The notes beneath the pieces were generated by a model. That model made no database searches, was not told where the DNA came from, and worked only from the letters and a program-made list of their open reading frames with translations. The position numbers and the translations under genes are program-made. Of a stretch of DNA of 64,000 bases, positions 1 through 64,000 are shown piece after piece; the stretch's first letter is position 1, and every line of letters begins with the position of its first letter. The DNA comes from Candidatus Bathyarchaeota archaeon (lineage in GTDB: Archaea > Thermoproteota > Bathyarchaeia > JAPDIZ01): contig JAPDIZ010000002.1 of NCBI GenBank assembly GCA_029259355.1, positions 434,001 to 498,000 on the forward strand, in the 5' to 3' direction.

Positions 1-736
1 AGAAAACGAGCTCACTGTAGGCGCACTGCCACAGGAGGAAGTTGCTCAAGCGCTCCTCTCCTGAAGTTCGGATGACCAAGTCTAGCTCGGGCTTGGGGAG
101 ATGCGACGTGTAGAGGTACTCCTCGATAACTCCTTCGTCCACGTCCTCAGGCGCGATCTCTCCCGCTCTAGCCTTTTCGACGATCTTCCTAACAGCATCC
201 ACTATCTCGGCTCTTCCCCCATAGGCTATGGCTATGTTGAGGTAATGGCTGTCGTAGTCCTTGGTAGCCTCCTCAAGCTCTCTGAGAACCTCTCTAACGC
301 TCTCAGGTAAAAACTCGAGCCTACCTATGGCCTTAACCCTAACCCTTACCTCATGTACCCTGTCGCTTTGTAACATCTTCCTTAGCTTGTTTTCCACTAT
401 TTCCATGATCTTTTCTACCTCTTCTCTACTCCTCTGGAAGTTCTCGGTTGAGAAGACGTACAGGGTTACTGCCTTGATCCCCAGCTCCCAGCACCACTCC
501 AAAACCTCCTCGACTCTGTCTGCGCCTATCTCGTGACCAGCCCAAGGCGGGAGGCCCCTCTCTCTAGCCCACCTCCGGTTCCCATCGAGGATTATGCCGA
601 TGTGCTCAGGTAGGTTGCCGTTGGATATCTGGCGCCTAAGCCTCCCCTCGTACACCTTGTACACTAAGGAGTTGGTGGATAGGAAGTCAATTAGCTTGTA
701 GAGAGTTTTGGCTAACTTACCACTTGGCAACTTCAC
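1..736 (-). CDS. uppS: Polyprenyl (undecaprenyl-type) diphosphate synthase, 3' end cut by window
   Basis: This is a cis-prenyltransferase that extends farnesyl- or geranylgeranyl-diphosphate with isopentenyl diphosphate to make the lipid carrier for surface glycans. The family signature GIILDGNRRWARERG appears near residue 45, followed by GHEIGADRVEEVLEW, LYVFSTENFQRS and, near the window edge, DLVIRTSGEERLSNFLLWQ, which is the C-terminal RTSGE..SNF motif. About 245 codons are present and the last few lie outside the window. The start is GTG at 736, which overlaps the TGA of the upstream DUF373 gene (GTGA), so the two are probably translationally coupled. Identification is firm from motifs; the exact chain length of the product cannot be told. 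Confidence 0.95.
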   Translation of the reverse strand, partial: MKLPSGKLAKTLYKLIDFLSTNSLVYKVYEGRLRRQISNGNLPEHIGIILDGNRRWARERGLPPWAGHEIGADRVEEVLEWCWELGIKAVTLYVFSTENFQRSREEVEKIMEIVENKLRKMLQSDRVHEVRVRVKAIGRLEFLPESVREVLRELEEATKDYDSHYLNIAIAYGGRAEIVDAVRKIVEKARAGEIAPEDVDEGVIEEYLYTSHLPKPELDLVIRTSGEERLSNFLLWQCAYSELVF

Positions 737-1925
737 CCCTTCCCCGTGAAGTATCGAGTAGTCTTCCTATAGAGCACGTACACAAGGAGTATTAAGGTTA
801 TGAAGAGCACCAAGCCCGTATAGACGGTTGCGATCAAAGACTCGATGGGGGCATATGCCGGGCTGGGGGCGAGGAGAACAGCAGAGACATCATAGGCTAC
901 GTATCTGAGCCAGATGACGGCTGCGAAAACCACTATAGCCCCCCAAAACCTCGGGTTTTTGGTGAAGAAGTAGTGAACCATCCACCCAATCAGCGCTATG
1001 GACGCTGCTACAACAGCTAGGTCTACGGTGTAGCGGCTTAGGAAGACGCCGACTATGGTTGGAAGCACACCCATCCAAAACGATGGGTTGTCCCAGAAGG
1101 GAGGACCCCTTATGTTGGTGACTACATAGTTGTAAGTGTATAGCCCACCGACGTATAAGCCGACGAGAAGAACAATCACTCCAACGATGTTGGCTAGCAA
1201 CACTATTGGGCCCGTAGGTCCAGGCAAAGCGATGGATTCTACGAACGCCCGCACCCTCTCGTCTATTCCAAAACCTCTTACAGCAAATACTAGCCCAAGA
1301 ACTAGAACGAGCGCAATAGCCACGTACGTCAAGAGGCCTAGAGCCCAGAAGACACCGACTATTAGAAGGAGAAGTCCTGGGACGCCTAGGAACCACTTAG
1401 AGTAAAGCGGGTCTTCCCACACCTTCTTCGCATAGCGCCAGAAGACAGCCCAGGTCTCCTCTATGGACCTGCTGTGCCTTATCACGATCCTCCTTACAGA
1501 CAAGATGGGTATCCTCGACTGAATTATCGGAATGACCACTTCGTCGTCGTAGCCGTCGGTCACCAGTATAGCGCCATCTGCCTTGATCTTGGATAAAACC
1601 TCTGAGAGGCGCTCAGCGACAGCTCTGTCAGCGAAGATGCCTCCGCTGCTTGAGCCTGCTATGGTTACGACCTCGTATTGCTCTCCCTTAGAAGAAGTGG
1701 AGAGCTCGTCGTAGAGCCTAACCGCTTCGAAGATGGCGTTGGCATCCGCCTCCTCAGGATCCTTTAACGCGTCTTAACCGCTACCTCGAGGTTTTGCTCC
1801 CTACCGATGATGGGGGTTTCGACGCCAACCTTTTGGCCAATGTCATCGTCTCTGTCTACGCAGAGTATGATTACGGTGTGATCTTCAGGCTTCTTCGCAT
1901 CCTTCAAGGAACTTTGCTCCAGCAC
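733..1925 (-). CDS. DUF373 archaeal membrane protein, split by a frameshift near 1770
   Basis: The C-terminal 276 residues (733-1563) read as one frame with about six membrane segments. The missing N-terminal domain lies upstream: [21 protein letters not shown] is readable from about 1880 to 1800, which is the typical opening of DUF373 (COG2237) proteins. That frame ends in a stop at 1765, while the adjacent frame continues [20 protein letters not shown] and joins the long frame. One missing base around 1768-1772 explains this. The likely start is GTG at 1925. The family is archaeal, with a soluble N-terminal domain and a polytopic C-terminus, and its function is unknown. It overlaps uppS by 4 bases. 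The frameshift is either a sequencing error or a recent inactivation, since the rest looks well preserved. Confidence 0.85.
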
Positions 1926-1986
1926 TCCTTTGCTAAGAATAGATGAAGTCTTTCCATCGATAAAATACGTTTTGCATGCAGAGAGC

Positions 1987-2877
1987 TTAACTTTCGAGCA
2001 AGCGCTCGATATCTTTTCCCGTAAGCAGCTTAAGCTCTGATAGCGAAAGCCTACCTCCTCTGGAAAGCCTATCCAAAGCTTCTTTGCGCTTCTGGCTCAG
2101 CTTCTCAGCAAGCTGCTCAACGAGCTTTGCAGACTCCTCCTCGCTCAGCCTCTTAAGGCGTGCCTTGAGCGTGCGCAGCTCCTCAGCCTTCTCTAGGTAT
2201 TTAAGGTGTGCTTCATCAGCTTCCTGCTTCGCCCTAGACCCAGCCTCCCTCAGCTCACTGAGCTCTTGGCGTATTCGCGAGAGAGCACTCCTCGCTTTAC
2301 CCAACCTCTGCTTCAGCACTTCTCTTTCCCTATTCAGCTCGCCAATCTCCTCCCTTATCTGGCCTAGGCGCTCTCGCCAACGCCTCTCCTCCTCAGCGAG
2401 GCGAGCAGCTTCTTTACGCATCTCATCGGCTAAGCTGAGAGCTTCTAAGCGCTTCCTCGCCTCCTTCAGCTCCTTCGCCAGCGCTTCCTCCAAGTCCCTG
2501 CTGTATGGCTGAGTCTCCACAGCTTCTTCGATCTCTCTAAGCCTCTTCTTCACCTCCCATCGAGAAGCACCAGCTACCTTTTCAGCTTCCCTCGCCTTCT
2601 TTAGTGCCTCCAAACGCTCTCGCTTGAGCTCCTCGATCGACGCTAGAGCAGCTTCCCTCTCCTCTTTAAGCCTCTTAGTTTCGCCTCGCAGCTTCCCTAG
2701 CCTAGCTACACAGACCTGTATCTCTTGCTTAAGGATCAGCGCCTTCTGAGACAGATCCCTTATCTCGGCCGATAGCTCCTTCACTCTCTGGTTTAGGCTG
2801 TCGCGCTGCTGCACGAGCTCTTTGCACTCCCGTTCCAAGCGCTCAATTGCTTTAGCAAGCTCTGCGCGCTGCTCCAA
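1987..2877 (-). CDS. Archaeal coiled-coil protein (COG1340-like)
   Basis: The 296-residue protein is almost entirely alpha-helical and very rich in Glu, Lys, Arg and Leu, with heptad spacing from about residue 5 to 265. It has no signal peptide, membrane segment or ATP-binding motif, so it is not a full SMC/Rad50 protein. Size and composition match the archaeal coiled-coil family COG1340, whose function is unknown. It starts with TTG at 2877, 5 bases after the carB stop, and the AGGTG overlapping the end of carB can serve as its ribosome site, so it is probably co-transcribed with carAB. Assignment to the coiled-coil class is safe; the family name is an inference. Confidence 0.8.
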
Positions 2878-2882
2878 CAGAG

Positions 2883-5800
2883 CTACACCTTAAACCTCCA
2901 GAGCCACTCTGCGGTTATCTGGTTTTGTAAGAGAGTCATCTTGTGGTATTCGTTGAGCGACTTTATCGAGATAGCCCCCATTCTCACGCCCCTAATGGCT
3001 TGGACAGCCGCCAAAGCTCCCGCTATGGTGGTAATGTAGGGTATACCGAAGTCTACAGCCGCTCTTCTAATCATGTAGCCATCTCTGGAGGGGTTTTTTC
3101 CGATGGTGGGTATGTTTATGATGAGGTTTATGCAGTCGTTGCGTATGTAATCGATTACGTGAGGCCTTCCCTCGCTAACTTTCTTAACCACTTGGACGGG
3201 GACGCCTACCTCCCTAATCGCTCTCGCTGTTCCGTCGGTGGCCAGTATCTCGAAGCCCATCTCGTAGAACGCGCGAGCGATGGGCTTTATCTGCTCCAGC
3301 GCATCCTTGGAAACGCTTATGAACACCACGCCCTCGATGGGGAGCTCCATCCCCGCAGCAGCTTGAGCCTTGTAGAAGGCTTTGCCGAAGTCTACGTCAA
3401 TACCCATGACCTCCCCCGTAGACCTCATCTCTGGTCCGAGGACAGGGTCTACGCCGGGGAGCTTAATGAACGGAAACACCGACTCCTTCACAGCTACGTA
3501 CGGAATCTCGACCTCGTCGGGAAGCCCCAAGTCGTCCAGCGTATACCCTAGCATAACCTTCGTAGCGACCTTAGCCAAGGGGATGCCGATGGCTTTGCTT
3601 ATGAAGGGAACTGTGCGCGAAGCCCTCGGGTTGACCTCCAGCACGTAGACCACGCCATCCTTGATCGCGTACTGGACGTTTATCAGCCCAACCACTTTGA
3701 GCTCCATCGCAAGCCTTCTTGTGTACTCCTTGATGGTCTCGATCACCTCAGGCGAAAGTGACTGAGGAGGCATAGCCATGGCAGCGTCTCCGCTGTGGAC
3801 GCCAGCCATCTCAATGTGCTCAAGTATCCCACCGATCAACACGCGCTTTCCATCGCAGACTGCGTCCACATCCACCTCTATCGCCGGGTGGAGGAACTTA
3901 TCGATAAGCACCGGGTGCTCCCTCGAAACCTTTACTGCCTCACGCATGTATTTCTCAAGCTCTGCTTCGTCCTGAACTATCACCATAGCTCTTCCGCCGA
4001 GCACGTAAGATGGCCTAACGAGCACTGGGTAGCCTATTTTGGCTGCGATCTCCTTAGCCTCCTCAATGGACATAGCGGTTCCGCCCTCTGGTTGCGGTAT
4101 CCCAAGCTTCCTAAGAAGTGCGTTGAAGCGCTCCCGGTCTTCGGCGATGTCTATGTTGTCTGCGGAGGTTCCGAGGATGGGGACTCCGGACTCGGCTAGG
4201 GGGACTGCGATGTTCAGAGGCGTCTGCCCGCCAAACTGCACGATTACTCCGAACGGCTTCTCCTTCTCGACGACGTTCATCACGTCTTCGTAGGTTAGGG
4301 GCTCGAAGTACAGCTTGTCAGAGGTGTCGAAGTCTGTGCTAACGGTCTCTGGGTTGTTGTTGATTATAATAGCCTCTATGCCCTCTTCTCTGAGCGCGAA
4401 GACAGCGTGTACGCAGCAGTAGTCGAACTCAATGCCCTGCCCGATCCTGATAGGGCCTCCGCCTATAATCACCACCTTCTTGCGATCTGAAACCTCGACC
4501 TCATCCACTTCTTCGTAGGTCGAGTAGTAGTAGGGTGTTTTGGCCTCAAACTCTGCTGCGCAGGTATCGACCATCTTGTAGGCTGGCCTAATGCCCATGC
4601 GCTTGCGAAGCTCCCTAACCTCCTTCTCGGTCATCCCGAGGAGGTGAGCGATCTGCATGTCTGAGAAACCCAGCCGCTTTGCCTCCCTGATAAGCTGAGG
4701 CAAGTTTTCATCGTCTAAGCTAGCGCTCCTCAGCTTCTTCTCCATATCCACTATGTTCTTTATCTTGTGCAAGAACCAAGGGTCGATGTGGGTTAGCTGG
4801 TGTATCTCCTCTATGGACATCCCAGCTAGCATAGCGTCCCTTATGTGAAAGATGCGCTTGTCGGTTGGGTTAGCCAGCAGGCGCTTGAGCTCGCTTATGT
4901 CGATTATGGGCTCATCGCGCCCATCTGCTCCTAGCCCATAGCGGTCTATATCGAGGGAGCGAATAGCCTTCTGAAGCGCTTCTTCAAAAGTCCTCCCTAT
5001 GGCCATGACCTCTCCAGTAGACTTCATCTGAGTGCCTATCACGGGGTCGGCTTCTGGAAACTTATCGAAAGGCCACCGCGGTATCTTGACCACGACATAG
5101 TCGAGAGTGGGCTCGAAGGAGGCCGGGGTCTCACCAGTTACGCTGTTGGGTATCTCATCTAACGTAAGGCCAAGCGCTATCTTTGCAGCCACCCTAGCGA
5201 TGGGGTAGCCCGTCGCTTTGGAGGCTAGAGCAGAGCTTCTGCTAACCCTTGGGTTTACCTCTATCACCATGTACTCGAAGGTCTCTGGGTTTACCGCAAA
5301 CTGTATGTTGCAACCGCCTTCTATCTTCAGCGCCTTAATGACCTTGAGCGAAACTGCTCGCAGAATCTGGTGCTCCTCGTCCGTCAGGGTTTGAGCAGGA
5401 GCGACCACTATACTCTCTCCTGTGTGTATGCCCATTGGGTCGAAGTTCTCCATGTTGCACACGGTTATGCAATTGTCTGCTGAGTCTCGCATAACCTCAT
5501 ACTCAAACTCCTTCCAGCCGAGGACGCATTGGTCGAGAGCAACTGTGCGGTTTAGGCTGAGGTCTAGCCCAAGAGAGACTATCCTCACCAAGTCCTCTTT
5601 GTTATAGGCTACTCCCGAGCCTGTTCCGCCTAAGCAAAAGCTAGGCCTACAGAGAACGGGATATCCTCCCAAAAACTCGACGGCTTCCAAAGCCTCCTCA
5701 ACTGACCTAACCTCGACGGAGCGGGGTGCGGGCTCGCCTATCTGAGCCATAAGCTGGTTAAACGACTTCCTATCCTCAGCCAGTATGATAGACTCGACGG

Positions 5801-6155
5801 GAGTTCCGATTACCTCTACACCAACCTCGTCCAAAACACCCATCTGCTTAAGCTGTACTGCGAGGTTTAGGCCAGTTTGTCCGCCCATTGTGGGCAATAG
5901 TCCATCCGGCTTCTCCTTACGCACGATTTCGGCCACTATCTTGGGGGTTAGGGGCTCTATGTATACCACATCCGCTATGTCGGTGTCGGTCTGGATGGTG
6001 GCTGGGTTTGAGTTCACCAAAACAACCTCAACGCCTTCTTCGCGCAGCGCCTTACAGGCCTGCGAACCAGAGTAGTCGAACTCTGCTGCTTGCCCAATCA
6101 CTATGGGGCCAGAGCCTATCACCATCACTTTTTTTATGTCTGGTCTCTTGGGCAC
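2883..6155 (-). CDS. carB: Carbamoyl-phosphate synthase large subunit
   Basis: The subunit makes carbamoyl phosphate from bicarbonate, ATP and ammonia supplied by CarA, feeding pyrimidine and arginine synthesis. Both homologous ATP-grasp halves are visible: [22 protein letters not shown] at the N-terminus and [22 protein letters not shown] near residue 560, each followed by ATP-grasp motifs such as [20 protein letters not shown] and [16 protein letters not shown]. The C-terminal allosteric domain ([18 protein letters not shown]) is complete. I place the start at GTG 6155 ([11 protein letters not shown]), the conserved beginning of the family, preceded by AGGGGGG that overlaps the carA stop. 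An ATG at 6185 is in frame but would add a non-conserved tail overlapping carA. Confidence 0.98.
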
Positions 6156-6166
6156 CCCTGACCCCC

Positions 6167-7255
6167 CTAGTACGTTGACAGCCACTCCAAGAACTTGTCG
6201 AAGAGGTACTGCGAATCCAGCGGGCCTGGACGAGCCTCTGGGTGGTACTGAGTTGAGATGATGGGGAGCTCTGTATGAACGAGCGCCTCAACCGTCCCAT
6301 CGTTTGCGTTCACCTGCTTAATCCTGAAGCCTGTTCCCCCCAACGTCTTAGGGTCTACAGCGAATCCGTGGTTCTGCGAGGTTATGTAGACCCTACCAGT
6401 GTCTAAGTCCTTGACCGGCTGGTTGATGCCTCTGTGCCCAAACTTCATCTTATAGGTCTTTGCTCCAGAAGCCAAAGCCAGTATCTGGTGGCCCAAGCAG
6501 ATGCCCTGCATCGGAACCTTGCCTATGAGGTTCCTCGTAGTCTCTATGACGTAGTGCAGTATAGCGGGGTCCCCAGGTCCGTTAGACAAGACTACGCCAT
6601 CTGGGTCATAGTCCAACACCTCTTTTGCTGTAGCGAAAGCTGGAACCAGCACTACATTCACGTTACGGCGTAAGAAGGAGCGCACGATATTCATCTTTAC
6701 GCCGCAGTCCACGATCACCACTGTGTGCCTTCCACCTACGTCTATTATCTCAGCTTTGTCGCGAGTTACCTCAGCGACGAGGTCTACGTCTGAGGTAGAT
6801 GGCTGGTTTCTCGCCTTCTCAATTAACTCCTCTACGTCTGGGTCTTCGCCAGTGTACACCTTCAGGAGACCGGGTAAAACCCCGTACTTCCTTATCTTGA
6901 TAGTGAGAGCGCGGGTATCTACCCCCTCAATTCCCGGGATATCGTATTCGAGCAAGAACTCGTGGAGGGTTTTGCATTTCTTCCGGTGAGAGGGGGTTGT
7001 GCAAGCCTCTCTAACGATCACACCTTCTACGTGTACTCGGTCAGACTCAAACTCAGATACGTGCGTCCCATAGTTTCCGATCAGAGGGTAGGTAAACATG
7101 AGTATCTGGCCATTGTAGGATGGATCGGTTAGCGCCTCCTCATAACCCGTCATGCCTGTGCAGAAAACGACTTCGCCTAGAGCTTCTCCCTCAGCGCCTA
7201 TTCCCCTTCCCCAAACAACCGTTCCATCAGAGAGAACGAGAACAGCTTTCTTCAT
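6167..7255 (-). CDS. carA: Carbamoyl-phosphate synthase small (glutaminase) subunit
   Basis: The subunit hydrolyses glutamine and channels ammonia to CarB. The N-terminal CarA domain shows [25 protein letters not shown]. The class I glutamine amidotransferase domain shows [11 protein letters not shown], the nucleophile Cys in [14 protein letters not shown] and the HPEA of the catalytic His/Glu pair. Length (362 residues) is normal. It lies directly upstream of carB with about 11 bases between the carA stop and the chosen carB start. A TATA-like TTTTTAAC on the same strand at 7313-7320 may be the operon promoter. Confidence 0.98.
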
Positions 7256-7312
7256 AGCATGTGCTGGTTTGCGTATCGCGAAGCCCTTAGCTTACTTAGC
7301 CCAAGGTGGTGG

Positions 7313-7320
7313 GTTAAAAA
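7313..7320 (-). promoter_or_regulatory. TATA-like box for the carAB operon
   Basis: TTTTTAAC on the minus strand lies about 58 bases upstream of the carA ATG. It fits an archaeal TATA box, but no recognition element or start site was verified. It also overlaps the 3' flank of the GPN-loop GTPase gene. Confidence 0.35.
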
Positions 7321-7326
7321 TCTTTC

Positions 7327-8100
7327 CTACTGCTCAGACTCCTCTTCCTCTCTCGCGAACAGCCTCTGAAGCTGTGCGTGCACATCAACGTAGCCCGTCA
7401 AGTCGGTGGAGGACACTGGGATGAGGGAGAAGTTTAGCCCGATCCTGTTGATGAGGCGAAGGAGGTCTTTGCTAAGCAGGTAGCTCTCGCCGGAAAGCTG
7501 CTGAGCGATCTCAGCCTCCAGCCTAGGAACTCCAGTCGCCCAATCCAAAATCTTCTCAACTCTCTCTGGCGAGAGCATGTCCACCTTAGACAGCAAGTTT
7601 AGCTGAGGGATGGCAAACCTGACGTAGACAGCGGCTGAGAGAAACATATTGGAGACAAAGCTCAGAGGGTTGTTAGAGAAGACTGCGTCGAAGAGGTATA
7701 GGATAGCCTTCTGCTCCCCCTTGAGCTCCGAAGCGATGAGGGGGCCACTCGCCCTAAAAGCAAACAGCTCCATCTGCCCCGGGGTATCTACAATGAGGTA
7801 CTCAGGGGCAAGCTCGTCTACCTCTCGGTTAAGCTCATCTATCTGCATAGCGATTAGGTCGCAAGCCGCTACCAGAGCGCCGTTTGGCCCAAGCTTGTAC
7901 TCCTCCATAAGCTGAAACACGTCTACATATGCCCTCACGTCTACGTCTGGAGTGTAGGGCAGGTTCTCGACGCCTGGGTCTAGGTTAAGGCAAGCTACGT
8001 CTATCCCCTTGCTTTTGAGGAATAGAGAAAAATTTGCAGTGAAAAGAGACTTACCAGAGCCAGCTGTTCCGATCACGAACACGACGTGCAAAGGGTTCAA
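7327..8100 (-). CDS. GPN-loop GTPase
   Basis: This is a P-loop GTPase of the GPN family (archaeal PAB0955-type). It carries Walker A IGTAGSGKSLFT near residue 10, the family-defining Gly-Pro-Asn insertion (KLGPNGAL near residue 72), VDTPGQMELF as switch II / G3, and a base-recognition segment LLSKVDML. Eukaryotic relatives act in assembly and nuclear import of RNA polymerase II; the archaeal role is unknown. Length (257 residues) is typical. A TATA-like GTTAAAAC about 20 bases upstream of the ATG at 8100 suggests a leaderless transcript. The strand matches carAB but the 71-base gap with its own carA promoter suggests separate units. Confidence 0.93.
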   Translation of the reverse strand: MNPLHVVFVIGTAGSGKSLFTANFSLFLKSKGIDVACLNLDPGVENLPYTPDVDVRAYVDVFQLMEEYKLGPNGALVAACDLIAMQIDELNREVDELAPEYLIVDTPGQMELFAFRASGPLIASELKGEQKAILYLFDAVFSNNPLSFVSNMFLSAAVYVRFAIPQLNLLSKVDMLSPERVEKILDWATGVPRLEAEIAQQLSGESYLLSKDLLRLINRIGLNFSLIPVSSTDLTGYVDVHAQLQRLFAREEEESEQ

Positions 8101-8212
8101 CCCGCCACAAGAACAACGGTTTTAACACACATTGTTTTGAGTTGTTTCGGCTGCGATGAGGAACAGGCTAGAGTCGGATCAAGTGAAGACGAATTCGGGT
8201 TCTGAGCAGCCC

Positions 8213-8419
8213 CTAACGCTTCTTCGATAGCCACCACTCGAGGTATTCACGGCGCTCCTTCTCTCTCCTCTCACGCTCATCCTCGACCCCAGATAGCCTC
8301 GAGCGATACTCCAGCAGCTCTTGACGCGTGTACACGAGCCCACAGGAGCGGCAGACATACGACCTTGTAGGAGGGTCATAGAAGAGAGCTCCACCACACT
8401 CAGGGCAAGTCTCAGGCAT
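8213..8419 (-). CDS. Small zinc-ribbon protein
   Basis: A TFIIB-like zinc ribbon, CPECGGALFYDP followed by YVCRSCGLVYTRQEL, occupies the first half. The second half is a highly charged helix ending WWLSKKR. I prefer the ATG at 8419, which begins MPETCPECGG and has GGGAG eight bases upstream. An in-frame ATG at 8464 would add 15 residues. Such ribbons bind nucleic acid or protein partners, and no specific role can be assigned. Confidence 0.7.
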   Translation of the reverse strand: MPETCPECGGALFYDPPTRSYVCRSCGLVYTRQELLEYRSRLSGVEDERERREKERREYLEWWLSKKR

Positions 8420-8574
8420 CCAACCATCTCCCAGCAAAAAGGCATCTGCAACAAACATATACACTTTTCGACAAACCGCTTGCGCTTAAAGATGCTCTCT
8501 ACGCATCAAATAACCCCCCGTGATTACGTTTTCCGCACCATTTGGTACCACATTCGAAGAGAGACATGGGAAGG

Positions 8575-8616
8575 TTTTTAAGTGCACCGTGGCTAAGTAA
8601 GCCACACACTTAAAAC
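8575..8616 (+). promoter_or_regulatory. Promoter region with 6-bp inverted repeat upstream of aminotransferase
   Basis: A TATA-like TTTTTAAG lies at 8575-8582 and a second, ACTTAAAACG, near 8608-8616. Between them GTGGCT (8589-8594) and AGCCAC (8600-8605) form an inverted repeat with a 5-base loop. This could be an operator or an RNA hairpin; only the symmetry is seen directly. Confidence 0.4.
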
Positions 8617-8649
8617 GGGGGTTACCGCATCGGCGAACGAGAAATCGTT

Positions 8650-9795
8650 ATGGTGCCTGGACCCACCAACGTAGACCCTCGCGTATACCTTAGGCTAGCT
8701 AGGCCTACACTCCCCCACACAAGCTCCAAGTTCGCCGAAATTCTCTCCGAAACCCTCTCCAACCTCAAGCAGATCTTCAAGACAAAGGGGGACGTTTTCG
8801 CCATCTCCGGCTCGGGAACACTAGGCATGGAGATGGCTATCGCCAATGTGGTGCAGCCCGGAGACAAGGTCTTGGTGGTCAACGGAGGGTTCTTCGGAGA
8901 GCGCATGGCTGAGATAGTGAGGAGACACGGAGGCGCAGCAGTTACCCTAGACGTGCCTTGGGGAGAAGCCGTAGACCCAAAGGTAGTTAGGGAAAAGCTG
9001 GCTGAAGACGACTACAGAGCACTAGCGGCAGTACATGTTGAGACCTCGACTGGCGTAGTCAACGACATAGCTTCGCTAGGCAGAGTCGCTAGAGAATTCG
9101 ACGTGCTCTTTGTTGTAGACGCGGTGTGCTCACTTGGAGGCATGGATGTAAGAACTGACGAATGGGGCATAGACGTATGCTTCGCATCTTCTCAGAAAGC
9201 CTTAGCATCTGTGCCGGGGATGGCGGTTCTCGCAGCCAGCGAGCGCATGATAGAGTATTGCCAAAACCGCAAAACGCCCGTGTCCTTCTTCTACGGCGAC
9301 CTCCTCAACTGGTTGAAGGTGATGAGAGACCCCAGCAGAAACTACTTCGTAACCCACTCCATAAACTCGATATACGCGCTGAGCGAAGCCACCAAGATAG
9401 TGTTGGAGGAAGGGCTTGAGAAGAGGTTTGCTAGGCATAGAGCAGTTGCTAGAGCCGTCAGAGAGTCGATGAAGGCTATTGGGCTGAGGATGGTGCCAGC
9501 TAGGAAGGAGATAGCTGCTGACACGGTGTCAGCTTTTTACTACCCCAACGGAGTAGACGATGCGCTGTTTAGGAAGCACGTTGAGGAGAGGTATGGCGTT
9601 TACATCGCTAGGGGTCTTGGAAAGCTTTGGAGGAAGGCTTTTCGAATAGGACACTTGGGCAACGTATCAGCAAACGATGCACTAGCAACAGTCGGCGCTG
9701 TTGAAAGAACTTTCGCAGACATGGGTTTTGTCCCCAACCCAGGCAAGGCTGTGAGCAAAGCTCAAGAAGTTCTCTACAAAACGTACCCAAGCTAG
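8650..9795 (+). CDS. Alanine-glyoxylate / serine-pyruvate aminotransferase (class V, PLP)
   Basis: This is a pyridoxal-phosphate enzyme of the AGXT/SPT group that transfers an amino group from alanine or serine to glyoxylate or pyruvate. It begins VPGPTNVDPRVYLRLARPTLPHTSSKFAE, the family start, then has SGSGTLGMEMAIANV for cofactor phosphate binding, VVDAVCSLGGMDV, and the PLP lysine in ASSQKALASVPGMAVL near residue 185. The C-terminal IARGLGKLWRKAFRIGHLGNV contains the substrate carboxylate-binding Arg. Length (381) is normal. The ATG at 8650 is followed immediately by the conserved start. The gene stands alone behind its own promoter. Substrate preference cannot be read from sequence. Confidence 0.93.
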   Translation: MVPGPTNVDPRVYLRLARPTLPHTSSKFAEILSETLSNLKQIFKTKGDVFAISGSGTLGMEMAIANVVQPGDKVLVVNGGFFGERMAEIVRRHGGAAVTLDVPWGEAVDPKVVREKLAEDDYRALAAVHVETSTGVVNDIASLGRVAREFDVLFVVDAVCSLGGMDVRTDEWGIDVCFASSQKALASVPGMAVLAASERMIEYCQNRKTPVSFFYGDLLNWLKVMRDPSRNYFVTHSINSIYALSEATKIVLEEGLEKRFARHRAVARAVRESMKAIGLRMVPARKEIAADTVSAFYYPNGVDDALFRKHVEERYGVYIARGLGKLWRKAFRIGHLGNVSANDALATVGAVERTFADMGFVPNPGKAVSKAQEVLYKTYPS

Positions 9796-9812
9796 GCCAG
9801 TGGCTGGTAATC

Positions 9813-9988
9813 GTGGAGAAGAGCGCAGAGCCTTTGAGAAGAGAAGCTGAGAGCTACGCATCCTCTGTGAGGGAGCTGAGAGAAGCGCTGAGACGCGTGG
9901 GCCAAGCGCTAGCGGAGATTTCTTAAGGCAATACGCGGGGGCTGTGGAAAGCGCTGCTGAAGCACTTAAGAAGTCGCTGAAAAAGTAG
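9813..9988 (+). pseudogene. Small helical protein gene with a frameshift
   Basis: From GTG at 9813 the frame reads VEKSAEPLRREAESYASSV and continues through an Arg/Ala-rich helix to ALAEIS, then a TAA. Shifting by one base at about 9925 gives LRQYAGAVESAAEALKKSL to a TAG at 9988. The two halves have the same amphipathic, Ala/Glu/Arg-rich character, so a single small protein of about 58 residues broken by one indel is the simplest reading. It lies 18 bases after the aminotransferase stop and may have been co-transcribed. No family is recognised. Confidence 0.4.
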
Positions 9989-9996
9989 GGGAGGAG

Positions 9997-10806
9997 CTAG
10001 ATCTCACCCAGTACTTTTCTCAAAGGCGCTGCTTCTGGCTCCTCTAGAGGTATTTCTACAGCTTCATACCTAAACAGCGTGGGGTATCTAAGCCCTATCT
10101 TAGTGGTCTTCTCGAGCCCTTCTCGAAAGCTTTCGAAAAAGCCCTTTGGAACCACAAACCCCAGCTCGTCATCGGCTACAAAGCTCCTATACCTAGCTCC
10201 CCACCCTGGGAAGATGACCTGCGGCTTTCCAGACCTATGCGCTTCGGCTAAGCTGTAGCAAGCATCAAACCCAAAGGAAACCCATGGACGGATCACCGCC
10301 TCATCACCTAAAGCCCAGAGCACGCTCGTAACAAGCTTGTTCACTTGGGCAGGGTTTCCGTAGATAACTACTAGGTCGGGCTCGAAAGCTGCTCGCTCAA
10401 CGGGTTGAACCAGCATAGCCTCGACGCTTCCCGGAAGAAGCTTAGCAAGCTTCTCCATAGTCCTGATCGAGGCTTCTGCGCTTATCCCCATAAAGGGCGC
10501 TACGAACTCCTTCGAAAGCTCTTGGGTAAAGTTTTTCCAAGCCTCCTCATCGTAGTCCACTAAGCCTAATAGAAGCATACCTGGGCAGAATACGCTGCGC
10601 TTAGTCAACCTCAGAAACCACCCAAATCTTCGGCTGATGTTCATCGCTCTACAGATAGGCATCCTCGCTAATGGTTCCCTAGCTTTCTCTGGAACAACAC
10701 CTCCCTTTTCAACGAATTTAATGGCTAGTGGATACGTAGCTGGCCTTGCGTGGGCGGTGATGGCTTCTCCTAGCCTAACCCAGCTCGGTTTTTCACCCAA
10801 GCTCAA
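9997..10806 (-). CDS. DUF169 family protein
   Basis: The 269-residue protein resembles the DUF169 (COG2043) family: the N-terminal ATYPLAIKFVEKGGVVPEKA, the cysteine in MPICRAMNISRRFG and another in VFCPGMLLLGLVD, followed by FEPDLVVIYGNPAQVNKLV and CYSLAEAHRSGKPQVIFPGWGAR. These are the conserved stretches of this uncharacterised archaeal/anaerobe family, which is often found in anaerobes and has conserved cysteines. It has no membrane segment. Function is unknown. Its start at 10806 (ATG) is followed by SLGEKPSWVRLGEAI, and its 3' end faces the broken small gene at 9813-9988. Confidence 0.8.
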   Translation of the reverse strand: MSLGEKPSWVRLGEAITAHARPATYPLAIKFVEKGGVVPEKAREPLARMPICRAMNISRRFGWFLRLTKRSVFCPGMLLLGLVDYDEEAWKNFTQELSKEFVAPFMGISAEASIRTMEKLAKLLPGSVEAMLVQPVERAAFEPDLVVIYGNPAQVNKLVTSVLWALGDEAVIRPWVSFGFDACYSLAEAHRSGKPQVIFPGWGARYRSFVADDELGFVVPKGFFESFREGLEKTTKIGLRYPTLFRYEAVEIPLEEPEAAPLRKVLGEI

Positions 10807-10888
10807 AACCCCCTAAGTAAAATTTTCTTCGCAATACACGTTTAAGGATGGCGAAAAGTGTGGAGCCAAGCGACTAGAGAAAACCCAC

Positions 10889-12017
10889 TTAAGATATCTC
10901 TAGCCGCGGCTCCACCCTACTCCTCAGCTTATAGAGAACAGCTTCTTCGCTGAAATCGGTCAACACTTTGTCCTTGCCCATTTCGAGGAGAAGCGTAGGT
11001 CTATCCCCCGACTCATCCGCCCTGTAGACTCCGTAGAACACCCCCATCGCGTGTGTAGAAGGTTATCCTATGGGGATTCACCGACCTATCCACTACAAAG
11101 TACCCCCAAGTCTCAGTGCCTGTGCAGCGGTTTCCGCCGTTAGTATCCCAGAAAGCGCAATAGGTCTCTTTGCCGTAATAGGGGTTTCCCGAACAGTCCT
11201 CTAGCGCGATGATCTCGGGTACGCCTCCCGGTTCCCAAGGTTTGTTGGCAACAAACCAAACACCTCGCCTTCATGACCCCTAGGAGAAATATCTCGTTGG
11301 TTAAGTAGAGCTCAGCTGGCCTAAAGCAGCAGACCACTTCGCCGCGCTCTACGTATAGCTTGACCACCTTCTCACAGTAGAGCTGCTCAACCGCTTCCTT
11401 GACAGACGGCTCTAGGTATTCATAGGGGGAGACAAAGCTGCCGTTTGGATCGCTTGGGCAACAAACATCATTCTGTCGAAAAGCGCCCAGTCAAAGCACC
11501 CAGCTTTTCCCGCATACGGCCCCATGTCCTCTCTTAGGTAACCGATGCACTGACCCTTAGAGACCTGCTCGCCCTCTTCGACGACAACTTCGCGCAGGTG
11601 GTAGAACTCGCTTACGAACCTGTTGCCGTGTCGAATAACCAATTCGTAGTCTCCGGGCTCTATCTGGGAAATCATGAAAACTACGCCATCAGCGGGGGCC
11701 TTAACAGCTGTTCCAAGCTTGACGCAGATGGCTACGTGCTTGCGCCCCTCTACGTGGTTTAGTGCGTGTATACCGAAGGGAGTCAAGCCATCTCCATTTT
11801 CGAAGTCTATGGCATCAAGGTCTACGGGCATGTCGAAGAAAACTTCTTCAAAGCTCTCCTCAGAGGGTTTTTGCTCAGCAGCCCCAAGCCTCTCCTCGAG
11901 AACGCCTCTTACAGCTGATGCTGCGACCAGTGCAACAACAGTCACCAAGACCAAGCGCTTGGCGTTCATTGAGCTCGGAAAAGCCCATGTGGTTAGATAA
12001 AAGGGTTGCGAGGGCAT
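10889..12017 (-). pseudogene. Secreted M23-peptidase-like protein, broken by about three frameshifts
   Basis: The first 201 residues (12017-11412) have a hydrophobic N-terminal segment (RLVLVTVVALVAASAV) and a lysostaphin-like fold: GTAVKAPADGVVF, GNRFVSEFYHLREVVVEEGEQV and SKGQCIGYLRE. The usual zinc ligands of M23 peptidases are not apparent, so it may be catalytically dead. Coding continues in other frames: GSFVSPYEYLEPSVKEAVEQ to about 11275, then GVWFVANKPWEPGGVPEIIA to about 11050, then MGVFYGVYRADESGDRPTLL to a TAA at 10889. Joined, these give a protein of about 370 residues with no leftover stops. Three indels in one gene suggest decay, though sequence quality is an alternative. Confidence 0.6.
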
Positions 12018-12020
12018 CCA

Positions 12021-12215
12021 CTACTTTATCTTTTCGAGCAGAATCGCTGGGCATATCTTAGTTATACCCTCAATGCTCTCCAGCTTCTTCACAAACTTAG
12101 CGAGCTCATCCATGTTTTTGAACCAGCCTTCAAGGAGAATCATGTGGTCTCCACTCGATGAGTATAGGCTAACGACTTCCTCCATATCCCTTAGCTGCTC
12201 AAGAGCTGAGATAAG
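12021..12215 (-). pseudogene. 3' stump of an Lrp/AsnC ligand-binding-domain gene
   Basis: Reading the minus strand from 12215 gives LISALEQLRDMEEVVSLYSS, then SGDHMILLEGWFKNMDELAK and VKKLESIEGITKICPAILLE to a TAG at 12021. This is the alternating helix-strand pattern of the small effector-binding (RAM) domain of Lrp/AsnC regulators. An in-frame stop stands at 12216-12218 and no start codon is available before an internal ATG at 12185, so the 5' end is lost just where the AT-rich insert begins. Function is presumably lost. Confidence 0.5.
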
Positions 12216-12275
12216 CTATTTAAGCACCAATTTACACAATTAGAGACGAAAAGTAAGTGAGGGTGCTAGGGAGAG

Positions 12276-12437
12276 ATGGGTAAAAGAAAAGAGCAAGTAA
12301 GAGTGTCTTTTGAGGGTTCTTTGAGAGAGAAGATCGAAGCACTACGAGAATATTATGGTATTTACAACAACACGGATTTGATTCGTTTTCTTGTTGCGAG
12401 AGAATATGAGCGGTTGAAAGAAGCTGGCAGGCTTTAG
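12276..12437 (+). CDS. Ribbon-helix-helix-like small protein (53 aa)
   Basis: Translation from ATG 12276 gives MGKRKEQVRVSFEGSLREKI followed by a helix EALREYYGIYNNTDLIRFLV and AREYERLKEAGRL. A basic N-terminus, a short beta strand (QVRVSF) and two helices match the ribbon-helix-helix fold of plasmid and virus regulators. AGGGAG lies just upstream of the ATG. The gene is below the usual size cut-off. It ends at 12437, overlapping the end of an open frame on the opposite strand. Confidence 0.55.
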   Translation: MGKRKEQVRVSFEGSLREKIEALREYYGIYNNTDLIRFLVAREYERLKEAGRL

Positions 12438-12640
12438 AGATTTTGTCGAAAAGAAGGATGTCTTAGATTGAAGGGACATTCCCAACACCTTGCTTTTTCT
12501 TTCCAGTACGTGCAATAACCCCTTTCTTTGTCTAAATGCATACAGCTATAATCCAGCCCCCGCTTTACCTCTTTCTTTGGCTTTGGCTTGGTTTCTACCG
12601 CAGATGTTGAGATTGTGGTTGAGGTTGTTGATTTTTGTTT
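12434..12640 (-). other. Open frame continuing past the TGA of the 112-aa gene
   Basis: Immediately after the TGA that ends the 112-residue gene, the same frame stays open for about 67 codons to a TAA at 12434. It encodes a Ser/Thr-rich linker (STTSTTISTSAVETKPKPKK) and a second cysteine-bearing segment, DYSCMHLDKERGYCTYWKEK then ARCWECPFNLRHP. The four-cysteine pattern looks like a real zinc-binding domain, so the TGA either truncates an ancestral longer protein or is a sequence error. See the matching finding. Confidence 0.4.
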
Positions 12641-12979
12641 TCAGTATTCAGCTATTCTGAGGTGTAGGCAAGTCTGACACCAAGCCAGATCATCTATTAC
12701 GAAGGGTTTTGCAAAGTGTTGGAGTTTGTATCCGCAATAGATTTTGTGTTCGCCCACAGCCATAAACCAGCAACGGGGTCTGTTTCGCTCCTCATCCCAC
12801 AAATCATATTCTTTCAGTTTTTCGATTGCTTGTTCTTTGCTTTCGAATAACCCCGTCTTTTTCTCAAATAACATCTTCAAAATGCGGTTGACGACATCGT
12901 CGCTGTCGCCTTTCTTTTTGAATTGACGTAGTTTTTCTAGTGTGCTCTTTCGTAGCCTGACTGGGACGTATTCGGTCAT
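12641..12979 (-). CDS. Ribbon-helix-helix plus cysteine-domain protein (112 aa)
   Basis: The N-terminus MTEYVPVRLRKSTLEKLRQF with GDSDDVVNRILKMLFEKK fits a ribbon-helix-helix DNA-binding domain. The C-terminal half has Cys and His residues (CWFMAVGEHKIYCGYKLQHF, WCQTCLHLRIAEY) that could bind zinc. Directly upstream of the ATG (12979) stands TTTTGGCAC, and related TTGGCA/TGCCAA motifs recur in the adjacent AT-rich DNA, so the protein may regulate itself. No family is recognised. It is part of the AT-rich insert. Confidence 0.6.
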   Translation of the reverse strand: MTEYVPVRLRKSTLEKLRQFKKKGDSDDVVNRILKMLFEKKTGLFESKEQAIEKLKEYDLWDEERNRPRCWFMAVGEHKIYCGYKLQHFAKPFVIDDLAWCQTCLHLRIAEY

Positions 12980-13318
12980 GTGCCAAAATTTGTTTTTTTG
13001 TAATATTTAGTGTTTTTGGCAAGTTTGGCTTGGTCGGCATTTTTTCGTCATTTACTTGCCAAAGCCGAAGCTAAGGCTTTTGCAACCAAAAGAAGCGAGA
13101 AAAAAGCCCGTTTTCATATTTACATAAAAAGCGGTTTTTGAGCGCATCAAAACGCATTTGTCGCCATGTATACACGTGTATGCAAGCAAGTGAAAGAAGC
13201 TTGTTCCACGCTTTTTTAGCACAAAAAAGCACGATATGGATATTAATGTATACAAAAATCACAAATTTTCACAAGTTGCCACCCTATTTGGCAACTTTCC
13301 CGTGTATTTTGCATCTCC
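12980..13318. other. AT-rich non-coding stretch with inverted repeats
   Basis: No convincing gene is seen in about 340 bases. Inverted repeats are: TTTGGCAAGT (13015-13024) with ACTTGCCAAA (13054-13063), and AAGTTGCC (13273-13280) with GGCAACTT (13290-13297). A near-palindrome TGTATACACGTGTATGCA lies at about 13166-13183. Minus-strand frames of about 65 codons here are rich in Phe and Cys and look spurious. Confidence 0.5.
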
Positions 13319-13594
13319 AAAACCTCTCCAGAGGGCGTGGTTAGGGCGATCCTCTACTACCCGCAAGAGCTTGGCAGAAACATGGATGAGGTGCTTAGGA
13401 TGGTGAGGGCTCTGCAGGTTGCGGACGAGAAGAGGGTTGTTCTGCCCGCAAACTGGCCCAACAACGAGCTGATAGGTGATAAGGCGATCATACCTCCAGC
13501 CGCTGACGAAAAGACCGCTGAGGAGAGGCTTAAGAAGGCTGAGGCTGGCGAAATAGAGTGCTACGACTGGTGGTTCTGCTACAAGAAGCTTTAG
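13319..13594 (+). pseudogene. 3' stump of a peroxiredoxin gene
   Basis: From [20 protein letters not shown] to [13 protein letters not shown] this is the C-terminal third of an archaeal Prx6-type peroxiredoxin, including [20 protein letters not shown] and the C-terminal Cys pair region [10 protein letters not shown]. The N-terminal thioredoxin fold with the peroxidatic Cys is absent, and upstream codons become AT-rich nonsense at about 13318. A GTG at 13337 could still start an 85-residue piece. It sits next to rubrerythrin and desulfoferrodoxin genes, where an intact peroxiredoxin would make functional sense. Confidence 0.75.
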
Positions 13595-13600
13595 CGCAAC

Positions 13601-13615
13601 ATTTTTTACTTTTTG
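13601..13615 (+). terminator. T-rich archaeal-type terminator
   Basis: The run ATTTTTTACTTTTTG follows the peroxiredoxin stump by a few bases and precedes the rubrerythrin gene. Archaeal RNA polymerase stops at such T tracts without a hairpin. Confidence 0.4.
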
Positions 13616-13643
13616 TACATCTGTCTTTCGAGAGGTCTTTGAA

Positions 13644-14228
13644 ATGGAGAAGACTCTTGAGAATTTGGTAAAGGCCTTTATTGGCGAAAGTCAAGCGAGA
13701 AACCGATACACCTTCTACGCAAAAGCCGCTAAAAACGAGGGATACGAGCAGATAGCTGAAATCTTCTTGATCACAGCAGACAACGAGAAGGAGCACGCGA
13801 GCACGCTCTACAAGCTGATTCAAGAGCTCAAAGAGAAGCTGGGGAAAGAGGTCGGTGACATCAACGTAGAGGCTGTGGCTCCAACCGTTCACGGAAAAAC
13901 CGCGGAAAACCTCAGAGCCGCTATCGCGGGAGAAAACTACGAACACACCAAGATGTACCCAGAGTTTGCTGAGGTAGCGAAGAAGGAGGGGCTTCCAGAG
14001 GTTGCGAAGAGGCTTAGAGCCATCGCTCGAGCTGAGCAACACCACGAAGAGAGGTTTAGGAAGCTGCTCAAAGAGGTTGAGAGAGGCACCGTATTCAAAA
14101 AAGACAAGGAGGTTTGGTGGGTTTGCGGAGAATGCGGCTACGTACACTTCGGTAGAGAGCCGCCGGAGAGATGCCCATCGTGCGACCATCCAAGGAGCTA
14201 CTTCCAAGTGATGTGTGAAGAGTATTGA
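13644..14228 (+). CDS. rbr: Rubrerythrin
   Basis: This non-heme diiron peroxidase reduces hydrogen peroxide with electrons passed through a C-terminal rubredoxin centre. The four-helix domain has the ligand motifs [46 protein letters not shown] and [11 protein letters not shown]. The rubredoxin domain has [20 protein letters not shown]. Length (194) is usual. GAGAGG lies ahead of the ATG at 13644. It is the first gene of a tight operon with desulfoferrodoxin and a flavodiiron protein, a complete anaerobe-type oxygen defence set. Confidence 0.97.
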
Positions 14229-14240
14229 GGAGGTGGTTGA

Positions 14241-14618
14241 GTGGCCGAAAGGCTACGGGTCTATAGGTGCAACGTGTGTGGAAACGTCGTTGAGGTGCTT
14301 CACCCCGGAAAAGGAAAGCTTGTCTGCTGCAGACAGCCCATGGAGCTCCTCGAGGAAAAAACCGTCGACGAAGGTAAGGAGAAGCACGCCCCCCTCTTCG
14401 AGAAAACCGATGGAGGAGTAGTTGTCAAGGTGGGAGCTGTTCCCCACCCTATGGAGCAGAACCACTACATCGAGTGGATCGAGGTGCTGGCAGACGGCGA
14501 GGCCTACACGAGATTTCTTAACCCAGGAGATAAGCCAGAGGCTAGGTTTGAGTTAGAGGCTAAAAAGGTCGTGGTAAGAGCTTACTGCAACGTCCACGGT
14601 CTTTGGAAAACCTCCTAA
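14241..14618 (+). CDS. dfx: Desulfoferrodoxin (superoxide reductase)
   Basis: It reduces superoxide to hydrogen peroxide without making oxygen. The N-terminal desulforedoxin iron site is [23 protein letters not shown] (C-x2-C and CC). The superoxide-reducing centre is formed by the HAP of KEKHAPLF, the [16 protein letters not shown] histidines and C-N-x-H in [10 protein letters not shown]. Both centres are intact in a normal 125-residue chain. It starts with GTG at 14241, 12 bases after rbr, with GAGGAGGTG ahead of it. It probably hands peroxide to rubrerythrin. Confidence 0.97.
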
Positions 14619-14642
14619 AGCCTCTTCCTTTTCCCAAGGGAT

Positions 14643-15836
14643 ATGGTTGCGATGGTTGTTAGAGAGGTTAGGCCAAGCGTATACTTTGTCGGCGCCCTAG
14701 ACTGGGATAGGAGGCTCTTCGACGAGCTTATTCCACTACCCGATGGAACTAGCTACAACGCATACTTGGTTAGGGGAAGCCAAAAGACAGCGCTCATAGA
14801 CACCGTTGACCCCTCGATGGAGAAGGTGCTTGTCGAAAACCTTCAGAGCCTTGGAGTCGACGAGATAGACTACGTAGTTTCCAACCACGCAGAGCAGGAC
14901 CACTCAGGCTCTATTCCAAGAGTCTTGGAGCTATATCCCAGCGCTAAGGTTGTGACGAACAAGAGGTGCGCTGATCTGCTCAAAGACCTGCTCCAAATCC
15001 CTGAAGAGAGGTTTTCGGTGGTGGAGGATGGAGAGAGCCTTTCCTTAGGCGACAAAACGCTTCAGTTCTTCCTCGCTCCCTGGGTTCACTGGCCCGAAAC
15101 CATGCTCACCTACTTAAGAGAGGACAAGATACTGTTTACCTGCGACCTCTTCGGCTCGCATTTAGCGACTAGTGATCTCTTCGCAAAAGACGAGGCGAGA
15201 GTATACGCTGCGGCAAAGAGATACTTCGCTGAAATCATGATGCCGTTTAGGAAGAACATCCAAAAGTATCTGGAGAAGGTGTTGGAGCTCGATGCAAAGG
15301 TCATCGCCCCAAGCCACGGACCCATCTACGACAACCCCAGCTTCATACTAAACGCGTACCGGGAGTGGGTTGCTGACGAGGTGAAGAACGAGGTAGTTGT
15401 TGCCTACGTCTCAATGCACGGAAGCACAGCTGAGATTATTCGGTACTTAGTTGACGCGCTCGTGGAGAGAGGAGTTGGCGTAAAGCAGTTCAACTTAACC
15501 AAAACCGACTTGGGCGAGCTTGCCTCAGCTCTCGTAGACGCTGCGACGCTGGTGGTGGGCTCTCCCACGGTGTTAGCTGGACCACACCCAAGCATGGTCT
15601 ACGCAGCCTACCTCGTCAACATGCTTAGGCCTAAGCTGAGGTTTGTCGCAGTTGTTGGCTCGTATGGATGGGGTGGTAGGGTGGTTGAAGTGCTCAAAGG
15701 CTTGCTCACCAACCTCAAAGCAGAGATCCTTGAGCCAGTGATCATCAAAGGCTATCCCAAAGAGGAGAGCTTCAGAGCCTTAGACGAGCTAGCCGACGAA
15801 ATACTCAACAAGCATAGGGAGCTGAAGATAGCTTAA
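14643..15836 (+). CDS. fprA: Flavodiiron protein (FprA-type, possible F420H2 oxidase)
   Basis: The N-terminal metallo-beta-lactamase domain carries the diiron ligands in SNHAEQDHSGS (H-x-E-x-D-H) near residue 80, then LAPWVHWPETM and CDLFGSH, and IAPSHGPIY. The C-terminal flavodoxin domain (from about residue 252) has VVAYVSMHGSTAEIIRYLV for FMN phosphate binding and VVGSPTVLAGPHP. These enzymes reduce oxygen to water, using F420H2 in methanogens or rubredoxin elsewhere; the donor here is unknown. It follows desulfoferrodoxin by 24 bases with AAGGGA before the ATG. Confidence 0.95.
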   Translation: MVAMVVREVRPSVYFVGALDWDRRLFDELIPLPDGTSYNAYLVRGSQKTALIDTVDPSMEKVLVENLQSLGVDEIDYVVSNHAEQDHSGSIPRVLELYPSAKVVTNKRCADLLKDLLQIPEERFSVVEDGESLSLGDKTLQFFLAPWVHWPETMLTYLREDKILFTCDLFGSHLATSDLFAKDEARVYAAAKRYFAEIMMPFRKNIQKYLEKVLELDAKVIAPSHGPIYDNPSFILNAYREWVADEVKNEVVVAYVSMHGSTAEIIRYLVDALVERGVGVKQFNLTKTDLGELASALVDAATLVVGSPTVLAGPHPSMVYAAYLVNMLRPKLRFVAVVGSYGWGGRVVEVLKGLLTNLKAEILEPVIIKGYPKEESFRALDELADEILNKHRELKIA

Positions 15837-15876
15837 GCTAAGCGGAGAAGCCCGTGGGAAGCGCTTAGACCCCTAG

Positions 15877-16120
15877 GCCGTAGCGAAAGCCACCGAGGAG
15901 TTCAACAGGTACAGAGCGCCTGAAGTAGTTGCTAGGCTGGTTTCGCTCGACAAAACTCTCTCAAGGTGGAGTTTACCAGAAGCTACTGCTACTCCCGTAG
16001 GTTCTACGACCACTTCGATGACCTCAGGCTTCTCCTGATGGATGCTGGGATAAAAACCCAAGTCGCAAGGTCGAAGAGCATTCTGAAGCAGCTGTTGTCG
16101 AGTACAGAATCGTTGGCTAA
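15877..16120 (+). pseudogene. Small gene remnant with frameshifts
   Basis: Three reading-frame pieces join into one plausible protein: AVAKATEEFNRYRAPEVVAR then LVSLDKTLS (to about 15965), VEFTRSYCYSRRFYDHFDDL with RLLLMDAGIKTQVA (to about 16070), and VEEHSEAAVVEYRIVG to a TAA at 16120. Stops and shifts separate them and no clean start is visible. Each piece has ordinary protein composition, so this looks like a decayed gene of about 85 residues, not random DNA. I do not recognise the family with confidence. Confidence 0.45.
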
Positions 16121-16142
16121 TTCTTGCTTAACGCATAGGCTC

Positions 16143-17297
16143 TTACGACACAGGCTCGTAGACGATGCCCAGCTTCTGCGCCTCTGCGTACGCGCGCTCC
16201 ATCTCAGCTCTCGTCGGACGCCGCGCTATCTCTTTGTAGCGATTGGGGTATCTTGCAACCAAGTACTCGGGCCTGTACTGCTGCATGATGTTTACCAAAG
16301 CTCTCGGCAGGTTTTTGGCTATCCAGTTGAGGAGGGGTATGGTGCAGCAGTCTAGGTGGTTTGGGAGGACGAGATGCCTTATGATGATGTCGCCGTGTTG
16401 ATGAGCCATCAAGTGGTTTCTTGAAACTATTTGGAAGTAGTTGGGGGCGTTGGATAGCTTTTGAGCACATTCGTCGCTGAAGTACTTGAAGTCAGGTAAC
16501 CATATGTCAATCAAGTCAACGAGTATCTCCATCAGCTCTTGGCTGCAGTACATGTTGGAGTTCCAAAGCAACGGCGTATTGACGTCCATGTACCGAAGCG
16601 ACTCGATGATGGTGTGAGCTGATGGCGTGGGGTCTCCGCCTACGTAGTTTATGTTGGGCGCACCCTCTTTCCGGAGGATGGTAGCTATCTTAGCCAACAT
16701 CTGTGGGTCAACGGGATCGCCTTCCCCATACCTCTCGTACTCTTGCGATATGGTGTAGTTTTGGCAGAAGACGCAGCGAAAGTTGCAGCTTATGAAGAAT
16801 ATGGTTCCAGAACCCCCTTGCCCACTTAGTCCCGGTACGCTTACGAGAGGAGCTTCCTCTCCAAAGTGGTGGAACCAACTTGACACATAGGTTTGAGAGG
16901 TTTGTCGGCAAAAGCCCCTCTCGCCCTTTTCCCGATTTACGCCGCAGCGACGCTCACAGAAGTTACAGTGAGTTATCATGTGCTTAACCAAAGCTACCTT
17001 TACGTCGAGGAAGCTGTGCTCGGACTTCTCCAGCTCATTAAACGAGAGGCTTCCCTTCTCAACCTCTTCTAACGCATTGGAGAACTTTTGCTTGAGGTCT
17101 TTGTGCAGAGCCCAGAGCTCCTCCTCCCCAAGCCTAAATGGGTTGGTCTCTGCGGAGATATGCTTGCAGATAAGATACTTCGCTGGCTTTTGGTTTAGCG
17201 CTACTTGGTAGTACCAGCTGAGGCGCTTCTTCGTCTCCGGATGCTTCCAAGCAGGGATTATGTCTGGTCTATAAATCCTCCACATCCCCCAACCCAT
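16143..17297 (-). CDS. Radical SAM protein (COG1313/PflX-like)
   Basis: A 4Fe-4S radical-SAM enzyme related to pyruvate formate-lyase activases. An N-terminal cysteine cluster (CNFCERRCGVNREKGERGFC) precedes the SAM-cluster motif CNFRCVFCQN near residue 170, then NYVGGDPTPSAHTIIESL and DIWLPDFKYFSDECA. The order and length match COG1313 proteins, whose substrates are unknown. It lies 29 bases downstream of another radical SAM gene on the same strand, so the two are probably one transcript. An additional Trp/Tyr-rich N-terminal region of about 100 residues precedes the cysteines. Confidence 0.9.
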   Translation of the reverse strand: MGWGMWRIYRPDIIPAWKHPETKKRLSWYYQVALNQKPAKYLICKHISAETNPFRLGEEELWALHKDLKQKFSNALEEVEKGSLSFNELEKSEHSFLDVKVALVKHMITHCNFCERRCGVNREKGERGFCRQTSQTYVSSWFHHFGEEAPLVSVPGLSGQGGSGTIFFISCNFRCVFCQNYTISQEYERYGEGDPVDPQMLAKIATILRKEGAPNINYVGGDPTPSAHTIIESLRYMDVNTPLLWNSNMYCSQELMEILVDLIDIWLPDFKYFSDECAQKLSNAPNYFQIVSRNHLMAHQHGDIIIRHLVLPNHLDCCTIPLLNWIAKNLPRALVNIMQQYRPEYLVARYPNRYKEIARRPTRAEMERAYAEAQKLGIVYEPVS

Positions 17298-17326
17298 TCC
17301 ATCTACCTATGCCTATTTTTGCGGTA

Positions 17327-18385
17327 CTACAGGATGGGGAGGGGGAGCCCCATACCACCTCTGAAGTACTTGCCTCTTACGGGGATGGAGTATCCGCAGA
17401 AATTGCAGCGGTTTTGCTCGTTTAGCTCCCATTTGGATATGGCAAAGCCATACCTGCCTATGATGAGCTTTCCACACCCGGGACAATAGGTGTTTTCGTA
17501 TCTGTGTCCCGGAACGTTTCCTATCAGCACGTACCTAAGCCCCACCTCCATCGCTACCTCACAAGCCTTCTCCAGCGTAGATACCGGTGTAGACGGCAGG
17601 TCTACCATCCTGTAGTTGGGGTGGAAGCGGAGGAGGTGGAAGGGGGTGTCTCTGCCCAGCTTATCCCTTATCCATTCAGCTAGCGCGCGCACGTCTTCAA
17701 GGCTGTCTCCATACTTGGGCACTACCAAGTTAGTTATCTCTATGTGTACGTCTCGCTTCTTGAGCTCGAGCACGCACTCATAGATTGGCTCTACGTCAGG
17801 GACTGCAGCGAATCGCTTGTAGAACTCGGGGTTTCCCGATGCCTTGAAGTCTACGGTGGCTGCGTCCAAGAACTCAGAGACATATTCCACCGCCTCGGGG
17901 GTTAGGTATCCGTTGGTTACGTAGGTGTTGAAGAGCCCTTTCTGCTTTGCGAGAACTCCTATGTCGTGGGTGTATTCGATGAAGACTGTTGGCTCGTTGT
18001 AGGTATAGGAAATCCCTTGACACCTATACCTCTCAGCAAACTCCACCATTTTCTTGGGAGGAATATCGGCGCCTATGATCTCGGTTTCTTGGCTAAGAGA
18101 CCAGTTGCAGCAGTACTGACAGCGAAAGTTGCAGCCAACGGTTCCTATAGACAAAACCGTGGAGCCTGGGTTGAAGAAGTCGAGAGGCTTTTTGAGAATA
18201 GGGTCAGCGTTTACAGCAGCAGGTTTTCCATAGACCAAAGAATGGAGAGAGCCCTCTTTGTTTTCTCTCACTCCGCAGAAGCCTCTCCTACCTTCCTCAA
18301 TCACGCAGCGCCTTGCGCAAGCTATGCACCTAACTCGCTTGCCACTTAGTTCCTCATACAGCACCTCTACCTTCAGAGAAACCAC
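17327..18385 (-). CDS. amrS: AmmeMemoRadiSam-type radical SAM enzyme (COG1180)
   Basis: The N-terminal cluster CIACARRCVIEEGRRGFCGV is followed by SAM-cluster motif CNFRCQYCCNW near residue 85, YTYNEPTVFIEYTHDIGVLA and DFKASGNPEFYKRF. A C-terminal rubredoxin-like pair, CPGCGKLIIG and CNFCGYSIPV, is typical of archaeal members. The family often co-occurs with Memo and AMMECR1 proteins in an uncharacterised radical reaction, but neither partner is in this window. Length (352) is normal. Confidence 0.88.
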   Translation of the reverse strand: MVSLKVEVLYEELSGKRVRCIACARRCVIEEGRRGFCGVRENKEGSLHSLVYGKPAAVNADPILKKPLDFFNPGSTVLSIGTVGCNFRCQYCCNWSLSQETEIIGADIPPKKMVEFAERYRCQGISYTYNEPTVFIEYTHDIGVLAKQKGLFNTYVTNGYLTPEAVEYVSEFLDAATVDFKASGNPEFYKRFAAVPDVEPIYECVLELKKRDVHIEITNLVVPKYGDSLEDVRALAEWIRDKLGRDTPFHLLRFHPNYRMVDLPSTPVSTLEKACEVAMEVGLRYVLIGNVPGHRYENTYCPGCGKLIIGRYGFAISKWELNEQNRCNFCGYSIPVRGKYFRGGMGLPLPIL

Positions 18386-18407
18386 CAGCCATCATCAAGC
18401 AGTAGAA

Positions 18408-18998
18408 CTAAGACTCTTTGGGGACCATCTCCATCAAGCAATCTACCTCGCCCTCACCCACGAACTCGTGTCGAAACGTTTTTGCAACAAACTCCTTCCC
18501 AACTGCCTCCTCCACAACAGCAGTTAGAATAGAAGCTCTGTAGCAAACGAGTGGAGCATTTTGCGTAGCTAGCGAAGCTTGTTGAGCTTCAAGCTTCCCC
18601 ATTGCTTGAAGAATCTCTACAATCTCTACATCTACACCGGTTATTATTTCTATCAGCTCCTCGTCGTTGAAGGCGGGGAGCCTCCTTATACCGTGCTGAA
18701 CCATCATCGAAGCAGCTTCCTCCACATCAGGTGATGCATCTATGGTGATGAGGGGGCTCGTCATAATGTCCTTTACGGCTATGCTGCAAGGATCTATGCA
18801 CTGCACCAATACCTTGTTGAGAATGTCATGCTCAGTTACTATACCAGTCAGCTTTCCATCGACCCTAACTGGCGCCTCACCCACTCCTTTGTCAACGATT
18901 TCTCTCGCTACATCAGCTACGGTAGCGTTTCCATCTACAATAAGCGGTTTTTGCACGAGGTTCTTGATCTCTATTTCGAGAGCCCCCCAAGGAAACAT
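18408..18998 (-). CDS. Tandem CBS-domain protein
   Basis: Two CBS repeats are visible: TVADVAREIVDKGVGEAPV with LTGIVTEHDILNKVL, and VKDIMTSPLITIDASPDVEE with AASMMVQHGIRRLPAFNDEE and IIEIITGVDVEIVEILQAM. A CBS pair forms an adenosyl-nucleotide sensor (AMP, ATP or SAM). The C-terminal 60 residues (QASLATQNAPLVCYRASILT) have no catalytic motif I recognise. It lies 22 bases upstream of the AmmeMemoRadiSam gene on the same strand and could sense SAM or energy state for it; that is inference. Confidence 0.85.
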   Translation of the reverse strand: MFPWGALEIEIKNLVQKPLIVDGNATVADVAREIVDKGVGEAPVRVDGKLTGIVTEHDILNKVLVQCIDPCSIAVKDIMTSPLITIDASPDVEEAASMMVQHGIRRLPAFNDEELIEIITGVDVEIVEILQAMGKLEAQQASLATQNAPLVCYRASILTAVVEEAVGKEFVAKTFRHEFVGEGEVDCLMEMVPKES

Positions 18999-19080
18999 AA
19001 TGTTCGAAGTTCGAACACCTTTTTTACCACTATAGATTCGGGGGATAGCTTAATTACTTAACGCTTTACCACGATTCACA

Positions 19081-19328
19081 GAACCACAAGCCCCCATGGA
19101 TGGACAATACATGCCAAAAGAGGAAAAACGAAGTCAAAAGTGGGTGAAGAGCTGCATCGCCGAGTCTCCATTATCAAGTGTACAAGCGACCTCATCAAAA
19201 ACTGCGAAGTATCCGGGTTTAACCTAATGGGTTACCTCTGAGGATGCTAGAAGCAGATGTTTGAGTTTTTCCTTGAAAACACGCTTATAGGCTTCTCCAT
19301 AGTCTCGCCTTGAGTGGTGCTTCTAGGA
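19081..19328. other. Gene debris, no intact frame
   Basis: Short plus-strand pieces have natural-looking composition (for example MPKEEKRSQK followed in another frame by VGEELHRRVSIIKCTSDLIK and NCEVSGFNLMGYL) but are split by stops and shifts. No promoter, RNA or intact gene is seen. It appears to be the upstream part of the same decayed region as the next two entries. Confidence 0.35.
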
Positions 19329-20004
<676 letters not shown>

Positions 20005-20264
20005 CGAGAAGATTCTGCCCACTTTGTGGCTAAGGAGTGGCTTAAACAAATTTATGCTAATTTTTCTTTTATATCTCTACACTTTATTGACATTTTTGTG
20101 TAAAAGAGGCTCTGAGATATGCACATTGGCGTATAACGCAGGGCATGTAGTATTAATAATTTCAAATTTTTTGCTACTAAAGAGCTCCAAGCTTTGACTC
20201 CTACTAATCAATTAGTTGTTTGTACCTTAAGAGGGATATGAGAAGCTGAGGTGAAGCTCTCTCC
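20005..20264. other. Non-coding spacer before the ECF module
   Basis: No gene is seen. The stretch is AT-rich from about 20050 to 20200, ending in a GAGGTG (about 20248) that serves as ribosome site for the next gene. A CCTTAAG box near 20225 could be its TATA element. Confidence 0.3.
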
Positions 20265-20822
20265 TTGGAAATGATCGTCTACGAAAAGCTTGACCTCACT
20301 AGATTCATCGCTTACGCAGCTATGGCGTCTGCAGTGACCGCCGTTGGCTTTTTGCTCACAGCGCCCATCCCGCTGATACCGGGGGCAATACACTGGAGAG
20401 TCCTCGCTTTTCTACCCTGTGTGTTTGGCGTCTTGCTCGGACCAGCCACAGGCTTCGTTGCTGGAGCGGTGGGGAACACCCTGTGGGCTCTTCTCGGAGG
20501 CTACTTTAACGCTGCTACACCTATCTTCGACTTGGTTGGAGTAGGGCTTACGGGGCTTATCCCTGGTTTGTTCGTCAAACCCCACGAGTGCTTAGAGAAG
20601 CGGGGCCTAGCGAAAGCAGCTGTGGTGTCCCTAGTATCTGGAGTGATAATGGTTCCGATAGTGGCTGTTGGCTTCGACTGGGTTGGCGTAGCGCCGTTTT
20701 GGCCAGCTGTGTATATGCTCGCGCTAAGCGATCTACCACCGATACTCATCGGTACGCCCATTGCACTCGCTGCGGTAACTCCGACGCTCCTCAGGCGAGG
20801 AATGCTTAGGTGGAGGCTGTAG
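20265..20822 (+). CDS. ECF transporter substrate-binding (S) component
   Basis: A 185-residue polytopic membrane protein with about five to six segments and the Ala/Gly-rich pattern of ECF S subunits: LTRFIAYAAMASAVTAVGFL, RVLAFLPCVFGVLLGPATGF and VAGAVGNTLWALLGGYFNAA. It directly precedes a fused ECF ATPase and an EcfT gene, which fixes the assignment. TTG at 20265 is preceded by GAGGTG at suitable spacing; an ATG at 20271 is the alternative. Substrate is not readable. The following phosphoribosyltransferase suggests a nucleobase-like or vitamin substrate, as an inference. Confidence 0.85.
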   Translation: MEMIVYEKLDLTRFIAYAAMASAVTAVGFLLTAPIPLIPGAIHWRVLAFLPCVFGVLLGPATGFVAGAVGNTLWALLGGYFNAATPIFDLVGVGLTGLIPGLFVKPHECLEKRGLAKAAVVSLVSGVIMVPIVAVGFDWVGVAPFWPAVYMLALSDLPPILIGTPIALAAVTPTLLRRGMLRWRL

Positions 20823-20827
20823 GCTAA

Positions 20828-22297
20828 GTGCTGCACACCCTCGAAGCCACCAACCTTTTTTGCTCCTATGATTCGAAGCCTATTCTTCGAGGCGTTTCGC
20901 TAAGGGTTTGCTCTGGAGAAGCAGTTGCGGTAGTTGGAAAGAGCGGCTCTGGGAAAACGACCTTAGCCAAGTGCTTGGCTGGGCTAATCCCCCACAGAAT
21001 CAGTGCTTTCTTAGAAGGTGCTGTGCTCATTGATGGAATGAATATGTCTCGGATGGATTTCAGAGAAGTCGTCAAGCACGTGGGCTTTGTCATGGAGGAG
21101 TACGAAGCTCAGATCTTTGGCTTAACCGTTGAGGAAGACATAGTCTTTGGTCTGGAGAACCTAGGGCTTCTTAGGGAAGAAATTGCACAAAGGCTTGAGT
21201 GGGCTCTGAAGTCGTTTGGGCTGTGGGACAGGAGAGACAGCCACATCTTTGAGCTCTCTGGTGGGCTTAAGCAGAGGCTCGCACTAGCTGCAGCTGCAGC
21301 GATGCAACCGAACTTCTTGATACTTGACAACCCAACAGCAAACCTAGATTGGGTTGGAGTCAATAGGCTTGCCGATGCTATTGAGCACCTTAAGAGAAAT
21401 GGCTGCGGAGTGGTAGCTACGCTTAGGAAGTTAAAGGGACTTGAGACGTGCTTCGACCAAATCTATAGGCTGGAAGAAGGCATCTTGAGGAAGCTTGGCG
21501 AAGCTAGGGAGTTTCGCTTCGGATGCTTCGAAAAACCGCCCCTCACGCGCACCCAAGACAGATCCAAAGCTGTTAAAGTCGAGAACCTCTGGTTCCGATA
21601 CGACAGTGACTACGTGCTAAAAGGCGTTAATCTGGAGGTTTTTGAAGGAGAGGTCCTCTCCATCATGGGGTGCAACGGATCAGGCAAGACTACGTTGGTT
21701 AAGCACTTCAATGGGCTTCTTAAGCCAACTAAGGGAAGAGTCGTTGTGTGCGGCTTGGACACCACCGGCAAAGCTCCCTCAGAGCTAGCCAAGTACGTGG
21801 GCTTCGCCTTCCAAGACCCGAGCAAACACATGTTTGCGGAAACAGTGTGGGAGGAGGTGTTGTTTGGTTGTCGATGCCTAGGGCTTCCCAAAGAGAACGC
21901 CGAGAGAGCTCTTAAGCTGATGGGAATCGAGGAACTTCGCCAAAGAGATCCTTACTCGCTGAGCATGGGGGAGAAGGTTAGAGTAGCTTTAGCCTCAGCG
22001 CTGGCCTCTGACCCAAAGGTTTTGGTACTCGACGAGCCCACCACCGGTCAAGACGAGGAGCTGTTGGCAGACTTGGCGAAGGTGTTGCTTAAGCTTAAGA
22101 GGATAGGCAAAGCTGTTGTCGTCGTCACCCATGACTCTGACTTCGCATCTACGGTCTCTGACAAAGTTGTCGTGCTCGCTGAGGGCGAAGTATTAGCGTA
22201 CGGAGAAGCAGCTGAGGTGTTATCTAGCCAGCTGCTCCTCGGGCAAGCTGGGTTAGAGCCTCCTCACGTAGAGGTGCTGCCGAGTGTATTGGGTTAG
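20828..22297 (+). CDS. ECF transporter fused ATPase (two ABC domains)
   Basis: Two complete ABC ATPase domains are fused in 489 residues. Domain 1 has Walker A VVGKSGSGKTTLAKCLAGL and a signature-like ELSGGLKQRLALAAA, but Walker B is LILDNPTANLD, with Asn replacing the catalytic Glu. Domain 2 has MGCNGSGKTTLVKHFNGL, SLSMGEKVRVALASAL and VLDEPTTGQD with the Glu intact. One consensus and one degenerate site is common in such pairs. It energises the S component in the cytoplasm together with EcfT. It begins with GTG 20828, 5 bases after the S gene, and overlaps ecfT by 14 bases. Confidence 0.92.
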   Translation: MLHTLEATNLFCSYDSKPILRGVSLRVCSGEAVAVVGKSGSGKTTLAKCLAGLIPHRISAFLEGAVLIDGMNMSRMDFREVVKHVGFVMEEYEAQIFGLTVEEDIVFGLENLGLLREEIAQRLEWALKSFGLWDRRDSHIFELSGGLKQRLALAAAAAMQPNFLILDNPTANLDWVGVNRLADAIEHLKRNGCGVVATLRKLKGLETCFDQIYRLEEGILRKLGEAREFRFGCFEKPPLTRTQDRSKAVKVENLWFRYDSDYVLKGVNLEVFEGEVLSIMGCNGSGKTTLVKHFNGLLKPTKGRVVVCGLDTTGKAPSELAKYVGFAFQDPSKHMFAETVWEEVLFGCRCLGLPKENAERALKLMGIEELRQRDPYSLSMGEKVRVALASALASDPKVLVLDEPTTGQDEELLADLAKVLLKLKRIGKAVVVVTHDSDFASTVSDKVVVLAEGEVLAYGEAAEVLSSQLLLGQAGLEPPHVEVLPSVLG

Positions 22298-23033
22298 CCG
22301 CAGAAAAGCCCCGCTCACCTTTCTAGACCCGAGGGCTAGGCTTGTGCTAACTGCCTCGCTGGTTGCGCTGGCCTTCTTAGCAACTTCGCTGATCGCACTT
22401 ATCCCGCTGGTGCTGGCATCGCTAGCCCTTGTAGTGGTAGGAGGCGTTGGCCGCAGGGTTTTAGCCATGTCGAAGGTGCTAGTTCCCATGGTTTTGGTCG
22501 CATTTGTCCTTTGGACCTATCTGCAGAGCTATTCCCTATTCTACAGAGGAGAGGGGAGTTCCCCTGAGTTTGGGGCATTTATGGCGCTTAGGCTAGTGGT
22601 GCTACTCCTCGTGCCAATGGTCTTCGCAATGACCACCACGCCCAGCGAACTTGTCTACGCCCTTGAGTCACTTAGGCTGCCGAGAAGCTTAGTGTTTTTG
22701 TTTGGGCTGAGCTTAAGGCATACTACTACCATGGCCGATGAGTACAGAGCGATTAAGGAAGCTCAGCTGTCGAGAGGGCTAGCAATGGACCGAGGCTTCC
22801 TGCTCAAAAGGATTAGAAACTATGTACCCGTGCTTATACCGCTTGTAGTGAGAAGCGTTGAGATGGCTGAGAAGGTTGCGCTCGCCATGGAGTTCAAGCT
22901 GTATGGCTTTGCCAAGAGGAGGACGAGGTTTTTCGCGAGAAAGCTTGGGGTGGTTGACTTGGTGGTAATAGCTTCGTCTCTTATCCTCGTTAGTATTTGC
23001 CTATATCTTAGGCTTGTCTGCGGAAGTGTTTAG
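22284..23033 (+). CDS. ecfT: ECF transporter transmembrane (T) component
   Basis: Four to five membrane segments are followed by the EcfT coupling-helix motifs with the Ala-Arg-Gly pattern: EAQLSRGLAMDRGF near residue 160 and AMEFKLYGFAKRRTRF near residue 205. The latter differs from the usual ARG/ARG pair by having YGF in the second motif. It links the fused ATPase to S components. GTG 22284 lies inside the end of the ATPase gene, so expression is coupled. Only one EcfT and one ATPase gene are seen, so QueT at 24045 may share them. Confidence 0.9.
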   Translation: MYWVSRRKAPLTFLDPRARLVLTASLVALAFLATSLIALIPLVLASLALVVVGGVGRRVLAMSKVLVPMVLVAFVLWTYLQSYSLFYRGEGSSPEFGAFMALRLVVLLLVPMVFAMTTTPSELVYALESLRLPRSLVFLFGLSLRHTTTMADEYRAIKEAQLSRGLAMDRGFLLKRIRNYVPVLIPLVVRSVEMAEKVALAMEFKLYGFAKRRTRFFARKLGVVDLVVIASSLILVSICLYLRLVCGSV

Positions 23034-23035
23034 CT

Positions 23036-23632
23036 GTGGAGCTGATTAGACCTTATAGAGGAGAGAAGTTTTTCGAGATAGAGGTTTGTGGGCTGAGGAG
23101 AAGGCTTCCCATAGTCCAGGTTGGAGAAGGTGTGTGGATAGCCTCCAACGCGGAGCTAGTGTTTGGAGATGTAGAGTTCATATCAACGGTTTCGGAAGAG
23201 CTGGCGAGGAGAGCCTCCCAGTATGCACCAGAGGTTATAGTCACGCCCGAAGCAAAAGCGCTTGCGCTCGCTTACGCGCTTTCCAGAAGCCTCGGGCACA
23301 GCAGGTATGTTGTGGCTAGGAAAAGCGTCAAGGCGTATATGGGGGAGGTTATCGTCGAGGAAGTCAAGTCCATAACAACTAAGGAGCCGCAAATTCTGGT
23401 GTTAACGAAAGACGACGCAAGGAAGATTGCAGGAAAAAGGGTTTGCTTATTCGACGACGTCGTATCAACGGGGGGGACGATAGCGGCTTTGGAAAAGCTC
23501 GTCAAGCGAGCAGGAGGGGACGTGGTCTGTAGAGCAGCTGTTTGGCTAGAGGGAACGTGGTACGATCCAGAGAACCTCATCTACCTATCGACGCTTCCGG
23601 TGTTCGTTGAGGAAAAAGCAGAAGAGACGTAG
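23036..23632 (+). CDS. Phosphoribosyltransferase (purine PRTase-like)
   Basis: A type I phosphoribosyltransferase with the PRPP-binding motif VCLFDDVVSTGGTIAALEKL near residue 138 and VIVTPEAKALALAYALSRSL, as in adenine/xanthine PRTases. It would join PRPP to a base entering from salvage. GTG 23036 starts 2 bases after the ecfT stop, so it belongs to the same operon and probably traps the imported base. The base itself cannot be identified by eye. Confidence 0.87.
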   Translation: MELIRPYRGEKFFEIEVCGLRRRLPIVQVGEGVWIASNAELVFGDVEFISTVSEELARRASQYAPEVIVTPEAKALALAYALSRSLGHSRYVVARKSVKAYMGEVIVEEVKSITTKEPQILVLTKDDARKIAGKRVCLFDDVVSTGGTIAALEKLVKRAGGDVVCRAAVWLEGTWYDPENLIYLSTLPVFVEEKAEET

Positions 23633-23636
23633 CCTA

Positions 23637-23864
23637 CTACCACCTTGCGTGCACGTCTACGATTTTCGCCTTTCTTAGAACCGCCTTTACGACATCGGAC
23701 TTGTCCGTAAAGACACTGACTCTCCCATCCGGGTGCCTCTTCATCACTATATCGATCCTCTTCTCCACAGGGTTAGAGAGCAGCACACCGACTGGAAGCT
23801 CTATCCTCTCATAGCCTACGAGGTTTAGCTCAGGCTCTCGCTCCAGCACAAGCTCTACGATCAT
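23637..23864 (-). CDS. Small conserved-looking protein, unknown
   Basis: A 75-residue beta/alpha protein (MIVELVLEREPELNLVGYER to AVLRKAKIVDVHARW) with no cysteine cluster or membrane segment. An upstream in-frame ATG at 23909 would make 90 residues, but a strong TATA-like ACTTATAAAT lies inside that extension (about 23888-23897), about 25 bases upstream of the ATG at 23864. Transcription would then begin near 23864, so the shorter form is more likely and leaderless. No family recognised. Confidence 0.55.
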   Translation of the reverse strand: MIVELVLEREPELNLVGYERIELPVGVLLSNPVEKRIDIVMKRHPDGRVSVFTDKSDVVKAVLRKAKIVDVHARW

Positions 23865-23885
23865 GGCACGAGCATGCGCATACCC

Positions 23886-23897
23886 ACATTTATAAGT
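23886..23897 (-). promoter_or_regulatory. TATA box, possibly bidirectional
   Basis: On the minus strand AAAAAG precedes ACTTATAAAT, matching a BRE plus TATA arrangement for the 75-aa gene. The core TTATAA is symmetric, and on the plus strand TTTATAAG stands about 28 bases before the folded queT leader, so one box may serve both directions. Confidence 0.5.
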
Positions 23898-23916
23898 CTT
23901 TTTCCTCATTCATAAG

Positions 23917-24044
23917 CTGGGCTGAGCAGCCCCGGCGGGTCGGTTTCCGCCGTTACCGAGAGAGCCCCCTCTCGGGATGATGGGTGGGGGTTCGATGAGG
24001 GAAATCCGCGTATGCCCGCAGAAGTGGGCTAGGGGGTGTGTCTA
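23917..24044 (+). ncRNA. Structured leader of queT, riboswitch candidate
   Basis: Four hairpins can be drawn in 128 bases: GGGCT(23919-23923)/AGCCC(23928-23932); CGGCGGG(23933-23939) with TCCGCCG(23946-23952); CCGAGAG(23956-23962)/CTCTCGG(23969-23975); GCCCGC(24014-24019)/GTGGGC(24024-24029). The third hairpin exposes CCCC in its loop. That can pair with the queT ribosome site AGGGGG (24031-24036) or with GGGTGGGGG at 23982-23990. Mutually exclusive pairing over the ribosome site is what a translation-control riboswitch does. It does not match any riboswitch class I know by eye. Confidence 0.5.
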
Positions 24045-24524
24045 GTGGAATTACGAGCTAAAACTGCTGCTCTTACAGCGATTCTCGCAACTCTGTACGC
24101 GGTTGGCGTCATCGCTTTAGCTCCAGTAAGCTTTCTTGTAATTCAGTGTAGAGTTGCAGACGCCCTCCTAGCGCTATCTGTGGTCTATGGCTGGTCCGCA
24201 ATTCTCGGAACCACCTTGGGCTGCGTGGTTGCGAACATGTACGGCGGCTTAGGCATAGTGGACATCGTTGGCGGCAGCATCGCAAACTTCGTTGCAACTT
24301 TTGCGGGGTACGTGATCGCCAAGAGAGTTAGAGGAGAGCTGGGGATTTGGCTAGCGCTCATCACTGAGGCACTGATAGTAGCAGCGATCGTCGGAAGCTA
24401 CCTCTCAGTGCTGCTAAACATCCCGCTGTGGCTCTCGCTGCTAGGCATCTTAAGCGGAAGCGTAGTCTCCATCTGCTTGCTCGGATACGCCTTGGTCAAG
24501 GTGGTGAAACGCCTCCAAATATAA
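24045..24524 (+). CDS. queT: QueT-family transporter (queuosine-precursor ECF S component)
   Basis: About five membrane segments. The QueT (DUF988) pattern is ALAPVSFLVIQCRVADALLA and LGTTLGCVVANMYGGLGIVD, with C-R-V-A-D-A-L and N-x-x-x-x-L-G landmarks. Bacterial QueT binds 7-deazaguanine precursors and works with shared EcfA/T parts; here the EcfA-A and EcfT genes lie 1 kb upstream. I choose GTG 24045 (VELRAKTAAL), since AGGGGGTG lies 8 bases ahead; GTG 24036 lies inside that ribosome site. In archaea the imported base could feed archaeosine or another deazaguanine. Confidence 0.85.
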   Translation: MELRAKTAALTAILATLYAVGVIALAPVSFLVIQCRVADALLALSVVYGWSAILGTTLGCVVANMYGGLGIVDIVGGSIANFVATFAGYVIAKRVRGELGIWLALITEALIVAAIVGSYLSVLLNIPLWLSLLGILSGSVVSICLLGYALVKVVKRLQI

Positions 24525-24627
24525 GAAAACCTCCTTCTCTTTCTCCGGGTAAGGGGCGATTTTGCTCAAAGCAGCTTAGCGACACCCCTGCCAAGAACTT
24601 GAGACTTTACAGAAAGACTACCCAAAC

Positions 24628-24640
24628 GCTTAAAAGTAAA
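24628..24640 (+). promoter_or_regulatory. TATA-like box before the trpB2 leader / RNA
   Basis: GCTTAAAAGTAAA is an archaeal TATA-type sequence placed about 28 bases before the start of the strongly folded GC-rich segment at about 24657. Confidence 0.45.
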
Positions 24641-24656
24641 ACTGTAGCGACTATGA

Positions 24657-24815
24657 AGAAGCTGGGCGCGGGGCGGTAGCGTGCAAACCGAGACTATCTC
24701 CGCGACTTCTTCTCTCGTTCGGGTAGCTACTTGGCTCCGCGCCTGGTGGCGCTGGTAGAGGGGCGGCTACCTCGTCAGAGACGAGGGCCGCCGCTTTCTG
24801 GGGGTTTTGTTGTAT
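24657..24815 (+). ncRNA. Strongly folded RNA candidate upstream of trpB2
   Basis: GGCGCGG (24665-24671) pairs with CCGCGCC (24737-24743), and inside it GTAGC (24676-24680) pairs with GCTAC (24726-24730), forming a long closing stem. A second hairpin has GGCGGC (24762-24767)/GCCGCC (24787-24792) stacked on CCTCGTC (24770-24776)/GACGAGG (24780-24786). It is followed by GGGGGTTTTGTTG, which resembles a terminator. No coding frame runs through, and the GC content is well above the flanks. It may be a stand-alone RNA or a leader controlling trpB2, about 57 bases further on. It is not 5S, SRP or tRNA as far as I can see. Confidence 0.5.
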
Positions 24816-24871
24816 GAAAGAGCAAACTATTCTCCCCATTCTCTCGCTACCGCTTTGGGAGGGGTTGCGTA

Positions 24872-26260
24872 GTGGATAGGAGAGCTATTTTGCTGGAGCC
24901 AGACGACATACCAAAGCAGTGGTATAACATCCTACCAGATTTGCCAAAGCCTCTTCCACCACCTATAAACCCTGCGACGCGAGAGCCAGCTAAGCCAGAG
25001 GAGCTCGAAGCGATCTTTGCAAAAGAGCTTATTCGACAGGAGATGAATCAGGAGCGCTGGATACCGATTCCCGAAGAGGTTCGCGAAGTATACTCGATTT
25101 GGAGACCGACGCCTCTCATTAGGGCAACAAGGCTCGAAAAAGCGTTGAAGACCCCAGCAAAAATCTACTACAAGCACGAGGGCATTAGCCCACCCGGTAG
25201 CCATAAGCCCAACACCGCCGTTGCCCAAGCCTACTACAATATGGTGGAGGGTATTGAGAGACTGACCACCGAGACAGGAGCTGGGCAGTGGGGATCTGCC
25301 CTCGCCTTCGGCTGCATGCTCTTCGGGCTAAAGGCCACAATATACATGGTTAAGGCCAGTTATTACCAGAAGCCCTATCGCAAGACATTGATGCAGATAT
25401 GGGGAGCTGAGGTTTATCCAAGCCCAAGCGACAGAACTCAGTACGGAAGAAGCGTGTTGGAGAAAGACCCTGATAGCCCTGGGAGCCTAGGGATAGTAAT
25501 AAGCGAAGCCATAGAGGATGCCGCCACTCACGAAGACGCTAACTATTCCTTAGGCAGCGTCCTAAACCATGTGCTCCTGCACCAAACCGTTACGGGCTTA
25601 GAGGCGAAGAAGCAGTTTGAGCTGATAGACGACTACCCAGACGTAATCTACGGATGCGTAGGCGGCGGAAGCAGCTTCTCAGGTCTTTACTGGCCCTTCT
25701 ACTACGACAAGATATCTGGCAAAGCGCTGAAGGACGTTGACTTTGTTGCCATCGAACCAACCGCTTGCCCAACTCTTACAGCGGGCGAATATATGTACGA
25801 CCATGGCGACACCGCTCGAATGACCCCACTGCTCAAGATGCACACACTTGGGCATGAGTTCATCCCCCCACCCATCCACGCTGGAGGCTTGAGGTATCAC
25901 GGAGACGCACCAACCTTGTGCTTGCTGGTTAAGGAAGGGGTGGTGAAGGCTAGGGCATACAACCAAGTCGAAGTTTTTGAAGCTGCTGCGCTGTTTGCTA
26001 GGACGGAGGGCTTGGTCCCGGCTCCAGAAACTGCTCATGGCATAAAAGCGCTGATTGATGACGCGATTAAGTGCAGAGAGACTGGTGAGGAGAAGACGCT
26101 TTTGCTAATGTTCAGTGGACACGGCCACTTCGACATGCAAGCATACGAAGACTTCTTCGAGGGAAAGCTACCGCCCTACGAATACCCCAAGAAAGCTGTC
26201 AAGAAGTCCATCGAGAAGTTGAAGAAGCTGTATCCGTGGATTATGCAGCTACCCTACTAA
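24872..26260 (+). CDS. trpB: Tryptophan synthase beta chain, TrpB2 type
   Basis: A PLP enzyme that condenses indole (or another acceptor) with serine. At 462 residues with an N-terminal extension ([20 protein letters not shown]) it belongs to the TrpB2 group. The PLP lysine is in [20 protein letters not shown] near residue 110. [34 protein letters not shown] and [20 protein letters not shown] are present. TrpB2 lacks the residues for docking TrpA, and no trpA or other trp gene is nearby, so it may act alone as an indole-salvaging enzyme. It starts with GTG 24872 after GGGAGGGG. Confidence 0.95.
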
Positions 26261-26265
26261 AAACC

Positions 26266-26280
26266 CTTTCATTTTTTCCC
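26266..26280 (+). terminator. T-rich terminator after trpB2
   Basis: A T-rich tract (CCCTTTCATTTTTTC) follows the trpB2 stop directly, fitting archaeal termination. Confidence 0.35.
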
Positions 26281-26325
26281 ATAACCAATATTTACCTAGT
26301 GTTTATGATTTTGTTGGTCATAGAC

Positions 26326-26817
26326 ATGAGCTATGAAGAGTACTACGAGTACGAGCGTGGAGAGCCGGGTTATATCAGAGCCTTAGGCCTCCTCGTAACG
26401 ATCTTGACCATAGCCTTTGCCATCTTCATGTTCATCGTCGTGATAAGCGGGCTCATGGTAGCGAGAGCTTCCGTTGACGCTACTCAGCAAGCGCTTGAGT
26501 CAGCGTCCTACCAAGTGACTGAGCAGGGAGTCTCCATACCGATTGTAGTGGTGAACCCAGGTTTAATCCAGATAGATATGGTGCGCATATCCATAAGCGT
26601 GGAAACGCTTGACGGAACGGTTTTGGCGTATGGAGAGGATGCGGCAACGGGGGTTAAGCCTGGGGAGAGGGTTACGCTCACCCCAACTCTAGCCATAGTC
26701 CATTACACCACAACCATCCCGCAGCAGCTCATAACCAAGGTCACCTTGGATGTAGGCTATGCCTTCAACACCATAAAGGCCAGCTTCTGCGTCGAGTACG
26801 TTCAGGAGGTTGTGTAA
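26326..26817 (+). CDS. Single-span membrane-anchored beta-rich protein
   Basis: After an acidic cytoplasmic start (MSYEEYYEYERGEPGYIRAL) one long hydrophobic segment (GLLVTILTIAFAIFMFIVVI) anchors about 110 residues of beta-strand-rich domain outside the cell (VSIPIVVVNPGLIQIDMVRI, VLAYGEDAATGVKPGERVTL). The pattern is that of LEA14-like or CARDB-like immunoglobulin folds. I prefer ATG 26326; the longer frame from 26236 overlaps trpB. The next gene encodes a four-span membrane protein 3 bases later, so they form an operon. Function unknown. Confidence 0.65.
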   Translation: MSYEEYYEYERGEPGYIRALGLLVTILTIAFAIFMFIVVISGLMVARASVDATQQALESASYQVTEQGVSIPIVVVNPGLIQIDMVRISISVETLDGTVLAYGEDAATGVKPGERVTLTPTLAIVHYTTTIPQQLITKVTLDVGYAFNTIKASFCVEYVQEVV

Positions 26818-26820
26818 GAG

Positions 26821-27267
26821 ATGGGGTTGCTTAGAGGGGTTTTCGCAGCTCTCGCCGCTACAGCAACCTTTGCCGCGTTCTATTTGCCCATCTACCTCCT
26901 CTGGGAGGAGGAGTGGATCTTGCGCGAGTTCGAGATAGTCTCTCCAACGACGCCTCCAGAGGTGCTAATGGGTGTAGCAGCTATCGCCGCAACTGGCGTC
27001 TTCCTGCGCTTAGCGTTCGCTAGCGACCTGATCTGGCACTACCTAGGCAAGTACTTGGTGACCATCGCTTGGCCTCTCTACGCATATCTCTTCATCCAAA
27101 CTCCGGGAGAACCCTTTGGCACCATGCTGCTCAAGCTTCAGCAATCTCCCGAGGCCACCGTAACCATATGGGTGGATGTATCGATAATTCTCCTCATCAT
27201 GTTCGCCATAGCGGCTTTGTCCATTATCCACGTAACGCTTCAGATGATGCATCGAGCAGAGTACTAG
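26821..27267 (+). CDS. Four-span membrane protein, unknown
   Basis: 148 residues with hydrophobic segments near 8-25, 45-70, 78-92 and 112-140 (WVDVSIILLIMFAIAALSII). It starts with ATG 3 bases after the preceding anchored protein and ends 4 bases before the convergent S16 protease gene. No signature motif is seen. Likely partner of the anchored protein upstream. Confidence 0.65.
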   Translation: MGLLRGVFAALAATATFAAFYLPIYLLWEEEWILREFEIVSPTTPPEVLMGVAAIAATGVFLRLAFASDLIWHYLGKYLVTIAWPLYAYLFIQTPGEPFGTMLLKLQQSPEATVTIWVDVSIILLIMFAIAALSIIHVTLQMMHRAEY

Positions 27268-27271
27268 GGCG

Positions 27272-28129
27272 CTAAGATGCTGCAAAGAGCGGGATAAGCT
27301 CGCTTACGCTAGAAGCCTCAACAACCTCTATGCTTATCCCCTTCTCAGCTAGGTACTGCTGAAGCGACACCTCCTTGTAGCCCGAAATCACCCTCATTGT
27401 GATCCAAGGGGCAGGGTGGTACTCCTCGACTATGGGGATTCTGCAAACGCTCTGACCCTTGGGAACTACGAAAACCTTTGCCCCAGCTTGCTCCGCAGCT
27501 GCCTCTGCCTTCTGGATAAGACCACCTACCTTCAGTATGTTTCCCTCCTCATCCACCTGACCCGTCACCACCACGCTATGGCTAATCTCCTTACCCGTTA
27601 GGGCGTAGTAGGTGAGGACAGCTATGGCTGCTCCAGCAGATGGTCCATCGACCACCTGAACCTCAGCGCTCTCCGAAGCAGACTCAATAAGTATGTCTAC
27701 CCTGTACTTCGACGGGTCTACCCTCGCAAGCTTGAAGGCTACATCTCTCGCGGTTTCAGCAGCTTCCTGAAGCGCTATGCCGATCTTGGGCTTTGTCGCT
27801 ACATAGATCTCTCCGTTCCCAAGCGATATGCTCACGTGGAGCTTCATAGCTAAGCCACCGACCTCACCCGACGGAGACTGGTAGACACCGACTATCCAGA
27901 TCCACGGAGCTTCCTCAGATCCCACATACTCGCCCGAGACTGTCTGAGTCTTCGTAGCAGCTTCAAGCGCTTGCTTGAGCTGGTAGTTCTCCTCCTCAAG
28001 CTGCGAAACCCTCTGCGACAGGTAAGCGACCGAGGAGTACAGGTATACGTTGGCGTAGACGCTCACCGCAAGCAGCACCAAAAGCGCAACCAGCGCATAG
28101 CTCTTCGCAGCACCTCCCACGGCACACAC
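27272..28129 (-). CDS. Membrane-anchored Lon-type (S16) serine protease without ATPase (COG1750-like)
   Basis: An N-terminal hydrophobic helix (YALVALLVLLAVSVYANVYL) is followed by a short coiled coil (SQRVSQLEEENYQLKQALEA) and a Lon protease domain: catalytic Ser in VDGPSAGAAIAVLTYYALTG and catalytic Lys in VGGLIQKAEAAAEQAGAKVF. The AAA+ domain of Lon is absent, matching archaeal COG1750 proteins. The active site is probably extracytoplasmic. The GTG start at 28129 lies in a CACACC/GGTGTG hairpin (28125-28140), which might affect translation. Confidence 0.85.
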   Translation of the reverse strand: MCAVGGAAKSYALVALLVLLAVSVYANVYLYSSVAYLSQRVSQLEEENYQLKQALEAATKTQTVSGEYVGSEEAPWIWIVGVYQSPSGEVGGLAMKLHVSISLGNGEIYVATKPKIGIALQEAAETARDVAFKLARVDPSKYRVDILIESASESAEVQVVDGPSAGAAIAVLTYYALTGKEISHSVVVTGQVDEEGNILKVGGLIQKAEAAAEQAGAKVFVVPKGQSVCRIPIVEEYHPAPWITMRVISGYKEVSLQQYLAEKGISIEVVEASSVSELIPLFAAS

Positions 28130-28223
28130 CCCAAGGTGTGGTGCAAGTAGACATTAATCGGCGTTTCCCCGCGGGAGATTTCTTAAGTAGTGAATCACGT
28201 TTTTCCTTGGGGGGCTTCTGGCT

Positions 28224-29099
28224 TTGATCGTGGTACCTGGACCAGCCTCCACCAGCCTTGGAGAGGAGATAGCTAAGCTGCTTTCGGCGAAGGTGGTGGG
28301 CGTCGAACACAAGACATTCCCCGACGGTGAGTCCTACATCAGGCTAACCGATAGCGTCAGAGGTGAGAAGGTGGTGGTCGTCCAGTCTACCGGCCCAGAC
28401 CAGAACAAGAACTTGATGGAGCTCTTTTTGCTGGTAGACACCGCCTACAGGCTCGGCGCAGACTCCGTGATCGCTGTAGTTCCCTACCTCGCCTATTCGA
28501 GGCAGCACAAGGAGTATAGACCGGGGGAGGCGATAAGCGCTATAACCATGGCGAAGCTCCTCAAGTCGCTTGGAGCTGATGGGTTCGTCACAGTCAACGT
28601 ACACGACGAATCCATACTTGGCGAGTTCCCAAACCCAGTAAACGTCTCCGCCATAACGCAGCTTGCATCACACTTCGTAGAAGAGGGGATGGCTGGCGCC
28701 TTTGCGCTCGCACCAGACGACGGAGCCGTAGATATAGCGAAGGAAGCAGACTCGGTTTTGAGAGGGGGGTATGGGTGGCTTGAGAAAACTAGAGACGTGA
28801 TAACGGGCGAAGTGTCTGTGGAGGAAAAGCGCCTTGGCATAGAGGGTAGGGTAGTCATCATATTCGACGACATGATCAGCACAGGAGGCACCGTGGTCAA
28901 AGCCGCTCAGCTAGCACTGAAGCAGGGAGCAGCGAGAGTCTTCGCCGCCTGCGTCCACCCTCTCCTAGTAGGTGGAGCTTTGGACAAGATACTCGATGCA
29001 GGCGTGGAGGAGGTAGTTGGAACAAATACCGTTCCCAGTCCGGTGTCCCGCGTCTCCGTAGCCCCCGTTATCGCAGAAGCTCTTTCCAAACAGGTCTAG
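28224..29099 (+). CDS. prs: Ribose-phosphate pyrophosphokinase
   Basis: Makes PRPP from ribose 5-phosphate and ATP for nucleotide and salvage pathways. Family motifs: HKTFPDGESYIRLTD, VVVQSTGPDQNKNLMELFLL, VPYLAYSRQHKEYRPGEAIS for ATP binding, and the PRPP loop VVIIFDDMISTGGTVVKAAQ. Length (291) suits archaeal class enzymes. TTG 28224 is preceded by GGGGGG. It heads a run of three tightly packed genes (prs, tRNA methylase, RNase Z). Confidence 0.96.
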   Translation: MIVVPGPASTSLGEEIAKLLSAKVVGVEHKTFPDGESYIRLTDSVRGEKVVVVQSTGPDQNKNLMELFLLVDTAYRLGADSVIAVVPYLAYSRQHKEYRPGEAISAITMAKLLKSLGADGFVTVNVHDESILGEFPNPVNVSAITQLASHFVEEGMAGAFALAPDDGAVDIAKEADSVLRGGYGWLEKTRDVITGEVSVEEKRLGIEGRVVIIFDDMISTGGTVVKAAQLALKQGAARVFAACVHPLLVGGALDKILDAGVEEVVGTNTVPSPVSRVSVAPVIAEALSKQV

Positions 29100-29102
29100 G
29101 TG

Positions 29103-30140
29103 ATGAAGCAGACGCTCTTCGCGCTTCTATCGGGTGAGCACCCAACCCTGCCCCAAGCAGAAGCGCTTGCAGTGCTCGAGGCAGAGAGAGTAGGCTACCA
29201 GCGCCTGTCATCGACCCGTAGGATTCTAAGAGTTGCGGCCGATCCGAGAGCAGCAGCTTCTGCTTTGGCTAGGTGTGCTCTAACTAGGCTATGCTGCTTA
29301 GAGCTTTTCAACTGCGAAGCCAACGTAGACGCGATCCTAAGGCGTGCGAAGGAGGTTTCGGTTAGGGAGCTTGGCGTAGGGGGTAGCGTAGCGGTTAGGG
29401 TTAGGAGGATTGAGGGCTTCGCCAAAGAGGTTGAGCCGCTTTCGCTGGCTCGAGAGATAGCTGACTCGATATGGGATGGCGAGGTTTTTACCAGAGTAGA
29501 CTTGGAGAAGCCAGACGTGTTGCTTCTCGGCTTGTTCCACCAAGACAAGTTCTTCTTTGGGCTGCTTCTCAGAGAAAACCCGCCAAGCGAGTTTTCGAAG
29601 CGCCGCCCCTCAGCTAGGCCAGCTTTTCACCCATCCACCATGGTTCCAAAGCTTGCGAGGTGCATGGTCAACCTCTCCAGAGCAGTTGCTGGTGAGCTGG
29701 TCTTGGACCCCTTCTGTGGAGTAGGGGGGATACTGCTCGAGGCTGCGTCCATTGGCTGCAGAGTAATCGGCGGAGACGTAATGCCCCAAATGGTTAGGGG
29801 GGCTTTGGAAAACCTGAGACACTTCGGCGTAAAGTTTGAGGGGCTTGTGGTAGCCGATGCTCGCACCCCCTACGTCGAGAGAGTCGATAGAGTGGTGTCC
29901 GACCTGCCTTACGGGAGGGCAGCTACCACTCGAGGAGAAGAGACTGAGGAGCTTCTCAGAGGGTTTTTGTCTTGGTCGCTTGATTGCATCGAGCGGGGCA
30001 AGTGCCTCTCCTTAGCCACGCACCAAGGCGTTGACGTAGAGGGAATTGCTCAGGAATTTGGCGTAGAGCTTTTGGAGAGGCACGAGGTGTACGTGCACAG
30101 AAGCTTGACGAGAGTCTTCTCCGTACTTAGGAGGCCATAG
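29103..30140 (+). CDS. tRNA (guanine-10-N2) methyltransferase, THUMP type
   Basis: An N-terminal THUMP-like region (about 1-150) is followed by a Rossmann methyltransferase: LVLDPFCGVGGILLEAASIG binds SAM and the catalytic motif is SDLPYGRAAT, a variant of DPPYG. This is the TrmG10/Trm11-like archaeal enzyme modifying G10 of tRNA. The ATG at 29103 follows the prs stop by 3 bases. Length (346) is typical. Confidence 0.88.
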   Translation: MKQTLFALLSGEHPTLPQAEALAVLEAERVGYQRLSSTRRILRVAADPRAAASALARCALTRLCCLELFNCEANVDAILRRAKEVSVRELGVGGSVAVRVRRIEGFAKEVEPLSLAREIADSIWDGEVFTRVDLEKPDVLLLGLFHQDKFFFGLLLRENPPSEFSKRRPSARPAFHPSTMVPKLARCMVNLSRAVAGELVLDPFCGVGGILLEAASIGCRVIGGDVMPQMVRGALENLRHFGVKFEGLVVADARTPYVERVDRVVSDLPYGRAATTRGEETEELLRGFLSWSLDCIERGKCLSLATHQGVDVEGIAQEFGVELLERHEVYVHRSLTRVFSVLRRP

Positions 30141-30142
30141 CC

Positions 30143-31057
30143 TTGGACCTAGAGGTTTGGTTTCTAGGTACTGGCGGAAGCATACCATCTCCAGGTAGGG
30201 GATTACCCTCCATCGCGATAAGGAGGAGGGGGGAGCTGCTGATCTTCGATATAGGCGAGGGGACGCAGAAGCAGATCATCAAGCTTGGTCTGGGCTTTCC
30301 GTCAAAGATGAGGATATTCATCACCCACCTCCACGGCGACCACATCTTTGGGCTACCCGGACTTCTCCAAACCCTCTCCATGCTTCACAGAGAGCACCCC
30401 CTCCAAGTCTACGGACCACGAGGAACGAGAGAGTTCCTCGACCCCCTCTTAGCTACGGGCTTGGTCAAAGCCACCTTTCCAGTGCTGCTGAGGGAGGTAG
30501 TTGGAGGAGAAGTACTTGACTTCGGCGAATACGAAATCAGGACAGCCTTGGGCAAGCACTCGGTAGCAAACATAGCCTACGCACTGGTCGAGAAGCCTAG
30601 GCCAGGCAAGTTCTACCCTGAAAAGGCTAGGGAGCTAGGAGTGCCTGAGGGACCTCTCTGGTCTAAGCTACAAAGAGGAGAATCCGTTGAGGTCGGTGGA
30701 AGGGTCGTTCACCCTCAGCAGGTTCTGGGCCCGCCGAGGAGGGGGAGGAAAGTTGTCTACTCAGGCGATACGGCTAAGTGCAGTTCAGTGGTTGAGCTCG
30801 CTAGAGGAGCAGATCTCCTCATACACGAAGCCACCTTCTCAAAAAGCCTCACTGAGAGAGCTGAGAGAGACCTCCACTCAACCTCTGTTTGGGCTGCTGA
30901 GGTAGCGAAGGAGGCTGGCGCAAAGCTCTTGGCGCTGGTTCACATAAGCCCGAGATACGCCGACCCAAAGGTGCTTGAACAGGAGGCTAGAGAGATCTTC
31001 TCCAATACCTTCATCCCAAACGATGGCGACTGCATAGCCATACCGCTTCCCGACTAA
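30143..31057 (+). CDS. rnz: Ribonuclease Z
   Basis: A tRNA 3'-end endonuclease of the metallo-beta-lactamase fold. FLGTGGSIPSPGRGLPSIAI opens the chain, the zinc motif is THLHGDHIFGLPG near residue 65, and the second-half ligands are YSGDTA, LIHEATF and HSTSVWAAEVA. Length (304) is normal. TTG 30143 begins 2 bases after the tRNA methylase stop. Together with the methylase it forms a tRNA-maturation pair. Confidence 0.96.
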   Translation: MDLEVWFLGTGGSIPSPGRGLPSIAIRRRGELLIFDIGEGTQKQIIKLGLGFPSKMRIFITHLHGDHIFGLPGLLQTLSMLHREHPLQVYGPRGTREFLDPLLATGLVKATFPVLLREVVGGEVLDFGEYEIRTALGKHSVANIAYALVEKPRPGKFYPEKARELGVPEGPLWSKLQRGESVEVGGRVVHPQQVLGPPRRGRKVVYSGDTAKCSSVVELARGADLLIHEATFSKSLTERAERDLHSTSVWAAEVAKEAGAKLLALVHISPRYADPKVLEQEAREIFSNTFIPNDGDCIAIPLPD

Positions 31058-31089
31058 GCTTAAAGCAGCTAGTGACAAATCATCTGCTA

Positions 31090-31632
31090 ATGAGCCACAG
31101 AGACGTAGACGACCTGTTAGATTCGCTGTTCAAAGCGCTTTCGCATAGGTATAGGAGGAGGATTGTAGAGCTCTGCATGAAAGGCGACGTACACCCAGAC
31201 GAGCTAGCGAGAGAGTTTGGGGTGTCTAGGCAAACAGTTGAGGGGCACTTAGCAGACCTCGAGCAACTTGGCTTGGTCGAGAGGGTTTTGGGAGAAGATG
31301 GGAGGGTTTACCTCCGCGCCACAGAGCTTGGGAAAAGGCTCTACCCAAAGCTGAAGGAGATCGCTGTATCCCATCTACTAGGTGGGGGAGGAGAGGGTAT
31401 GCAGCGCCAAAGCTTGGCTAAGCTCCTCCTCAAAAGTGTTGAGAGAGAGAATGTTCCCATAGTTGCTGCTCTAACCGCTTTCTTCATAGGCTTCGCAGGG
31501 CTTGTCTACGGAGTCTTCTGCTCGCTAGTTATAGGCGGAGTTCTCTGGCTCGTTGCTTGGAGCTTAGCAGCTTCTGTGCTGTACATTTTCGTGAGGCTTT
31601 TACTGAGCATCAGGAAGAGGGTCCGGGAATGA
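31090..31632 (+). CDS. ArsR-like winged-helix regulator with two membrane segments
   Basis: The N-terminal domain (KALSHRYRRRIVELCMKGDV, LAREFGVSRQTVEGHLADLE, LGLVERVLGEDGRVYLRATE) is a winged helix of the ArsR type. The C-terminus has two hydrophobic segments (IVAALTAFFIGFAGLVYGVF, VLWLVAWSLAASVLYIFVRL) that would anchor it in the membrane. ATG 31090 lies about 30 bases after a GCTTAAAG box, suggesting a leaderless transcript; a GTG at 31072 is also in frame. Membrane-tethered regulators of this kind are common in archaea; the target is unknown. Confidence 0.75.
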   Translation: MSHRDVDDLLDSLFKALSHRYRRRIVELCMKGDVHPDELAREFGVSRQTVEGHLADLEQLGLVERVLGEDGRVYLRATELGKRLYPKLKEIAVSHLLGGGGEGMQRQSLAKLLLKSVERENVPIVAALTAFFIGFAGLVYGVFCSLVIGGVLWLVAWSLAASVLYIFVRLLLSIRKRVRE

Positions 31633-32524
31633 GGAGATACCTGCCTCGACGCCAAGCGAAGATCAGAGCCACAGCTAATGCGACAGCGAAACCTCCCGCC
31701 AGAAGAGCTGGTGAAAACCCTTCTGATTCAGGCTCAGCCTCCTCCACCAAGCTTTTCAGAGGCGTTACGCGCTGTAGGTAGGCGTCTGCTACGTAGTAGC
31801 TGAAGCCATATCTCTGAGCCAGCTTCCTCACATACGAGGCGTATTCGGTGAATTGCTCGGGGTCTGCATAGGCTAATGCCAAGACCTTGAAGCCGTGCTT
31901 TGAGGAGAGCTGAGAGAGCTTCTCAGAGATTGCTTCGATCCACTTAAGGTCGCTTCCGCTCCACTTTTTGTAGCAGCCCTCGCTGAAGTCGTAGTATGTT
32001 CCAAAGCTCTCAAAGACTACGTAGTTTATGTAGGGCGCAACCTCCTCCGCGATAGAGAAACCTCTGTTGACCGCTATCACGATTTTTGAAAAAGCTCCCC
32101 TAACCTCCTTAACGAGGGAGGCGATGGCCGTCCTCAGCTGCGGGTAAGCATCCACTACGTCTAGGTTGTCCAAGAAAACGCCGTCAAACCCCTTTGAGAG
32201 CACCCAAGGAATAGCTTCCTCCAACAGAACCCTCCTCCACTTCGGGCTGGAGGCGTCAACTACCTTCTCTCCCCAAGTGGGATTGTACGAAAGCACGATG
32301 TCGTCAGTTACTTGCGAAGCCCAAGGCTCCCAGCCTCCAACGGTTGATATGCTGACGTAGCCCAAGACCATCACTCCTTCCTCCCTGAGCTTGGAGACGT
32401 AGTCCTCGGAGTAGAGAGGGGAGAGAATCAGCAAGTCATAGTTTACCAGCTCATCGCTCCACGAAGAGCCGTAGTAGACGGCGAAGGAGAAGGTTTCGCC
32501 CGTCGCTTGCGAGGGATAAGGCAT
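31610..32524 (-). CDS. GH114-like TIM-barrel glycosidase with C-terminal anchor
   Basis: FSFAVYYGSSWSDELVNYDL, LGYVSISTVGGWEPW, WGEKVVDASSPKWRRVLLEE, GFDGVFLDNLDVVDAYP and YINYVVFESFGTYYDF are the landmarks of the GH114 (endo-alpha-1,4-polygalactosaminidase-like) family, with catalytic acids on strands. The C-terminus has a membrane helix (ALLAGGFAVALAVALIFAWR) followed by Arg residues. A secretory signal is expected but the frame starts at ATG 32524 without one; a signal-like stretch lies just upstream in another frame (see finding). It overlaps the regulator gene by 23 bases, tail to tail. Confidence 0.75.
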   Translation of the reverse strand: MPYPSQATGETFSFAVYYGSSWSDELVNYDLLILSPLYSEDYVSKLREEGVMVLGYVSISTVGGWEPWASQVTDDIVLSYNPTWGEKVVDASSPKWRRVLLEEAIPWVLSKGFDGVFLDNLDVVDAYPQLRTAIASLVKEVRGAFSKIVIAVNRGFSIAEEVAPYINYVVFESFGTYYDFSEGCYKKWSGSDLKWIEAISEKLSQLSSKHGFKVLALAYADPEQFTEYASYVRKLAQRYGFSYYVADAYLQRVTPLKSLVEEAEPESEGFSPALLAGGFAVALAVALIFAWRRGRYLLIPGPSS

Positions 32525-32703
32525 GCGAACTAGCTAGCAGCGCAAGAAGCAGCGCTACCGAAGCATGATCGAGGAGGAAGCCACAGATCCATCTCCATCA
32601 CACAACTTACAAAGAAAAACCGACACATTAAAGTTTTACACGCAAATTATAGTCTTTTCGAAGCTAAGTTAGTATTTCGTTACGCTTTGGATGCACATTA
32701 ACG

Positions 32704-33945
32704 TTGAAGGTCGACTCATCTCTGTGCGTTAAGTGCAAGGGCGTAAGGCTGCTGTGCGGAAGGCCAACCTGTCCCATCTTAGCTCGCTTCAGACATGCTA
32801 AGTCCATTTCAGCTATTGGGAAGGAACTCTGTGGAGCTTCCCCACCGGAAGTTTTGGTGGGAAGCAGGTTTTGGCCAAAGGTCTTTGTAGGCCCGCTGCT
32901 GTCTACGGCTTCGCCAGAGGAAGCTCAGCTCTTCGGAGATCCAGAACACCTCTTTGGAAAGAGCATAGAGGAGGTTATTGGACTGAGGTCGAGGCTTGTT
33001 CGATCGGTTCTGAGGGTAGACGTTCGCAGAACTGCTCATGCAGGCAACCGCCTCCTCGAAGCGGTTAGGGAAGTTGGGCTTTCTCAGGTTGGTATAGAGG
33101 CTGAGGCCAAGTTCTCTAAGCCGCCTAAGCCTGTGCTTCGCTTCGACGGCATTCTAGCTCCAGCCGGCCCAAGCGGAAGGGTTGAGGAGCTTAGAGTAGT
33201 TGGAAACCCGAAGGTGCCTAGGGTTGTTGAGAGGCTAGTAGGAGACACCAACGCTAAGGCTTTGGACGCTGTCTGGGAACTCTACAAAAGAGGTGTTTCA
33301 GTTTACTACATCTCGAGGCTTTTGTCGATTGGGCTCCTCGGCAAGATGCGTAGAAGGGTTTTGGTTCCGTCAAGGTGGGCAATCACGGCAACAGACTCCA
33401 TGGTCTCTAGGTGGCTAGCGAATAGGCTCAGAGACTTCCCAGAGCTATCAGAGGTTTGGCTATACATCTCCGAGTATGCGGGAAACCACTACGTGGTTTT
33501 GTTAGCACCCTCTCCGCTCAGCTTTGAGCTGGTGGAGATATGGCTTCCTCGATCGGTTTGGACAGCTGAGGCTGCCCAAGCCTTCATCGAATCGGATTGC
33601 GAGGATTGGAGGGGCAAAACCCTTTTTTCACAGCTTGGCGGGGGGTACTACGCGGTTAAGCTTCCCGTCTACGAATTCCTCTACTCGATAAAGCGGCAGG
33701 CCTTCGCCTTCGCCATAAGAGAGGTTACGCCCAACTACTGGGCTCCGCTTGGGTCTTGGAAGATTAGGGAGGCTTTGAGAAGAGCTTTCTCCCTTCCTCC
33801 AAAGAAGTTCTCTACGGTGGAAGAAGCCCTAAGAGAGGTAGCTAAAGCCATTGACACGCCCTTCGACCAGTGGTTTCCCAAAGCTCGTATGCTGAGGAGG
33901 TTTTTGACGCAAAAGAGGCTCGACGAGTTCTCAGCCGCTGAGTAA
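32704..33945 (+). CDS. nreA: DNA repair protein NreA
   Basis: The archaeal NreA family (COG1602) acts in DNA damage response and binds PCNA. The N-terminal zinc motif is CVKCKGVRLLCGRPTCP. The DUF650/651 body shows PPEVLVGSRFWPKVFVGPLL and RVLVPSRWAITATDSMVSRW. The C-terminus ends QKRLDEF, a PCNA-interacting box (Q-x2-L-x2-F). Length 413 is usual. The first codon at 32704 is TTG. The 3' end overlaps the channel gene by 15 bases. Confidence 0.92.
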   Translation: MKVDSSLCVKCKGVRLLCGRPTCPILARFRHAKSISAIGKELCGASPPEVLVGSRFWPKVFVGPLLSTASPEEAQLFGDPEHLFGKSIEEVIGLRSRLVRSVLRVDVRRTAHAGNRLLEAVREVGLSQVGIEAEAKFSKPPKPVLRFDGILAPAGPSGRVEELRVVGNPKVPRVVERLVGDTNAKALDAVWELYKRGVSVYYISRLLSIGLLGKMRRRVLVPSRWAITATDSMVSRWLANRLRDFPELSEVWLYISEYAGNHYVVLLAPSPLSFELVEIWLPRSVWTAEAAQAFIESDCEDWRGKTLFSQLGGGYYAVKLPVYEFLYSIKRQAFAFAIREVTPNYWAPLGSWKIREALRRAFSLPPKKFSTVEEALREVAKAIDTPFDQWFPKARMLRRFLTQKRLDEFSAAE

Positions 33946-34956
33946 GGAGAAGACCTTCTCGCTCTCCTTAAGCTCCTCAACGCTCCCCATGAGGACTAAG
34001 ATGTCTCCCTCCTCGAGAACGAAGTCTTCTTTTGGCACTGGGTGTATCTTCCCCTCTCTGAAGACGGCCACCACCCAGCCCCTGACTCCCAGCGATGAGA
34101 GCTCGCTGAGCTTCAGCCCCTTCATGTAGCTTGGTGCTCTAAATTCTCTGAGATCAAGCCCCTCCTCAGCTTCGGCCAAGTCTCGTATCAGCGTAGCCAC
34201 GTGAGGCTCGAAGACGCTGCTAGCTAAGATGCGGCCAGCGATGTCTGCCGCATCCACCACGCGAGTCGCCCCTGCTTGCTTGAAGAGGTCGATTAGGTCT
34301 CGCTTCCTCGTTGTCACCACAACCTCTACATTAGGCGTCATGCTTCTCAGCTTCAGCAGCGTAAGCAAGTTCTTAGTTTCGTCCGCCATAGCTAGCACAA
34401 CACACCTTGCCTTATCCACGCTCGCCTCCTTAAGCGTAGACTCATTGACTGGGTCGCCGAAGACGACATCAACTCCCTGCTTCCTCAGCAGCTGAGCCAA
34501 CGAATCGTCCTCCACCACTACAGCGACAGGTATTTCGTTCGCTAAAAACTCGCTGTAGGCGCTTTCGGTGAAGGAGTTCCACCCCACTAAGACTACGTGG
34601 TTTTCCCTCTTAACCTCTCTAGAAAGCATGAGAGCATCCCTCAGCGCTTGAACGAACTTCTTCTCAGTCACCAAGCTTATTATGCTTGAGGCTATGTAGC
34701 CATATACGCCCAAGCCGAAGATGGCTAGCGTGACGAAGATCACCTTACCCTGATTTGTTACTGGCGTTATGTCGCCGAAGCCCACCGTGGAGAGGACGGT
34801 TATGGTCCAGTAGAATGCGTCGAAAAGCCCAGAGATCTCAGGGTTTACCCCTGACTCGAAGTACCAGAAAGCGAGGGTCCCGTAAGAGACCAAGATTACG
34901 AGCATCGCTCCAGCTTTGGCTAGGTCTCTGAGTAGCTCTTCCTGGCCCTCGTTCAT
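33931..34956 (-). CDS. Potassium channel with RCK (TrkA-N and TrkA-C) domains
   Basis: An MthK-like two-segment channel: one helix near 13-32, selectivity filter STVGFGDITPV near residue 58, and an inner helix GLGVYGYIASSIISLV. The Rossmann RCK domain starts HVVLVGWNSFTESAYSEFLA and the C-terminal TrkA-C domain contains FVLEEGDILVLMGSVEEL. The glycine-rich nucleotide loop is G-W-N-x-F, unlike the usual GxGxxG, suggesting altered ligand binding. Length 341 matches. Confidence 0.93.
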   Translation of the reverse strand: MNEGQEELLRDLAKAGAMLVILVSYGTLAFWYFESGVNPEISGLFDAFYWTITVLSTVGFGDITPVTNQGKVIFVTLAIFGLGVYGYIASSIISLVTEKKFVQALRDALMLSREVKRENHVVLVGWNSFTESAYSEFLANEIPVAVVVEDDSLAQLLRKQGVDVVFGDPVNESTLKEASVDKARCVVLAMADETKNLLTLLKLRSMTPNVEVVVTTRKRDLIDLFKQAGATRVVDAADIAGRILASSVFEPHVATLIRDLAEAEEGLDLREFRAPSYMKGLKLSELSSLGVRGWVVAVFREGKIHPVPKEDFVLEEGDILVLMGSVEELKESEKVFSLLSG

Positions 34957-35008
34957 GACAACGTATTAACACTTGTTTTGGGCTATAGACTTTTGGTGGT
35001 TTGTGTTG

Positions 35009-35314
35009 GTGATTGTGGAGATCAGCGTAGTTCCGCTTGGAGTAGGCACAAGCGTCAGCAAATACGTTAAGTCAGCCATAGAGGCATTGGAGCGAAGTGG
35101 GGTGAGGTACTACGTGGGGCCTATGTCCACCTCCTTCGAGACCGATAGCGTAGAGAAAGCGCTTGAGGTTGTTAAGCTAATGCACGAAGCAGTCCTCGAA
35201 GCGGGGGCTCAGCGAGTGGTTACTACCGTAAAGATCGACGACAGAAGAGACAAGCCCGCTTCGATGGAGTCTAAGCTAGCCTCGCTTGGATTTGAGCCTT
35301 CGGCGAGCCAGTAA
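35009..35314 (+). CDS. MTH1187/DUF77 family protein (thiamine-binding like)
   Basis: A 101-residue ferredoxin-fold protein: VEISVVPLGVGTSVSKYVKS, YYVGPMSTSFETDSVEKALE and VVKLMHEAVLEAGAQRVVTT with KIDDRRDK. Members bind thiamine or similar ligands. I start at GTG 35009 (VIVEIS), where family members begin; ATG 34973 would add 12 hydrophobic residues. It ends inside the convergent TIM-barrel gene (39-base overlap). Confidence 0.87.
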   Translation: MIVEISVVPLGVGTSVSKYVKSAIEALERSGVRYYVGPMSTSFETDSVEKALEVVKLMHEAVLEAGAQRVVTTVKIDDRRDKPASMESKLASLGFEPSASQ

Positions 35315-36064
35315 GTAGCTCTCCACCACGTCTTGGATGGACTCCACCACGGCTACGCCCCCAAATCCCTCGGAAAGGAAGGACCACACCCTGTCCCAAC
35401 CTATCCCACCTCTCTCGATGCCCAAGTGGCTGTCCTCATCTCCTAAGTTGTCGTGTAGGTGTAAGTGGGTTATTCGGTTAGCGAGCGCGTCTAGGAAGCG
35501 CTCCACCTCCCCCACCAAGTTCGCATGTCCCACATCAAGCGCTACACCAACCCTCGAAGACCCAAGCTCGCGAAACATGCGAAGAAACTCGTCTACGTCA
35601 ACCAGCATGCAAGAGGCTCCGGGGGGCATGTTCTCAACGGTGAGGGATATCCCCCGAGCCTCAGCCTCATCGCCCAAATACGCGATTGCTTCGAGGTTAA
35701 GCCTCCAATCCAAACCCGGGTAGAAAACACCCAGACCAGACCACTGCCCGGGGTGAATGACTACTGCTTCAGCCTCCAAAGCTTGGGCTTTTTCTAAGGT
35801 GCGCAGGTACTCGCGGATAGACCTTCTCCTATTGGATGGCCTAAGCGAGGCTATGTTCACATCTAGAAAGGGAGCATGCAGCGAAAGCGAGAAGCCAACG
35901 TTTTTCGAAAGCTCTCGCACTTTCTTGACGCGATCGGGGGTCAGCCTATGCGGGTATTCATCAACCACCTCCCACAGCTCTACGCCATCAAGCGACTCCA
36001 TAGCGCGCAGCATGTGCTTGAAGGGCTTTCCCATGAGGTACAGCGTCGATATGCCGAGCTTCAT
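35276..36064 (-). CDS. Sugar phosphate isomerase/epimerase (AP endonuclease 2-like TIM barrel)
   Basis: Xylose-isomerase-like TIM barrel of 262 residues: MKLGISTLYLMGKPFKHMLR, LSLHAPFLDVN, AVVIHPGQW, LTVENMPPG, VALDVGHANLVG, ITHLHLHDN and VVESIQD supply His, Glu and Asp metal ligands. It could be an isomerase or an endonuclease IV relative; DNA-binding loops are not evident. Its 5' end overlaps UPF0201 by 4 bases, so it is the last gene of a compact minus-strand operon. Confidence 0.87.
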   Translation of the reverse strand: MKLGISTLYLMGKPFKHMLRAMESLDGVELWEVVDEYPHRLTPDRVKKVRELSKNVGFSLSLHAPFLDVNIASLRPSNRRRSIREYLRTLEKAQALEAEAVVIHPGQWSGLGVFYPGLDWRLNLEAIAYLGDEAEARGISLTVENMPPGASCMLVDVDEFLRMFRELGSSRVGVALDVGHANLVGEVERFLDALANRITHLHLHDNLGDEDSHLGIERGGIGWDRVWSFLSEGFGGVAVVESIQDVVESYLLARRRLKSKRG

Positions 36065-36474
36065 TTGGTCACCGGCTTTCCGTCGATGGTGTAGGGAGCT
36101 AGCCAGTCTATCAGCTCGTAGGGATCTTCAGCGGTTATCTCCACCTTTATGGGGCCTAGGGGGGATTCCCTCTTGGGCATGGAGAAGGAGATGTGGCCTG
36201 CGTAGGCAACCTGCTTGTTTAGGTAGAACACGATCTTGTTTCCCGAAACCCCTTTGGTGAGCATCTTCCTAGCCGCATCTAGTATGCGCTCCTGCCTAAA
36301 GAGGTTGTATAGCTTGGAAAGAGCCTCCCTCCCCCTCGCCTTTGCGACAAGCACGCTAGCCTCGTCGCCCTCCACCACCTCATACTCCGCGTTGGCGATG
36401 ACGTTCTCCACCGCTTTCCTAACCTCGTCGAGCTCCTCTGTTGGGTAGACGTATGCCTCAGCCCTCACCTCCAC
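36061..36474 (-). CDS. UPF0201 family protein
   Basis: An archaeal conserved protein of 137 residues. Landmarks: RAEAYVYPTEELDEVRKAVE, AARKMLTKGVSGNKIVFYLN, KQVAYAGHISFS and ESPLGPIKVEITAEDPYELI. It matches UPF0201 (COG1931). Function is unknown, though the ferredoxin-like fold suggests ligand or RNA binding. It overlaps the UPF0200 gene by 17 bases and the next gene by 4, typical of this conserved pair. Confidence 0.87.
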   Translation of the reverse strand: MEVRAEAYVYPTEELDEVRKAVENVIANAEYEVVEGDEASVLVAKARGREALSKLYNLFRQERILDAARKMLTKGVSGNKIVFYLNKQVAYAGHISFSMPKRESPLGPIKVEITAEDPYELIDWLAPYTIDGKPVTK

Positions 36475-37030
36475 TCCTCAGCACCTCCGAAAAGAAGCGC
36501 TTAGCTTTCTCCACAAGCTCCTCAAGCGACTCCTCGTTCACCAACATGTAGTCAGCCATAGCAATCGCAGAGCCCAATGCAACAGAGAGCTCCCTCACGT
36601 CTCTCTCGACAAACTTTTCCCAAGCAGATGCGTCATCGCTCCTCCCCCTCTTAGAAAGCCTCTCAAACCTAGTCCTAGGAGAGGCGTAGACCGCCAAAAG
36701 CTTGAAGTCGGGAAAAGCCTTCCTAAACTCCTCAACTTCGTGTAAGCTCCTAACTCCATCAACTACTACCACGTCGCTTTGACAAGACATCACCGCTGGG
36801 ATGCAGCGCTTAGCAACCGCTCCCGGACCCTCTTTCCTCCTCAGATCCAGCATTACCTCACCGAGGTTTTGAGCTGTTGGCTCAAGCCCTCTACGCTTCG
36901 CCTCCTCCCTCACCACATCCCCCATGGCTACTACAGAAAACCCCATCTCCTCAGCTACTCTAGCCACAGCGGTTTTTCCCGCTCCAGGCATCCCCGTTAT
37001 GCCTATCACGAGCTTCTTACCTTTGGACAA
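36458..37030 (-). CDS. UPF0200 nucleotide kinase-like protein
   Basis: A P-loop kinase resembling adenylate or dephospho-CoA kinases: Walker A IGITGMPGAGKTAVARVAEE, GDVVREEAKRRGLEPTAQNL, VVVDGVRSLHEVEEF and a lid-like RLSKRGRSDDASAWE. The substrate is unknown. TTG 37030 (LSKGKKLVIGITG) or GTG 37009, which has AAAGGT ahead, are realistic starts; the longest frame from 37075 would overlap the activase gene by 59 bases. Translated with UPF0201 in one operon. Confidence 0.85.
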   Translation of the reverse strand: MSKGKKLVIGITGMPGAGKTAVARVAEEMGFSVVAMGDVVREEAKRRGLEPTAQNLGEVMLDLRRKEGPGAVAKRCIPAVMSCQSDVVVVDGVRSLHEVEEFRKAFPDFKLLAVYASPRTRFERLSKRGRSDDASAWEKFVERDVRELSVALGSAIAMADYMLVNEESLEELVEKAKRFFSEVLRSGGEG

Positions 37031-37796
37031 GCTCCAGCCCTTCCTCTCTCGTAAACACGTATACCTCGGAAACACCCTCCTCCAAAGCTGCTCTAGCCAA
37101 GTCTATGAGGTCTTGGCGCGAGGGAGGTTTAAGAGCCTTAAGCCTCTTGTCGATGAGGTCGCCGTTGGGGTCGAACTGCATCAGCACATATCGCCTACAA
37201 CCCAGCTCGACCAGCTTCCTCGCGATCTCCGCAACCTCTTCTCGCGAATCTACGAGGGTTGGGACTATAGTGGTTCTGACCTCAAAACCCACTCCACGCT
37301 CCGCCAACCCCTTCACTAGCTCCATCAAGCAGCTGATGGCGTCTTCAGCTTGCTTAGCGCTAATTCCAGCAACCTCTGCGTATCTCTTGGGGGTTAGCGC
37401 TGCCTTCGCGTCTAGGGCTACGTAGTCTAGCAAGCCCTCATCCACCAAGCTCAAGACGACGCTGGGGTTGGAGGCGTTGGTCTCCAAGAAGTTCTTGAGC
37501 CCAAGCCTCCTTCCCACAGCCAGTATCTCCCTAAGCGCTTTGGGCTGAAGGGTAGGCTCACCACCCGAAACCCCCAAAGCCTCAGCAACCCCTAGGCTTC
37601 GCCTAACCCTTTGCTCGACAAACTCCATCGTAACCACCTCGCCTTCTCCAAGCGCTACTGGCCCGTTTTGGCAGTAGGGGCATCTGAAGTTGCAGCCGCT
37701 GAGAAAAACCATGGTGGTGAGTTTGCCAAACCAGTCTATGGTTGAGAAGTCTACGAAACCAGCTATTCTCGCCCTCACTTCTGACATGGCGCTCAC
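37017..37796 (-). CDS. nrdG: Anaerobic ribonucleotide-reductase activase-like radical SAM protein
   Basis: Radical SAM enzyme with CNFRCPYCQNGPVAL near residue 35, GVSGGEPTLQPKALREIL, NFLETNAS and DYVALDAKAALTPKRYAEV. These fit archaeal NrdG-type activases (COG1180) that install a glycyl radical on anaerobic ribonucleotide reductase, but nrdD is not in this window. Start at 37796 (ATG SAMSEVRARIAGFV) is divergent from thpR, 64 bases away. Annotation of the exact partner is tentative. Confidence 0.8.
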   Translation of the reverse strand: MSAMSEVRARIAGFVDFSTIDWFGKLTTMVFLSGCNFRCPYCQNGPVALGEGEVVTMEFVEQRVRRSLGVAEALGVSGGEPTLQPKALREILAVGRRLGLKNFLETNASNPSVVLSLVDEGLLDYVALDAKAALTPKRYAEVAGISAKQAEDAISCLMELVKGLAERGVGFEVRTTIVPTLVDSREEVAEIARKLVELGCRRYVLMQFDPNGDLIDKRLKALKPPSRQDLIDLARAALEEGVSEVYVFTREEGLELVQR

Positions 37797-37860
37797 TGGG
37801 TTAGAGAACGCCTCCCCCTTAAATATACCGAGGCTTGAATACCTTGGTGGGCTGGTGGGT

Positions 37861-38430
37861 ATGGAGAGGATCAGGTGCTTCTTCGCCTACGACATCGAAG
37901 ACCCCGCGCTGGTTGAGGCCTTCACCAAAGCGCAGGAAGAGTTGATGCGCTGGGGAGGGGGAGCGGGGCTGAAGCTGGTGGCTCCACAGAACCTACACCT
38001 CACGCTTAGGTTTGTGGGGGAGCAGCCGAAGCCCCTAGTGGATAAGATGTGCGAGTTCCTCTCCACGCTTAGGTTTGAGCCCTTTGAGGTGGAGTTTAGG
38101 GGGATGGGGGCTTTTCCCTCGCTCAGGAGGATAAACGTGATCTGGGTTGGGGTTGGTGAAGGAGCTGAAAAGCTTGCGGAGATAGCTAAGAGGATAGACG
38201 ACTTCGTGGTGAAGAAGCTGGGTATAAAGCCCGATCCCAAGGGGTTTTCCCCACACCTAACGCTAGCTAGGGTCAAGACGGGGATAGGGAGAGATGCCTT
38301 GGTCAAGGTGATAACTAGGCATGCCTCCACAGAGTTTGGAAGGGTTTTGGTGGATAGGGTTAGGCTGAAGAGGAGCATGCTGACGCCAAAGGGACCGATA
38401 TACTCGACGATATGCGAGGCACGCATGTGA
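37861..38430 (+). CDS. thpR: RNA 2',3'-cyclic phosphodiesterase / 2'-5' RNA ligase
   Basis: A 2H phosphoesterase with two H-x-T/S motifs: NLHLTLRFVGEQP near residue 46 and FSPHLTLARVKTG near residue 133. It opens cyclic phosphates at RNA ends. ATG 37861 (MERIRCFFAYDIEDPALVEA) has GGTGGG ahead, and a TTAAATATA box lies 30 bases upstream. An upstream frame extension reads into the NrdG gene and is not real. The stop overlaps the cca start (TGATG). Confidence 0.93.
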   Translation: MERIRCFFAYDIEDPALVEAFTKAQEELMRWGGGAGLKLVAPQNLHLTLRFVGEQPKPLVDKMCEFLSTLRFEPFEVEFRGMGAFPSLRRINVIWVGVGEGAEKLAEIAKRIDDFVVKKLGIKPDPKGFSPHLTLARVKTGIGRDALVKVITRHASTEFGRVLVDRVRLKRSMLTPKGPIYSTICEARM

Positions 38431-39830
38431 TGGAAAAGGTTTTGCGCCAAGTCCTCGAGCAAGTGGTTCCAAGCGATGAGGAGAGAGCGTTCGTAGCTAG
38501 AGTAGCTAAGCAAGTCGTCGAGAAAACTGAAAGAGCTGCTGAGAGAGTTTTTCCAGAAGCCGATGTCACCCTGCAGGGGTCGGTTGCCAAAGATACTTGG
38601 CTGAGCGGAGACGTGGATATAGACGTATTCGTACTGCTTCCCACAAAGCTCACCAGAGACGAGTTTAGGGAAATTGGCTTAGCGATAGCCAGAGAAGCAC
38701 TGAGAGACTACCGCGTGGTAGAGCGCTTTGCCGAACACCCCTACCTCGAGGGATATGTAGAGGGGCTTCGCGTCAACGTAGTCCCCTGCTACAGAGTGGA
38801 TGAGCCCGGTCGCTGGAGGAGCGCAGCTGATAGGACGCCCTACCACACCGAGTACGTGCTGAAGCGCATAAGCGGTTTGAACGACGAGGTTAGGCTGCTG
38901 AAGAGGTTTATGAAGGGGTTGGGAGTCTACGGTGCGGAGATCAGGGTTGGAGGCTTTAGCGGATACGTATGCGAGCTCCTCACCATCTACTTCGGCGGAT
39001 TCTTAGGCGTAGTTGAAGCAGCCTCTAGGTGGAGGCTCGGCCAAGTCGTGGTCGACGTAGAGGGATACTACAGGGGGAGGGAGGAAGAGCTCAGCCACCT
39101 ATTCGACTCACCGGTGGTGGTAGTAGATCCCGTGGACAAGTCGAGGAACGCGGCTGCGGCAGTCTCCCTCGACAAGCTAGCTGAGTTCATAGCCGCTTCC
39201 AAAGCCTTCCTCAAAAAACCATCCACCGAGTTCTTCCTCCCCCAAACCCTCGCCACAGAGCTTGCGCAAGCCGACAGAGGATTCGACATCCTGTGCCTAT
39301 GGCTCGATGGGCTAAACCAGCCGCCAGACGTGGTCTGGGGACAGCTTAGGAAAACAGCAAACGCTCTGCAAAAGCTGCTTAGGCAGTGGGGCTTCAACGT
39401 ATTGGAAGCCACACCGTGGACGGATGAGCGCGGAAGCGGATGCGTGCTTTTGGCCTTAGAAAGCTCCCAAATCCCTGAGGTGGAGAAGAGGATTGGTCCA
39501 CCCGTAGACAGCGACCACGCAGAGCGCTTCCTCCAAAAGCACCTGAACTCCCCAAGGCTGGTGAGGGGGCCTTGGATCGAGGGAGGGAGGTGGGTAGCGC
39601 TTGTGCGCAGAAAATACACCAACGCGCTTCAGCTTCTACGCGAAAAGCTCGCTAGAGGCGGAAGAGAGCATGGAGTAGCTGGATACGTAGCAGAAGCCAT
39701 AAAGAAAAAGCTGGTTTTGCTACAAGGCGAAGAACTCGTAAAATGGTTTTCGCAAAAACCAGAGCTTAGGGAGTTGCTGACGAGTTTTGCCGAAAGAAAA
39801 CCAAGTTGGCTGCGCAAAAACGCTGGTTAG
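38430..39830 (+). CDS. cca: Archaeal CCA-adding tRNA nucleotidyltransferase
   Basis: Class I CCA-adding enzyme that completes tRNA 3' ends. The nucleotidyltransferase core is LQGSVAKDTWLSGDVDIDVF with carboxylates D-x-D, then RTPYHTEYVLKRISGLNDEV and RLLKRFMKGLGVYGAEIRVG, FSGYVCELLTIYFGGF. Length 467 matches archaeal enzymes. It starts in TGATG overlap with thpR, so the two are coupled. An ATG at 38412 is also in frame. The encoded tRNA-Pro downstream already carries CCA, so here the enzyme may mainly repair ends. Confidence 0.96.
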   Translation: MEKVLRQVLEQVVPSDEERAFVARVAKQVVEKTERAAERVFPEADVTLQGSVAKDTWLSGDVDIDVFVLLPTKLTRDEFREIGLAIAREALRDYRVVERFAEHPYLEGYVEGLRVNVVPCYRVDEPGRWRSAADRTPYHTEYVLKRISGLNDEVRLLKRFMKGLGVYGAEIRVGGFSGYVCELLTIYFGGFLGVVEAASRWRLGQVVVDVEGYYRGREEELSHLFDSPVVVVDPVDKSRNAAAAVSLDKLAEFIAASKAFLKKPSTEFFLPQTLATELAQADRGFDILCLWLDGLNQPPDVVWGQLRKTANALQKLLRQWGFNVLEATPWTDERGSGCVLLALESSQIPEVEKRIGPPVDSDHAERFLQKHLNSPRLVRGPWIEGGRWVALVRRKYTNALQLLREKLARGGREHGVAGYVAEAIKKKLVLLQGEELVKWFSQKPELRELLTSFAERKPSWLRKNAG

Positions 39831-39840
39831 CTTAGAGGAG

Positions 39841-40977
39841 ATGAGGAAAAACCCATACAGAGCTGTGCTATGCTACCCAAAGCCAACAGACGAAGAAGTT
39901 GAGAAGAGAATACGCGAGCTTCGCGAGCTAGGCGTAGAAGCGCTCGAGTTCATTGGAGAAAAATCCGTGGAAAACCTGTCGGTGCTTGGGAAAGGACACG
40001 TAGGGGTTGTGGTAGCCGCTCGCTTCCAGGGAAAGAGGTTTGCGCTCAAGATAAGGAGAGTAGACGCCGACCGACCAACGATGGAGTGGGAGGCAAAGCT
40101 GCTTCAAAAAGCCAACAGCTGCGGAGTAGGCCCTCAGCTAATAGCCTACAGCAAAAACTTCCTATTGATGGAGTATGTCGAGGGAGAGACGCTGGATGAG
40201 TGGCTCAAGAAGACGATATCCGACGAAGACACAGACGAGCTTAGGGAGGTGTTGGGCAAGATTCTCCAAAGCTGCAGAGCTTTAGACGAAGCAGGGCTAG
40301 ACCACGGCGAGCTGAGCAACCCATCGCACCACGTGGTTGTAAAGCCAGATAAGCAGCCCGTCTTGATAGACTTCGAAACCGCTAGCCAATCGAGGAAAGT
40401 TTCCAACGTCACCTCGATGTGCCAATACCTCTTCATAGGAGGCACATACGCTGAGCAGATTAGGAAGCTAATGAAAACAAAGCCCGTAGAAGAGGTGATC
40501 CAAGCCCTCAGAGAGTACAAGAAAAAGCTTAGCGAAGAAGCCTTCGCCAAAGTGCTGGAGGCAACAAACCTAGCCTCAGCTTTATTAAGCAACAGACACG
40601 ACACAGAAAGGGGGTTCAGCGATGTCGCCCTCGCTCTACAACCTCCTAAGAAAGATATACCCACCCTGGTTCTTCGAAACACCAAAAGACTTTCGAGAAA
40701 ACGTAGAGCGCATAGTAGTAAGCTACCTAAAAGGAGAAATAGGGCTAAAGATGACGCTAGGCGCAATACGCTCCCTAAACCTCTTCAAATCCAAAGACGA
40801 CGTAATAGAAGTCATCGAACAAATCGAAGCAAAACCCAACTACCCCCAAGGCATAGACCCACAAAAAAAGAAGGAAATGCTAGCAAAACTCAAAGAGAAG
40901 CTGTAATAGGGACCTACAAAGAGGAGGTTTTGCGAGCCATCCAGAACTTGAAAAGCGAAAAAGAAAATAAGGGATGA
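39841..40977 (+). CDS. Atypical serine/threonine kinase (COG2112-like) with a frame running through the next gene
   Basis: A Bud32/Rio-like minimal kinase: VLGKGHVGVVVAARF forms the glycine loop, FALKIRRV holds the ATP lysine, MEYVEGETLDEW is the hinge, and the catalytic loop and metal motif appear as LDHGELSNPSHH and VLIDFETASQS. The domain ends near residue 245 (about 40575). From about 40620 the frame turns into a highly basic, low-complexity tail (RNTKRLSRKRRAHSSKLPKR) that is the out-of-frame reading of a downstream gene, then ends TYKEEVLRAIQNLKSEKENK G. A stop was probably lost or an indel occurred near 40610. Start ATG 39841 follows GAGGAG closely. Confidence 0.8.
   Translation: MRKNPYRAVLCYPKPTDEEVEKRIRELRELGVEALEFIGEKSVENLSVLGKGHVGVVVAARFQGKRFALKIRRVDADRPTMEWEAKLLQKANSCGVGPQLIAYSKNFLLMEYVEGETLDEWLKKTISDEDTDELREVLGKILQSCRALDEAGLDHGELSNPSHHVVVKPDKQPVLIDFETASQSRKVSNVTSMCQYLFIGGTYAEQIRKLMKTKPVEEVIQALREYKKKLSEEAFAKVLEATNLASALLSNRHDTERGFSDVALALQPPKKDIPTLVLRNTKRLSRKRRAHSSKLPKRRNRAKDDARRNTLPKPLQIQRRRNRSHRTNRSKTQLPPRHRPTKKEGNASKTQREAVIGTYKEEVLRAIQNLKSEKENKG
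40622..40906 (+). CDS. Small helical protein nested out of frame in the kinase frame (94 aa)
   Basis: MSPSLYNLLRKIYPPWFFET to PQKKKEMLAKLKEKL is a mixed aromatic/basic helical protein with natural composition. A good ribosome site (AAAGGGGG, seven bases before ATG 40622) supports it as the true gene over the basic kinase tail covering the same DNA. No family is recognised. Being directly downstream of the kinase, it may be a partner or substrate. Confidence 0.65.
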   Translation: MSPSLYNLLRKIYPPWFFETPKDFRENVERIVVSYLKGEIGLKMTLGAIRSLNLFKSKDDVIEVIEQIEAKPNYPQGIDPQKKKEMLAKLKEKL

Positions 40978-40997
40978 AGCTTCACCGAAACAAAGGT

Positions 40998-41101
40998 GGG
41001 GCCGTAGTCTAGGCTACGGGCTCTGCCCGTAGGGAGAACATGGTCTAGGATACCAGCCTGGGGCGCTGGTGACCTGGGTTCAAATCCCGGCGGCCCCACC
41101 A
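40998..41101 (+). tRNA. tRNA-Pro (anticodon GGG) with a 27-base hairpin insertion in the D loop
   Basis: Acceptor arms GGGGCCG (40998-41004) and CGGCCCC (41091-41097) pair fully, with A as discriminator and encoded CCA to 41101. Anticodon stem CCAGC (41053-41057)/GCTGG (41065-41069) encloses CTGGGGC with anticodon GGG (41060-41062). T arm CTGGG/CCCGG encloses TTCAAAT. D stem GTCT (41007-41010)/GGAT (41048-41051) encloses a loop of 37 bases in place of 8-11. The extra part holds a perfect 8-bp hairpin CTACGGGC-TCT-GCCCGTAG (41014-41032), flanked by GTCTAGG repeats. It may be an intron or a tolerated insertion. Confidence 0.9.
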
Positions 41102-41203
41102 AAATTTCTTCGTACGGCATCTCTTATATCCTGCAAATATTTCAACATTATCTGCGAGAGATAATAATTATTTATAGTATCTTTAAAACGCCTTCGTTAG
41201 CGG

Positions 41204-41812
41204 CTACGCGCACCACACGTATCCTTCTTGTTCGTCTATCTCCACAATTTCAAGATCTTTTATCCTAGAGAGGTATACCTCTGGTGGCTTCGCTTTGCTT
41301 ATGCTCTGTGCTTTTTGGTATAGGTGGTGGGTGAGAGCTTCTGTCGTATAGGCGTCGGCTTGGGCATAGATTTGGTAAATTACTCCTCTACTTTCTGTCT
41401 GTATGCCTATGAGTATGTAGTTGCCTCCAATTTCGATGTCTTTTTCTCGCATATTTGGAGGTAGCTTTGAGATTACCTCATCAATAGCTTCCCTATACAG
41501 TTGCTTAATGATTTGAGGAAGATCTTCAAGCTTAGCTACTCGGAAGCCTTCTAATGTTGGAATATTGTCTACACTCCATACATCAAGGTCGTCTAGCTTA
41601 CTACCTCTGAAAGCCCTCATTAACTTTCTAAATGCTGTTGCGATTTTCTTTTTATCTTTACAATAGGCATATGCAGTAGCGAAGTGTCTCGTTAATTCTT
41701 TGGTAGTTGTTTTGAAGAGCAGTCCAAGCTTATACAGCTGCTTTTGTGGGAGTTTATCAGCTTTTTCTAAAAGCTGCTCCTGCAGCTCATACTCCCAGCT
41801 TGCGGACATCAT
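41204..41812 (-). CDS. Unrecognised 202-aa protein, last gene of the TGT-like operon
   Basis: MMSASWEYELQEQLLEKADK opens a mostly helical N-terminal half, followed by an alpha/beta C-terminal half (IEIGGNYILIGIQTESRGVI and YQIYAQADAYTTEALTHHLY). No motif is recognised. ATG 41812 overlaps the stop of the LAGLIDADG gene as TAATG, so translation is coupled. Its conservation with the two genes upstream would be the best clue to function. Confidence 0.7.
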   Translation of the reverse strand: MMSASWEYELQEQLLEKADKLPQKQLYKLGLLFKTTTKELTRHFATAYAYCKDKKKIATAFRKLMRAFRGSKLDDLDVWSVDNIPTLEGFRVAKLEDLPQIIKQLYREAIDEVISKLPPNMREKDIEIGGNYILIGIQTESRGVIYQIYAQADAYTTEALTHHLYQKAQSISKAKPPEVYLSRIKDLEIVEIDEQEGYVWCA

Positions 41813-42561
41813 TATCCTCTTCCCCAACGCTTTCTAATGAGTTCTTCAAGTTTTTTCTGCTTCGGCTCGCTAAAGCCTATTTCTTCATAAAATTTTATTA
41901 CATCGCTTTTAAGGAAGATTTCTAAATTGTATAAGGGGTTCCACGACTTCGTTTCTTCACCGTGACGGGCTCGCCGTATTGCTGCATGTATGTTGAATTC
42001 CCTTTCCAAAAGTTCGCATACTTCCCTTAAGCCATCTATGTTAACCGAAGTTGCAATTATTTTGATGTGTTTATGATCACGTGTAGCTGAACCATCGCCA
42101 TCAAAGAACCCTCTTATCCACATTTTCGCAGCTTCTCTGTCTAGGTATTCGAAGGGTACGCTCCATTTCGTGGTAGAGTAATTGCCATACCTTAATAAAT
42201 CATAGGCGGCCTCTTTGTTATATACAGTAACTGCGGTTCGTTTTGGATAATCATGTGCGTTAACTCCGTATATCTTTTTCATTGTTTCAGCGAAGAGCTT
42301 TCTATAGCGTGGATCTTCATCATATGCCGTGACTTCGTAGCGGTATCTTACTCCGTGTTCTTTCCCGCGATACCTGCCATAGTAAGCGCCGCAGCGGATG
42401 TGCCCGTCTGCGCATAGGTAGCCGTGTAGCCATGCTTTTTCTTTTGTAAAGATTTGGCGGTGGCGTTGTGGTGTTACTTCGAGTAGCATTCCTTTGTCGA
42501 GTTTGAATAGCGCTCTGTTTTCGTGTTTTCTTATTTCTCCCTCTGGAAATGGTCCCAGCAC
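41812..42561 (-). CDS. LAGLIDADG-type homing-endonuclease-like protein
   Basis: Two LAGLIDADG motifs are present: AWLHGYLCADGHI near residue 44 and MWIRGFFDGDGSAT near residue 145, each ending in an acidic residue as in active enzymes. The spacing suits a two-repeat monomer. It is free-standing, not inside an intein. GTG 42561 has AAAGGAG five bases ahead. The frame stays open a further 200 bases upstream without a standard start codon, and that extension reads like protein (see finding). It could be a homing enzyme or a sequence-specific nuclease or regulator of the operon. Confidence 0.8.
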   Translation of the reverse strand: MLGPFPEGEIRKHENRALFKLDKGMLLEVTPQRHRQIFTKEKAWLHGYLCADGHIRCGAYYGRYRGKEHGVRYRYEVTAYDEDPRYRKLFAETMKKIYGVNAHDYPKRTAVTVYNKEAAYDLLRYGNYSTTKWSVPFEYLDREAAKMWIRGFFDGDGSATRDHKHIKIIATSVNIDGLREVCELLEREFNIHAAIRRARHGEETKSWNPLYNLEIFLKSDVIKFYEEIGFSEPKQKKLEELIRKRWGRG

Positions 42562-42716
42562 CAGATCTCCTTTGACTACGAGGTAGCCTTGTTGGCTTCG
42601 TATGATGGTGTATTCTCCTAGCTGGATTTGCTGAGTTTCTTCTGTGGTTGGTTTTTGCTGTGTTTGTTTTCCTAGGTTGAAGCGTTCTTGGGCTTGCTGT
42701 TTGTGGAGTCCTGAGC

Positions 42717-43811
42717 CTATTTCTGCTTCCTCCTGTGGAGGTTGATTATTTGGCTTAGGTTGTGTAGCGCTAGGCTCTTTGTGTCTGCGATCAGCTCATT
42801 CCATCTTCTTCCTCGGCAGAATTGGCAGTTGCATTGGTAGAGGATGTTTAGGTCTAGGGACTCGAAGTGGTCTTTGACGTAGGCCATGCCGCGTTTAGCT
42901 CGTAGAAACCAGCTTAGGCTTGCGAAGCGTATTCTGGGGTCTTCGGCTAGGTACGCCATAAACGGGTCTTTTACGTAGGGTGTTCCGTAGATCAAAACCT
43001 CTGCTTTAGAGTCGGAGTATAGAGCCTCTCTAATCATGTACTTGAGCAGTATTTTACCGGGCTTTCCAGCTCTAGCCAGCTCCCTATAGGGAACCACAAA
43101 CGTTCGGTACCCCAGCTCCAAAAGCTTGTTTACGCACCAAGAAACCTGTTTTTGATTAGCTCCCTTCACCACAGCCAACAACGGAATATCCATCTGCTCA
43201 GCTAGGTAGCGAGCGTTTTCCACGTATTTGAGGAGCTGAGTCCACGACACCGCCAACGGATCGTCCATATAGGTGTAGCAGTCTAGCGTCATCGCCGCAT
43301 CGGGCTCAACAGCCTCCAAAAGCTGAACGTAGCGGTCGCCAGAAAGCGTATCCAAATATTCGTCGGGCATTATCGAAGAAGCCACAATCATGCCATCAAA
43401 GCCCAGGTATTCGTGGATACTTCTCTCACTCACCTCCTTCAACAACCTGTTGTTGGCAACCACTTCGCCCAAGCGCACTATGAGGAAGTCGTGCCTTAGC
43501 TGATTCCAGAACCAGCTGTTCTCGTCTCCAAGACTAATTACGGGGACGAATCTGGGGAGATTTACATAAGGTTGCGAAACGGTTTTTGATGGAGTTTGTG
43601 GCATTGGAGGCTTTATCTCCCTAGGCTCTCCCTTTGGACAAACCCATCGAAACACGCAGAAAGTATGCGGATATGTTATCCCGGTATACTGGATGCCGTC
43701 TACGCAACACTCCCTTACCAAACAAGATAAGGAATCACAGCCTGAACAAAGATTGATGCTAAAGAAGTAGCATCTAGAGCAATTCCTTCCACAGTTTTCA
43801 GCTACTTCCAT
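42717..43811 (-). CDS. TGT/DpdA-like transglycosylase-fold protein with Cys-rich N-terminus
   Basis: The C-terminal 280 residues resemble tRNA-guanine transglycosylases: PDEYLDTL near residue 150, VEPDAAMTLDCYTYMDD, PLLAVVKGANQKQ, VLIYGTPYVKDPFMAYL, the zinc site CNCQFC, and a C-terminal ALHNLSQIINLHRR corresponding to the TGT HNL segment. Where archaeal TGTs have FDSASY with the nucleophile Asp, this protein has FASLSWFLRAK, so the Asp is Ala. The N-terminal 50 residues are a cysteine cluster (CGRNCSRCYF, CSGCDSLSC, ECC) not usual in TGT. It may bind or exchange 7-deazaguanine in DNA or RNA, or be non-catalytic. First gene of a three-gene unit with AGGAGG at its 3' end. Confidence 0.65.
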   Translation of the reverse strand: MEVAENCGRNCSRCYFFSINLCSGCDSLSCLVRECCVDGIQYTGITYPHTFCVFRWVCPKGEPREIKPPMPQTPSKTVSQPYVNLPRFVPVISLGDENSWFWNQLRHDFLIVRLGEVVANNRLLKEVSERSIHEYLGFDGMIVASSIMPDEYLDTLSGDRYVQLLEAVEPDAAMTLDCYTYMDDPLAVSWTQLLKYVENARYLAEQMDIPLLAVVKGANQKQVSWCVNKLLELGYRTFVVPYRELARAGKPGKILLKYMIREALYSDSKAEVLIYGTPYVKDPFMAYLAEDPRIRFASLSWFLRAKRGMAYVKDHFESLDLNILYQCNCQFCRGRRWNELIADTKSLALHNLSQIINLHRRKQK

Positions 43812-43880
43812 ACAATAGACATTAGAACAGGTTCAAATACTAAAGAATTTCACAACATCGCCTATTTATTCTCAAAGTTG

Positions 43881-44984
43881 TCATAAAACGAGGTAGGCAA
43901 ACAAATCCTTTATGCGATGATCCGTCCCAAGTGAGAATACAAAAAGAACATCTTCCTTAGGACTCGTGGAAACAGAAGCTCTATGCCGAGAGAACTGGCG
44001 CAGTATAATTTTGTCAGCTGATATAACCTTTGTTTTCATCATAAAACATACCCCAACAAAGTCTCCTCGGTAATACATCCTATAGGTTGTTAAGCAATCG
44101 ATGATGCCTCGGTTTTTCAACCTACTTGCATCAATTAGTTCAGGCTCTACACAACCATCTTTCCCTACAGGAATCAAGTTGATGGGAAAATCTTCTTGCA
44201 CGTTTGACGAGCATCCCTTAATAATTAACTTAAGTCTTTTCTCAACTATAATGTAAGGTAGTTTAAGAGTCCATGCTACGAATGGACCATCTCGCTTTGT
44301 TACAGGAATGGGACTGAGTAACTTTACAAATTGCTCCATCATTAGCTGCACAAACCTACAACGAAATGGTGATGTGCGTCTTCTTAGGCAATTGTACAAG
44401 AAATATCGTTTTACAAGATCTTCAAACCAACTTAGCCATTCATCTGTCTGATATTGTTGTTCAACCTTTGCAAAATACAATAGGAAAGGTATTGATAGAA
44501 CTATGGCTATGGAGAGGAAGAGATTATCATAAATATAGGCCAAAATACGCAGCTGGTTTTGGGTCGCCATTCTCATAAGTGAATCAAGTAGTATAACAGA
44601 AGTTAGTAGCGTGAGATGATATAGGGACAGAATAGAAATCGAACCTAGAATAAATGTCTTGTCTTTTTCTCGTATATTCTCCATGAAACACTCATTACGA
44701 AGCTTTTCTAACAACACTTTTGGAGATTCAATGCCCTCGCTAAGCATGTTTAAGGCATCTTTGGAGAGTTTATTCTGGAAAATTTCCCAAGAAATGATGT
44801 ATAAAAGAGCTAAAAATGCTAGCACAACAGCAATTAACCAGAAATCTATGACATACACCTGCGTTGCAAACGAGATAAGCCTGCTAGCTACAATCATCAT
44901 CAGGAGTACTTGGGTGATTAGTAACGGTTTTTTAGAAACAATACCATAAGCATAGGAAACTGTTTGAGTGAGGAGATTCATCAT
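43881..44984 (-). CDS. Membrane protein with large soluble C-terminus, unknown
   Basis: Four hydrophobic segments occur in the first 170 residues (TQVLLMMIVASRLISF, FWLIAVVLAFLALLYIISW, ISILSLYHLTLLTSVILL, LFLSIAIVLSIPFLLYFA), then about 195 soluble residues with several Cys. Codons are AT-richer than in the chromosome core, supporting recent acquisition. No family recognised. It lies between the TGT-like and Mrr-like genes on the same strand, each with a gap, and could be the membrane effector of a defence module, which is speculation. Confidence 0.7.
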   Translation of the reverse strand: MMNLLTQTVSYAYGIVSKKPLLITQVLLMMIVASRLISFATQVYVIDFWLIAVVLAFLALLYIISWEIFQNKLSKDALNMLSEGIESPKVLLEKLRNECFMENIREKDKTFILGSISILSLYHLTLLTSVILLDSLMRMATQNQLRILAYIYDNLFLSIAIVLSIPFLLYFAKVEQQYQTDEWLSWFEDLVKRYFLYNCLRRRTSPFRCRFVQLMMEQFVKLLSPIPVTKRDGPFVAWTLKLPYIIVEKRLKLIIKGCSSNVQEDFPINLIPVGKDGCVEPELIDASRLKNRGIIDCLTTYRMYYRGDFVGVCFMMKTKVISADKIILRQFSRHRASVSTSPKEDVLFVFSLGTDHRIKDLFAYLVL

Positions 44985-45042
44985 CTCCTTGTCTAATGAA
45001 TGAAATTGTTGGCTATATTGATTTCTTGAAAAAAATAAAATT

Positions 45043-46203
45043 TTAGAGCATCACCATATCTGCGAAAACCATCTGCGTAAATATGCGTTGTAAAGTGCCT
45101 TTCAATTCAGCTCCTCTCACCAAGTCGATTACTTTTATTTCTTCTCCTCCTTTCTCACTTACTTTAGCAATGTAGTAAGGGTAGTATATTAGCCTCTGAT
45201 CTTCTGCTTTTAGATCCCAGAGAGCTTCTAGCGATTCTTTGATATCGGCTTGATCTAGTTGGGGTTTTACGAGGATTCCAGTTTTGGGCTCTCCTTCTGA
45301 TAGGGTGACTTGGGGACTTAGGGGGCTTAGAGCTTCGAGCCTTGGCTTTTTAAAGGTGTAGTAGATCTGCCTCCCAGCTTTTGCCATCTTAACAACTCCG
45401 CGAGATGCTAGGCCTTGAAGGGCTTTTCTTGCTTTGGCGCCTGACCAAGAAAGCCGCGAGGCTAGGGCGGGAACAGTCATCGATTCATTCTCAGCAAGCA
45501 CTCTTAGGGCTTCTAATTCGTCTCGTGACAACTCTAAGCTTTTTAGAAGAGGCATTACTGGGGTAAAGCCACTCGCCTTTGAATAGGTTACTATGTCTCC
45601 AACAACGGCGTCAGCCAAAACGCTGATTCTCATAACTCTTTCCTTGGTAGTTCTTCGAAGGAATCCTTCCTTAACAGTCAATAGAAGCTCACATTCGACT
45701 TCGAAGTAGGGGTAGAAAACAACAGCTTCTCCTAGGACATCTCCCTTTATCTTTTCTCTTGCTTCTTCGGGGGATAATGATGGATTAACATGGAAAACCT
45801 GGCGATGCATCAATACAGTCTCTATAGGCGCTTCTATCTCTGCTAGCAGTTCTCTAAGCCTAGAGTATTCCCAGAGGTCGATGGGGTAGTCTTTAGCTAT
45901 GCTCACTGCATCTGGTGTGAAGTATGAAGTTGTTACGAGGATTCCTCTATCAACACCAATGTCCAATACTTCTTGAATGAGCTTCATAACCACATCCTTA
46001 TCTACAGGTTTGTCGTAAGCCTTGCACTCGATGATAATTCTCGAAGTATGTAAAGGAGCTCTGTATTCAGCGTAGACATCTATCTGGTGCTCAACTCCCG
46101 ATCTTCCTCGAAACTTCATATTATGCTTGACAAAATATCCCTTTGAGGAAAAAAGTTGAGCTACGAGCCTCTCAAGCTCAAGCCCTTTTTCATAACCGTT
46201 CAT
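45043..46203 (-). CDS. Mrr-like restriction endonuclease fused to winged helix
   Basis: The N-terminal 130 residues form a PD-(D/E)xK nuclease: EHQIDVYAEY provides the Asp and IIIECKAYDKPVDKDVVMKL the E-x-K, followed by GILVTTSYFTPDAVSIAKDY, typical of Mrr_cat/restriction endonuclease-like domains. A central winged helix (ESMTVPALASRLSWSGAKAR, KALQGLASRGVVKMA) follows. The C-terminus is unassigned. Such proteins cleave modified or foreign DNA. Its proximity to a TGT-like gene invites a modification-sensing model. Start at 46203 is ATG. Confidence 0.85.
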   Translation of the reverse strand: MNGYEKGLELERLVAQLFSSKGYFVKHNMKFRGRSGVEHQIDVYAEYRAPLHTSRIIIECKAYDKPVDKDVVMKLIQEVLDIGVDRGILVTTSYFTPDAVSIAKDYPIDLWEYSRLRELLAEIEAPIETVLMHRQVFHVNPSLSPEEAREKIKGDVLGEAVVFYPYFEVECELLLTVKEGFLRRTTKERVMRISVLADAVVGDIVTYSKASGFTPVMPLLKSLELSRDELEALRVLAENESMTVPALASRLSWSGAKARKALQGLASRGVVKMAKAGRQIYYTFKKPRLEALSPLSPQVTLSEGEPKTGILVKPQLDQADIKESLEALWDLKAEDQRLIYYPYYIAKVSEKGGEEIKVIDLVRGAELKGTLQRIFTQMVFADMVML

Positions 46204-46307
46204 TCACACACCCGCACTCTTAGTACTTATGCGAATATTTTTTGAAGAAATTTTATGTAAAGTTTCGCTTTGTCCTTAACCCACATCCCTATACTTCCTA
46301 ATTAGAG

Positions 46308-46760
46308 CTATTTGCAGCGCGGAGGCTTCCACTCCTTTAGCCTTTTCCTAACCTCTTCGGGTATGGGATTCTCCACGATGAGGCCATACTCTGGGGCTTT
46401 TTTAGCTATGTGTGCATCGTTGGAGACCACTATGGGTATGCTGTGTTTGAGAGCTGTGGCTATTAAGAAGCCGTCTCCGAGTGGGATGCCTGCGTGCTTA
46501 GCTAACTCCACCCCGTCTAGAGAGGGTTCGACAACTTCTAAGCCCATCAGCGCGGTGGATAGTTTCTTTAGAAGCTCTCTAGCAGGTCTTACGCGGTAGA
46601 ACCAGTAGAGGACGTTGTAAACCTCTAGGATTGTTGTGTGGGTTACGTACAGCTTCAGCTCACCGAGCAAACCCTTCTCAACCAGCTGCCAAGCGTGTTG
46701 GTGAGCTGGGCTTTGGTCGTAGAGGGCGTAGGGAAAGATGTCGGCATCTAAAATTCTCAA
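46308..46760 (-). CDS. vapC: PIN-domain toxin (VapC-like)
   Basis: A 150-residue PIN RNase: DADIFPYALYD with the first acidic residue, the conserved Glu in THTTILEVYNVLYWF, and GDGFLIATALKHSIPIVVSND as the third acidic motif. It is cotranscribed with an AbrB-type antitoxin gene 4 bases upstream. PIN toxins cleave tRNA or rRNA. Start ATG 46760 (MRILDADIF). Confidence 0.9.
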   Translation of the reverse strand: MRILDADIFPYALYDQSPAHQHAWQLVEKGLLGELKLYVTHTTILEVYNVLYWFYRVRPARELLKKLSTALMGLEVVEPSLDGVELAKHAGIPLGDGFLIATALKHSIPIVVSNDAHIAKKAPEYGLIVENPIPEEVRKRLKEWKPPRCK

Positions 46761-46764
46761 TCCT

Positions 46765-47010
46765 TTACCCCGCCAATACGTGCTTGATGGAGGCAGCGTC
46801 TACGTAAGCTCTCTCTGCATCTCCGCTCAGCTTGATCGACTTAATTCTCTCCACAAGCTCTCTCCTATTCCTCAAAGCCTTTAGGAGGATGGTGTCTCCA
46901 TCTACTAGCTCAACCAAGAAGGACTTCGCTCCTACTCTCCGCCTAATGTGGGCGGGAATGGTTATGCGCCCTCTTTCGTCAAGCTCTACTGTTTCTCCTA
47001 TACCCACCAT
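46765..47010 (-). CDS. vapB: AbrB-type antitoxin (VapB-like)
   Basis: The swapped-hairpin AbrB motif is VELDERGRITIPAHIRRRVG, followed by a helix that would wrap the toxin (ERIKSIKLSGDAERAYVDAA). ATG 47010 (MVGIGETVEL) is preferred; a GTG three codons upstream is also possible. It lies 4 bases before the PIN gene. It neutralises the toxin and represses the operon in known systems. Confidence 0.87.
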   Translation of the reverse strand: MVGIGETVELDERGRITIPAHIRRRVGAKSFLVELVDGDTILLKALRNRRELVERIKSIKLSGDAERAYVDAASIKHVLAG

Positions 47011-47146
47011 CCACGCCACACAGAGAAGCCAGCGATAAAAGAGTTGTGTCGTATGCAGCAGGCAAAGAAGCGTACGATGCTTGGTCTTTCAGACCGTGCC
47101 AAGCTGAAAAGACGAATGATTTAAAACTAGCAGAATTTCGCAGGCT

Positions 47147-47305
47147 ATGTCTACGCTGGTGGACAGGGTTTTTGCCTATGCCGACAGCACGTTGCCAAGG
47201 AAGAGCTGTATAATCAATCCACGAGCGCCCCTCCTCGGGCCAACCTCATTTACGAAATTTTTTAAAGTAAGCTGTTTAGTATCACATCATGTATTACATA
47301 GGTGA
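47147..47305 (+). pseudogene. Possible 5' gene stump or small protein (52 aa)
   Basis: MSTLVDRVFAYADSTLPRKS continues CIINPRAPLLGPTSFTKFF and then degrades into an unlikely tail (VSCLVSHHVLHR). A TATA-like ATTTAAAA stands about 28 bases before the ATG (47119-47126), fitting a leaderless gene. It may be the front of a gene cut off by the toxin-antitoxin locus that follows. Confidence 0.3.
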
Positions 47306-47309
47306 TGCT

Positions 47310-47525
47310 ATGAGTGTAATACTTACTGTTAGGATTCCCAAGAGCCTTAGGGATAGGATGAGGAAAATCGATGTTGATTGGAGCGAGGAGATTAGGAGGT
47401 TTATTGAGGAGAGGGTTAGGCTTTACGAGCTTGTCCAAATCGTGGAGTCTGTTTCGCAAAGGGCTCGGAGCCGAGGGGTTTCTGTAGATAGCGCAGAGCT
47501 GATTAGGGAGGATCGAAGCAGGTGA
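47310..47525 (+). CDS. vapB: VapB antitoxin (ribbon-helix-helix)
   Basis: MSVILTVRIPKSLRDRMRKI then DVDWSEEIRRFIEERVRLYE is the archaeal VapB pattern: a beta strand, then helices, then a toxin-wrapping tail. ATG 47310 has AGGTGAT ahead; the in-frame ATG at 47289 lies upstream of that site. It overlaps vapC by 4 bases (GTGA). A TTTTTTAAAG box near 47256 is the likely promoter. Confidence 0.9.
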   Translation: MSVILTVRIPKSLRDRMRKIDVDWSEEIRRFIEERVRLYELVQIVESVSQRARSRGVSVDSAELIREDRSR

Positions 47526-47959
47526 TAGTCCTCGACGCAAGCGCTCTAGCCAAGCTCGTTTTGGAGGAGGAGCAAAGCCAAATCGCGAGAGAGCTTGTAG
47601 CAAAGGCGGCGAAAAGCGGTGAAAAGCTTGCTGCACCAGATATCGCTTTAGCTGAGGTGCTGAACACGCTCTGGAAGCACCACCAATTGCTTCACGACCT
47701 AAGCGAAGAGAGCTACTGGGAAGCAATCGAAGACCTGCTATCGATATGGGACAGGATCCAAGTATACTCCACTCGAGAGCTAGCCAAAGAAGCTTCCTCA
47801 ATCGCTGCAAAGCTCAGGCAAACCATATACGACTCGCTGTATCTGTCGTTGGCGAAGAAGCTTGGGGCAGAGCTTATGACCTTCGACCGATTGCTGAGAA
47901 AAGCAGCTGCAGAAATTCATGTATCAACTGTTCCCAGCGACGGACAAGCTCGTCGCTAG
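47522..47959 (+). CDS. vapC: VapC toxin (PIN RNase)
   Basis: IVLDASALAKLVLEEEQSQI, APDIALAEVLNTLWKHHQ and QTIYDSLYLSLAKKLGAELM with TFDRLL are the four acidic-residue motifs of PIN domains. 145 residues, GTG start overlapping the vapB stop. All catalytic acids (D, E, D, D) are in place, so it should be active. Confidence 0.93.
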   Translation: MIVLDASALAKLVLEEEQSQIARELVAKAAKSGEKLAAPDIALAEVLNTLWKHHQLLHDLSEESYWEAIEDLLSIWDRIQVYSTRELAKEASSIAAKLRQTIYDSLYLSLAKKLGAELMTFDRLLRKAAAEIHVSTVPSDGQARR

Positions 47960-48091
47960 AGAAGCAAGCTCTCAGAGTAAGCTGTGGAGAATCTGCAACA
48001 CGTTCCGTCAAGGACAGATTAGCGCTTGTGCTTTAGGAGTTTCGGGGAAAAGTTGATATCTCTTTGTATGCACATTTGTTGTCTGACAAAA

Positions 48092-48316
48092 ATGTCTGCC
48101 AGAATAACGGTTCGAATACCTAAGCACTTGAAGGAGGAGATGGAGAGGTTTAGCTACGTTAAGTGGAGCGAGGTTGTTAGGGAAGCTATTGAGGAGAGGG
48201 TTAGGCTTGAGAGGATCAAGTGGGGTTTAGAGGCTATGGAGCGCATAAGCCGAGAAGCTAGGCTAGACAAGCCCTCTCACCAGCTTATTAGAGAGCTTAG
48301 AGATGGTTTGCGTTGA
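48092..48316 (+). CDS. vapB: VapB antitoxin, second plus-strand pair
   Basis: MSARITVRIPKHLKEEMERF and SYVKWSEVVREAIEERVRLE closely resemble the preceding VapB, so the two pairs probably arose by duplication or repeated acquisition. ATG 48092 starts the conserved region; the longer frame from 48026 is AT-rich leader. It overlaps the next gene by 4 bases. Confidence 0.9.
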   Translation: MSARITVRIPKHLKEEMERFSYVKWSEVVREAIEERVRLERIKWGLEAMERISREARLDKPSHQLIRELRDGLR

Positions 48317-48729
48317 GGGCTGTGCTAGATACGAGCGCTATCGCTAAGTGGTTTCTGCGCGAAGAAGAGTCTAGCGAGTGTAAGCAGCTTAGGGACGCGT
48401 TCCTCAGAGGCGAGGTCGAGCTCATAACTTGCGGGTTTGCCTTGGTTGAGCTATCCAATGTGCTGCGATACGCCAAGGGCCTTTCACCGAGGGACGTGGT
48501 GGATGCTTTGGAGGCGGTGAAGGCTATAGGCATAGAGCTTTTCGACGAACACACACTTCTCGAAAAAGCTGTGGAGCTTGCCTTTGTGCAAGGCATCACC
48601 GTCTACGATTCCCTCTTCATCTCCCTAGCTATGGAAATTGGGGCAAAGCTGGTGACCTACGACCGAGTTTTGTTGGAGAAGTTTCCTAAGCTAGCTGTGG
48701 TGGCGAGCCAGCTGCTCAGGGAGCTATAG
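48313..48729 (+). CDS. vapC: VapC toxin, second plus-strand pair
   Basis: AVLDTSAIAKWFLREEESSE, TCGFALVELSNVLRYAKG and GITVYDSLFISLAMEIGAKL with TYDRVLL give an intact PIN active site. 138 residues. TTG 48313 overlaps the vapB stop. It is clearly related to the VapC at 47522 but diverged, so the partners may be specific. Confidence 0.93.
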   Translation: MRAVLDTSAIAKWFLREEESSECKQLRDAFLRGEVELITCGFALVELSNVLRYAKGLSPRDVVDALEAVKAIGIELFDEHTLLEKAVELAFVQGITVYDSLFISLAMEIGAKLVTYDRVLLEKFPKLAVVASQLLREL

Positions 48730-48746
48730 CGAGTAGCACGCTTTAG

Positions 48747-49229
48747 CTAGTATATGCTGTACGTCGTCTCGAAGGGCACTGATATCGGTATGAGGCCAAA
48801 CAGCACTCTTGCGTGGACTACTCCCTTTATCGTTACATCAACTCCCTCACCCGCGAAGACCCCCCAAACTAGAGCTTGGACGACAGCTTGGCTTACTTCG
48901 CTATATTCTAAAGTAATCGTTGTGTCTGTTTGCATCGATGCGTGAGCTGGCACACGTATTTCTGACAAAGTTCCATGCCCCACCCACTCATCCCCTATGT
49001 AGACATCGTATTCGGCGGAAAGCGGTGGTGCGTCGTGATCAGTGGGGTTGTAAAACCTCAGCCTCAGCGCTATGTCACAGCTAGTGACGCCAACTCTCGT
49101 TACTGCAACATCCTCTAGGCTTATCTCTAGGCTTTCCGCAGCCAGTTTCTCGCATTGAATGACATACCCCGCGAAGCCTATCACAGATATCACGAGCAAA
49201 ATCGCGATTGCTATAGCTTTTCTCCCCAT
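48747..49229 (-). CDS. LEA14/WHy-like membrane-anchored protein
   Basis: One hydrophobic helix (AIAIAILLVISVIGFAGYVI) at the N-terminus is followed by a beta-rich domain with the NPTDHDAPPLSAEYDVYIGD signature of LEA14/WHy domains (strand, N-P-x-D, strands) and TLSEIRVPAHASMQTDTTIT. Extracytoplasmic localisation is likely. ATG 49229 (MGRKAIAI) or 49241 can start it. Role unknown. Confidence 0.75.
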   Translation of the reverse strand: MGRKAIAIAILLVISVIGFAGYVIQCEKLAAESLEISLEDVAVTRVGVTSCDIALRLRFYNPTDHDAPPLSAEYDVYIGDEWVGHGTLSEIRVPAHASMQTDTTITLEYSEVSQAVVQALVWGVFAGEGVDVTIKGVVHARVLFGLIPISVPFETTYSIY

Positions 49230-49353
49230 AAAGCTCACCAAGTACGTGGTTTGCTACGTAACTCTACTTACTGTTAAAAATAATTTGTGAGGAAAATGGC
49301 TGCTGATGTCTTCGATTTGTTGAAGTAAAACCGCGTGACGCACTGACTTGGCT

Positions 49354-49839
49354 CTATTTCTCTATAGATAGGGTTGCTTCGTATTCCTTAATCTTCTCTC
49401 CATCGCAGATCACATACACCCTCACGATGCAGGTGGCCGCGGTTTTGCCCTTTCCCAGCTCACCCCCAATGTTAAAGGTCTGGGTCATGCTGGGAAGCTC
49501 CTTCGAAAGCTTGAAGCTGTAGCTGCAGATGCTGTCTTGTCTTTGGATGCGCTCTCCCTGAGGATCATACACTACCACTTCTGGATCAGCCTCAAAGGTT
49601 ATGGTTACCATGTGGTCCTTCCTATCCCTGTTTTCTAGCGTAACCGTCAAGACAGCTACTTGGTCAGACGTGATCTTGTTGGGGGTAAGCTCTATCTTCG
49701 TCACCTCTACGGGTGGAGCTTGCTGCGGTACAAGCACCAAGAAGTAAATGGCCGCTATAACTAAAGCAGCTACCAAGATTAGGATGGCGAAGCCCAGAAA
49801 CCCCAAACCCCTCTGCGCAAGATTCTCTTTTTCCGTCAT
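49354..49839 (-). CDS. Membrane-anchored Ig-like (CARDB-type) protein
   Basis: An N-terminal helix (GLGFLGFAILILVAALVIAAI) anchors a beta-sandwich: VEVTKIELTPNKITSDQVAV, LTVTLENRDRKDHMVTITFE and a closing strand set ending EYEATLSIEK. The pattern is a bacterial Ig/CARDB fold, probably adhesion or surface assembly. It is next to the LEA14-like gene on the same strand, suggesting related cell-surface roles. Confidence 0.7.
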   Translation of the reverse strand: MTEKENLAQRGLGFLGFAILILVAALVIAAIYFLVLVPQQAPPVEVTKIELTPNKITSDQVAVLTVTLENRDRKDHMVTITFEADPEVVVYDPQGERIQRQDSICSYSFKLSKELPSMTQTFNIGGELGKGKTAATCIVRVYVICDGEKIKEYEATLSIEK

Positions 49840-49898
49840 GCTGCATACCCCTAAGCTACTGGTAGTTTGCTCGGTACACGCTTTAAAGCGTAGTGTTT

Positions 49899-50816
49899 TC
49901 AGCTTTCCCTAGCTGCTTTGGCGAATAGCTGAAGCTGCTGCTTGGTTTCCTCGAGCGCGTAGCCCACCACCACGTTAGCACCCTCAGAAGCCACCGACTC
50001 CAACTTCTCAGCGACTTCCTCAAGCGACCCGCAGGCGCAGAGGTAGTCTGAACACTCCAACAGCACATCCCACGCATGCCCCAGAGACGATTTCTCAACC
50101 TCTCCTCGCTCAACCGCTCTTCTAACGACTTCTACGTCTATCCCCTCATCCAAGAGCTTTTGCGCAACCCACTTCCTTCTTAGGAGGTAGCCCCCAAGCT
50201 TTTGGAGGATGAACAAATCGAGATCTACGCCTTCCTCAGCTACGTAGAAGGGTACGTAGACTGCTATGCTCTCGCAGCCCGCTCTTCTGCAAATCTCAAC
50301 CTCTTGCGGAAACAGCTTGTCGTATAGGAGAAATGGGATCAAGCCGTGCTGGCTCGCTAGCTCTGCGGCTAGCTCGCATAGCCCCTCAGCGCCCACAAAA
50401 ACTTCACCAGAGAACAAGGCTCGCGTCTGCGACACCAGCTGCCTAAGCGCTTCTCTAGCGCTCTTGCTCTGCTCGTCTGGGCTTAGGTAGAGCTTGTTGC
50501 CAGCTACGAGGTTTAGGGCGAAGTTGGGGTACTCGGATAGCGCAGATGCATACGCTGACACAAACTCCCAAGCCTCGGCGTGCCTCGCAGCAACTGTTTG
50601 AGCAACAGTTACGTCCTGAGCTGCTGCAACCAGCTCCACAAGCTCCTCCTTCGCAGGGTAGTGCTCCCTAAACTCTGAGTCTATCACCAAGAGCGGGATA
50701 CCGAGCTCTCTACACAGCGAGGCAGCCCTTGCACAGCCCTCTCTATACTCGTCCGCGCTCACTCCGTAGCGGCTTCTCTTCACAGCTATTCCCAGCCTAG
50801 CCTCCAAGCCAAACAT
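49899..50816 (-). CDS. TIM-barrel-like protein, possibly F420-dependent luciferase-like
   Basis: A 305-residue soluble protein (FGLEARLGIAVKRSRYGVSA, LGIPLLVIDSEFREHYPAKE, YPNFALNLVAGNKLYLSPDE, EICRRAGCESIAVYVPFYVA). Its C-terminal GANVVVGYALEETKQQLQLF resembles the end of luciferase-like F420 oxidoreductases, but the diagnostic N-terminal loops are not clear. Three Cys lie in DVLLECSDYLCACGSLEEV. Assignment to the luciferase-like fold is tentative. Confidence 0.5.
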   Translation of the reverse strand: MFGLEARLGIAVKRSRYGVSADEYREGCARAASLCRELGIPLLVIDSEFREHYPAKEELVELVAAAQDVTVAQTVAARHAEAWEFVSAYASALSEYPNFALNLVAGNKLYLSPDEQSKSAREALRQLVSQTRALFSGEVFVGAEGLCELAAELASQHGLIPFLLYDKLFPQEVEICRRAGCESIAVYVPFYVAEEGVDLDLFILQKLGGYLLRRKWVAQKLLDEGIDVEVVRRAVERGEVEKSSLGHAWDVLLECSDYLCACGSLEEVAEKLESVASEGANVVVGYALEETKQQLQLFAKAARES

Positions 50817-50915
50817 CCCCTCAACCCATACTCTCGCCTCGGTTTGGATTTAAGCAGTGGCTTTTGAGAAACCATAAAGTACTTTGGCGAGGGGATGTTG
50901 ATATGGTGAAGGCTG

Positions 50916-52103
50916 TTGTCTCTTAGGTTTAGCTTCAGCGAAGAGGAAGAGGTTTTTCGAAGCGCAGTGAGAGAGTTTTGCTCTCGCTACGTAGCTCCAA
51001 GGTCTAGGGAGATGTTTGATAGCCAGAGAGTGCCCGCGGACCTCATAGCGCTTCTGGGGAAGCAGAAGCTCATCGCTATGACTGTGCCTGAGGAGTATGG
51101 TGGAGCAAACGCCAGCTGGGTCATGGTCGCCATAGCTGGAGAGGAGATCGCCTACGCAGACATGTGCGGAGAGGGCATGGCTCTCTTCGTGCTCTCCACC
51201 TCTGAGGGAACGCTGATCAAGAAGCACGGAACTGAGCAGCTCAAGGAAGAGGTGCTCCCCAAGGTAGTGGATGGAGAAGCCATCATAGGGACGGGCTCGA
51301 CCGAGCCTGGCTGCGGATCAGATGTGGCCGGGTCTACGACGAGGATTGAACCAATCGACGATGGGTACTTGGTGAATGGCGAAAAACAGTACGTCAGCTT
51401 GGTCGAGGAGATGAAGGAGCTTGGTGGAGGCTTCCTCGTCATAGGGAAGACCAAGCCCGAGCTTGGGCACAGAGGAATGAGCATGGTCTACGTACCCATA
51501 GATCTCCCCGGAGTAGAGCCCGTTAGGCTTGAGAGCATGGGCTTGGGGTTTGGCGGAGTCCGGTACCACGACGTCAAGATCCCCAAACACTACCTCATCG
51601 GCGAGGAAAACAGGGGCTTCTACTACAGAATGGAGGGCTTCATGTACGCTAGGCTCGCCATAACCGCTTGGTGCATTGGCGTAGCGAGGAGAGCACTAGA
51701 CGAGGGAATAGCCTACGTCAAGGAGAGGGAGGCCTTTGGACACCCCATCGGCAGGTTCGAGGCCATCCAGTTCGAGCTAGCGGAGGACTACTCCAAGCTA
51801 GAAGCTGCTAGGTGGCTCCTCTACAGAGCTGCTTGGATCTTTGACGAAGCCGAGAAGGGAAATGCCTCTTGGGAGGAGGCTGAGAAAGCTGTTACCGCTG
51901 CCAAGCTCCGCGCAGCTGTAGACGGCTACCAGATCCTTCAGCACGTCTGCAGGTGGCATGGAGCCTACGGCTACACCACAGACGCAGACGTGTTCAGAGC
52001 CTACAGAGGGTTCTGGACGTACGTCATCGGCGAGGGAACGCCAGAGGTTATGAAGCTGATCTTGGGGAGGCACTTACTAGGGAGAGAGTTTAGGCCCTTC
52101 TAG
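50916..52103 (+). CDS. Acyl-CoA dehydrogenase
   Basis: FAD enzyme oxidising acyl-CoA thioesters. RFSFSEEEEVFRSAVREFCS opens the family fold, YGGANASWVMVAIAGEEIAY and GTGSTEPGCGSDVAGSTTRI are the FAD/substrate signatures, EREAFGHPIGRFEAIQFELA and CRWHGAYGYTTDADVFRAYR mark the C-terminal bundle, and GEGTPEVMKLILGRHLLG closes it. Length 395. The first codon is TTG 50916. No electron-transfer flavoprotein gene is in the window, so its acyl substrate and acceptor are unknown. Confidence 0.94.
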   Translation: MSLRFSFSEEEEVFRSAVREFCSRYVAPRSREMFDSQRVPADLIALLGKQKLIAMTVPEEYGGANASWVMVAIAGEEIAYADMCGEGMALFVLSTSEGTLIKKHGTEQLKEEVLPKVVDGEAIIGTGSTEPGCGSDVAGSTTRIEPIDDGYLVNGEKQYVSLVEEMKELGGGFLVIGKTKPELGHRGMSMVYVPIDLPGVEPVRLESMGLGFGGVRYHDVKIPKHYLIGEENRGFYYRMEGFMYARLAITAWCIGVARRALDEGIAYVKEREAFGHPIGRFEAIQFELAEDYSKLEAARWLLYRAAWIFDEAEKGNASWEEAEKAVTAAKLRAAVDGYQILQHVCRWHGAYGYTTDADVFRAYRGFWTYVIGEGTPEVMKLILGRHLLGREFRPF

Positions 52104-52150
52104 ACAACCCTTTTTACCAACCTTTCTCCGTTTTTAGAGAGGGTTTTCCC

Positions 52151-53512
52151 TTGCCCATACTCCCAATCGACACTCATCGATACGGAACGCCTGAGATGAG
52201 GGCTGTTTTTGAGGAGGAGAATAGGCTTCAGAAGATGCTTGATGTGTGGGCTGCGCTCGCTCTTGCGCAAGCAGAGGTTGGGGAAATCCCTCAAGAAAGC
52301 GCTGAGGAGATCGCTTCCAAAGCCTCCACCCAGTTCGTCAAGCTGGAGAGGGTTAAGGAGATTGAGAAGGAGATCAGGCACGAGGTCATGGCTGCTATAA
52401 GGGCTTTTGCTGAGGTCTGCGGCGAAAGCGGGGGATACATACACCTAGGCGTAACCAGCAGCGACGTGCTCGATACAGCGCTTGCTCTCCAGCTTAAGGA
52501 GGCTTTGAGCATTCTTGAGAAGAGGCTGAGCAGGCTTGAAGAGGTTTTGATGGAGCTTGCGAAGCGATACGTAGACACGGTGATGGTGGGGAGGACGCAT
52601 GGTCAGCACGCTCTCCCCATAACGCTTGGACACAAGTTTGCGGTTTGGATGAGGGAAGTTTCTCGACACATCCAGCGCCTGCGAGAATGTAGAGGCAGGG
52701 TTTTGGTTGGGAAGATCACTGGCGCAGTGGGCTCTCAAGCTGGCCTAGGCCCAAAAGCTCTCGAAATCCAGAGAAGAGTTTCAGAGAAGCTGGGGCTAGG
52801 CGTCCCAGAGGTTACGACGCAGATACTTCAGCGCGATAGGCATGCGGAACTCATCAGCGTCCTCGCGATCATAGCCTCCTCCCTCGACAAGTTCGCTACA
52901 GAGATTAGGGAGCTTCAGCGCCCAGAGATCGGGGAGCTGGCTGAGCCCACCAAGCCCCAGTACGTGGGCAGCTCAGCTATGCCCCACAAGGTGAACCCAG
53001 AGGTTTGTGAGCGCGTATGCGGGTTAGCGAAGGTCGTTAGAGGGCTTGTCGTCCCAGCGCTGGAGAATGTGCCTACATGGCATGAGCGAGATCTTACGCA
53101 ATCTTCCTCCGAGAGGTTCATCATACCCGAGGCGCTGATACTCGTCGACTACATGGCGCAGCTTATGATAGACGTGCTGTCTAGCATAAGAGTCTTCGAG
53201 GATCGAATGAGGAAAAACCTCGAAATTACGCAGGGCAGGATGATGTCAGAGGCTGTGCTGATGGCTTTGGCGAGAAGAGGCTTCGATAGACAGAAAGCTC
53301 ACCAAAGGCTTAGAGAAGTTGTTGCCAAAAGCGTGGAGGAGGATATAAGCTTCAAGGAGGCTTTGCTAAGCGACCCCGAGCTTGGAAAGCTTTTCACAGA
53401 GCAAGAGCTTGAAGAGCTGCTAAACCCGATGAACTACTTAGGAACTATTAGGGAGCAGGTGTTAGCTGCGGTGGAGAAGACAGCTGAGGAGAGGAGGGTG
53501 AGGGGGCTTTAG
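52151..53512 (+). CDS. purB: Adenylosuccinate lyase
   Basis: Cleaves SAICAR and adenylosuccinate in purine synthesis. Superfamily signature GSSAMPHKVNPEVCERVCGL near residue 285; TSSDVLDTALALQLKEAL and MVGRTHGQHALPITLGHKFA carry the catalytic His and substrate-binding residues. Length 453 is normal. TTG 52151 lies 47 bases after the acyl-CoA dehydrogenase stop. It overlaps hel308 by 4 bases, tail to tail. Confidence 0.96.
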   Translation: MPILPIDTHRYGTPEMRAVFEEENRLQKMLDVWAALALAQAEVGEIPQESAEEIASKASTQFVKLERVKEIEKEIRHEVMAAIRAFAEVCGESGGYIHLGVTSSDVLDTALALQLKEALSILEKRLSRLEEVLMELAKRYVDTVMVGRTHGQHALPITLGHKFAVWMREVSRHIQRLRECRGRVLVGKITGAVGSQAGLGPKALEIQRRVSEKLGLGVPEVTTQILQRDRHAELISVLAIIASSLDKFATEIRELQRPEIGELAEPTKPQYVGSSAMPHKVNPEVCERVCGLAKVVRGLVVPALENVPTWHERDLTQSSSERFIIPEALILVDYMAQLMIDVLSSIRVFEDRMRKNLEITQGRMMSEAVLMALARRGFDRQKAHQRLREVVAKSVEEDISFKEALLSDPELGKLFTEQELEELLNPMNYLGTIREQVLAAVEKTAEERRVRGL

Positions 53513-55758
53513 GAGAACTCGGTTAGCTTGGCTTGCACTCCCTCTTCTTGGGGAAGTTCTTCCTCAGCTAGGTGCGAGAAAACAGCTCTCGGAGCCTCCA
53601 ACCCCTTCTCAACAGCTTCTTTGAGCCTCTTAGCTAGCGTAGGCCCAATAAACGGCACCTTGGTCAGATCATCCACATCAGCTCTCCTAAGGTCCTCTAT
53701 GGTCTTGTAGCCAGCGTTGTAGAGGCTCCTCGCCCTAACCCTCCCAACACCCTCTATCCTGACAAGCGGGAGTAGCTCGGGCTTAATCCCACTCCTAACC
53801 CTATCCCTAAGCTCTAACACCTTCGGCAGGTATTGGTGCTTCCTGAACAGCTTGGCTAGCTCATAGACAGCGCTCAGCAACCAATCAGCCATCTCGACGA
53901 GCCTAAAGAGGTCGCCGGGTTCTATGCCAAACCTCTCGATTAGTGCGTCCTCTGAAACTTCGTTTATCCAGCTCTCCAGCACCATAGCCCCCTTAATCTC
54001 CGCCAAAAACCTCTCGTAGCCCACCGGATCCTCCCACTCCTCGGGAACTTCGAAAAAGAGCTCGTACCTGTGGTCCTCCAAGAAGGGTATGAGGTTCTTG
54101 AGCTCTTTCCTCCTTGGGTAAAGCGGTGGCGAAAGGTCAGGGGTGTGGCAGATTAGGTGGAGGAAGCTCACCTCGGTGACCAGCTTTGCGCCTCGCTCTA
54201 GCGCATCTCTGATCACCACAGCGGATATGGGGTCTATGTAGAGCTCAGAAACCCTTTTGCCGAAGGGGGTTGGGTATAGCTTGTCCACATCTGGCTGTAC
54301 GAGGTCTTCTCTAGCCAAGAATTCCACTACTTGCTGAATAGCTCTCCTCATGCCCTCAGCGCTGTACTGCATAGCGTAGAGGGTTTTTCCGAAGAACTCG
54401 AGAACCCCCTTCAAGCTGTCGGCGTATCCCGAGGCTATGGTTGCGAGCACATGTGACCTGAGAACGTTCTCTGCTCCGAGCTTGGACCAAATTCTCTCTG
54501 GAGCCGCCAACACGTAGCTTTCGAGCAAAAACTCAAGCTCATCGCTTCTCTTAGCGACCAAGAGAGCTTCTCCAACGGGGTCATACCTCGGCCTACCTGC
54601 TCTACCCGCCATCTGCTTGTACTCCAACACCGTTATGGGGTACCTGCCGTAGCCAGGCTCATACCTCACATAGCTCGAAACCACCACTAAGCGAGCGGGT
54701 AGGTTGACGCCCGCTGCTAGCGTCGGCGTTGCCGCCACAACCTTTATCCACCCGCTTCTAAAGGCGTCCTCAACCAGTCGGCGGTGGCTTGAAGAAAGCC
54801 CCGCGTGGTGGAAAGCAACTCCATTCTGAACAAGCTGAGCCAGCAGCTCGCTTACCCTAGTCCTCTCGCCTCTGGCGAGGATCTCTTGAGCAACTGCAGC
54901 CAGCTTTCTTCCAGATTCGTCTAGGTGTTCTCTCGCTATGGCGGCAGCTCTCTTCGCAGCGTCTACAGCTGCTCTCCTCGTCTCGCAGAAGACTAGAACT
55001 TGACCTCCTTGCCTAAGCCCGTAGTCCACTAAGTTCATAACGGGGTCCTTAACCCTCTCCTCTATCTGCGCTGATTCGCCGTCGCCAAACTCCACTCTCC
55101 CTCGATAGTAGACCCCTTCCCGAAGAGGCACAGGCCTCCAAGCAGTTGTTACGCACCCAGCGTCTAGCCACTCAGCTATCTCCTCAGCGTTTCTTATAGT
55201 CGCGCTTAGTGCGAGTATTTGCGCCTTAGGGTTTATCTGCCTAAGCCTCGCCAGCACAACCTCTAGCGTCGGCCCCCTCGTAGCGTCGTTTATTAGGTGC
55301 ACCTCATCGGCTACGACAAGCGTCACATCCTCTACCCAAGGAACCCTGTGCCTAAGCAAGCTGTCGCACTTCTCATTAGTCAAAACGATGATGTCGTATC
55401 GCTGAAGCCAAGGGTCTTCGCTGTCGTAGTCTCCTGTTGAGACCGCTACCGAAATCCTTTGGCCATTGGGCTTGGTAAGTGATGCGTACTTGCTGAAGTC
55501 GCGGTACTTCTCAGAAGCCAGCGCTCGGAGGGGGGTTAGGTAGACCACCTTACCCCCAAGCTCCAAGACGTGCTTAGCTGCGCAGAGCTCAGCTACTAGG
55601 GTCTTGCCGCTAGCCGTCGGGCTGGCTAAGACGAGGTTTCTGCCGTCTAGAGCCCCGGCTTTAATAGCGTCTTCCTGAGGAGGATATAGCTCCTCGATGC
55701 CCTCCTCCAGCAACAAGCGCTTGACTTGCTCTGGAACTGGGAGCTCCTCAACCCTCAA
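53509..55758 (-). CDS. hel308: Hel308-type DNA helicase
   Basis: A Ski2-like superfamily 2 helicase that unwinds lagging strands at stalled forks. Motifs in order: YPPQEDAI, Walker A ASPTASGKTLVAELC near residue 45, TPLRALASEK, Walker B VVADEVHLI near 148, LALSATI near 180, motif VI QMAGRAGRPRYD near 385. The C-terminus has winged-helix and helix-hairpin-helix parts (VRIEGVGRVRARSLYNAGYK, VPFIGPTLAKRL). Length 749. It is 12 bases downstream of mcm, so co-transcribed with the replication genes. Confidence 0.96.
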   Translation of the reverse strand: MRVEELPVPEQVKRLLLEEGIEELYPPQEDAIKAGALDGRNLVLASPTASGKTLVAELCAAKHVLELGGKVVYLTPLRALASEKYRDFSKYASLTKPNGQRISVAVSTGDYDSEDPWLQRYDIIVLTNEKCDSLLRHRVPWVEDVTLVVADEVHLINDATRGPTLEVVLARLRQINPKAQILALSATIRNAEEIAEWLDAGCVTTAWRPVPLREGVYYRGRVEFGDGESAQIEERVKDPVMNLVDYGLRQGGQVLVFCETRRAAVDAAKRAAAIAREHLDESGRKLAAVAQEILARGERTRVSELLAQLVQNGVAFHHAGLSSSHRRLVEDAFRSGWIKVVAATPTLAAGVNLPARLVVVSSYVRYEPGYGRYPITVLEYKQMAGRAGRPRYDPVGEALLVAKRSDELEFLLESYVLAAPERIWSKLGAENVLRSHVLATIASGYADSLKGVLEFFGKTLYAMQYSAEGMRRAIQQVVEFLAREDLVQPDVDKLYPTPFGKRVSELYIDPISAVVIRDALERGAKLVTEVSFLHLICHTPDLSPPLYPRRKELKNLIPFLEDHRYELFFEVPEEWEDPVGYERFLAEIKGAMVLESWINEVSEDALIERFGIEPGDLFRLVEMADWLLSAVYELAKLFRKHQYLPKVLELRDRVRSGIKPELLPLVRIEGVGRVRARSLYNAGYKTIEDLRRADVDDLTKVPFIGPTLAKRLKEAVEKGLEAPRAVFSHLAEEELPQEEGVQAKLTEFS

Positions 55759-55770
55759 CTCAGCCGCGCC

Positions 55771-57831
55771 CTAGGTCTTTTTGACAAACCCGTCTCTAGG
55801 CTCGTAGATCGTTCCCTCACGGAGGAGCTGCCTCAGCAGCTTTTCGAAGTCTGCTCTTGGGAAGTCATACTCCGTCTTTAGCCTTTCGTAGAGCTCCTCC
55901 ACAGCAACCATCCCTATGGGAGATTCCCTCTCCATACCGACTAGTGTAGTGAGCACTATGCTAAGCTTGTCTCTGAGCGACTTAGGCTTACCAGTCATGA
56001 TAACATCTATATCCGCCTTTCCAGTGGTTACATCGATGCCTACTTGGCTTAGCGACTTCTTCATTATCTCTATAGCGGCTTCAGCATCCTCGGCTAAAAC
56101 TATGTCTCTCAACGCAGCTCTAGCCCTAGCCTCAGCTAAGCGCACAAGCGACTCGAGCTGACGGGGGGTTATGGCGATGGGGCTGTCGGCAAACTCGGAA
56201 GCGCGTCTCATCTCGAGGTAGAAACCCTCGATCCTCTCCATCGCCTCCTTGGTTAGCCTTGGGCTGATCTGCTTTGCGTAGCTTATGTACTTCCTCAGGA
56301 GATCTGGTGGAATGGGGGGTTCTGGCATCCCCTTCTCGCCTCTGTGCAGGTCTAAGATATGCCGAGTCATTCGCTTATCCTCTTCTCGCTCGGGCTCATC
56401 TCTCATGACGAATATCAAGTCAAACCTAGAGAGAATGGTTGGGGGTAAGTTGATGTTTTCGGAGATAGTTCGGTGAGCGTCGTATCGGCCCAGAGCTGGG
56501 TTTGCGGCCGCCAAGATAGCTGCTCTAGCGTTTAGAGTCGCCACGATTCCTCCTTTAGCTACGCTGACCGTCTGCTGCTCCATTGCTTCGTGTATAGCCA
56601 CTCTATCCTCTGGCCTCATCTTGTCGAACTCGTCGATTGCGCATATCCCTTTGTCTGCAAGCACCAGCGCTCCTGCTTCAAGTGCCATACCGCCCATTCT
56701 GTCACGCACAACCGCAGCAGTTAGGCCTGCAGCCGTAGTTCCCCTACCAGAGGTGTAGAGGCCTCTGGGAGCTATCCTAGCCACGTACTGGAGGAGCTGA
56801 GACTTAGCCGTCCCGGGATCGCCCACTAGTAGGACGTTGATGTCTCCCCTAATCGCCATTCCGTCGGGGAGAATTTTGGGCACCCCTCCAAACAGCAAAT
56901 ACATCACAGCCTCTTTGATGACCTCGTGCCCGTAGATGGAGGGGGCGATGGACGCGATTATCTTCTTGTGGATGTCAGGCTGCTTGGCCAGCTCGAGGAT
57001 CTGCTTCTCCTCCTCTGGAGATATCATTATGACATCGGCTTCTCTACCAGCTACGTCGACGTAATTCGCCTCTATTATGAGCTCAAACCCCTTGGGCCTT
57101 CCTCTCCTAACGCCAGACTCTTCGAGAACGCGGACAATGCCCGTTATTGAAACCCTGTCTCCCGGCCTAGCCGAGTCAACTAAGTCCTCAAACAACAGAA
57201 TGTCTATGGAGCGGGGGAGCTGGCCTGGGGGTAGGTCCTCAGGCTTCTCCTGAACCCTTATTTCCTGAAAGTCTATGAAGGAGGAGCTCTCTTCATCAAA
57301 CTCGAGCCTGCCCTTTTTACCACAAGACCTACACACCAGCGGAGGCGTAGGGGTTACTCCAAACCTGCCGCTAGGCGTTTTCTCGTAGATCGCTCCACAG
57401 TCTTTGCAGACATAGACTGCGCGAGTAAGCAAAGGCTTTACGGGGGTTGCCCGCACAACGATCCCGTCGAACATCACGAGCTTTCTGATGTGGCGAGAGC
57501 TGATGTCCCTGATCGAAACTCTCTGTGGAAGGCCCTTAAACCTCGCATATACCGTTTTGACCTCATCAGCGTAGAAGGGGTCTTCGTACCTGAGCTGCTC
57601 TAGTACTGCTCTATTTGCGTGGTTTAGGTACTCATCTGGCCTCTCTACTAGCATCCTAGCAAACTCTTGATCGTAGCTGAGGAGGTCGTCAAAGTCCACC
57701 ACAACCGACTTCGTACCCATTAGAGACATCTGTGCGATCCTTCTGCGATACTTGTATTCCCCGGAGTCTGTCCTAAACGAAGCGAGGAATTCCCTAAACC
57801 GATCCTCAGGGCTATGCGCCTCGACCCCCAA
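55771..57831 (-). CDS. mcm: MCM replicative helicase
   Basis: The archaeal minichromosome maintenance hexamer. N-terminal zinc motif CKDCGAIYEKTPSGRFGVTP with CRSCGKKG near residue 145; Walker A VGDPGTAKSQLLQYVARIAP near 345; Walker B LADKGICAIDEFDKM; arginine finger SRFDLIFVMRDE; C-terminal winged helix (AVEELYERLKTEYDFPRADF). Length 686 and no intein. It lies between gins23 (2 bases) and hel308 (12 bases) in one operon. Confidence 0.98.
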   Translation of the reverse strand: MGVEAHSPEDRFREFLASFRTDSGEYKYRRRIAQMSLMGTKSVVVDFDDLLSYDQEFARMLVERPDEYLNHANRAVLEQLRYEDPFYADEVKTVYARFKGLPQRVSIRDISSRHIRKLVMFDGIVVRATPVKPLLTRAVYVCKDCGAIYEKTPSGRFGVTPTPPLVCRSCGKKGRLEFDEESSSFIDFQEIRVQEKPEDLPPGQLPRSIDILLFEDLVDSARPGDRVSITGIVRVLEESGVRRGRPKGFELIIEANYVDVAGREADVIMISPEEEKQILELAKQPDIHKKIIASIAPSIYGHEVIKEAVMYLLFGGVPKILPDGMAIRGDINVLLVGDPGTAKSQLLQYVARIAPRGLYTSGRGTTAAGLTAAVVRDRMGGMALEAGALVLADKGICAIDEFDKMRPEDRVAIHEAMEQQTVSVAKGGIVATLNARAAILAAANPALGRYDAHRTISENINLPPTILSRFDLIFVMRDEPEREEDKRMTRHILDLHRGEKGMPEPPIPPDLLRKYISYAKQISPRLTKEAMERIEGFYLEMRRASEFADSPIAITPRQLESLVRLAEARARAALRDIVLAEDAEAAIEIMKKSLSQVGIDVTTGKADIDVIMTGKPKSLRDKLSIVLTTLVGMERESPIGMVAVEELYERLKTEYDFPRADFEKLLRQLLREGTIYEPRDGFVKKT

Positions 57832-57833
57832 GC

Positions 57834-58373
57834 CTACTCCCCACCCTCCCCAAGCGCCCTATTCCGCCAACTCCCTATAGCCTTTCTCAGCGACTCGTAT
57901 AAGGAGCGCTCTTCAGGAGAAAGCGCGCGAAGCACTTCAAGCGAAACAGACTCCAAGGTAGCGAGGTGAGCTATCTTCCTTACCCGGCTATCGACTACGT
58001 TCCTAGCCAACGTAGAGGCTTTTTCGTACTCAGCTGCTTTGGACACGCTCGAAGAAGCCTCTGCCCTAAGCAGAGACAAGGTCCCCTTAAGCTTTGCGTA
58101 AAAACCCTCTGGTAGCGTAGAGAGCTGTTTAGCCCCCGCTATGCTCTCCCTCCAACTGATCTTCTGCAACTCAACGAGGTCTATCAGCTCGTCTCTGTGA
58201 AGCTCTGCGTAGCCGCAGCGTATAAGCTCCTCAGCAACCCAGCGCCTAAGCCTAGCCTCACCACCTTTAGAAAAAGGCCCAATTTCCTCCCCACACACCA
58301 AAAGCTTGGGCACATCCTTGGTAAACGTAACCCTAACGAGCTGGTTTTGCTCCAGCAGCTCATCAAGCGACAC
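57834..58373 (-). CDS. gins23: Archaeal GINS subunit, Gins23-like
   Basis: GINS joins MCM and the Cdc45/GAN protein at the fork. The small B domain is at the N-terminus (LVRVTFTKDVPKLLVCGEEI with GEARLRRWVAEELIRCGYAE) and the helical A domain follows (LVELQKISWRESIAGAKQLS, FYAKLKGTLSLLRAE). B-before-A order is that of the Gins23 (Psf2/Psf3) type. It stands first in the mcm-hel308 operon, divergent from rfcS across 119 bases with promoters for both sides. Confidence 0.85.
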   Translation of the reverse strand: MSLDELLEQNQLVRVTFTKDVPKLLVCGEEIGPFSKGGEARLRRWVAEELIRCGYAELHRDELIDLVELQKISWRESIAGAKQLSTLPEGFYAKLKGTLSLLRAEASSSVSKAAEYEKASTLARNVVDSRVRKIAHLATLESVSLEVLRALSPEERSLYESLRKAIGSWRNRALGEGGE

Positions 58374-58492
58374 TTAATGCGGGCCCCCAAGCATAACCTT
58401 TTGTGACACACCCATATAGGCTCTCCGCGACCACTGTTTATTAGAGTGTGTTTACATGTATTTGATGCGTTCAAGCTTCTGGGGGTAGCTGC
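58374..58492. promoter_or_regulatory. Divergent promoter region between gins23 and rfcS
   Basis: On the plus strand GTTTATTAG near 58434 is TATA-like and GGGGGT precedes the rfcS ATG. The sequence holds the only intergenic space in the replication cluster apart from the area left of the window edge. No origin-type repeats are evident. Confidence 0.35.
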
Positions 58493-59452
58493 ATGTCCTT
58501 CGAAATGTGGACGGAGAAGTATAGGCCGAAGACGCTCGACGACATGCTAGACCAAGAGGAGATCGTAAGCAGGTTGAAGACTTTTGTCAAGACCAAGACC
58601 ATGCCCCACTGCCTCTTCGCGGGCCCCCCGGGCACGGGGAAAACCACTGCTGCCCTATGCTTGGCGAGAGACCTCTATGGCGAAAACTACACCGAGTACT
58701 TCATGGAGCTAAACGCAAGCGATGAACGAGGAATCAACGTGGTTAGGGAGAGGATAAAGAACTTCGCTAGAACAAGAGCAATTGGAGAGGTCCCCTTCAA
58801 GATAATGGTGCTTGACGAAGCCGACAACATGACTGCTGATGCGCAGCAAGCGCTTAGGAGAACTATGGAGAGGTATACCGAGACCTGTAGGTTCATCCTC
58901 ATCTGCAACTACTCCAGCAAAATCATCGAGCCCATTCAGTCGAGGACAGCGCTATTCAGGTTCATGCCGCTTCAGGAGGAGTACTGCATCAAGTGGATAC
59001 AAATGATCGCTGAGAAGGAGGGGGTTTCGCTCACCGAGGAAGGCATCAGGGCGATAATAGATGTCTGCGGAGGAGATTTGAGAAAAGCAACCAACACCCT
59101 ACAGGCTGCGGCCGCTTTCGGCGGAGTCGTTGATGACAAAGCAGTTTACACCGTCATAGGCAGAGCTCATCCAAAGGAGATTAGGGAGATGATCAAGCTA
59201 GCCATTAGCGGAAACTTCGTCGAAGCGCGCGAAAAGCTTAGGGCTTTGCTGGTGAACTACGGGCTTTCTGGGCTGGATGTGGTAAGGCAGATCCACTCAG
59301 AAATCCTGAGGATGGACATCCCTGAGAGAGTTAAGATCGAGCTTGCTGACGCAACAGGTGAGGTGGACTTCAGGATATCGCAGGGAGCGGATGAGGAGGT
59401 TCAGCTAAGCGCTCTCTTGGCTAAAATGGCTGTTGTCGGAGGTAGGATGTAG
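58493..59452 (+). CDS. rfcS: Replication factor C small subunit
   Basis: AAA+ clamp-loader subunit that loads PCNA. WTEKYRPKTLDDMLDQEEIV opens the family, Walker A FAGPPGTGKTTAALCLARDL near 45, ELNASDERGINVVRERIKNF, Walker B MVLDEADNMTADAQQALRRT, and the SRC-type arginine motif as IQSRTALFRF. Length 319. It is followed 5 bases later by rfcL. Confidence 0.97.
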   Translation: MSFEMWTEKYRPKTLDDMLDQEEIVSRLKTFVKTKTMPHCLFAGPPGTGKTTAALCLARDLYGENYTEYFMELNASDERGINVVRERIKNFARTRAIGEVPFKIMVLDEADNMTADAQQALRRTMERYTETCRFILICNYSSKIIEPIQSRTALFRFMPLQEEYCIKWIQMIAEKEGVSLTEEGIRAIIDVCGGDLRKATNTLQAAAAFGGVVDDKAVYTVIGRAHPKEIREMIKLAISGNFVEAREKLRALLVNYGLSGLDVVRQIHSEILRMDIPERVKIELADATGEVDFRISQGADEEVQLSALLAKMAVVGGRM

Positions 59453-59457
59453 AAGCC

Positions 59458-60738
59458 TTGAGCGTTCCCTGGACCATCAAACACAAGCCAAAGACGATTT
59501 CTGAAATGGTGGGTTCGAGTAACGGAAACGGGAAAGCGATCCAGCAGTTCATCGCGTGGATGAGGAGCTGGGAAAGCGGCGTACCAAAGAAGAAGGCCGC
59601 CCTCATATATGGGCCTCCTGGAATAGGCAAGACGCTGCTCGTAGAGACTTTTGCGAGAGAACATGGGTACGACCTTATCGAGCTAAACGCAAGCGACCAG
59701 AGGAGCGAGAGCATCATTCAGAGGGTTGTGGGAGCTGCTTCGCAGCAGAGCACTCTCTTCGGAACGGGGAAGAGGCTCATCCTCCTAGACGAGATAGACG
59801 GCATTACGGGCAAGGAGGATGCGGGCGGGCTATTCGCTATCCTAAAGGCGATCAAGGACACGCGAATCCCCATAGTGCTCATAGCAAACGACGCATGGAA
59901 TCCACGGTTCGCTGCACTTAGAAGCGTCTGCGAAATGATAGAGATGAAGCGCCTCCCAACTCGCTTGATAGTCCCGTATTTGAAGAAGATATGCCAGAAG
60001 GAGGGGATAGAGGCTTCTGACGATGCTCTTAAGCTCATCGCTGAGAGGTCTGCTGGAGATGTTAGGTCCGCTATAAACGACCTCCAAGCCGCTGCTCAGG
60101 GGAGGAAGAAGCTTACCAAGGAGGATGTCGCTTGGCTGGCTTACCGCGACAGGCAGGAGCAGATATTCAACGTACTTAGGCTCATCTTCACCGCCAAGAC
60201 GGTGAGAGGTGCTAAGATGGCTCTCTCGCTCTCAGACGTAGACTACAACATGCTCTTCGAGTGGATATACGAAAACGTCCCACATCAGCTAACCGACCTC
60301 GAAGACATGTACAGGGCAATGGAGGCTTTGGCAAAAACCGACCTATACCTGAAGCTGGCGAAGAGGGAGCAGGCTTGGGAGCTGCTCAGCTACGCCTTCG
60401 ACTTAATGACTGGGGGCGTTGCGCTCGCTAGGGAGAAGACCAAACCCAAGTGGGTTCCCTTCAAATTCCCTGAGAGGATCAAGCTCATGTCCAAGACCAA
60501 GGAGGTTAGGGAGGTTCAGAGCAGGCTGGCGCAGAAGATAAAGCAGAAGTGCCACATCTCCTCAGCTTCTGCGCTGAGAGACGTAGTCCCCTTCTTAAGA
60601 GTGATCTTCGAGGAAAACCCCGAGCATGCGGCTGGGCTAGCTAAGTGGCTGAGGCTTGACTTAGACGAGATCGCCTTCCTCACGCAAAACAATAAGCTTG
60701 CTCAAGAAATTGCTGAGCTAGCTGGTGTTAAGAAGTAG
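59458..60738 (+). CDS. rfcL: Replication factor C large subunit
   Basis: WTIKHKPKTISEMVGSSNGN, Walker A YGPPGIGKTLLVETFAREHG near 50, ELNASDQRSESIIQRVVGAA, Walker B LLDEIDGITGKEDAGGL. Typical large-subunit architecture in 426 residues. The usual C-terminal PCNA-binding box is not obvious at ITQNNKLAQEIAEL-like end. TTG 59458. Its 3' end overlaps truA by 37 bases, tail to tail. Confidence 0.96.
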   Translation: MSVPWTIKHKPKTISEMVGSSNGNGKAIQQFIAWMRSWESGVPKKKAALIYGPPGIGKTLLVETFAREHGYDLIELNASDQRSESIIQRVVGAASQQSTLFGTGKRLILLDEIDGITGKEDAGGLFAILKAIKDTRIPIVLIANDAWNPRFAALRSVCEMIEMKRLPTRLIVPYLKKICQKEGIEASDDALKLIAERSAGDVRSAINDLQAAAQGRKKLTKEDVAWLAYRDRQEQIFNVLRLIFTAKTVRGAKMALSLSDVDYNMLFEWIYENVPHQLTDLEDMYRAMEALAKTDLYLKLAKREQAWELLSYAFDLMTGGVALAREKTKPKWVPFKFPERIKLMSKTKEVREVQSRLAQKIKQKCHISSASALRDVVPFLRVIFEENPEHAAGLAKWLRLDLDEIAFLTQNNKLAQEIAELAGVKK

Positions 60739-61529
60739 CTGAAGCTCCAGAGCGCGTAGCTGGCCAAGTCCTTCACAACCCTCTTCTCGCAGTAGCTACG
60801 TATCCGAGAGAGCCCAGCGCTGTCTACGAGAAAAGCGTTGTCGAGCTCTCCCAAGCAAACTTTTGCGAGAAGCACCAGAGACGCGTCGATTGGGCCGATC
60901 TTCTCGCCTCTATACCCCGGCTCTAGCATGGCCTCTAGCTTCTCGAGCTCCAGCCTCCCTCGTCCAACCAAGATTATCGCGTTGAATACTCTGCGAGCCA
61001 TTTCCCAGAGGAAGAAGCGAGACCTCGCTCGGATTATGGCAAGCCCGTTCAGCTTAGAGACCTCTACCTCCATAAGCTCGTGCATCAGCTCGTCTCTCTT
61101 GGTTCTGACAAAAGCGACCAGGTTGTTGACTCCTTCAAAGAGCTTAGCAGCGCTCTCCATAGCTTTGAGGTTTAAGCTCCGTAGCGGGTAAACACAGACA
61201 TACTCTCTCCAAACCGCTGACCTCCTTGGATCAAAGCTCCTTGAGACCTCTGCGTATGCCCATGCGGAAACCTCTGGCGGTAGATAGGCGTTTATCCTGC
61301 TGGGTTTAGGCTCTTCCTCTGCGTAGAAGGAAACTACCTGATCCAGCGCGCTTACCCCGGCATCTGTTCGAGAAGCAGCTCTCAAAACAGCTTTCTCAGC
61401 ATCTGAGACCACGCTAGATCTTCTCAGCGCGTTGATTAGAGTTTGCTCAACAGCTGGAGCGCTTTTCTGCTTCTGAAAGCCGTGGAAGCTTCTGCCGTCG
61501 TAGAAGAGCCTTATGGCGTAGCGCTTCAT
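60702..61529 (-). CDS. truA: tRNA pseudouridine synthase A
   Basis: Makes pseudouridine at positions 38-40 of tRNA anticodon arms. IRLFYDGRSFHGFQKQKSAP opens the family, and the catalytic Asp is in AASRTDAGVSALDQVVSF near residue 57. RRSAVWREYVCVYP and FLWEMARRVFNAIILVGRGR match downstream motifs. Length 275. ATG 61529 overlaps the moaC-moaB stop as TGATG, so it is coupled to a molybdenum-cofactor gene. Confidence 0.94.
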   Translation of the reverse strand: MKRYAIRLFYDGRSFHGFQKQKSAPAVEQTLINALRRSSVVSDAEKAVLRAASRTDAGVSALDQVVSFYAEEEPKPSRINAYLPPEVSAWAYAEVSRSFDPRRSAVWREYVCVYPLRSLNLKAMESAAKLFEGVNNLVAFVRTKRDELMHELMEVEVSKLNGLAIIRARSRFFLWEMARRVFNAIILVGRGRLELEKLEAMLEPGYRGEKIGPIDASLVLLAKVCLGELDNAFLVDSAGLSRIRSYCEKRVVKDLASYALWSFSYFLTPASSAIS

Positions 61530-62485
61530 CAGCTCTCACGAACGTGCTTGATCATGTGGCTAAACTCTGGTATCACCAACCCAGAAAGCGCTGTCTCGAC
61601 GGCTTGTGGAGAGCCAGGGATGCAGAAGATTAGCTTTTTGCCACAAACTCCTGCAAAAGCTCTTGAGAGAGCCGCTGCAGAGCCTATGCGCTGAAAGCTC
61701 ATGAGCCTGAAGATCTCCCCAAAGCCCGGTACTTCTCTATCTACCAAGCTCTTCACAGCCTCGATGGTGACATCCTTCGGTGAGAGCCCAGTACCCCCTA
61801 TGGTTATGACAGCGTCTACTCTAGGGTCGTTGAGTAGCTCAGCTACGATGTTCTTGATCATCTCTTCGTCATCTGGAACTACTTCTTGAGATACGACGCG
61901 GTATCCACTACGCTCTAAGAGAGCTCTAGCCAGCTCCCCCGACTCATCCCTTACCTCCCCAGCTTCAACGAGCTTCTCGTATCGGCTTGTGCTACACGTA
62001 ACTATGGCAAAAGAACCCAATTTAGGGGCTTCAGCTCTGTGCTGAATAGATGGGGTGGTGAGCTCCTTAACCTTTGACAACACATAGATGCTTTCTATGG
62101 AGGTGTGGGGGTATTGGCCCTCCTCGTCTTTTTCGTACTGCTTAACCATATCCCATATGGTTAGCAGAGCTGCGGACGCGGCGGCTAGCGCTTCCATCTC
62201 CACACCCGTCTTCGCCAAAGCTCTGACGGTGGCTCTGACATCTACCCAAGAATCTCCCAGCTCAAACGATATGTCTACGTGGGTTATGGGGATGGGGTGG
62301 CAGAGGGGTATCATCGATGGGGTGTTTTTTGCGGCTAACACCCCAGCTATTCGCGCAGCTTCGAGCACATCACCCTTCTCCACAGAGCTCTCTCTAATCC
62401 TAGCGACTGTCTCCTTCCTCAGCTTTATGCGCCCAACAGCTGTAGCCTCTCTGTAAACCTCAGGCTTTGGCGTTACGTCAACCAT
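61529..62485 (-). CDS. moaCB: MoaC-MoaB fusion, molybdenum cofactor biosynthesis
   Basis: The first 155 residues are MoaC (cyclic pyranopterin monophosphate synthase): KGDVLEAARIAGVLAAKNTP, IPLCHPIPITHVDISFEL, VRATVRALAKTGVEMEALAA and TIWDMVKQYEKDEEGQYPHT. The rest is MoaB/MogA (molybdopterin adenylyltransferase): FAIVTCSTSRYEK and DAVITIGGTGLSPKDVTIEA, EIFRLMSFQRIGSAAALSRA, IFCIPGSPQAVETALSGLVI. Two steps are fused in one chain. ATG 62485 (MVDVTPKPEVYR) has AGGA ahead; the longer frame from 62512 overlaps the upstream gene. Confidence 0.95.
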   Translation of the reverse strand: MVDVTPKPEVYREATAVGRIKLRKETVARIRESSVEKGDVLEAARIAGVLAAKNTPSMIPLCHPIPITHVDISFELGDSWVDVRATVRALAKTGVEMEALAAASAALLTIWDMVKQYEKDEEGQYPHTSIESIYVLSKVKELTTPSIQHRAEAPKLGSFAIVTCSTSRYEKLVEAGEVRDESGELARALLERSGYRVVSQEVVPDDEEMIKNIVAELLNDPRVDAVITIGGTGLSPKDVTIEAVKSLVDREVPGFGEIFRLMSFQRIGSAAALSRAFAGVCGKKLIFCIPGSPQAVETALSGLVIPEFSHMIKHVRES

Positions 62486-62496
62486 GCCCAAATCCT

Positions 62497-62799
62497 TCAC
62501 ACACCATCCCAAGAAACGAGGAGGCTTTTGAGAAGCTTTCCGCGTAGGTCGTCGTCTCTGTACCTAAATATCCTTATTCTACCAAACCTTCTCTGCGTGA
62601 TTAACCCAGCCCTCTCCAAGGCTTCTAAGTGTCGAAGGGTTACGGTGTGGTTTAGCTCAGATCTCCTGACGATCTCGGATATGTTGAGCTCCCCTGCCTC
62701 AGCCAACAGCTTAAGAATCTTCACCCTCCCCCTAGAGGAGAGCACGTCCTCTACCCCAAGCTCTCTCTCCCTACTCCTCCGAACCACTCTCAGCACCAC
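62497..62799 (-). CDS. Winged-helix regulator (100 aa)
   Basis: A single winged helix-turn-helix: GRVKILKLLAEAGELNISEI, RRSELNHTVTLRHLEALERA, GLITQRRFGRIRIFRYRDDD. ArsR/MarR-like without metal ligands. GTG 62799 lies 28 bases inside the end of orc1/cdc6; it is followed by moaC-moaB 11 bases later. It could control the moaCB-truA operon or itself. Confidence 0.82.
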   Translation of the reverse strand: MVLRVVRRSRERELGVEDVLSSRGRVKILKLLAEAGELNISEIVRRSELNHTVTLRHLEALERAGLITQRRFGRIRIFRYRDDDLRGKLLKSLLVSWDGV

Positions 62800-63994
62800 C
62801 TAGCATCTCCTCGAGCTCTCTCTGTATCAGCGAAGAGGGTGCGTAGAGGCCTATGAGCGTGGTCTTTCCACGCATCCCTTCGCCAGACAGCTTGGTCGAT
62901 AGCAAGCCTAAGTCGCTTAGCTCAACCACGTACTTCCATAGCTGGGTGTGTTTCCTAGGAACTTCACCAAACTCTTCGCAGACAACCTCGTAGTAGCTCT
63001 CCAAGTCCCCCATGGTTATGTAGGCAGACTCCAGCTGCTTGAGCCTTCTAGCAACTGCTAGCATGATCAGCTTCTGGTGCTTGTTGAGGTATCTCAGGTC
63101 ATCTCTCCTCAGCGATGGGTGGATGTAGACCTGCGCTCTCCTAACGTGGTCTGGCAAGACTTCGGGTGAGCGCTCAGCATCTGCGTAGACGCCTGCTCGC
63201 TCCAGAAGCTCTATGGCGTAGCGCGCGTCTCCGTATGCGCCAGCGATGTCAGCTATCAGCTTGATGGTTTCTGGTCTCACAGCATTCTCTACAAAAGCTT
63301 CCGAAACCCTGTAGTTGAGTATTTCTTCAAGCTGCTGAGGCGTGTACCTATCGAGGTAGACCACGTTTTGCTGAAGCGTGCTGAGCGTGCTCCTATCCAA
63401 GAGCTTGAGAAACCTCTCACACTCAGGTTCTCTAAACACGCATATAAGCGAAAGAGCGCTGGGCTTACCCGCTCGCTTCTCGTGTAAGCGAGTCAGCTCA
63501 TAGAGAGGGTCTCCGCCCTCTCTCCTAATAAGCGACTCTATCTCGTCGAGGACGAGTACGAGGTGGGTTTGGGTTTCGTCAAGTACGGACATCAGCACCT
63601 CAAGAGCTTCCTCAGATGAGTAGCCTCTCTGAGGAAAGAAGTATCCTAGCGAATCCACTATGATGGTCTTGAGAACGTTGAAGAAGCTTCCGCTTATGCG
63701 GCAGTTTACGTAAGCGTGTACTAGGTTGATGCCCAGCCGCTTAGCCTCCTGCTCCAAATCCTCAGCAAACCGCCTAGAAAGCACGGTCTTACCAGTACCC
63801 ACGCTGCCCCTAACCTGAACCCTAACGCTCACTGAGGAGGGATCTCTTAGCAAAGGCTTGAAGAACTGAGCGAGGTGCCTGTACTCATCCTCCCTGCAGG
63901 GAAGCCTTGGCGGGATGTACTCTATGGAGAGCTTGCTGCGGTCTTTGAAAACGCTGGGTGTTTCGCTTATCTCCCTAAGTATCTCGATGCTCAA
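62771..63994 (-). CDS. orc1: Orc1/Cdc6 replication initiator
   Basis: The origin-recognition protein. N-terminal IPPRLPCREDEYRHLAQFFK, Walker A VRGSVGTGKTVLSRRFAEDL near residue 63, Walker B HLVLVLDEIESLIRREGGDP, sensor-2 region GAYGDARYAIELLERAGVYA and C-terminal winged helix (AYITMGDLESYYEVVCEEFG, LWKYVVELSDLGLLSTK). Length 407. TTG 63994 is the likely start, very near the window edge; an ORB-containing origin would be expected just upstream, outside the window. Confidence 0.95.
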   Translation of the reverse strand: MSIEILREISETPSVFKDRSKLSIEYIPPRLPCREDEYRHLAQFFKPLLRDPSSVSVRVQVRGSVGTGKTVLSRRFAEDLEQEAKRLGINLVHAYVNCRISGSFFNVLKTIIVDSLGYFFPQRGYSSEEALEVLMSVLDETQTHLVLVLDEIESLIRREGGDPLYELTRLHEKRAGKPSALSLICVFREPECERFLKLLDRSTLSTLQQNVVYLDRYTPQQLEEILNYRVSEAFVENAVRPETIKLIADIAGAYGDARYAIELLERAGVYADAERSPEVLPDHVRRAQVYIHPSLRRDDLRYLNKHQKLIMLAVARRLKQLESAYITMGDLESYYEVVCEEFGEVPRKHTQLWKYVVELSDLGLLSTKLSGEGMRGKTTLIGLYAPSSLIQRELEEMLGGAESGSEE

Positions 63995-64000
63995 GTTTAG

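Follow-up and report, generated by a model that had tools for sequence, protein, structure and literature searches.

Three genes on the same strand of an archaeal genome encode, in order, a protein that resembles the transglycosylase TGT without its expected catalytic aspartate, a LAGLIDADG endonuclease, and a protein of no recognized family, which raises the question of what function such a combination could serve. An initial annotation of the sequence proposed a deazaguanine-based (DpdA-like) module for modifying or sensing DNA or RNA, or else a nuclease-guided variant. Here, the locus is analyzed together with its relatives in other archaeal genomes.

Organization of the locus

Three minus-strand open reading frames of the window (the whole 64,000-nucleotide stretch of DNA analyzed, from a genome of 1.74 Mb) fill positions 41204-43811 according to the window's ORF list, and the features that the initial annotation had described there, namely three same-strand genes, an AGGAGG sequence, and a TAATG overlap, are all present; the overlap lies at the end of gene 2 and the start of gene 3 (ATG at 41812). 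The G+C content of the three-gene block is 45%, compared with 53-54% in its surroundings. The locus comprises the following features:

42717-43811, minus strand: gene 1, TGT-fold protein with a Cys-rich N-terminal head (364 aa; catalytic Asp absent, Zn site kept)
41812-42720, minus strand: gene 2, N-terminal tag GSGxxxQxxxRF followed by an I-DmoI-like two-motif LAGLIDADG endonuclease
41204-41812, minus strand: gene 3, orphan protein (~202 aa from ATG 41812; 207 aa if from TTG 41827)
40998-41101, plus strand: interrupted tRNA-Pro gene, 3' end toward the cassette, presumed insertion target (ARAGORN with introns)
43830-43838, plus strand: GGTTCAAAT, identical to the T-arm of tRNA-Pro, at the expected place of a second repeat
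42727-42732, minus strand: AGGAGG, Shine-Dalgarno-like, ahead of gene 2 and within the end of gene 1

The tRNA-Pro gene escaped the default tRNA scan, and gene 3 ends 102 bp past it. Its AGG anticodon, as called by ARAGORN, is probably misplaced, GGG being read by eye, and an apparent hairpin intron is visible by eye in the D-loop region. On the other side of the block, low-G+C genes at 43881-46203 encode a membrane protein whose family is unknown, at 38% G+C, and a restriction endonuclease of the Mrr type that carries a winged-helix domain; these neighbors may share an island with the block. PIN-domain (VapC-like) proteins appear to be encoded in a row at 46308-46760, 47522-47959, and 48313-48729, the first of which was compared with Pfam.

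Gene 1 shows the TGT fold but has lost both catalytic aspartates

The AlphaFold2 model of gene 1 (mean pLDDT 72; mostly 80-90 in the barrel and about 30 in the Cys head) was compared with PDB structures using Foldseek, and the top match was arcTGT (1IQ8; E=1.2e-13, prob 1.00). A profile of the gene 1 family also matched 1IQ8 (hmmsearch, E=1.4e-8), and the PADLOC 'TGT' profile matched gene 1 itself (E=1.7e-7). Pfam gave no match, and the score against NCBIfam TgtA (TIGR00432) was 14.8 bits, below the equivalog cut-off of 350; a separate, normal TgtA is encoded in the same genome. The modeled fold places gene 1 inside the TGT superfamily, not outside it, and the landmarks from which the initial annotation had deduced this relationship (PLLAVVKGANQ, CNCQFC, and HNL) are present. 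Gene 1 shares with TgtA/arcTGT (1IQ8, 1J2B) the TIM-barrel fold, the CxCxxC...HN zinc site, VKG where the vQGg segment would stand, and a tRNA-binding ancestry. Its 364 aa are too few to accommodate a C-terminal PUA region like that of TgtA.

At the nucleophile site, gene 1 has FASLSWF, whereas archaeal TgtA proteins, including the one from this genome, have FDSASY or FDSAAY. This replacement had been noticed in the initial annotation, which overlooked both the loss of the other catalytic Asp, with Ser145 (VASSIM) standing where TgtA has MTDSG, and the extent of these changes across the family. In an alignment of 17 type-A and 6 type-B relatives (type B is described below) with seven ordinary TgtA proteins, this genome's own included, the catalytic Asp pair was absent from 23/23 family sequences and present in 7/7 TgtA controls, with Ser at the MTDSG position and Ala, Ser, Gly, or Val at the FDSASY position. 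Since the loss is common to the whole family, it is a family trait and not damage to, or a quirk of, the copy in the window. The Zn ligands C327, C329, C332, and H350 (CxCxxC...HN) are invariant in the 17-sequence type-A alignment, the Cys cluster being missing in two type-B members; D177 and E244, which align near TGT base-pocket positions, are invariant as well. The Cys-rich head reported earlier was also found, with 8 cysteines counted in residues 1-50 instead of 'about nine' and 10 in residues 1-58; nine head cysteines are invariant.

Gene 2 encodes a tagged LAGLIDADG endonuclease

Gene 2 matches Pfam PF14528 (E=6.6e-14), its endonuclease part matches I-DmoI in a profile comparison (E=1.6e-9), and both previously noted LAGLIDADG motifs are present (LCADG and FFDGDG). 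The listed open reading frame starts with GTG at 42561, and conserved homology extends up to 42720, where the N-terminus GSGLHKQQAQERF aligns with MGGGSRVKQYERRF of the relatives; the corresponding tag region reads MGGGSRxxQYERRF in relatives and GSGLHKQQAQERF in the window. The start codon, judged from the sequence, is likely a non-ATG ATA that overlaps the TAG stop of gene 1 just after AGGAGG, a position occupied in relatives by ATG or TTG. Gene 2 is free-standing: it lies between the two other genes of the cassette and not within an intron or intein.

The cassette in related genomes

Relatives of gene 1, 35-41% identical and present in several copies per genome, were found in another lineage by a phylum-wide search; their named records are mostly Candidatus Brockarchaeota, and the sequences are metagenome assemblies. 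The family was detected only by phylum-wide and profile searches: no other member was found in the window's class (0/256 other genomes, 257 including its own), single-protein scans of viral contigs, phages, and genome contigs gave no match, and neither did a profile scan of viral contigs. In the relatives, the cassette order is fixed, with the TGT-like gene, a LAGLIDADG gene (~310 aa), and a third gene (~225 aa) tightly coupled, and stops and frameshifts disrupt many of the copies. None of the cassettes encodes an integrase or transposase, only the three genes lie between the repeats described below, and the cassette ends show direct repeats instead of terminal inverted repeats, of which none was seen. 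The cassettes are densely packed with genes and therefore leave scant non-coding space for a guide RNA.

The three-gene order described for the window is kept in other genomes insofar as the gene 1-gene 2 pair is followed there by a third gene. Gene 3 occupies the same place as this ~225-aa gene and is of similar size, without recognizable homology to it. Comparison with the profile of the third-gene family (hhalign, 0.4%) and with locus L046 revealed no link, no homolog of gene 3 was found within the window's class, and gene 3 remains an orphan, as the initial annotation had it. The third-protein family of the relatives (L078:8000-8668 and its relatives) yields an AlphaFold2 model with pLDDT 93 that has no match among PDB folds below E=0.01 and possibly represents a new fold.

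Insertion beside tRNA genes and direct repeats

A tRNA gene lies directly beside the cassette at ~14 distinct sites covering at least 9 isotypes and, for most cassettes, at a distance of 0-140 bp from the edge (ARAGORN with introns). The neighboring tRNAs are Gly-TCC, Thr-TGT, Thr-CGT, Pro-CGG, Ala-GGC, Ala-CGC, Arg-CCG, Leu-TAA, Glu-CTC, Glu-TTC, Ile-GAT, Met, Asp, and the Pro of the window; the cassette is nearly always 3' of the tRNA, the exception being Gly-TCC, where it lies on the 5' side. Adjacency at 13/22 sites has a binomial probability of ~1e-21 at a chance of ~1% per site, a value that rests on an estimated 46 tRNAs in 2.1 Mb. At ~7-8 of roughly 24 distinct sites, no tRNA was found nearby, including by Rfam and tRNA 3'-end BLAST searches; by the same searches, two copies without a called tRNA (L087 and L092) nevertheless lie at tRNA-Leu-like sequences.

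Six copies carry direct repeats at both ends that correspond to the T-arm-to-3'-end part of their own neighbor tRNA, so the tRNA gene remains intact. The repeats are as follows:

L056: 48 bp, 100%
L066: 52 bp, 98%
L058: 38 bp
L064: 40 bp
L069: about 34-40 bp
L092: repeat present

Repeat boundaries vary. A fixed-length target-site duplication is not proven, because the L066 repeat includes ~24 bp of the end of the third gene and two sister 'empty' sites carry tails that by eye are similar to it; some of the 'empty' sites could be scars that earlier copies left behind. In the window, the only candidate second repeat is the 9-bp GGTTCAAAT, which is within shuffled expectation, is not significant alone, and is possibly a decayed remnant. 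Because no second repeat can be demonstrated there, the window's cassette is counted as a member for its genes 1 and 2, its gene order, and its tRNA neighbor, not for repeats.

Several comparisons point to movement. A second cassette in genome G304 (L064) separates genes that neighbor each other in G290 (L058), and at tRNA-Ala(CGC) the cassette is absent in three sister genomes (G290, G329, and G269). At the tRNA-Glu(CTC) site, the flanks match in G269 (L055) and G304 (L062) and the cassettes are oppositely oriented, which indicates independent insertions. Two elements, L057 and L066, are 90% identical over 2.8 kb and occupy different tRNA-Ala genes in different genomes.

Some sites show further peculiarities. 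At the tRNA-Gly site (L061, L059, L068, L038), where the cassette is 5' of the tRNA, the third gene is inverted and located upstream of the TGT-like gene, and 49-58 bp of the 3' end of the LAGLIDADG gene are directly repeated beside it. The tRNA-Ala(CGC) gene in G261 and G304 has a different anticodon arm and is ~17 nt shorter than in sister genomes (L066/L122 compared with L121/L123/L124), and the T-arm of tRNA-Arg differs between G304 (L064) and G290 (L058). These differences may stem from conversion of tRNA genes in connection with insertion.

Type-B relatives and exchangeable nucleases

In type-B relatives, the TGT-like protein is fused to a calcineurin-like phosphoesterase (Pfam Metallophos/Metallophos_2; L042, L045, L047, L048, L040, L049, L154-L157). 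Downstream are LAGLIDADG/HTH proteins or long proteins whose ends look by eye like PD-(D/E)XK nucleases; the latter gave no Pfam match. The N-termini of the type-B partners resemble the tag (MGQ.SAELNYERRL). At one type-A locus (L050:1657-2817), the gene after the TGT-like gene keeps an MGxGxRxxQYxRRF tag without LAGLIDADG motifs, and its C-terminus, by eye, apparently resembles a PD-(D/E)XK nuclease. Because type-B genes are mostly away from tRNA genes, TGT folds may have been paired with exchangeable nucleases before the tRNA-targeted element arose. An anaerobic ribonucleotide reductase (L042:95-5305) whose inteins carry LAGLIDADG domains lies beside one type-B gene.

Discussion

The three genes are, in our judgment, probably one copy of a compact selfish archaeal element whose insertion sites are tRNA genes and whose catalytically dead TGT fold brings an endonuclease to the tRNA or tDNA that it recognizes. 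That the element inserts at tRNA genes is well supported, whereas the targeting role of the TGT-fold protein is one that we infer. In the proposed mechanism, this protein would no longer exchange bases and would recognize either what tRNAs share in shape or sequence or, on the DNA, the T-arm/B-box of the tRNA gene, the sole feature common to all targets. The tag would dock the endonuclease, which would thereby reach the 3' part of tRNA genes of any kind; the resulting break would be repaired by copying in the element, with duplication of the T-arm-to-3' end and survival of the host tRNA. The third protein presumably acts as an accessory factor (DNA-binding or repair-steering). To the broader proposition we give about even credence: that these cassettes form a new class of mobile elements, in which the fold of a dead tRNA-modifying enzyme serves as a universal tRNA/tDNA recognition subunit and steers an endonuclease, itself exchangeable, toward the T-arm/3' end of whichever tRNA gene is targeted, where the three-gene cassette inserts and the tRNA end is duplicated without integrase, transposase, or guide RNA.

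The same loci could also be read as passive tRNA-borne islets, moved in trans by a tyrosine integrase of the host or a plasmid or riding larger elements, with tRNA 3' ends as att sites and genes 1-3 otherwise employed, for example in defence or addiction. Direct repeats of tRNA 3' ends, such as those found here, are classic att-site signatures, and the position of most type-B TGT-metallophosphatase/nuclease pairs away from tRNA genes would suit this reading. We nevertheless consider it unlikely, since every cassette is devoid of an integrase, many isotypes are targeted within one genome with repeats that match each local tRNA, and both orientations occur, even at a single tRNA-Glu site, whereas att recombination fixes orientation. 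It is quite improbable that the genes form a defence or toxin module, in which a TGT-fold sensor of tRNA or modified nucleic acid is coupled to a nuclease and which accumulates in islands beside tRNA genes. The swaps between LAGLIDADG and PD-(D/E)XK-like nucleases, the metallophosphatase fusion in relatives, the similar TGT and homing-endonuclease profiles listed in PADLOC, and the nearby Mrr-type gene in the window speak for it; however, multicopy spread with tRNA repeats and the many pseudogenized copies fit selfish elements better, and the three genes alone adjoin the tRNA ends, with no other island cargo.

The deazaguanine proposal of the initial annotation, restated as a DpdA/TGT-like base-exchange module with an altered active site, can draw on the TGT fold, the Zn site, and the invariant D177 and E244. 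We regard it as very improbable, given that the catalytic Asp pair is replaced throughout the family and kept in all TgtA controls that the context is that of a mobile element, and that gene 1 matched no DpdA family in Pfam, NCBIfam, or PHROGs. No phage homolog was found, and no dpd-like neighbor was seen. The 'nuclease-guided variant' suggested there comes close to the selfish-element reading, the evidence for a mobile element at tRNA genes having escaped that annotation.

Each part of the proposed element has known counterparts. Gene 1 differs from TgtA in its Ser145 and its Ala/Ser/Gly/Val nucleophile position, in its extra Cys-rich head, and in being encoded in a mobile cassette. QTRT2, the non-catalytic subunit of eukaryotic queuine TGT, has a TGT fold and a zinc site, lacks the catalytic Asp, and acts as a binding partner; it is neither mobile nor nuclease-paired. 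I-DmoI shares with gene 2 two LAGLIDADG motifs on one chain, but gene 2, unlike I-DmoI-type homing endonucleases, is not intron- or intein-borne, has an extra ~100-aa N-terminal part with the tag, and is accompanied by a TGT-fold partner. Tyrosine-integrase tRNA elements resemble the cassette in insertion at the tRNA 3' end, in tRNA-derived direct repeats, and in leaving the tRNA intact; the cassette differs in having no integrase, either orientation, many isotypes per genome, and three genes only. The eukaryotic retrotransposons Ty1/Ty3 and TRE use tRNA neighborhoods as safe havens, but the cassette encodes no reverse transcriptase or integrase, and its insertion repeats part of the tRNA gene. 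TGT paralogs, LAGLIDADG enzymes, and tRNA-targeted elements are familiar individually; we know of no integrase-less tRNA-gene element that combines them. A literature search, with preprints and most subscription papers outside its scope, found no matching element, and this archaeal mobile element is apparently undescribed.

These results suggest that an RNA-modifying enzyme has come to serve as the address finder of a mobile gene. If this is true, a mobile element finds its target by a repurposed RNA-modification fold and not by an integrase, transposase, or guide RNA, and its address is a whole gene family, the tRNA genes, instead of a single site. A targeting unit made of protein alone, with nucleases that can be swapped, would then constitute a new mechanism of genome invasion and would offer a model, open to testing, for the change from RNA enzyme to DNA address finder, as well as a function to look for in the unnamed TGT-paralog family, TGT-metallophosphatase fusions included.
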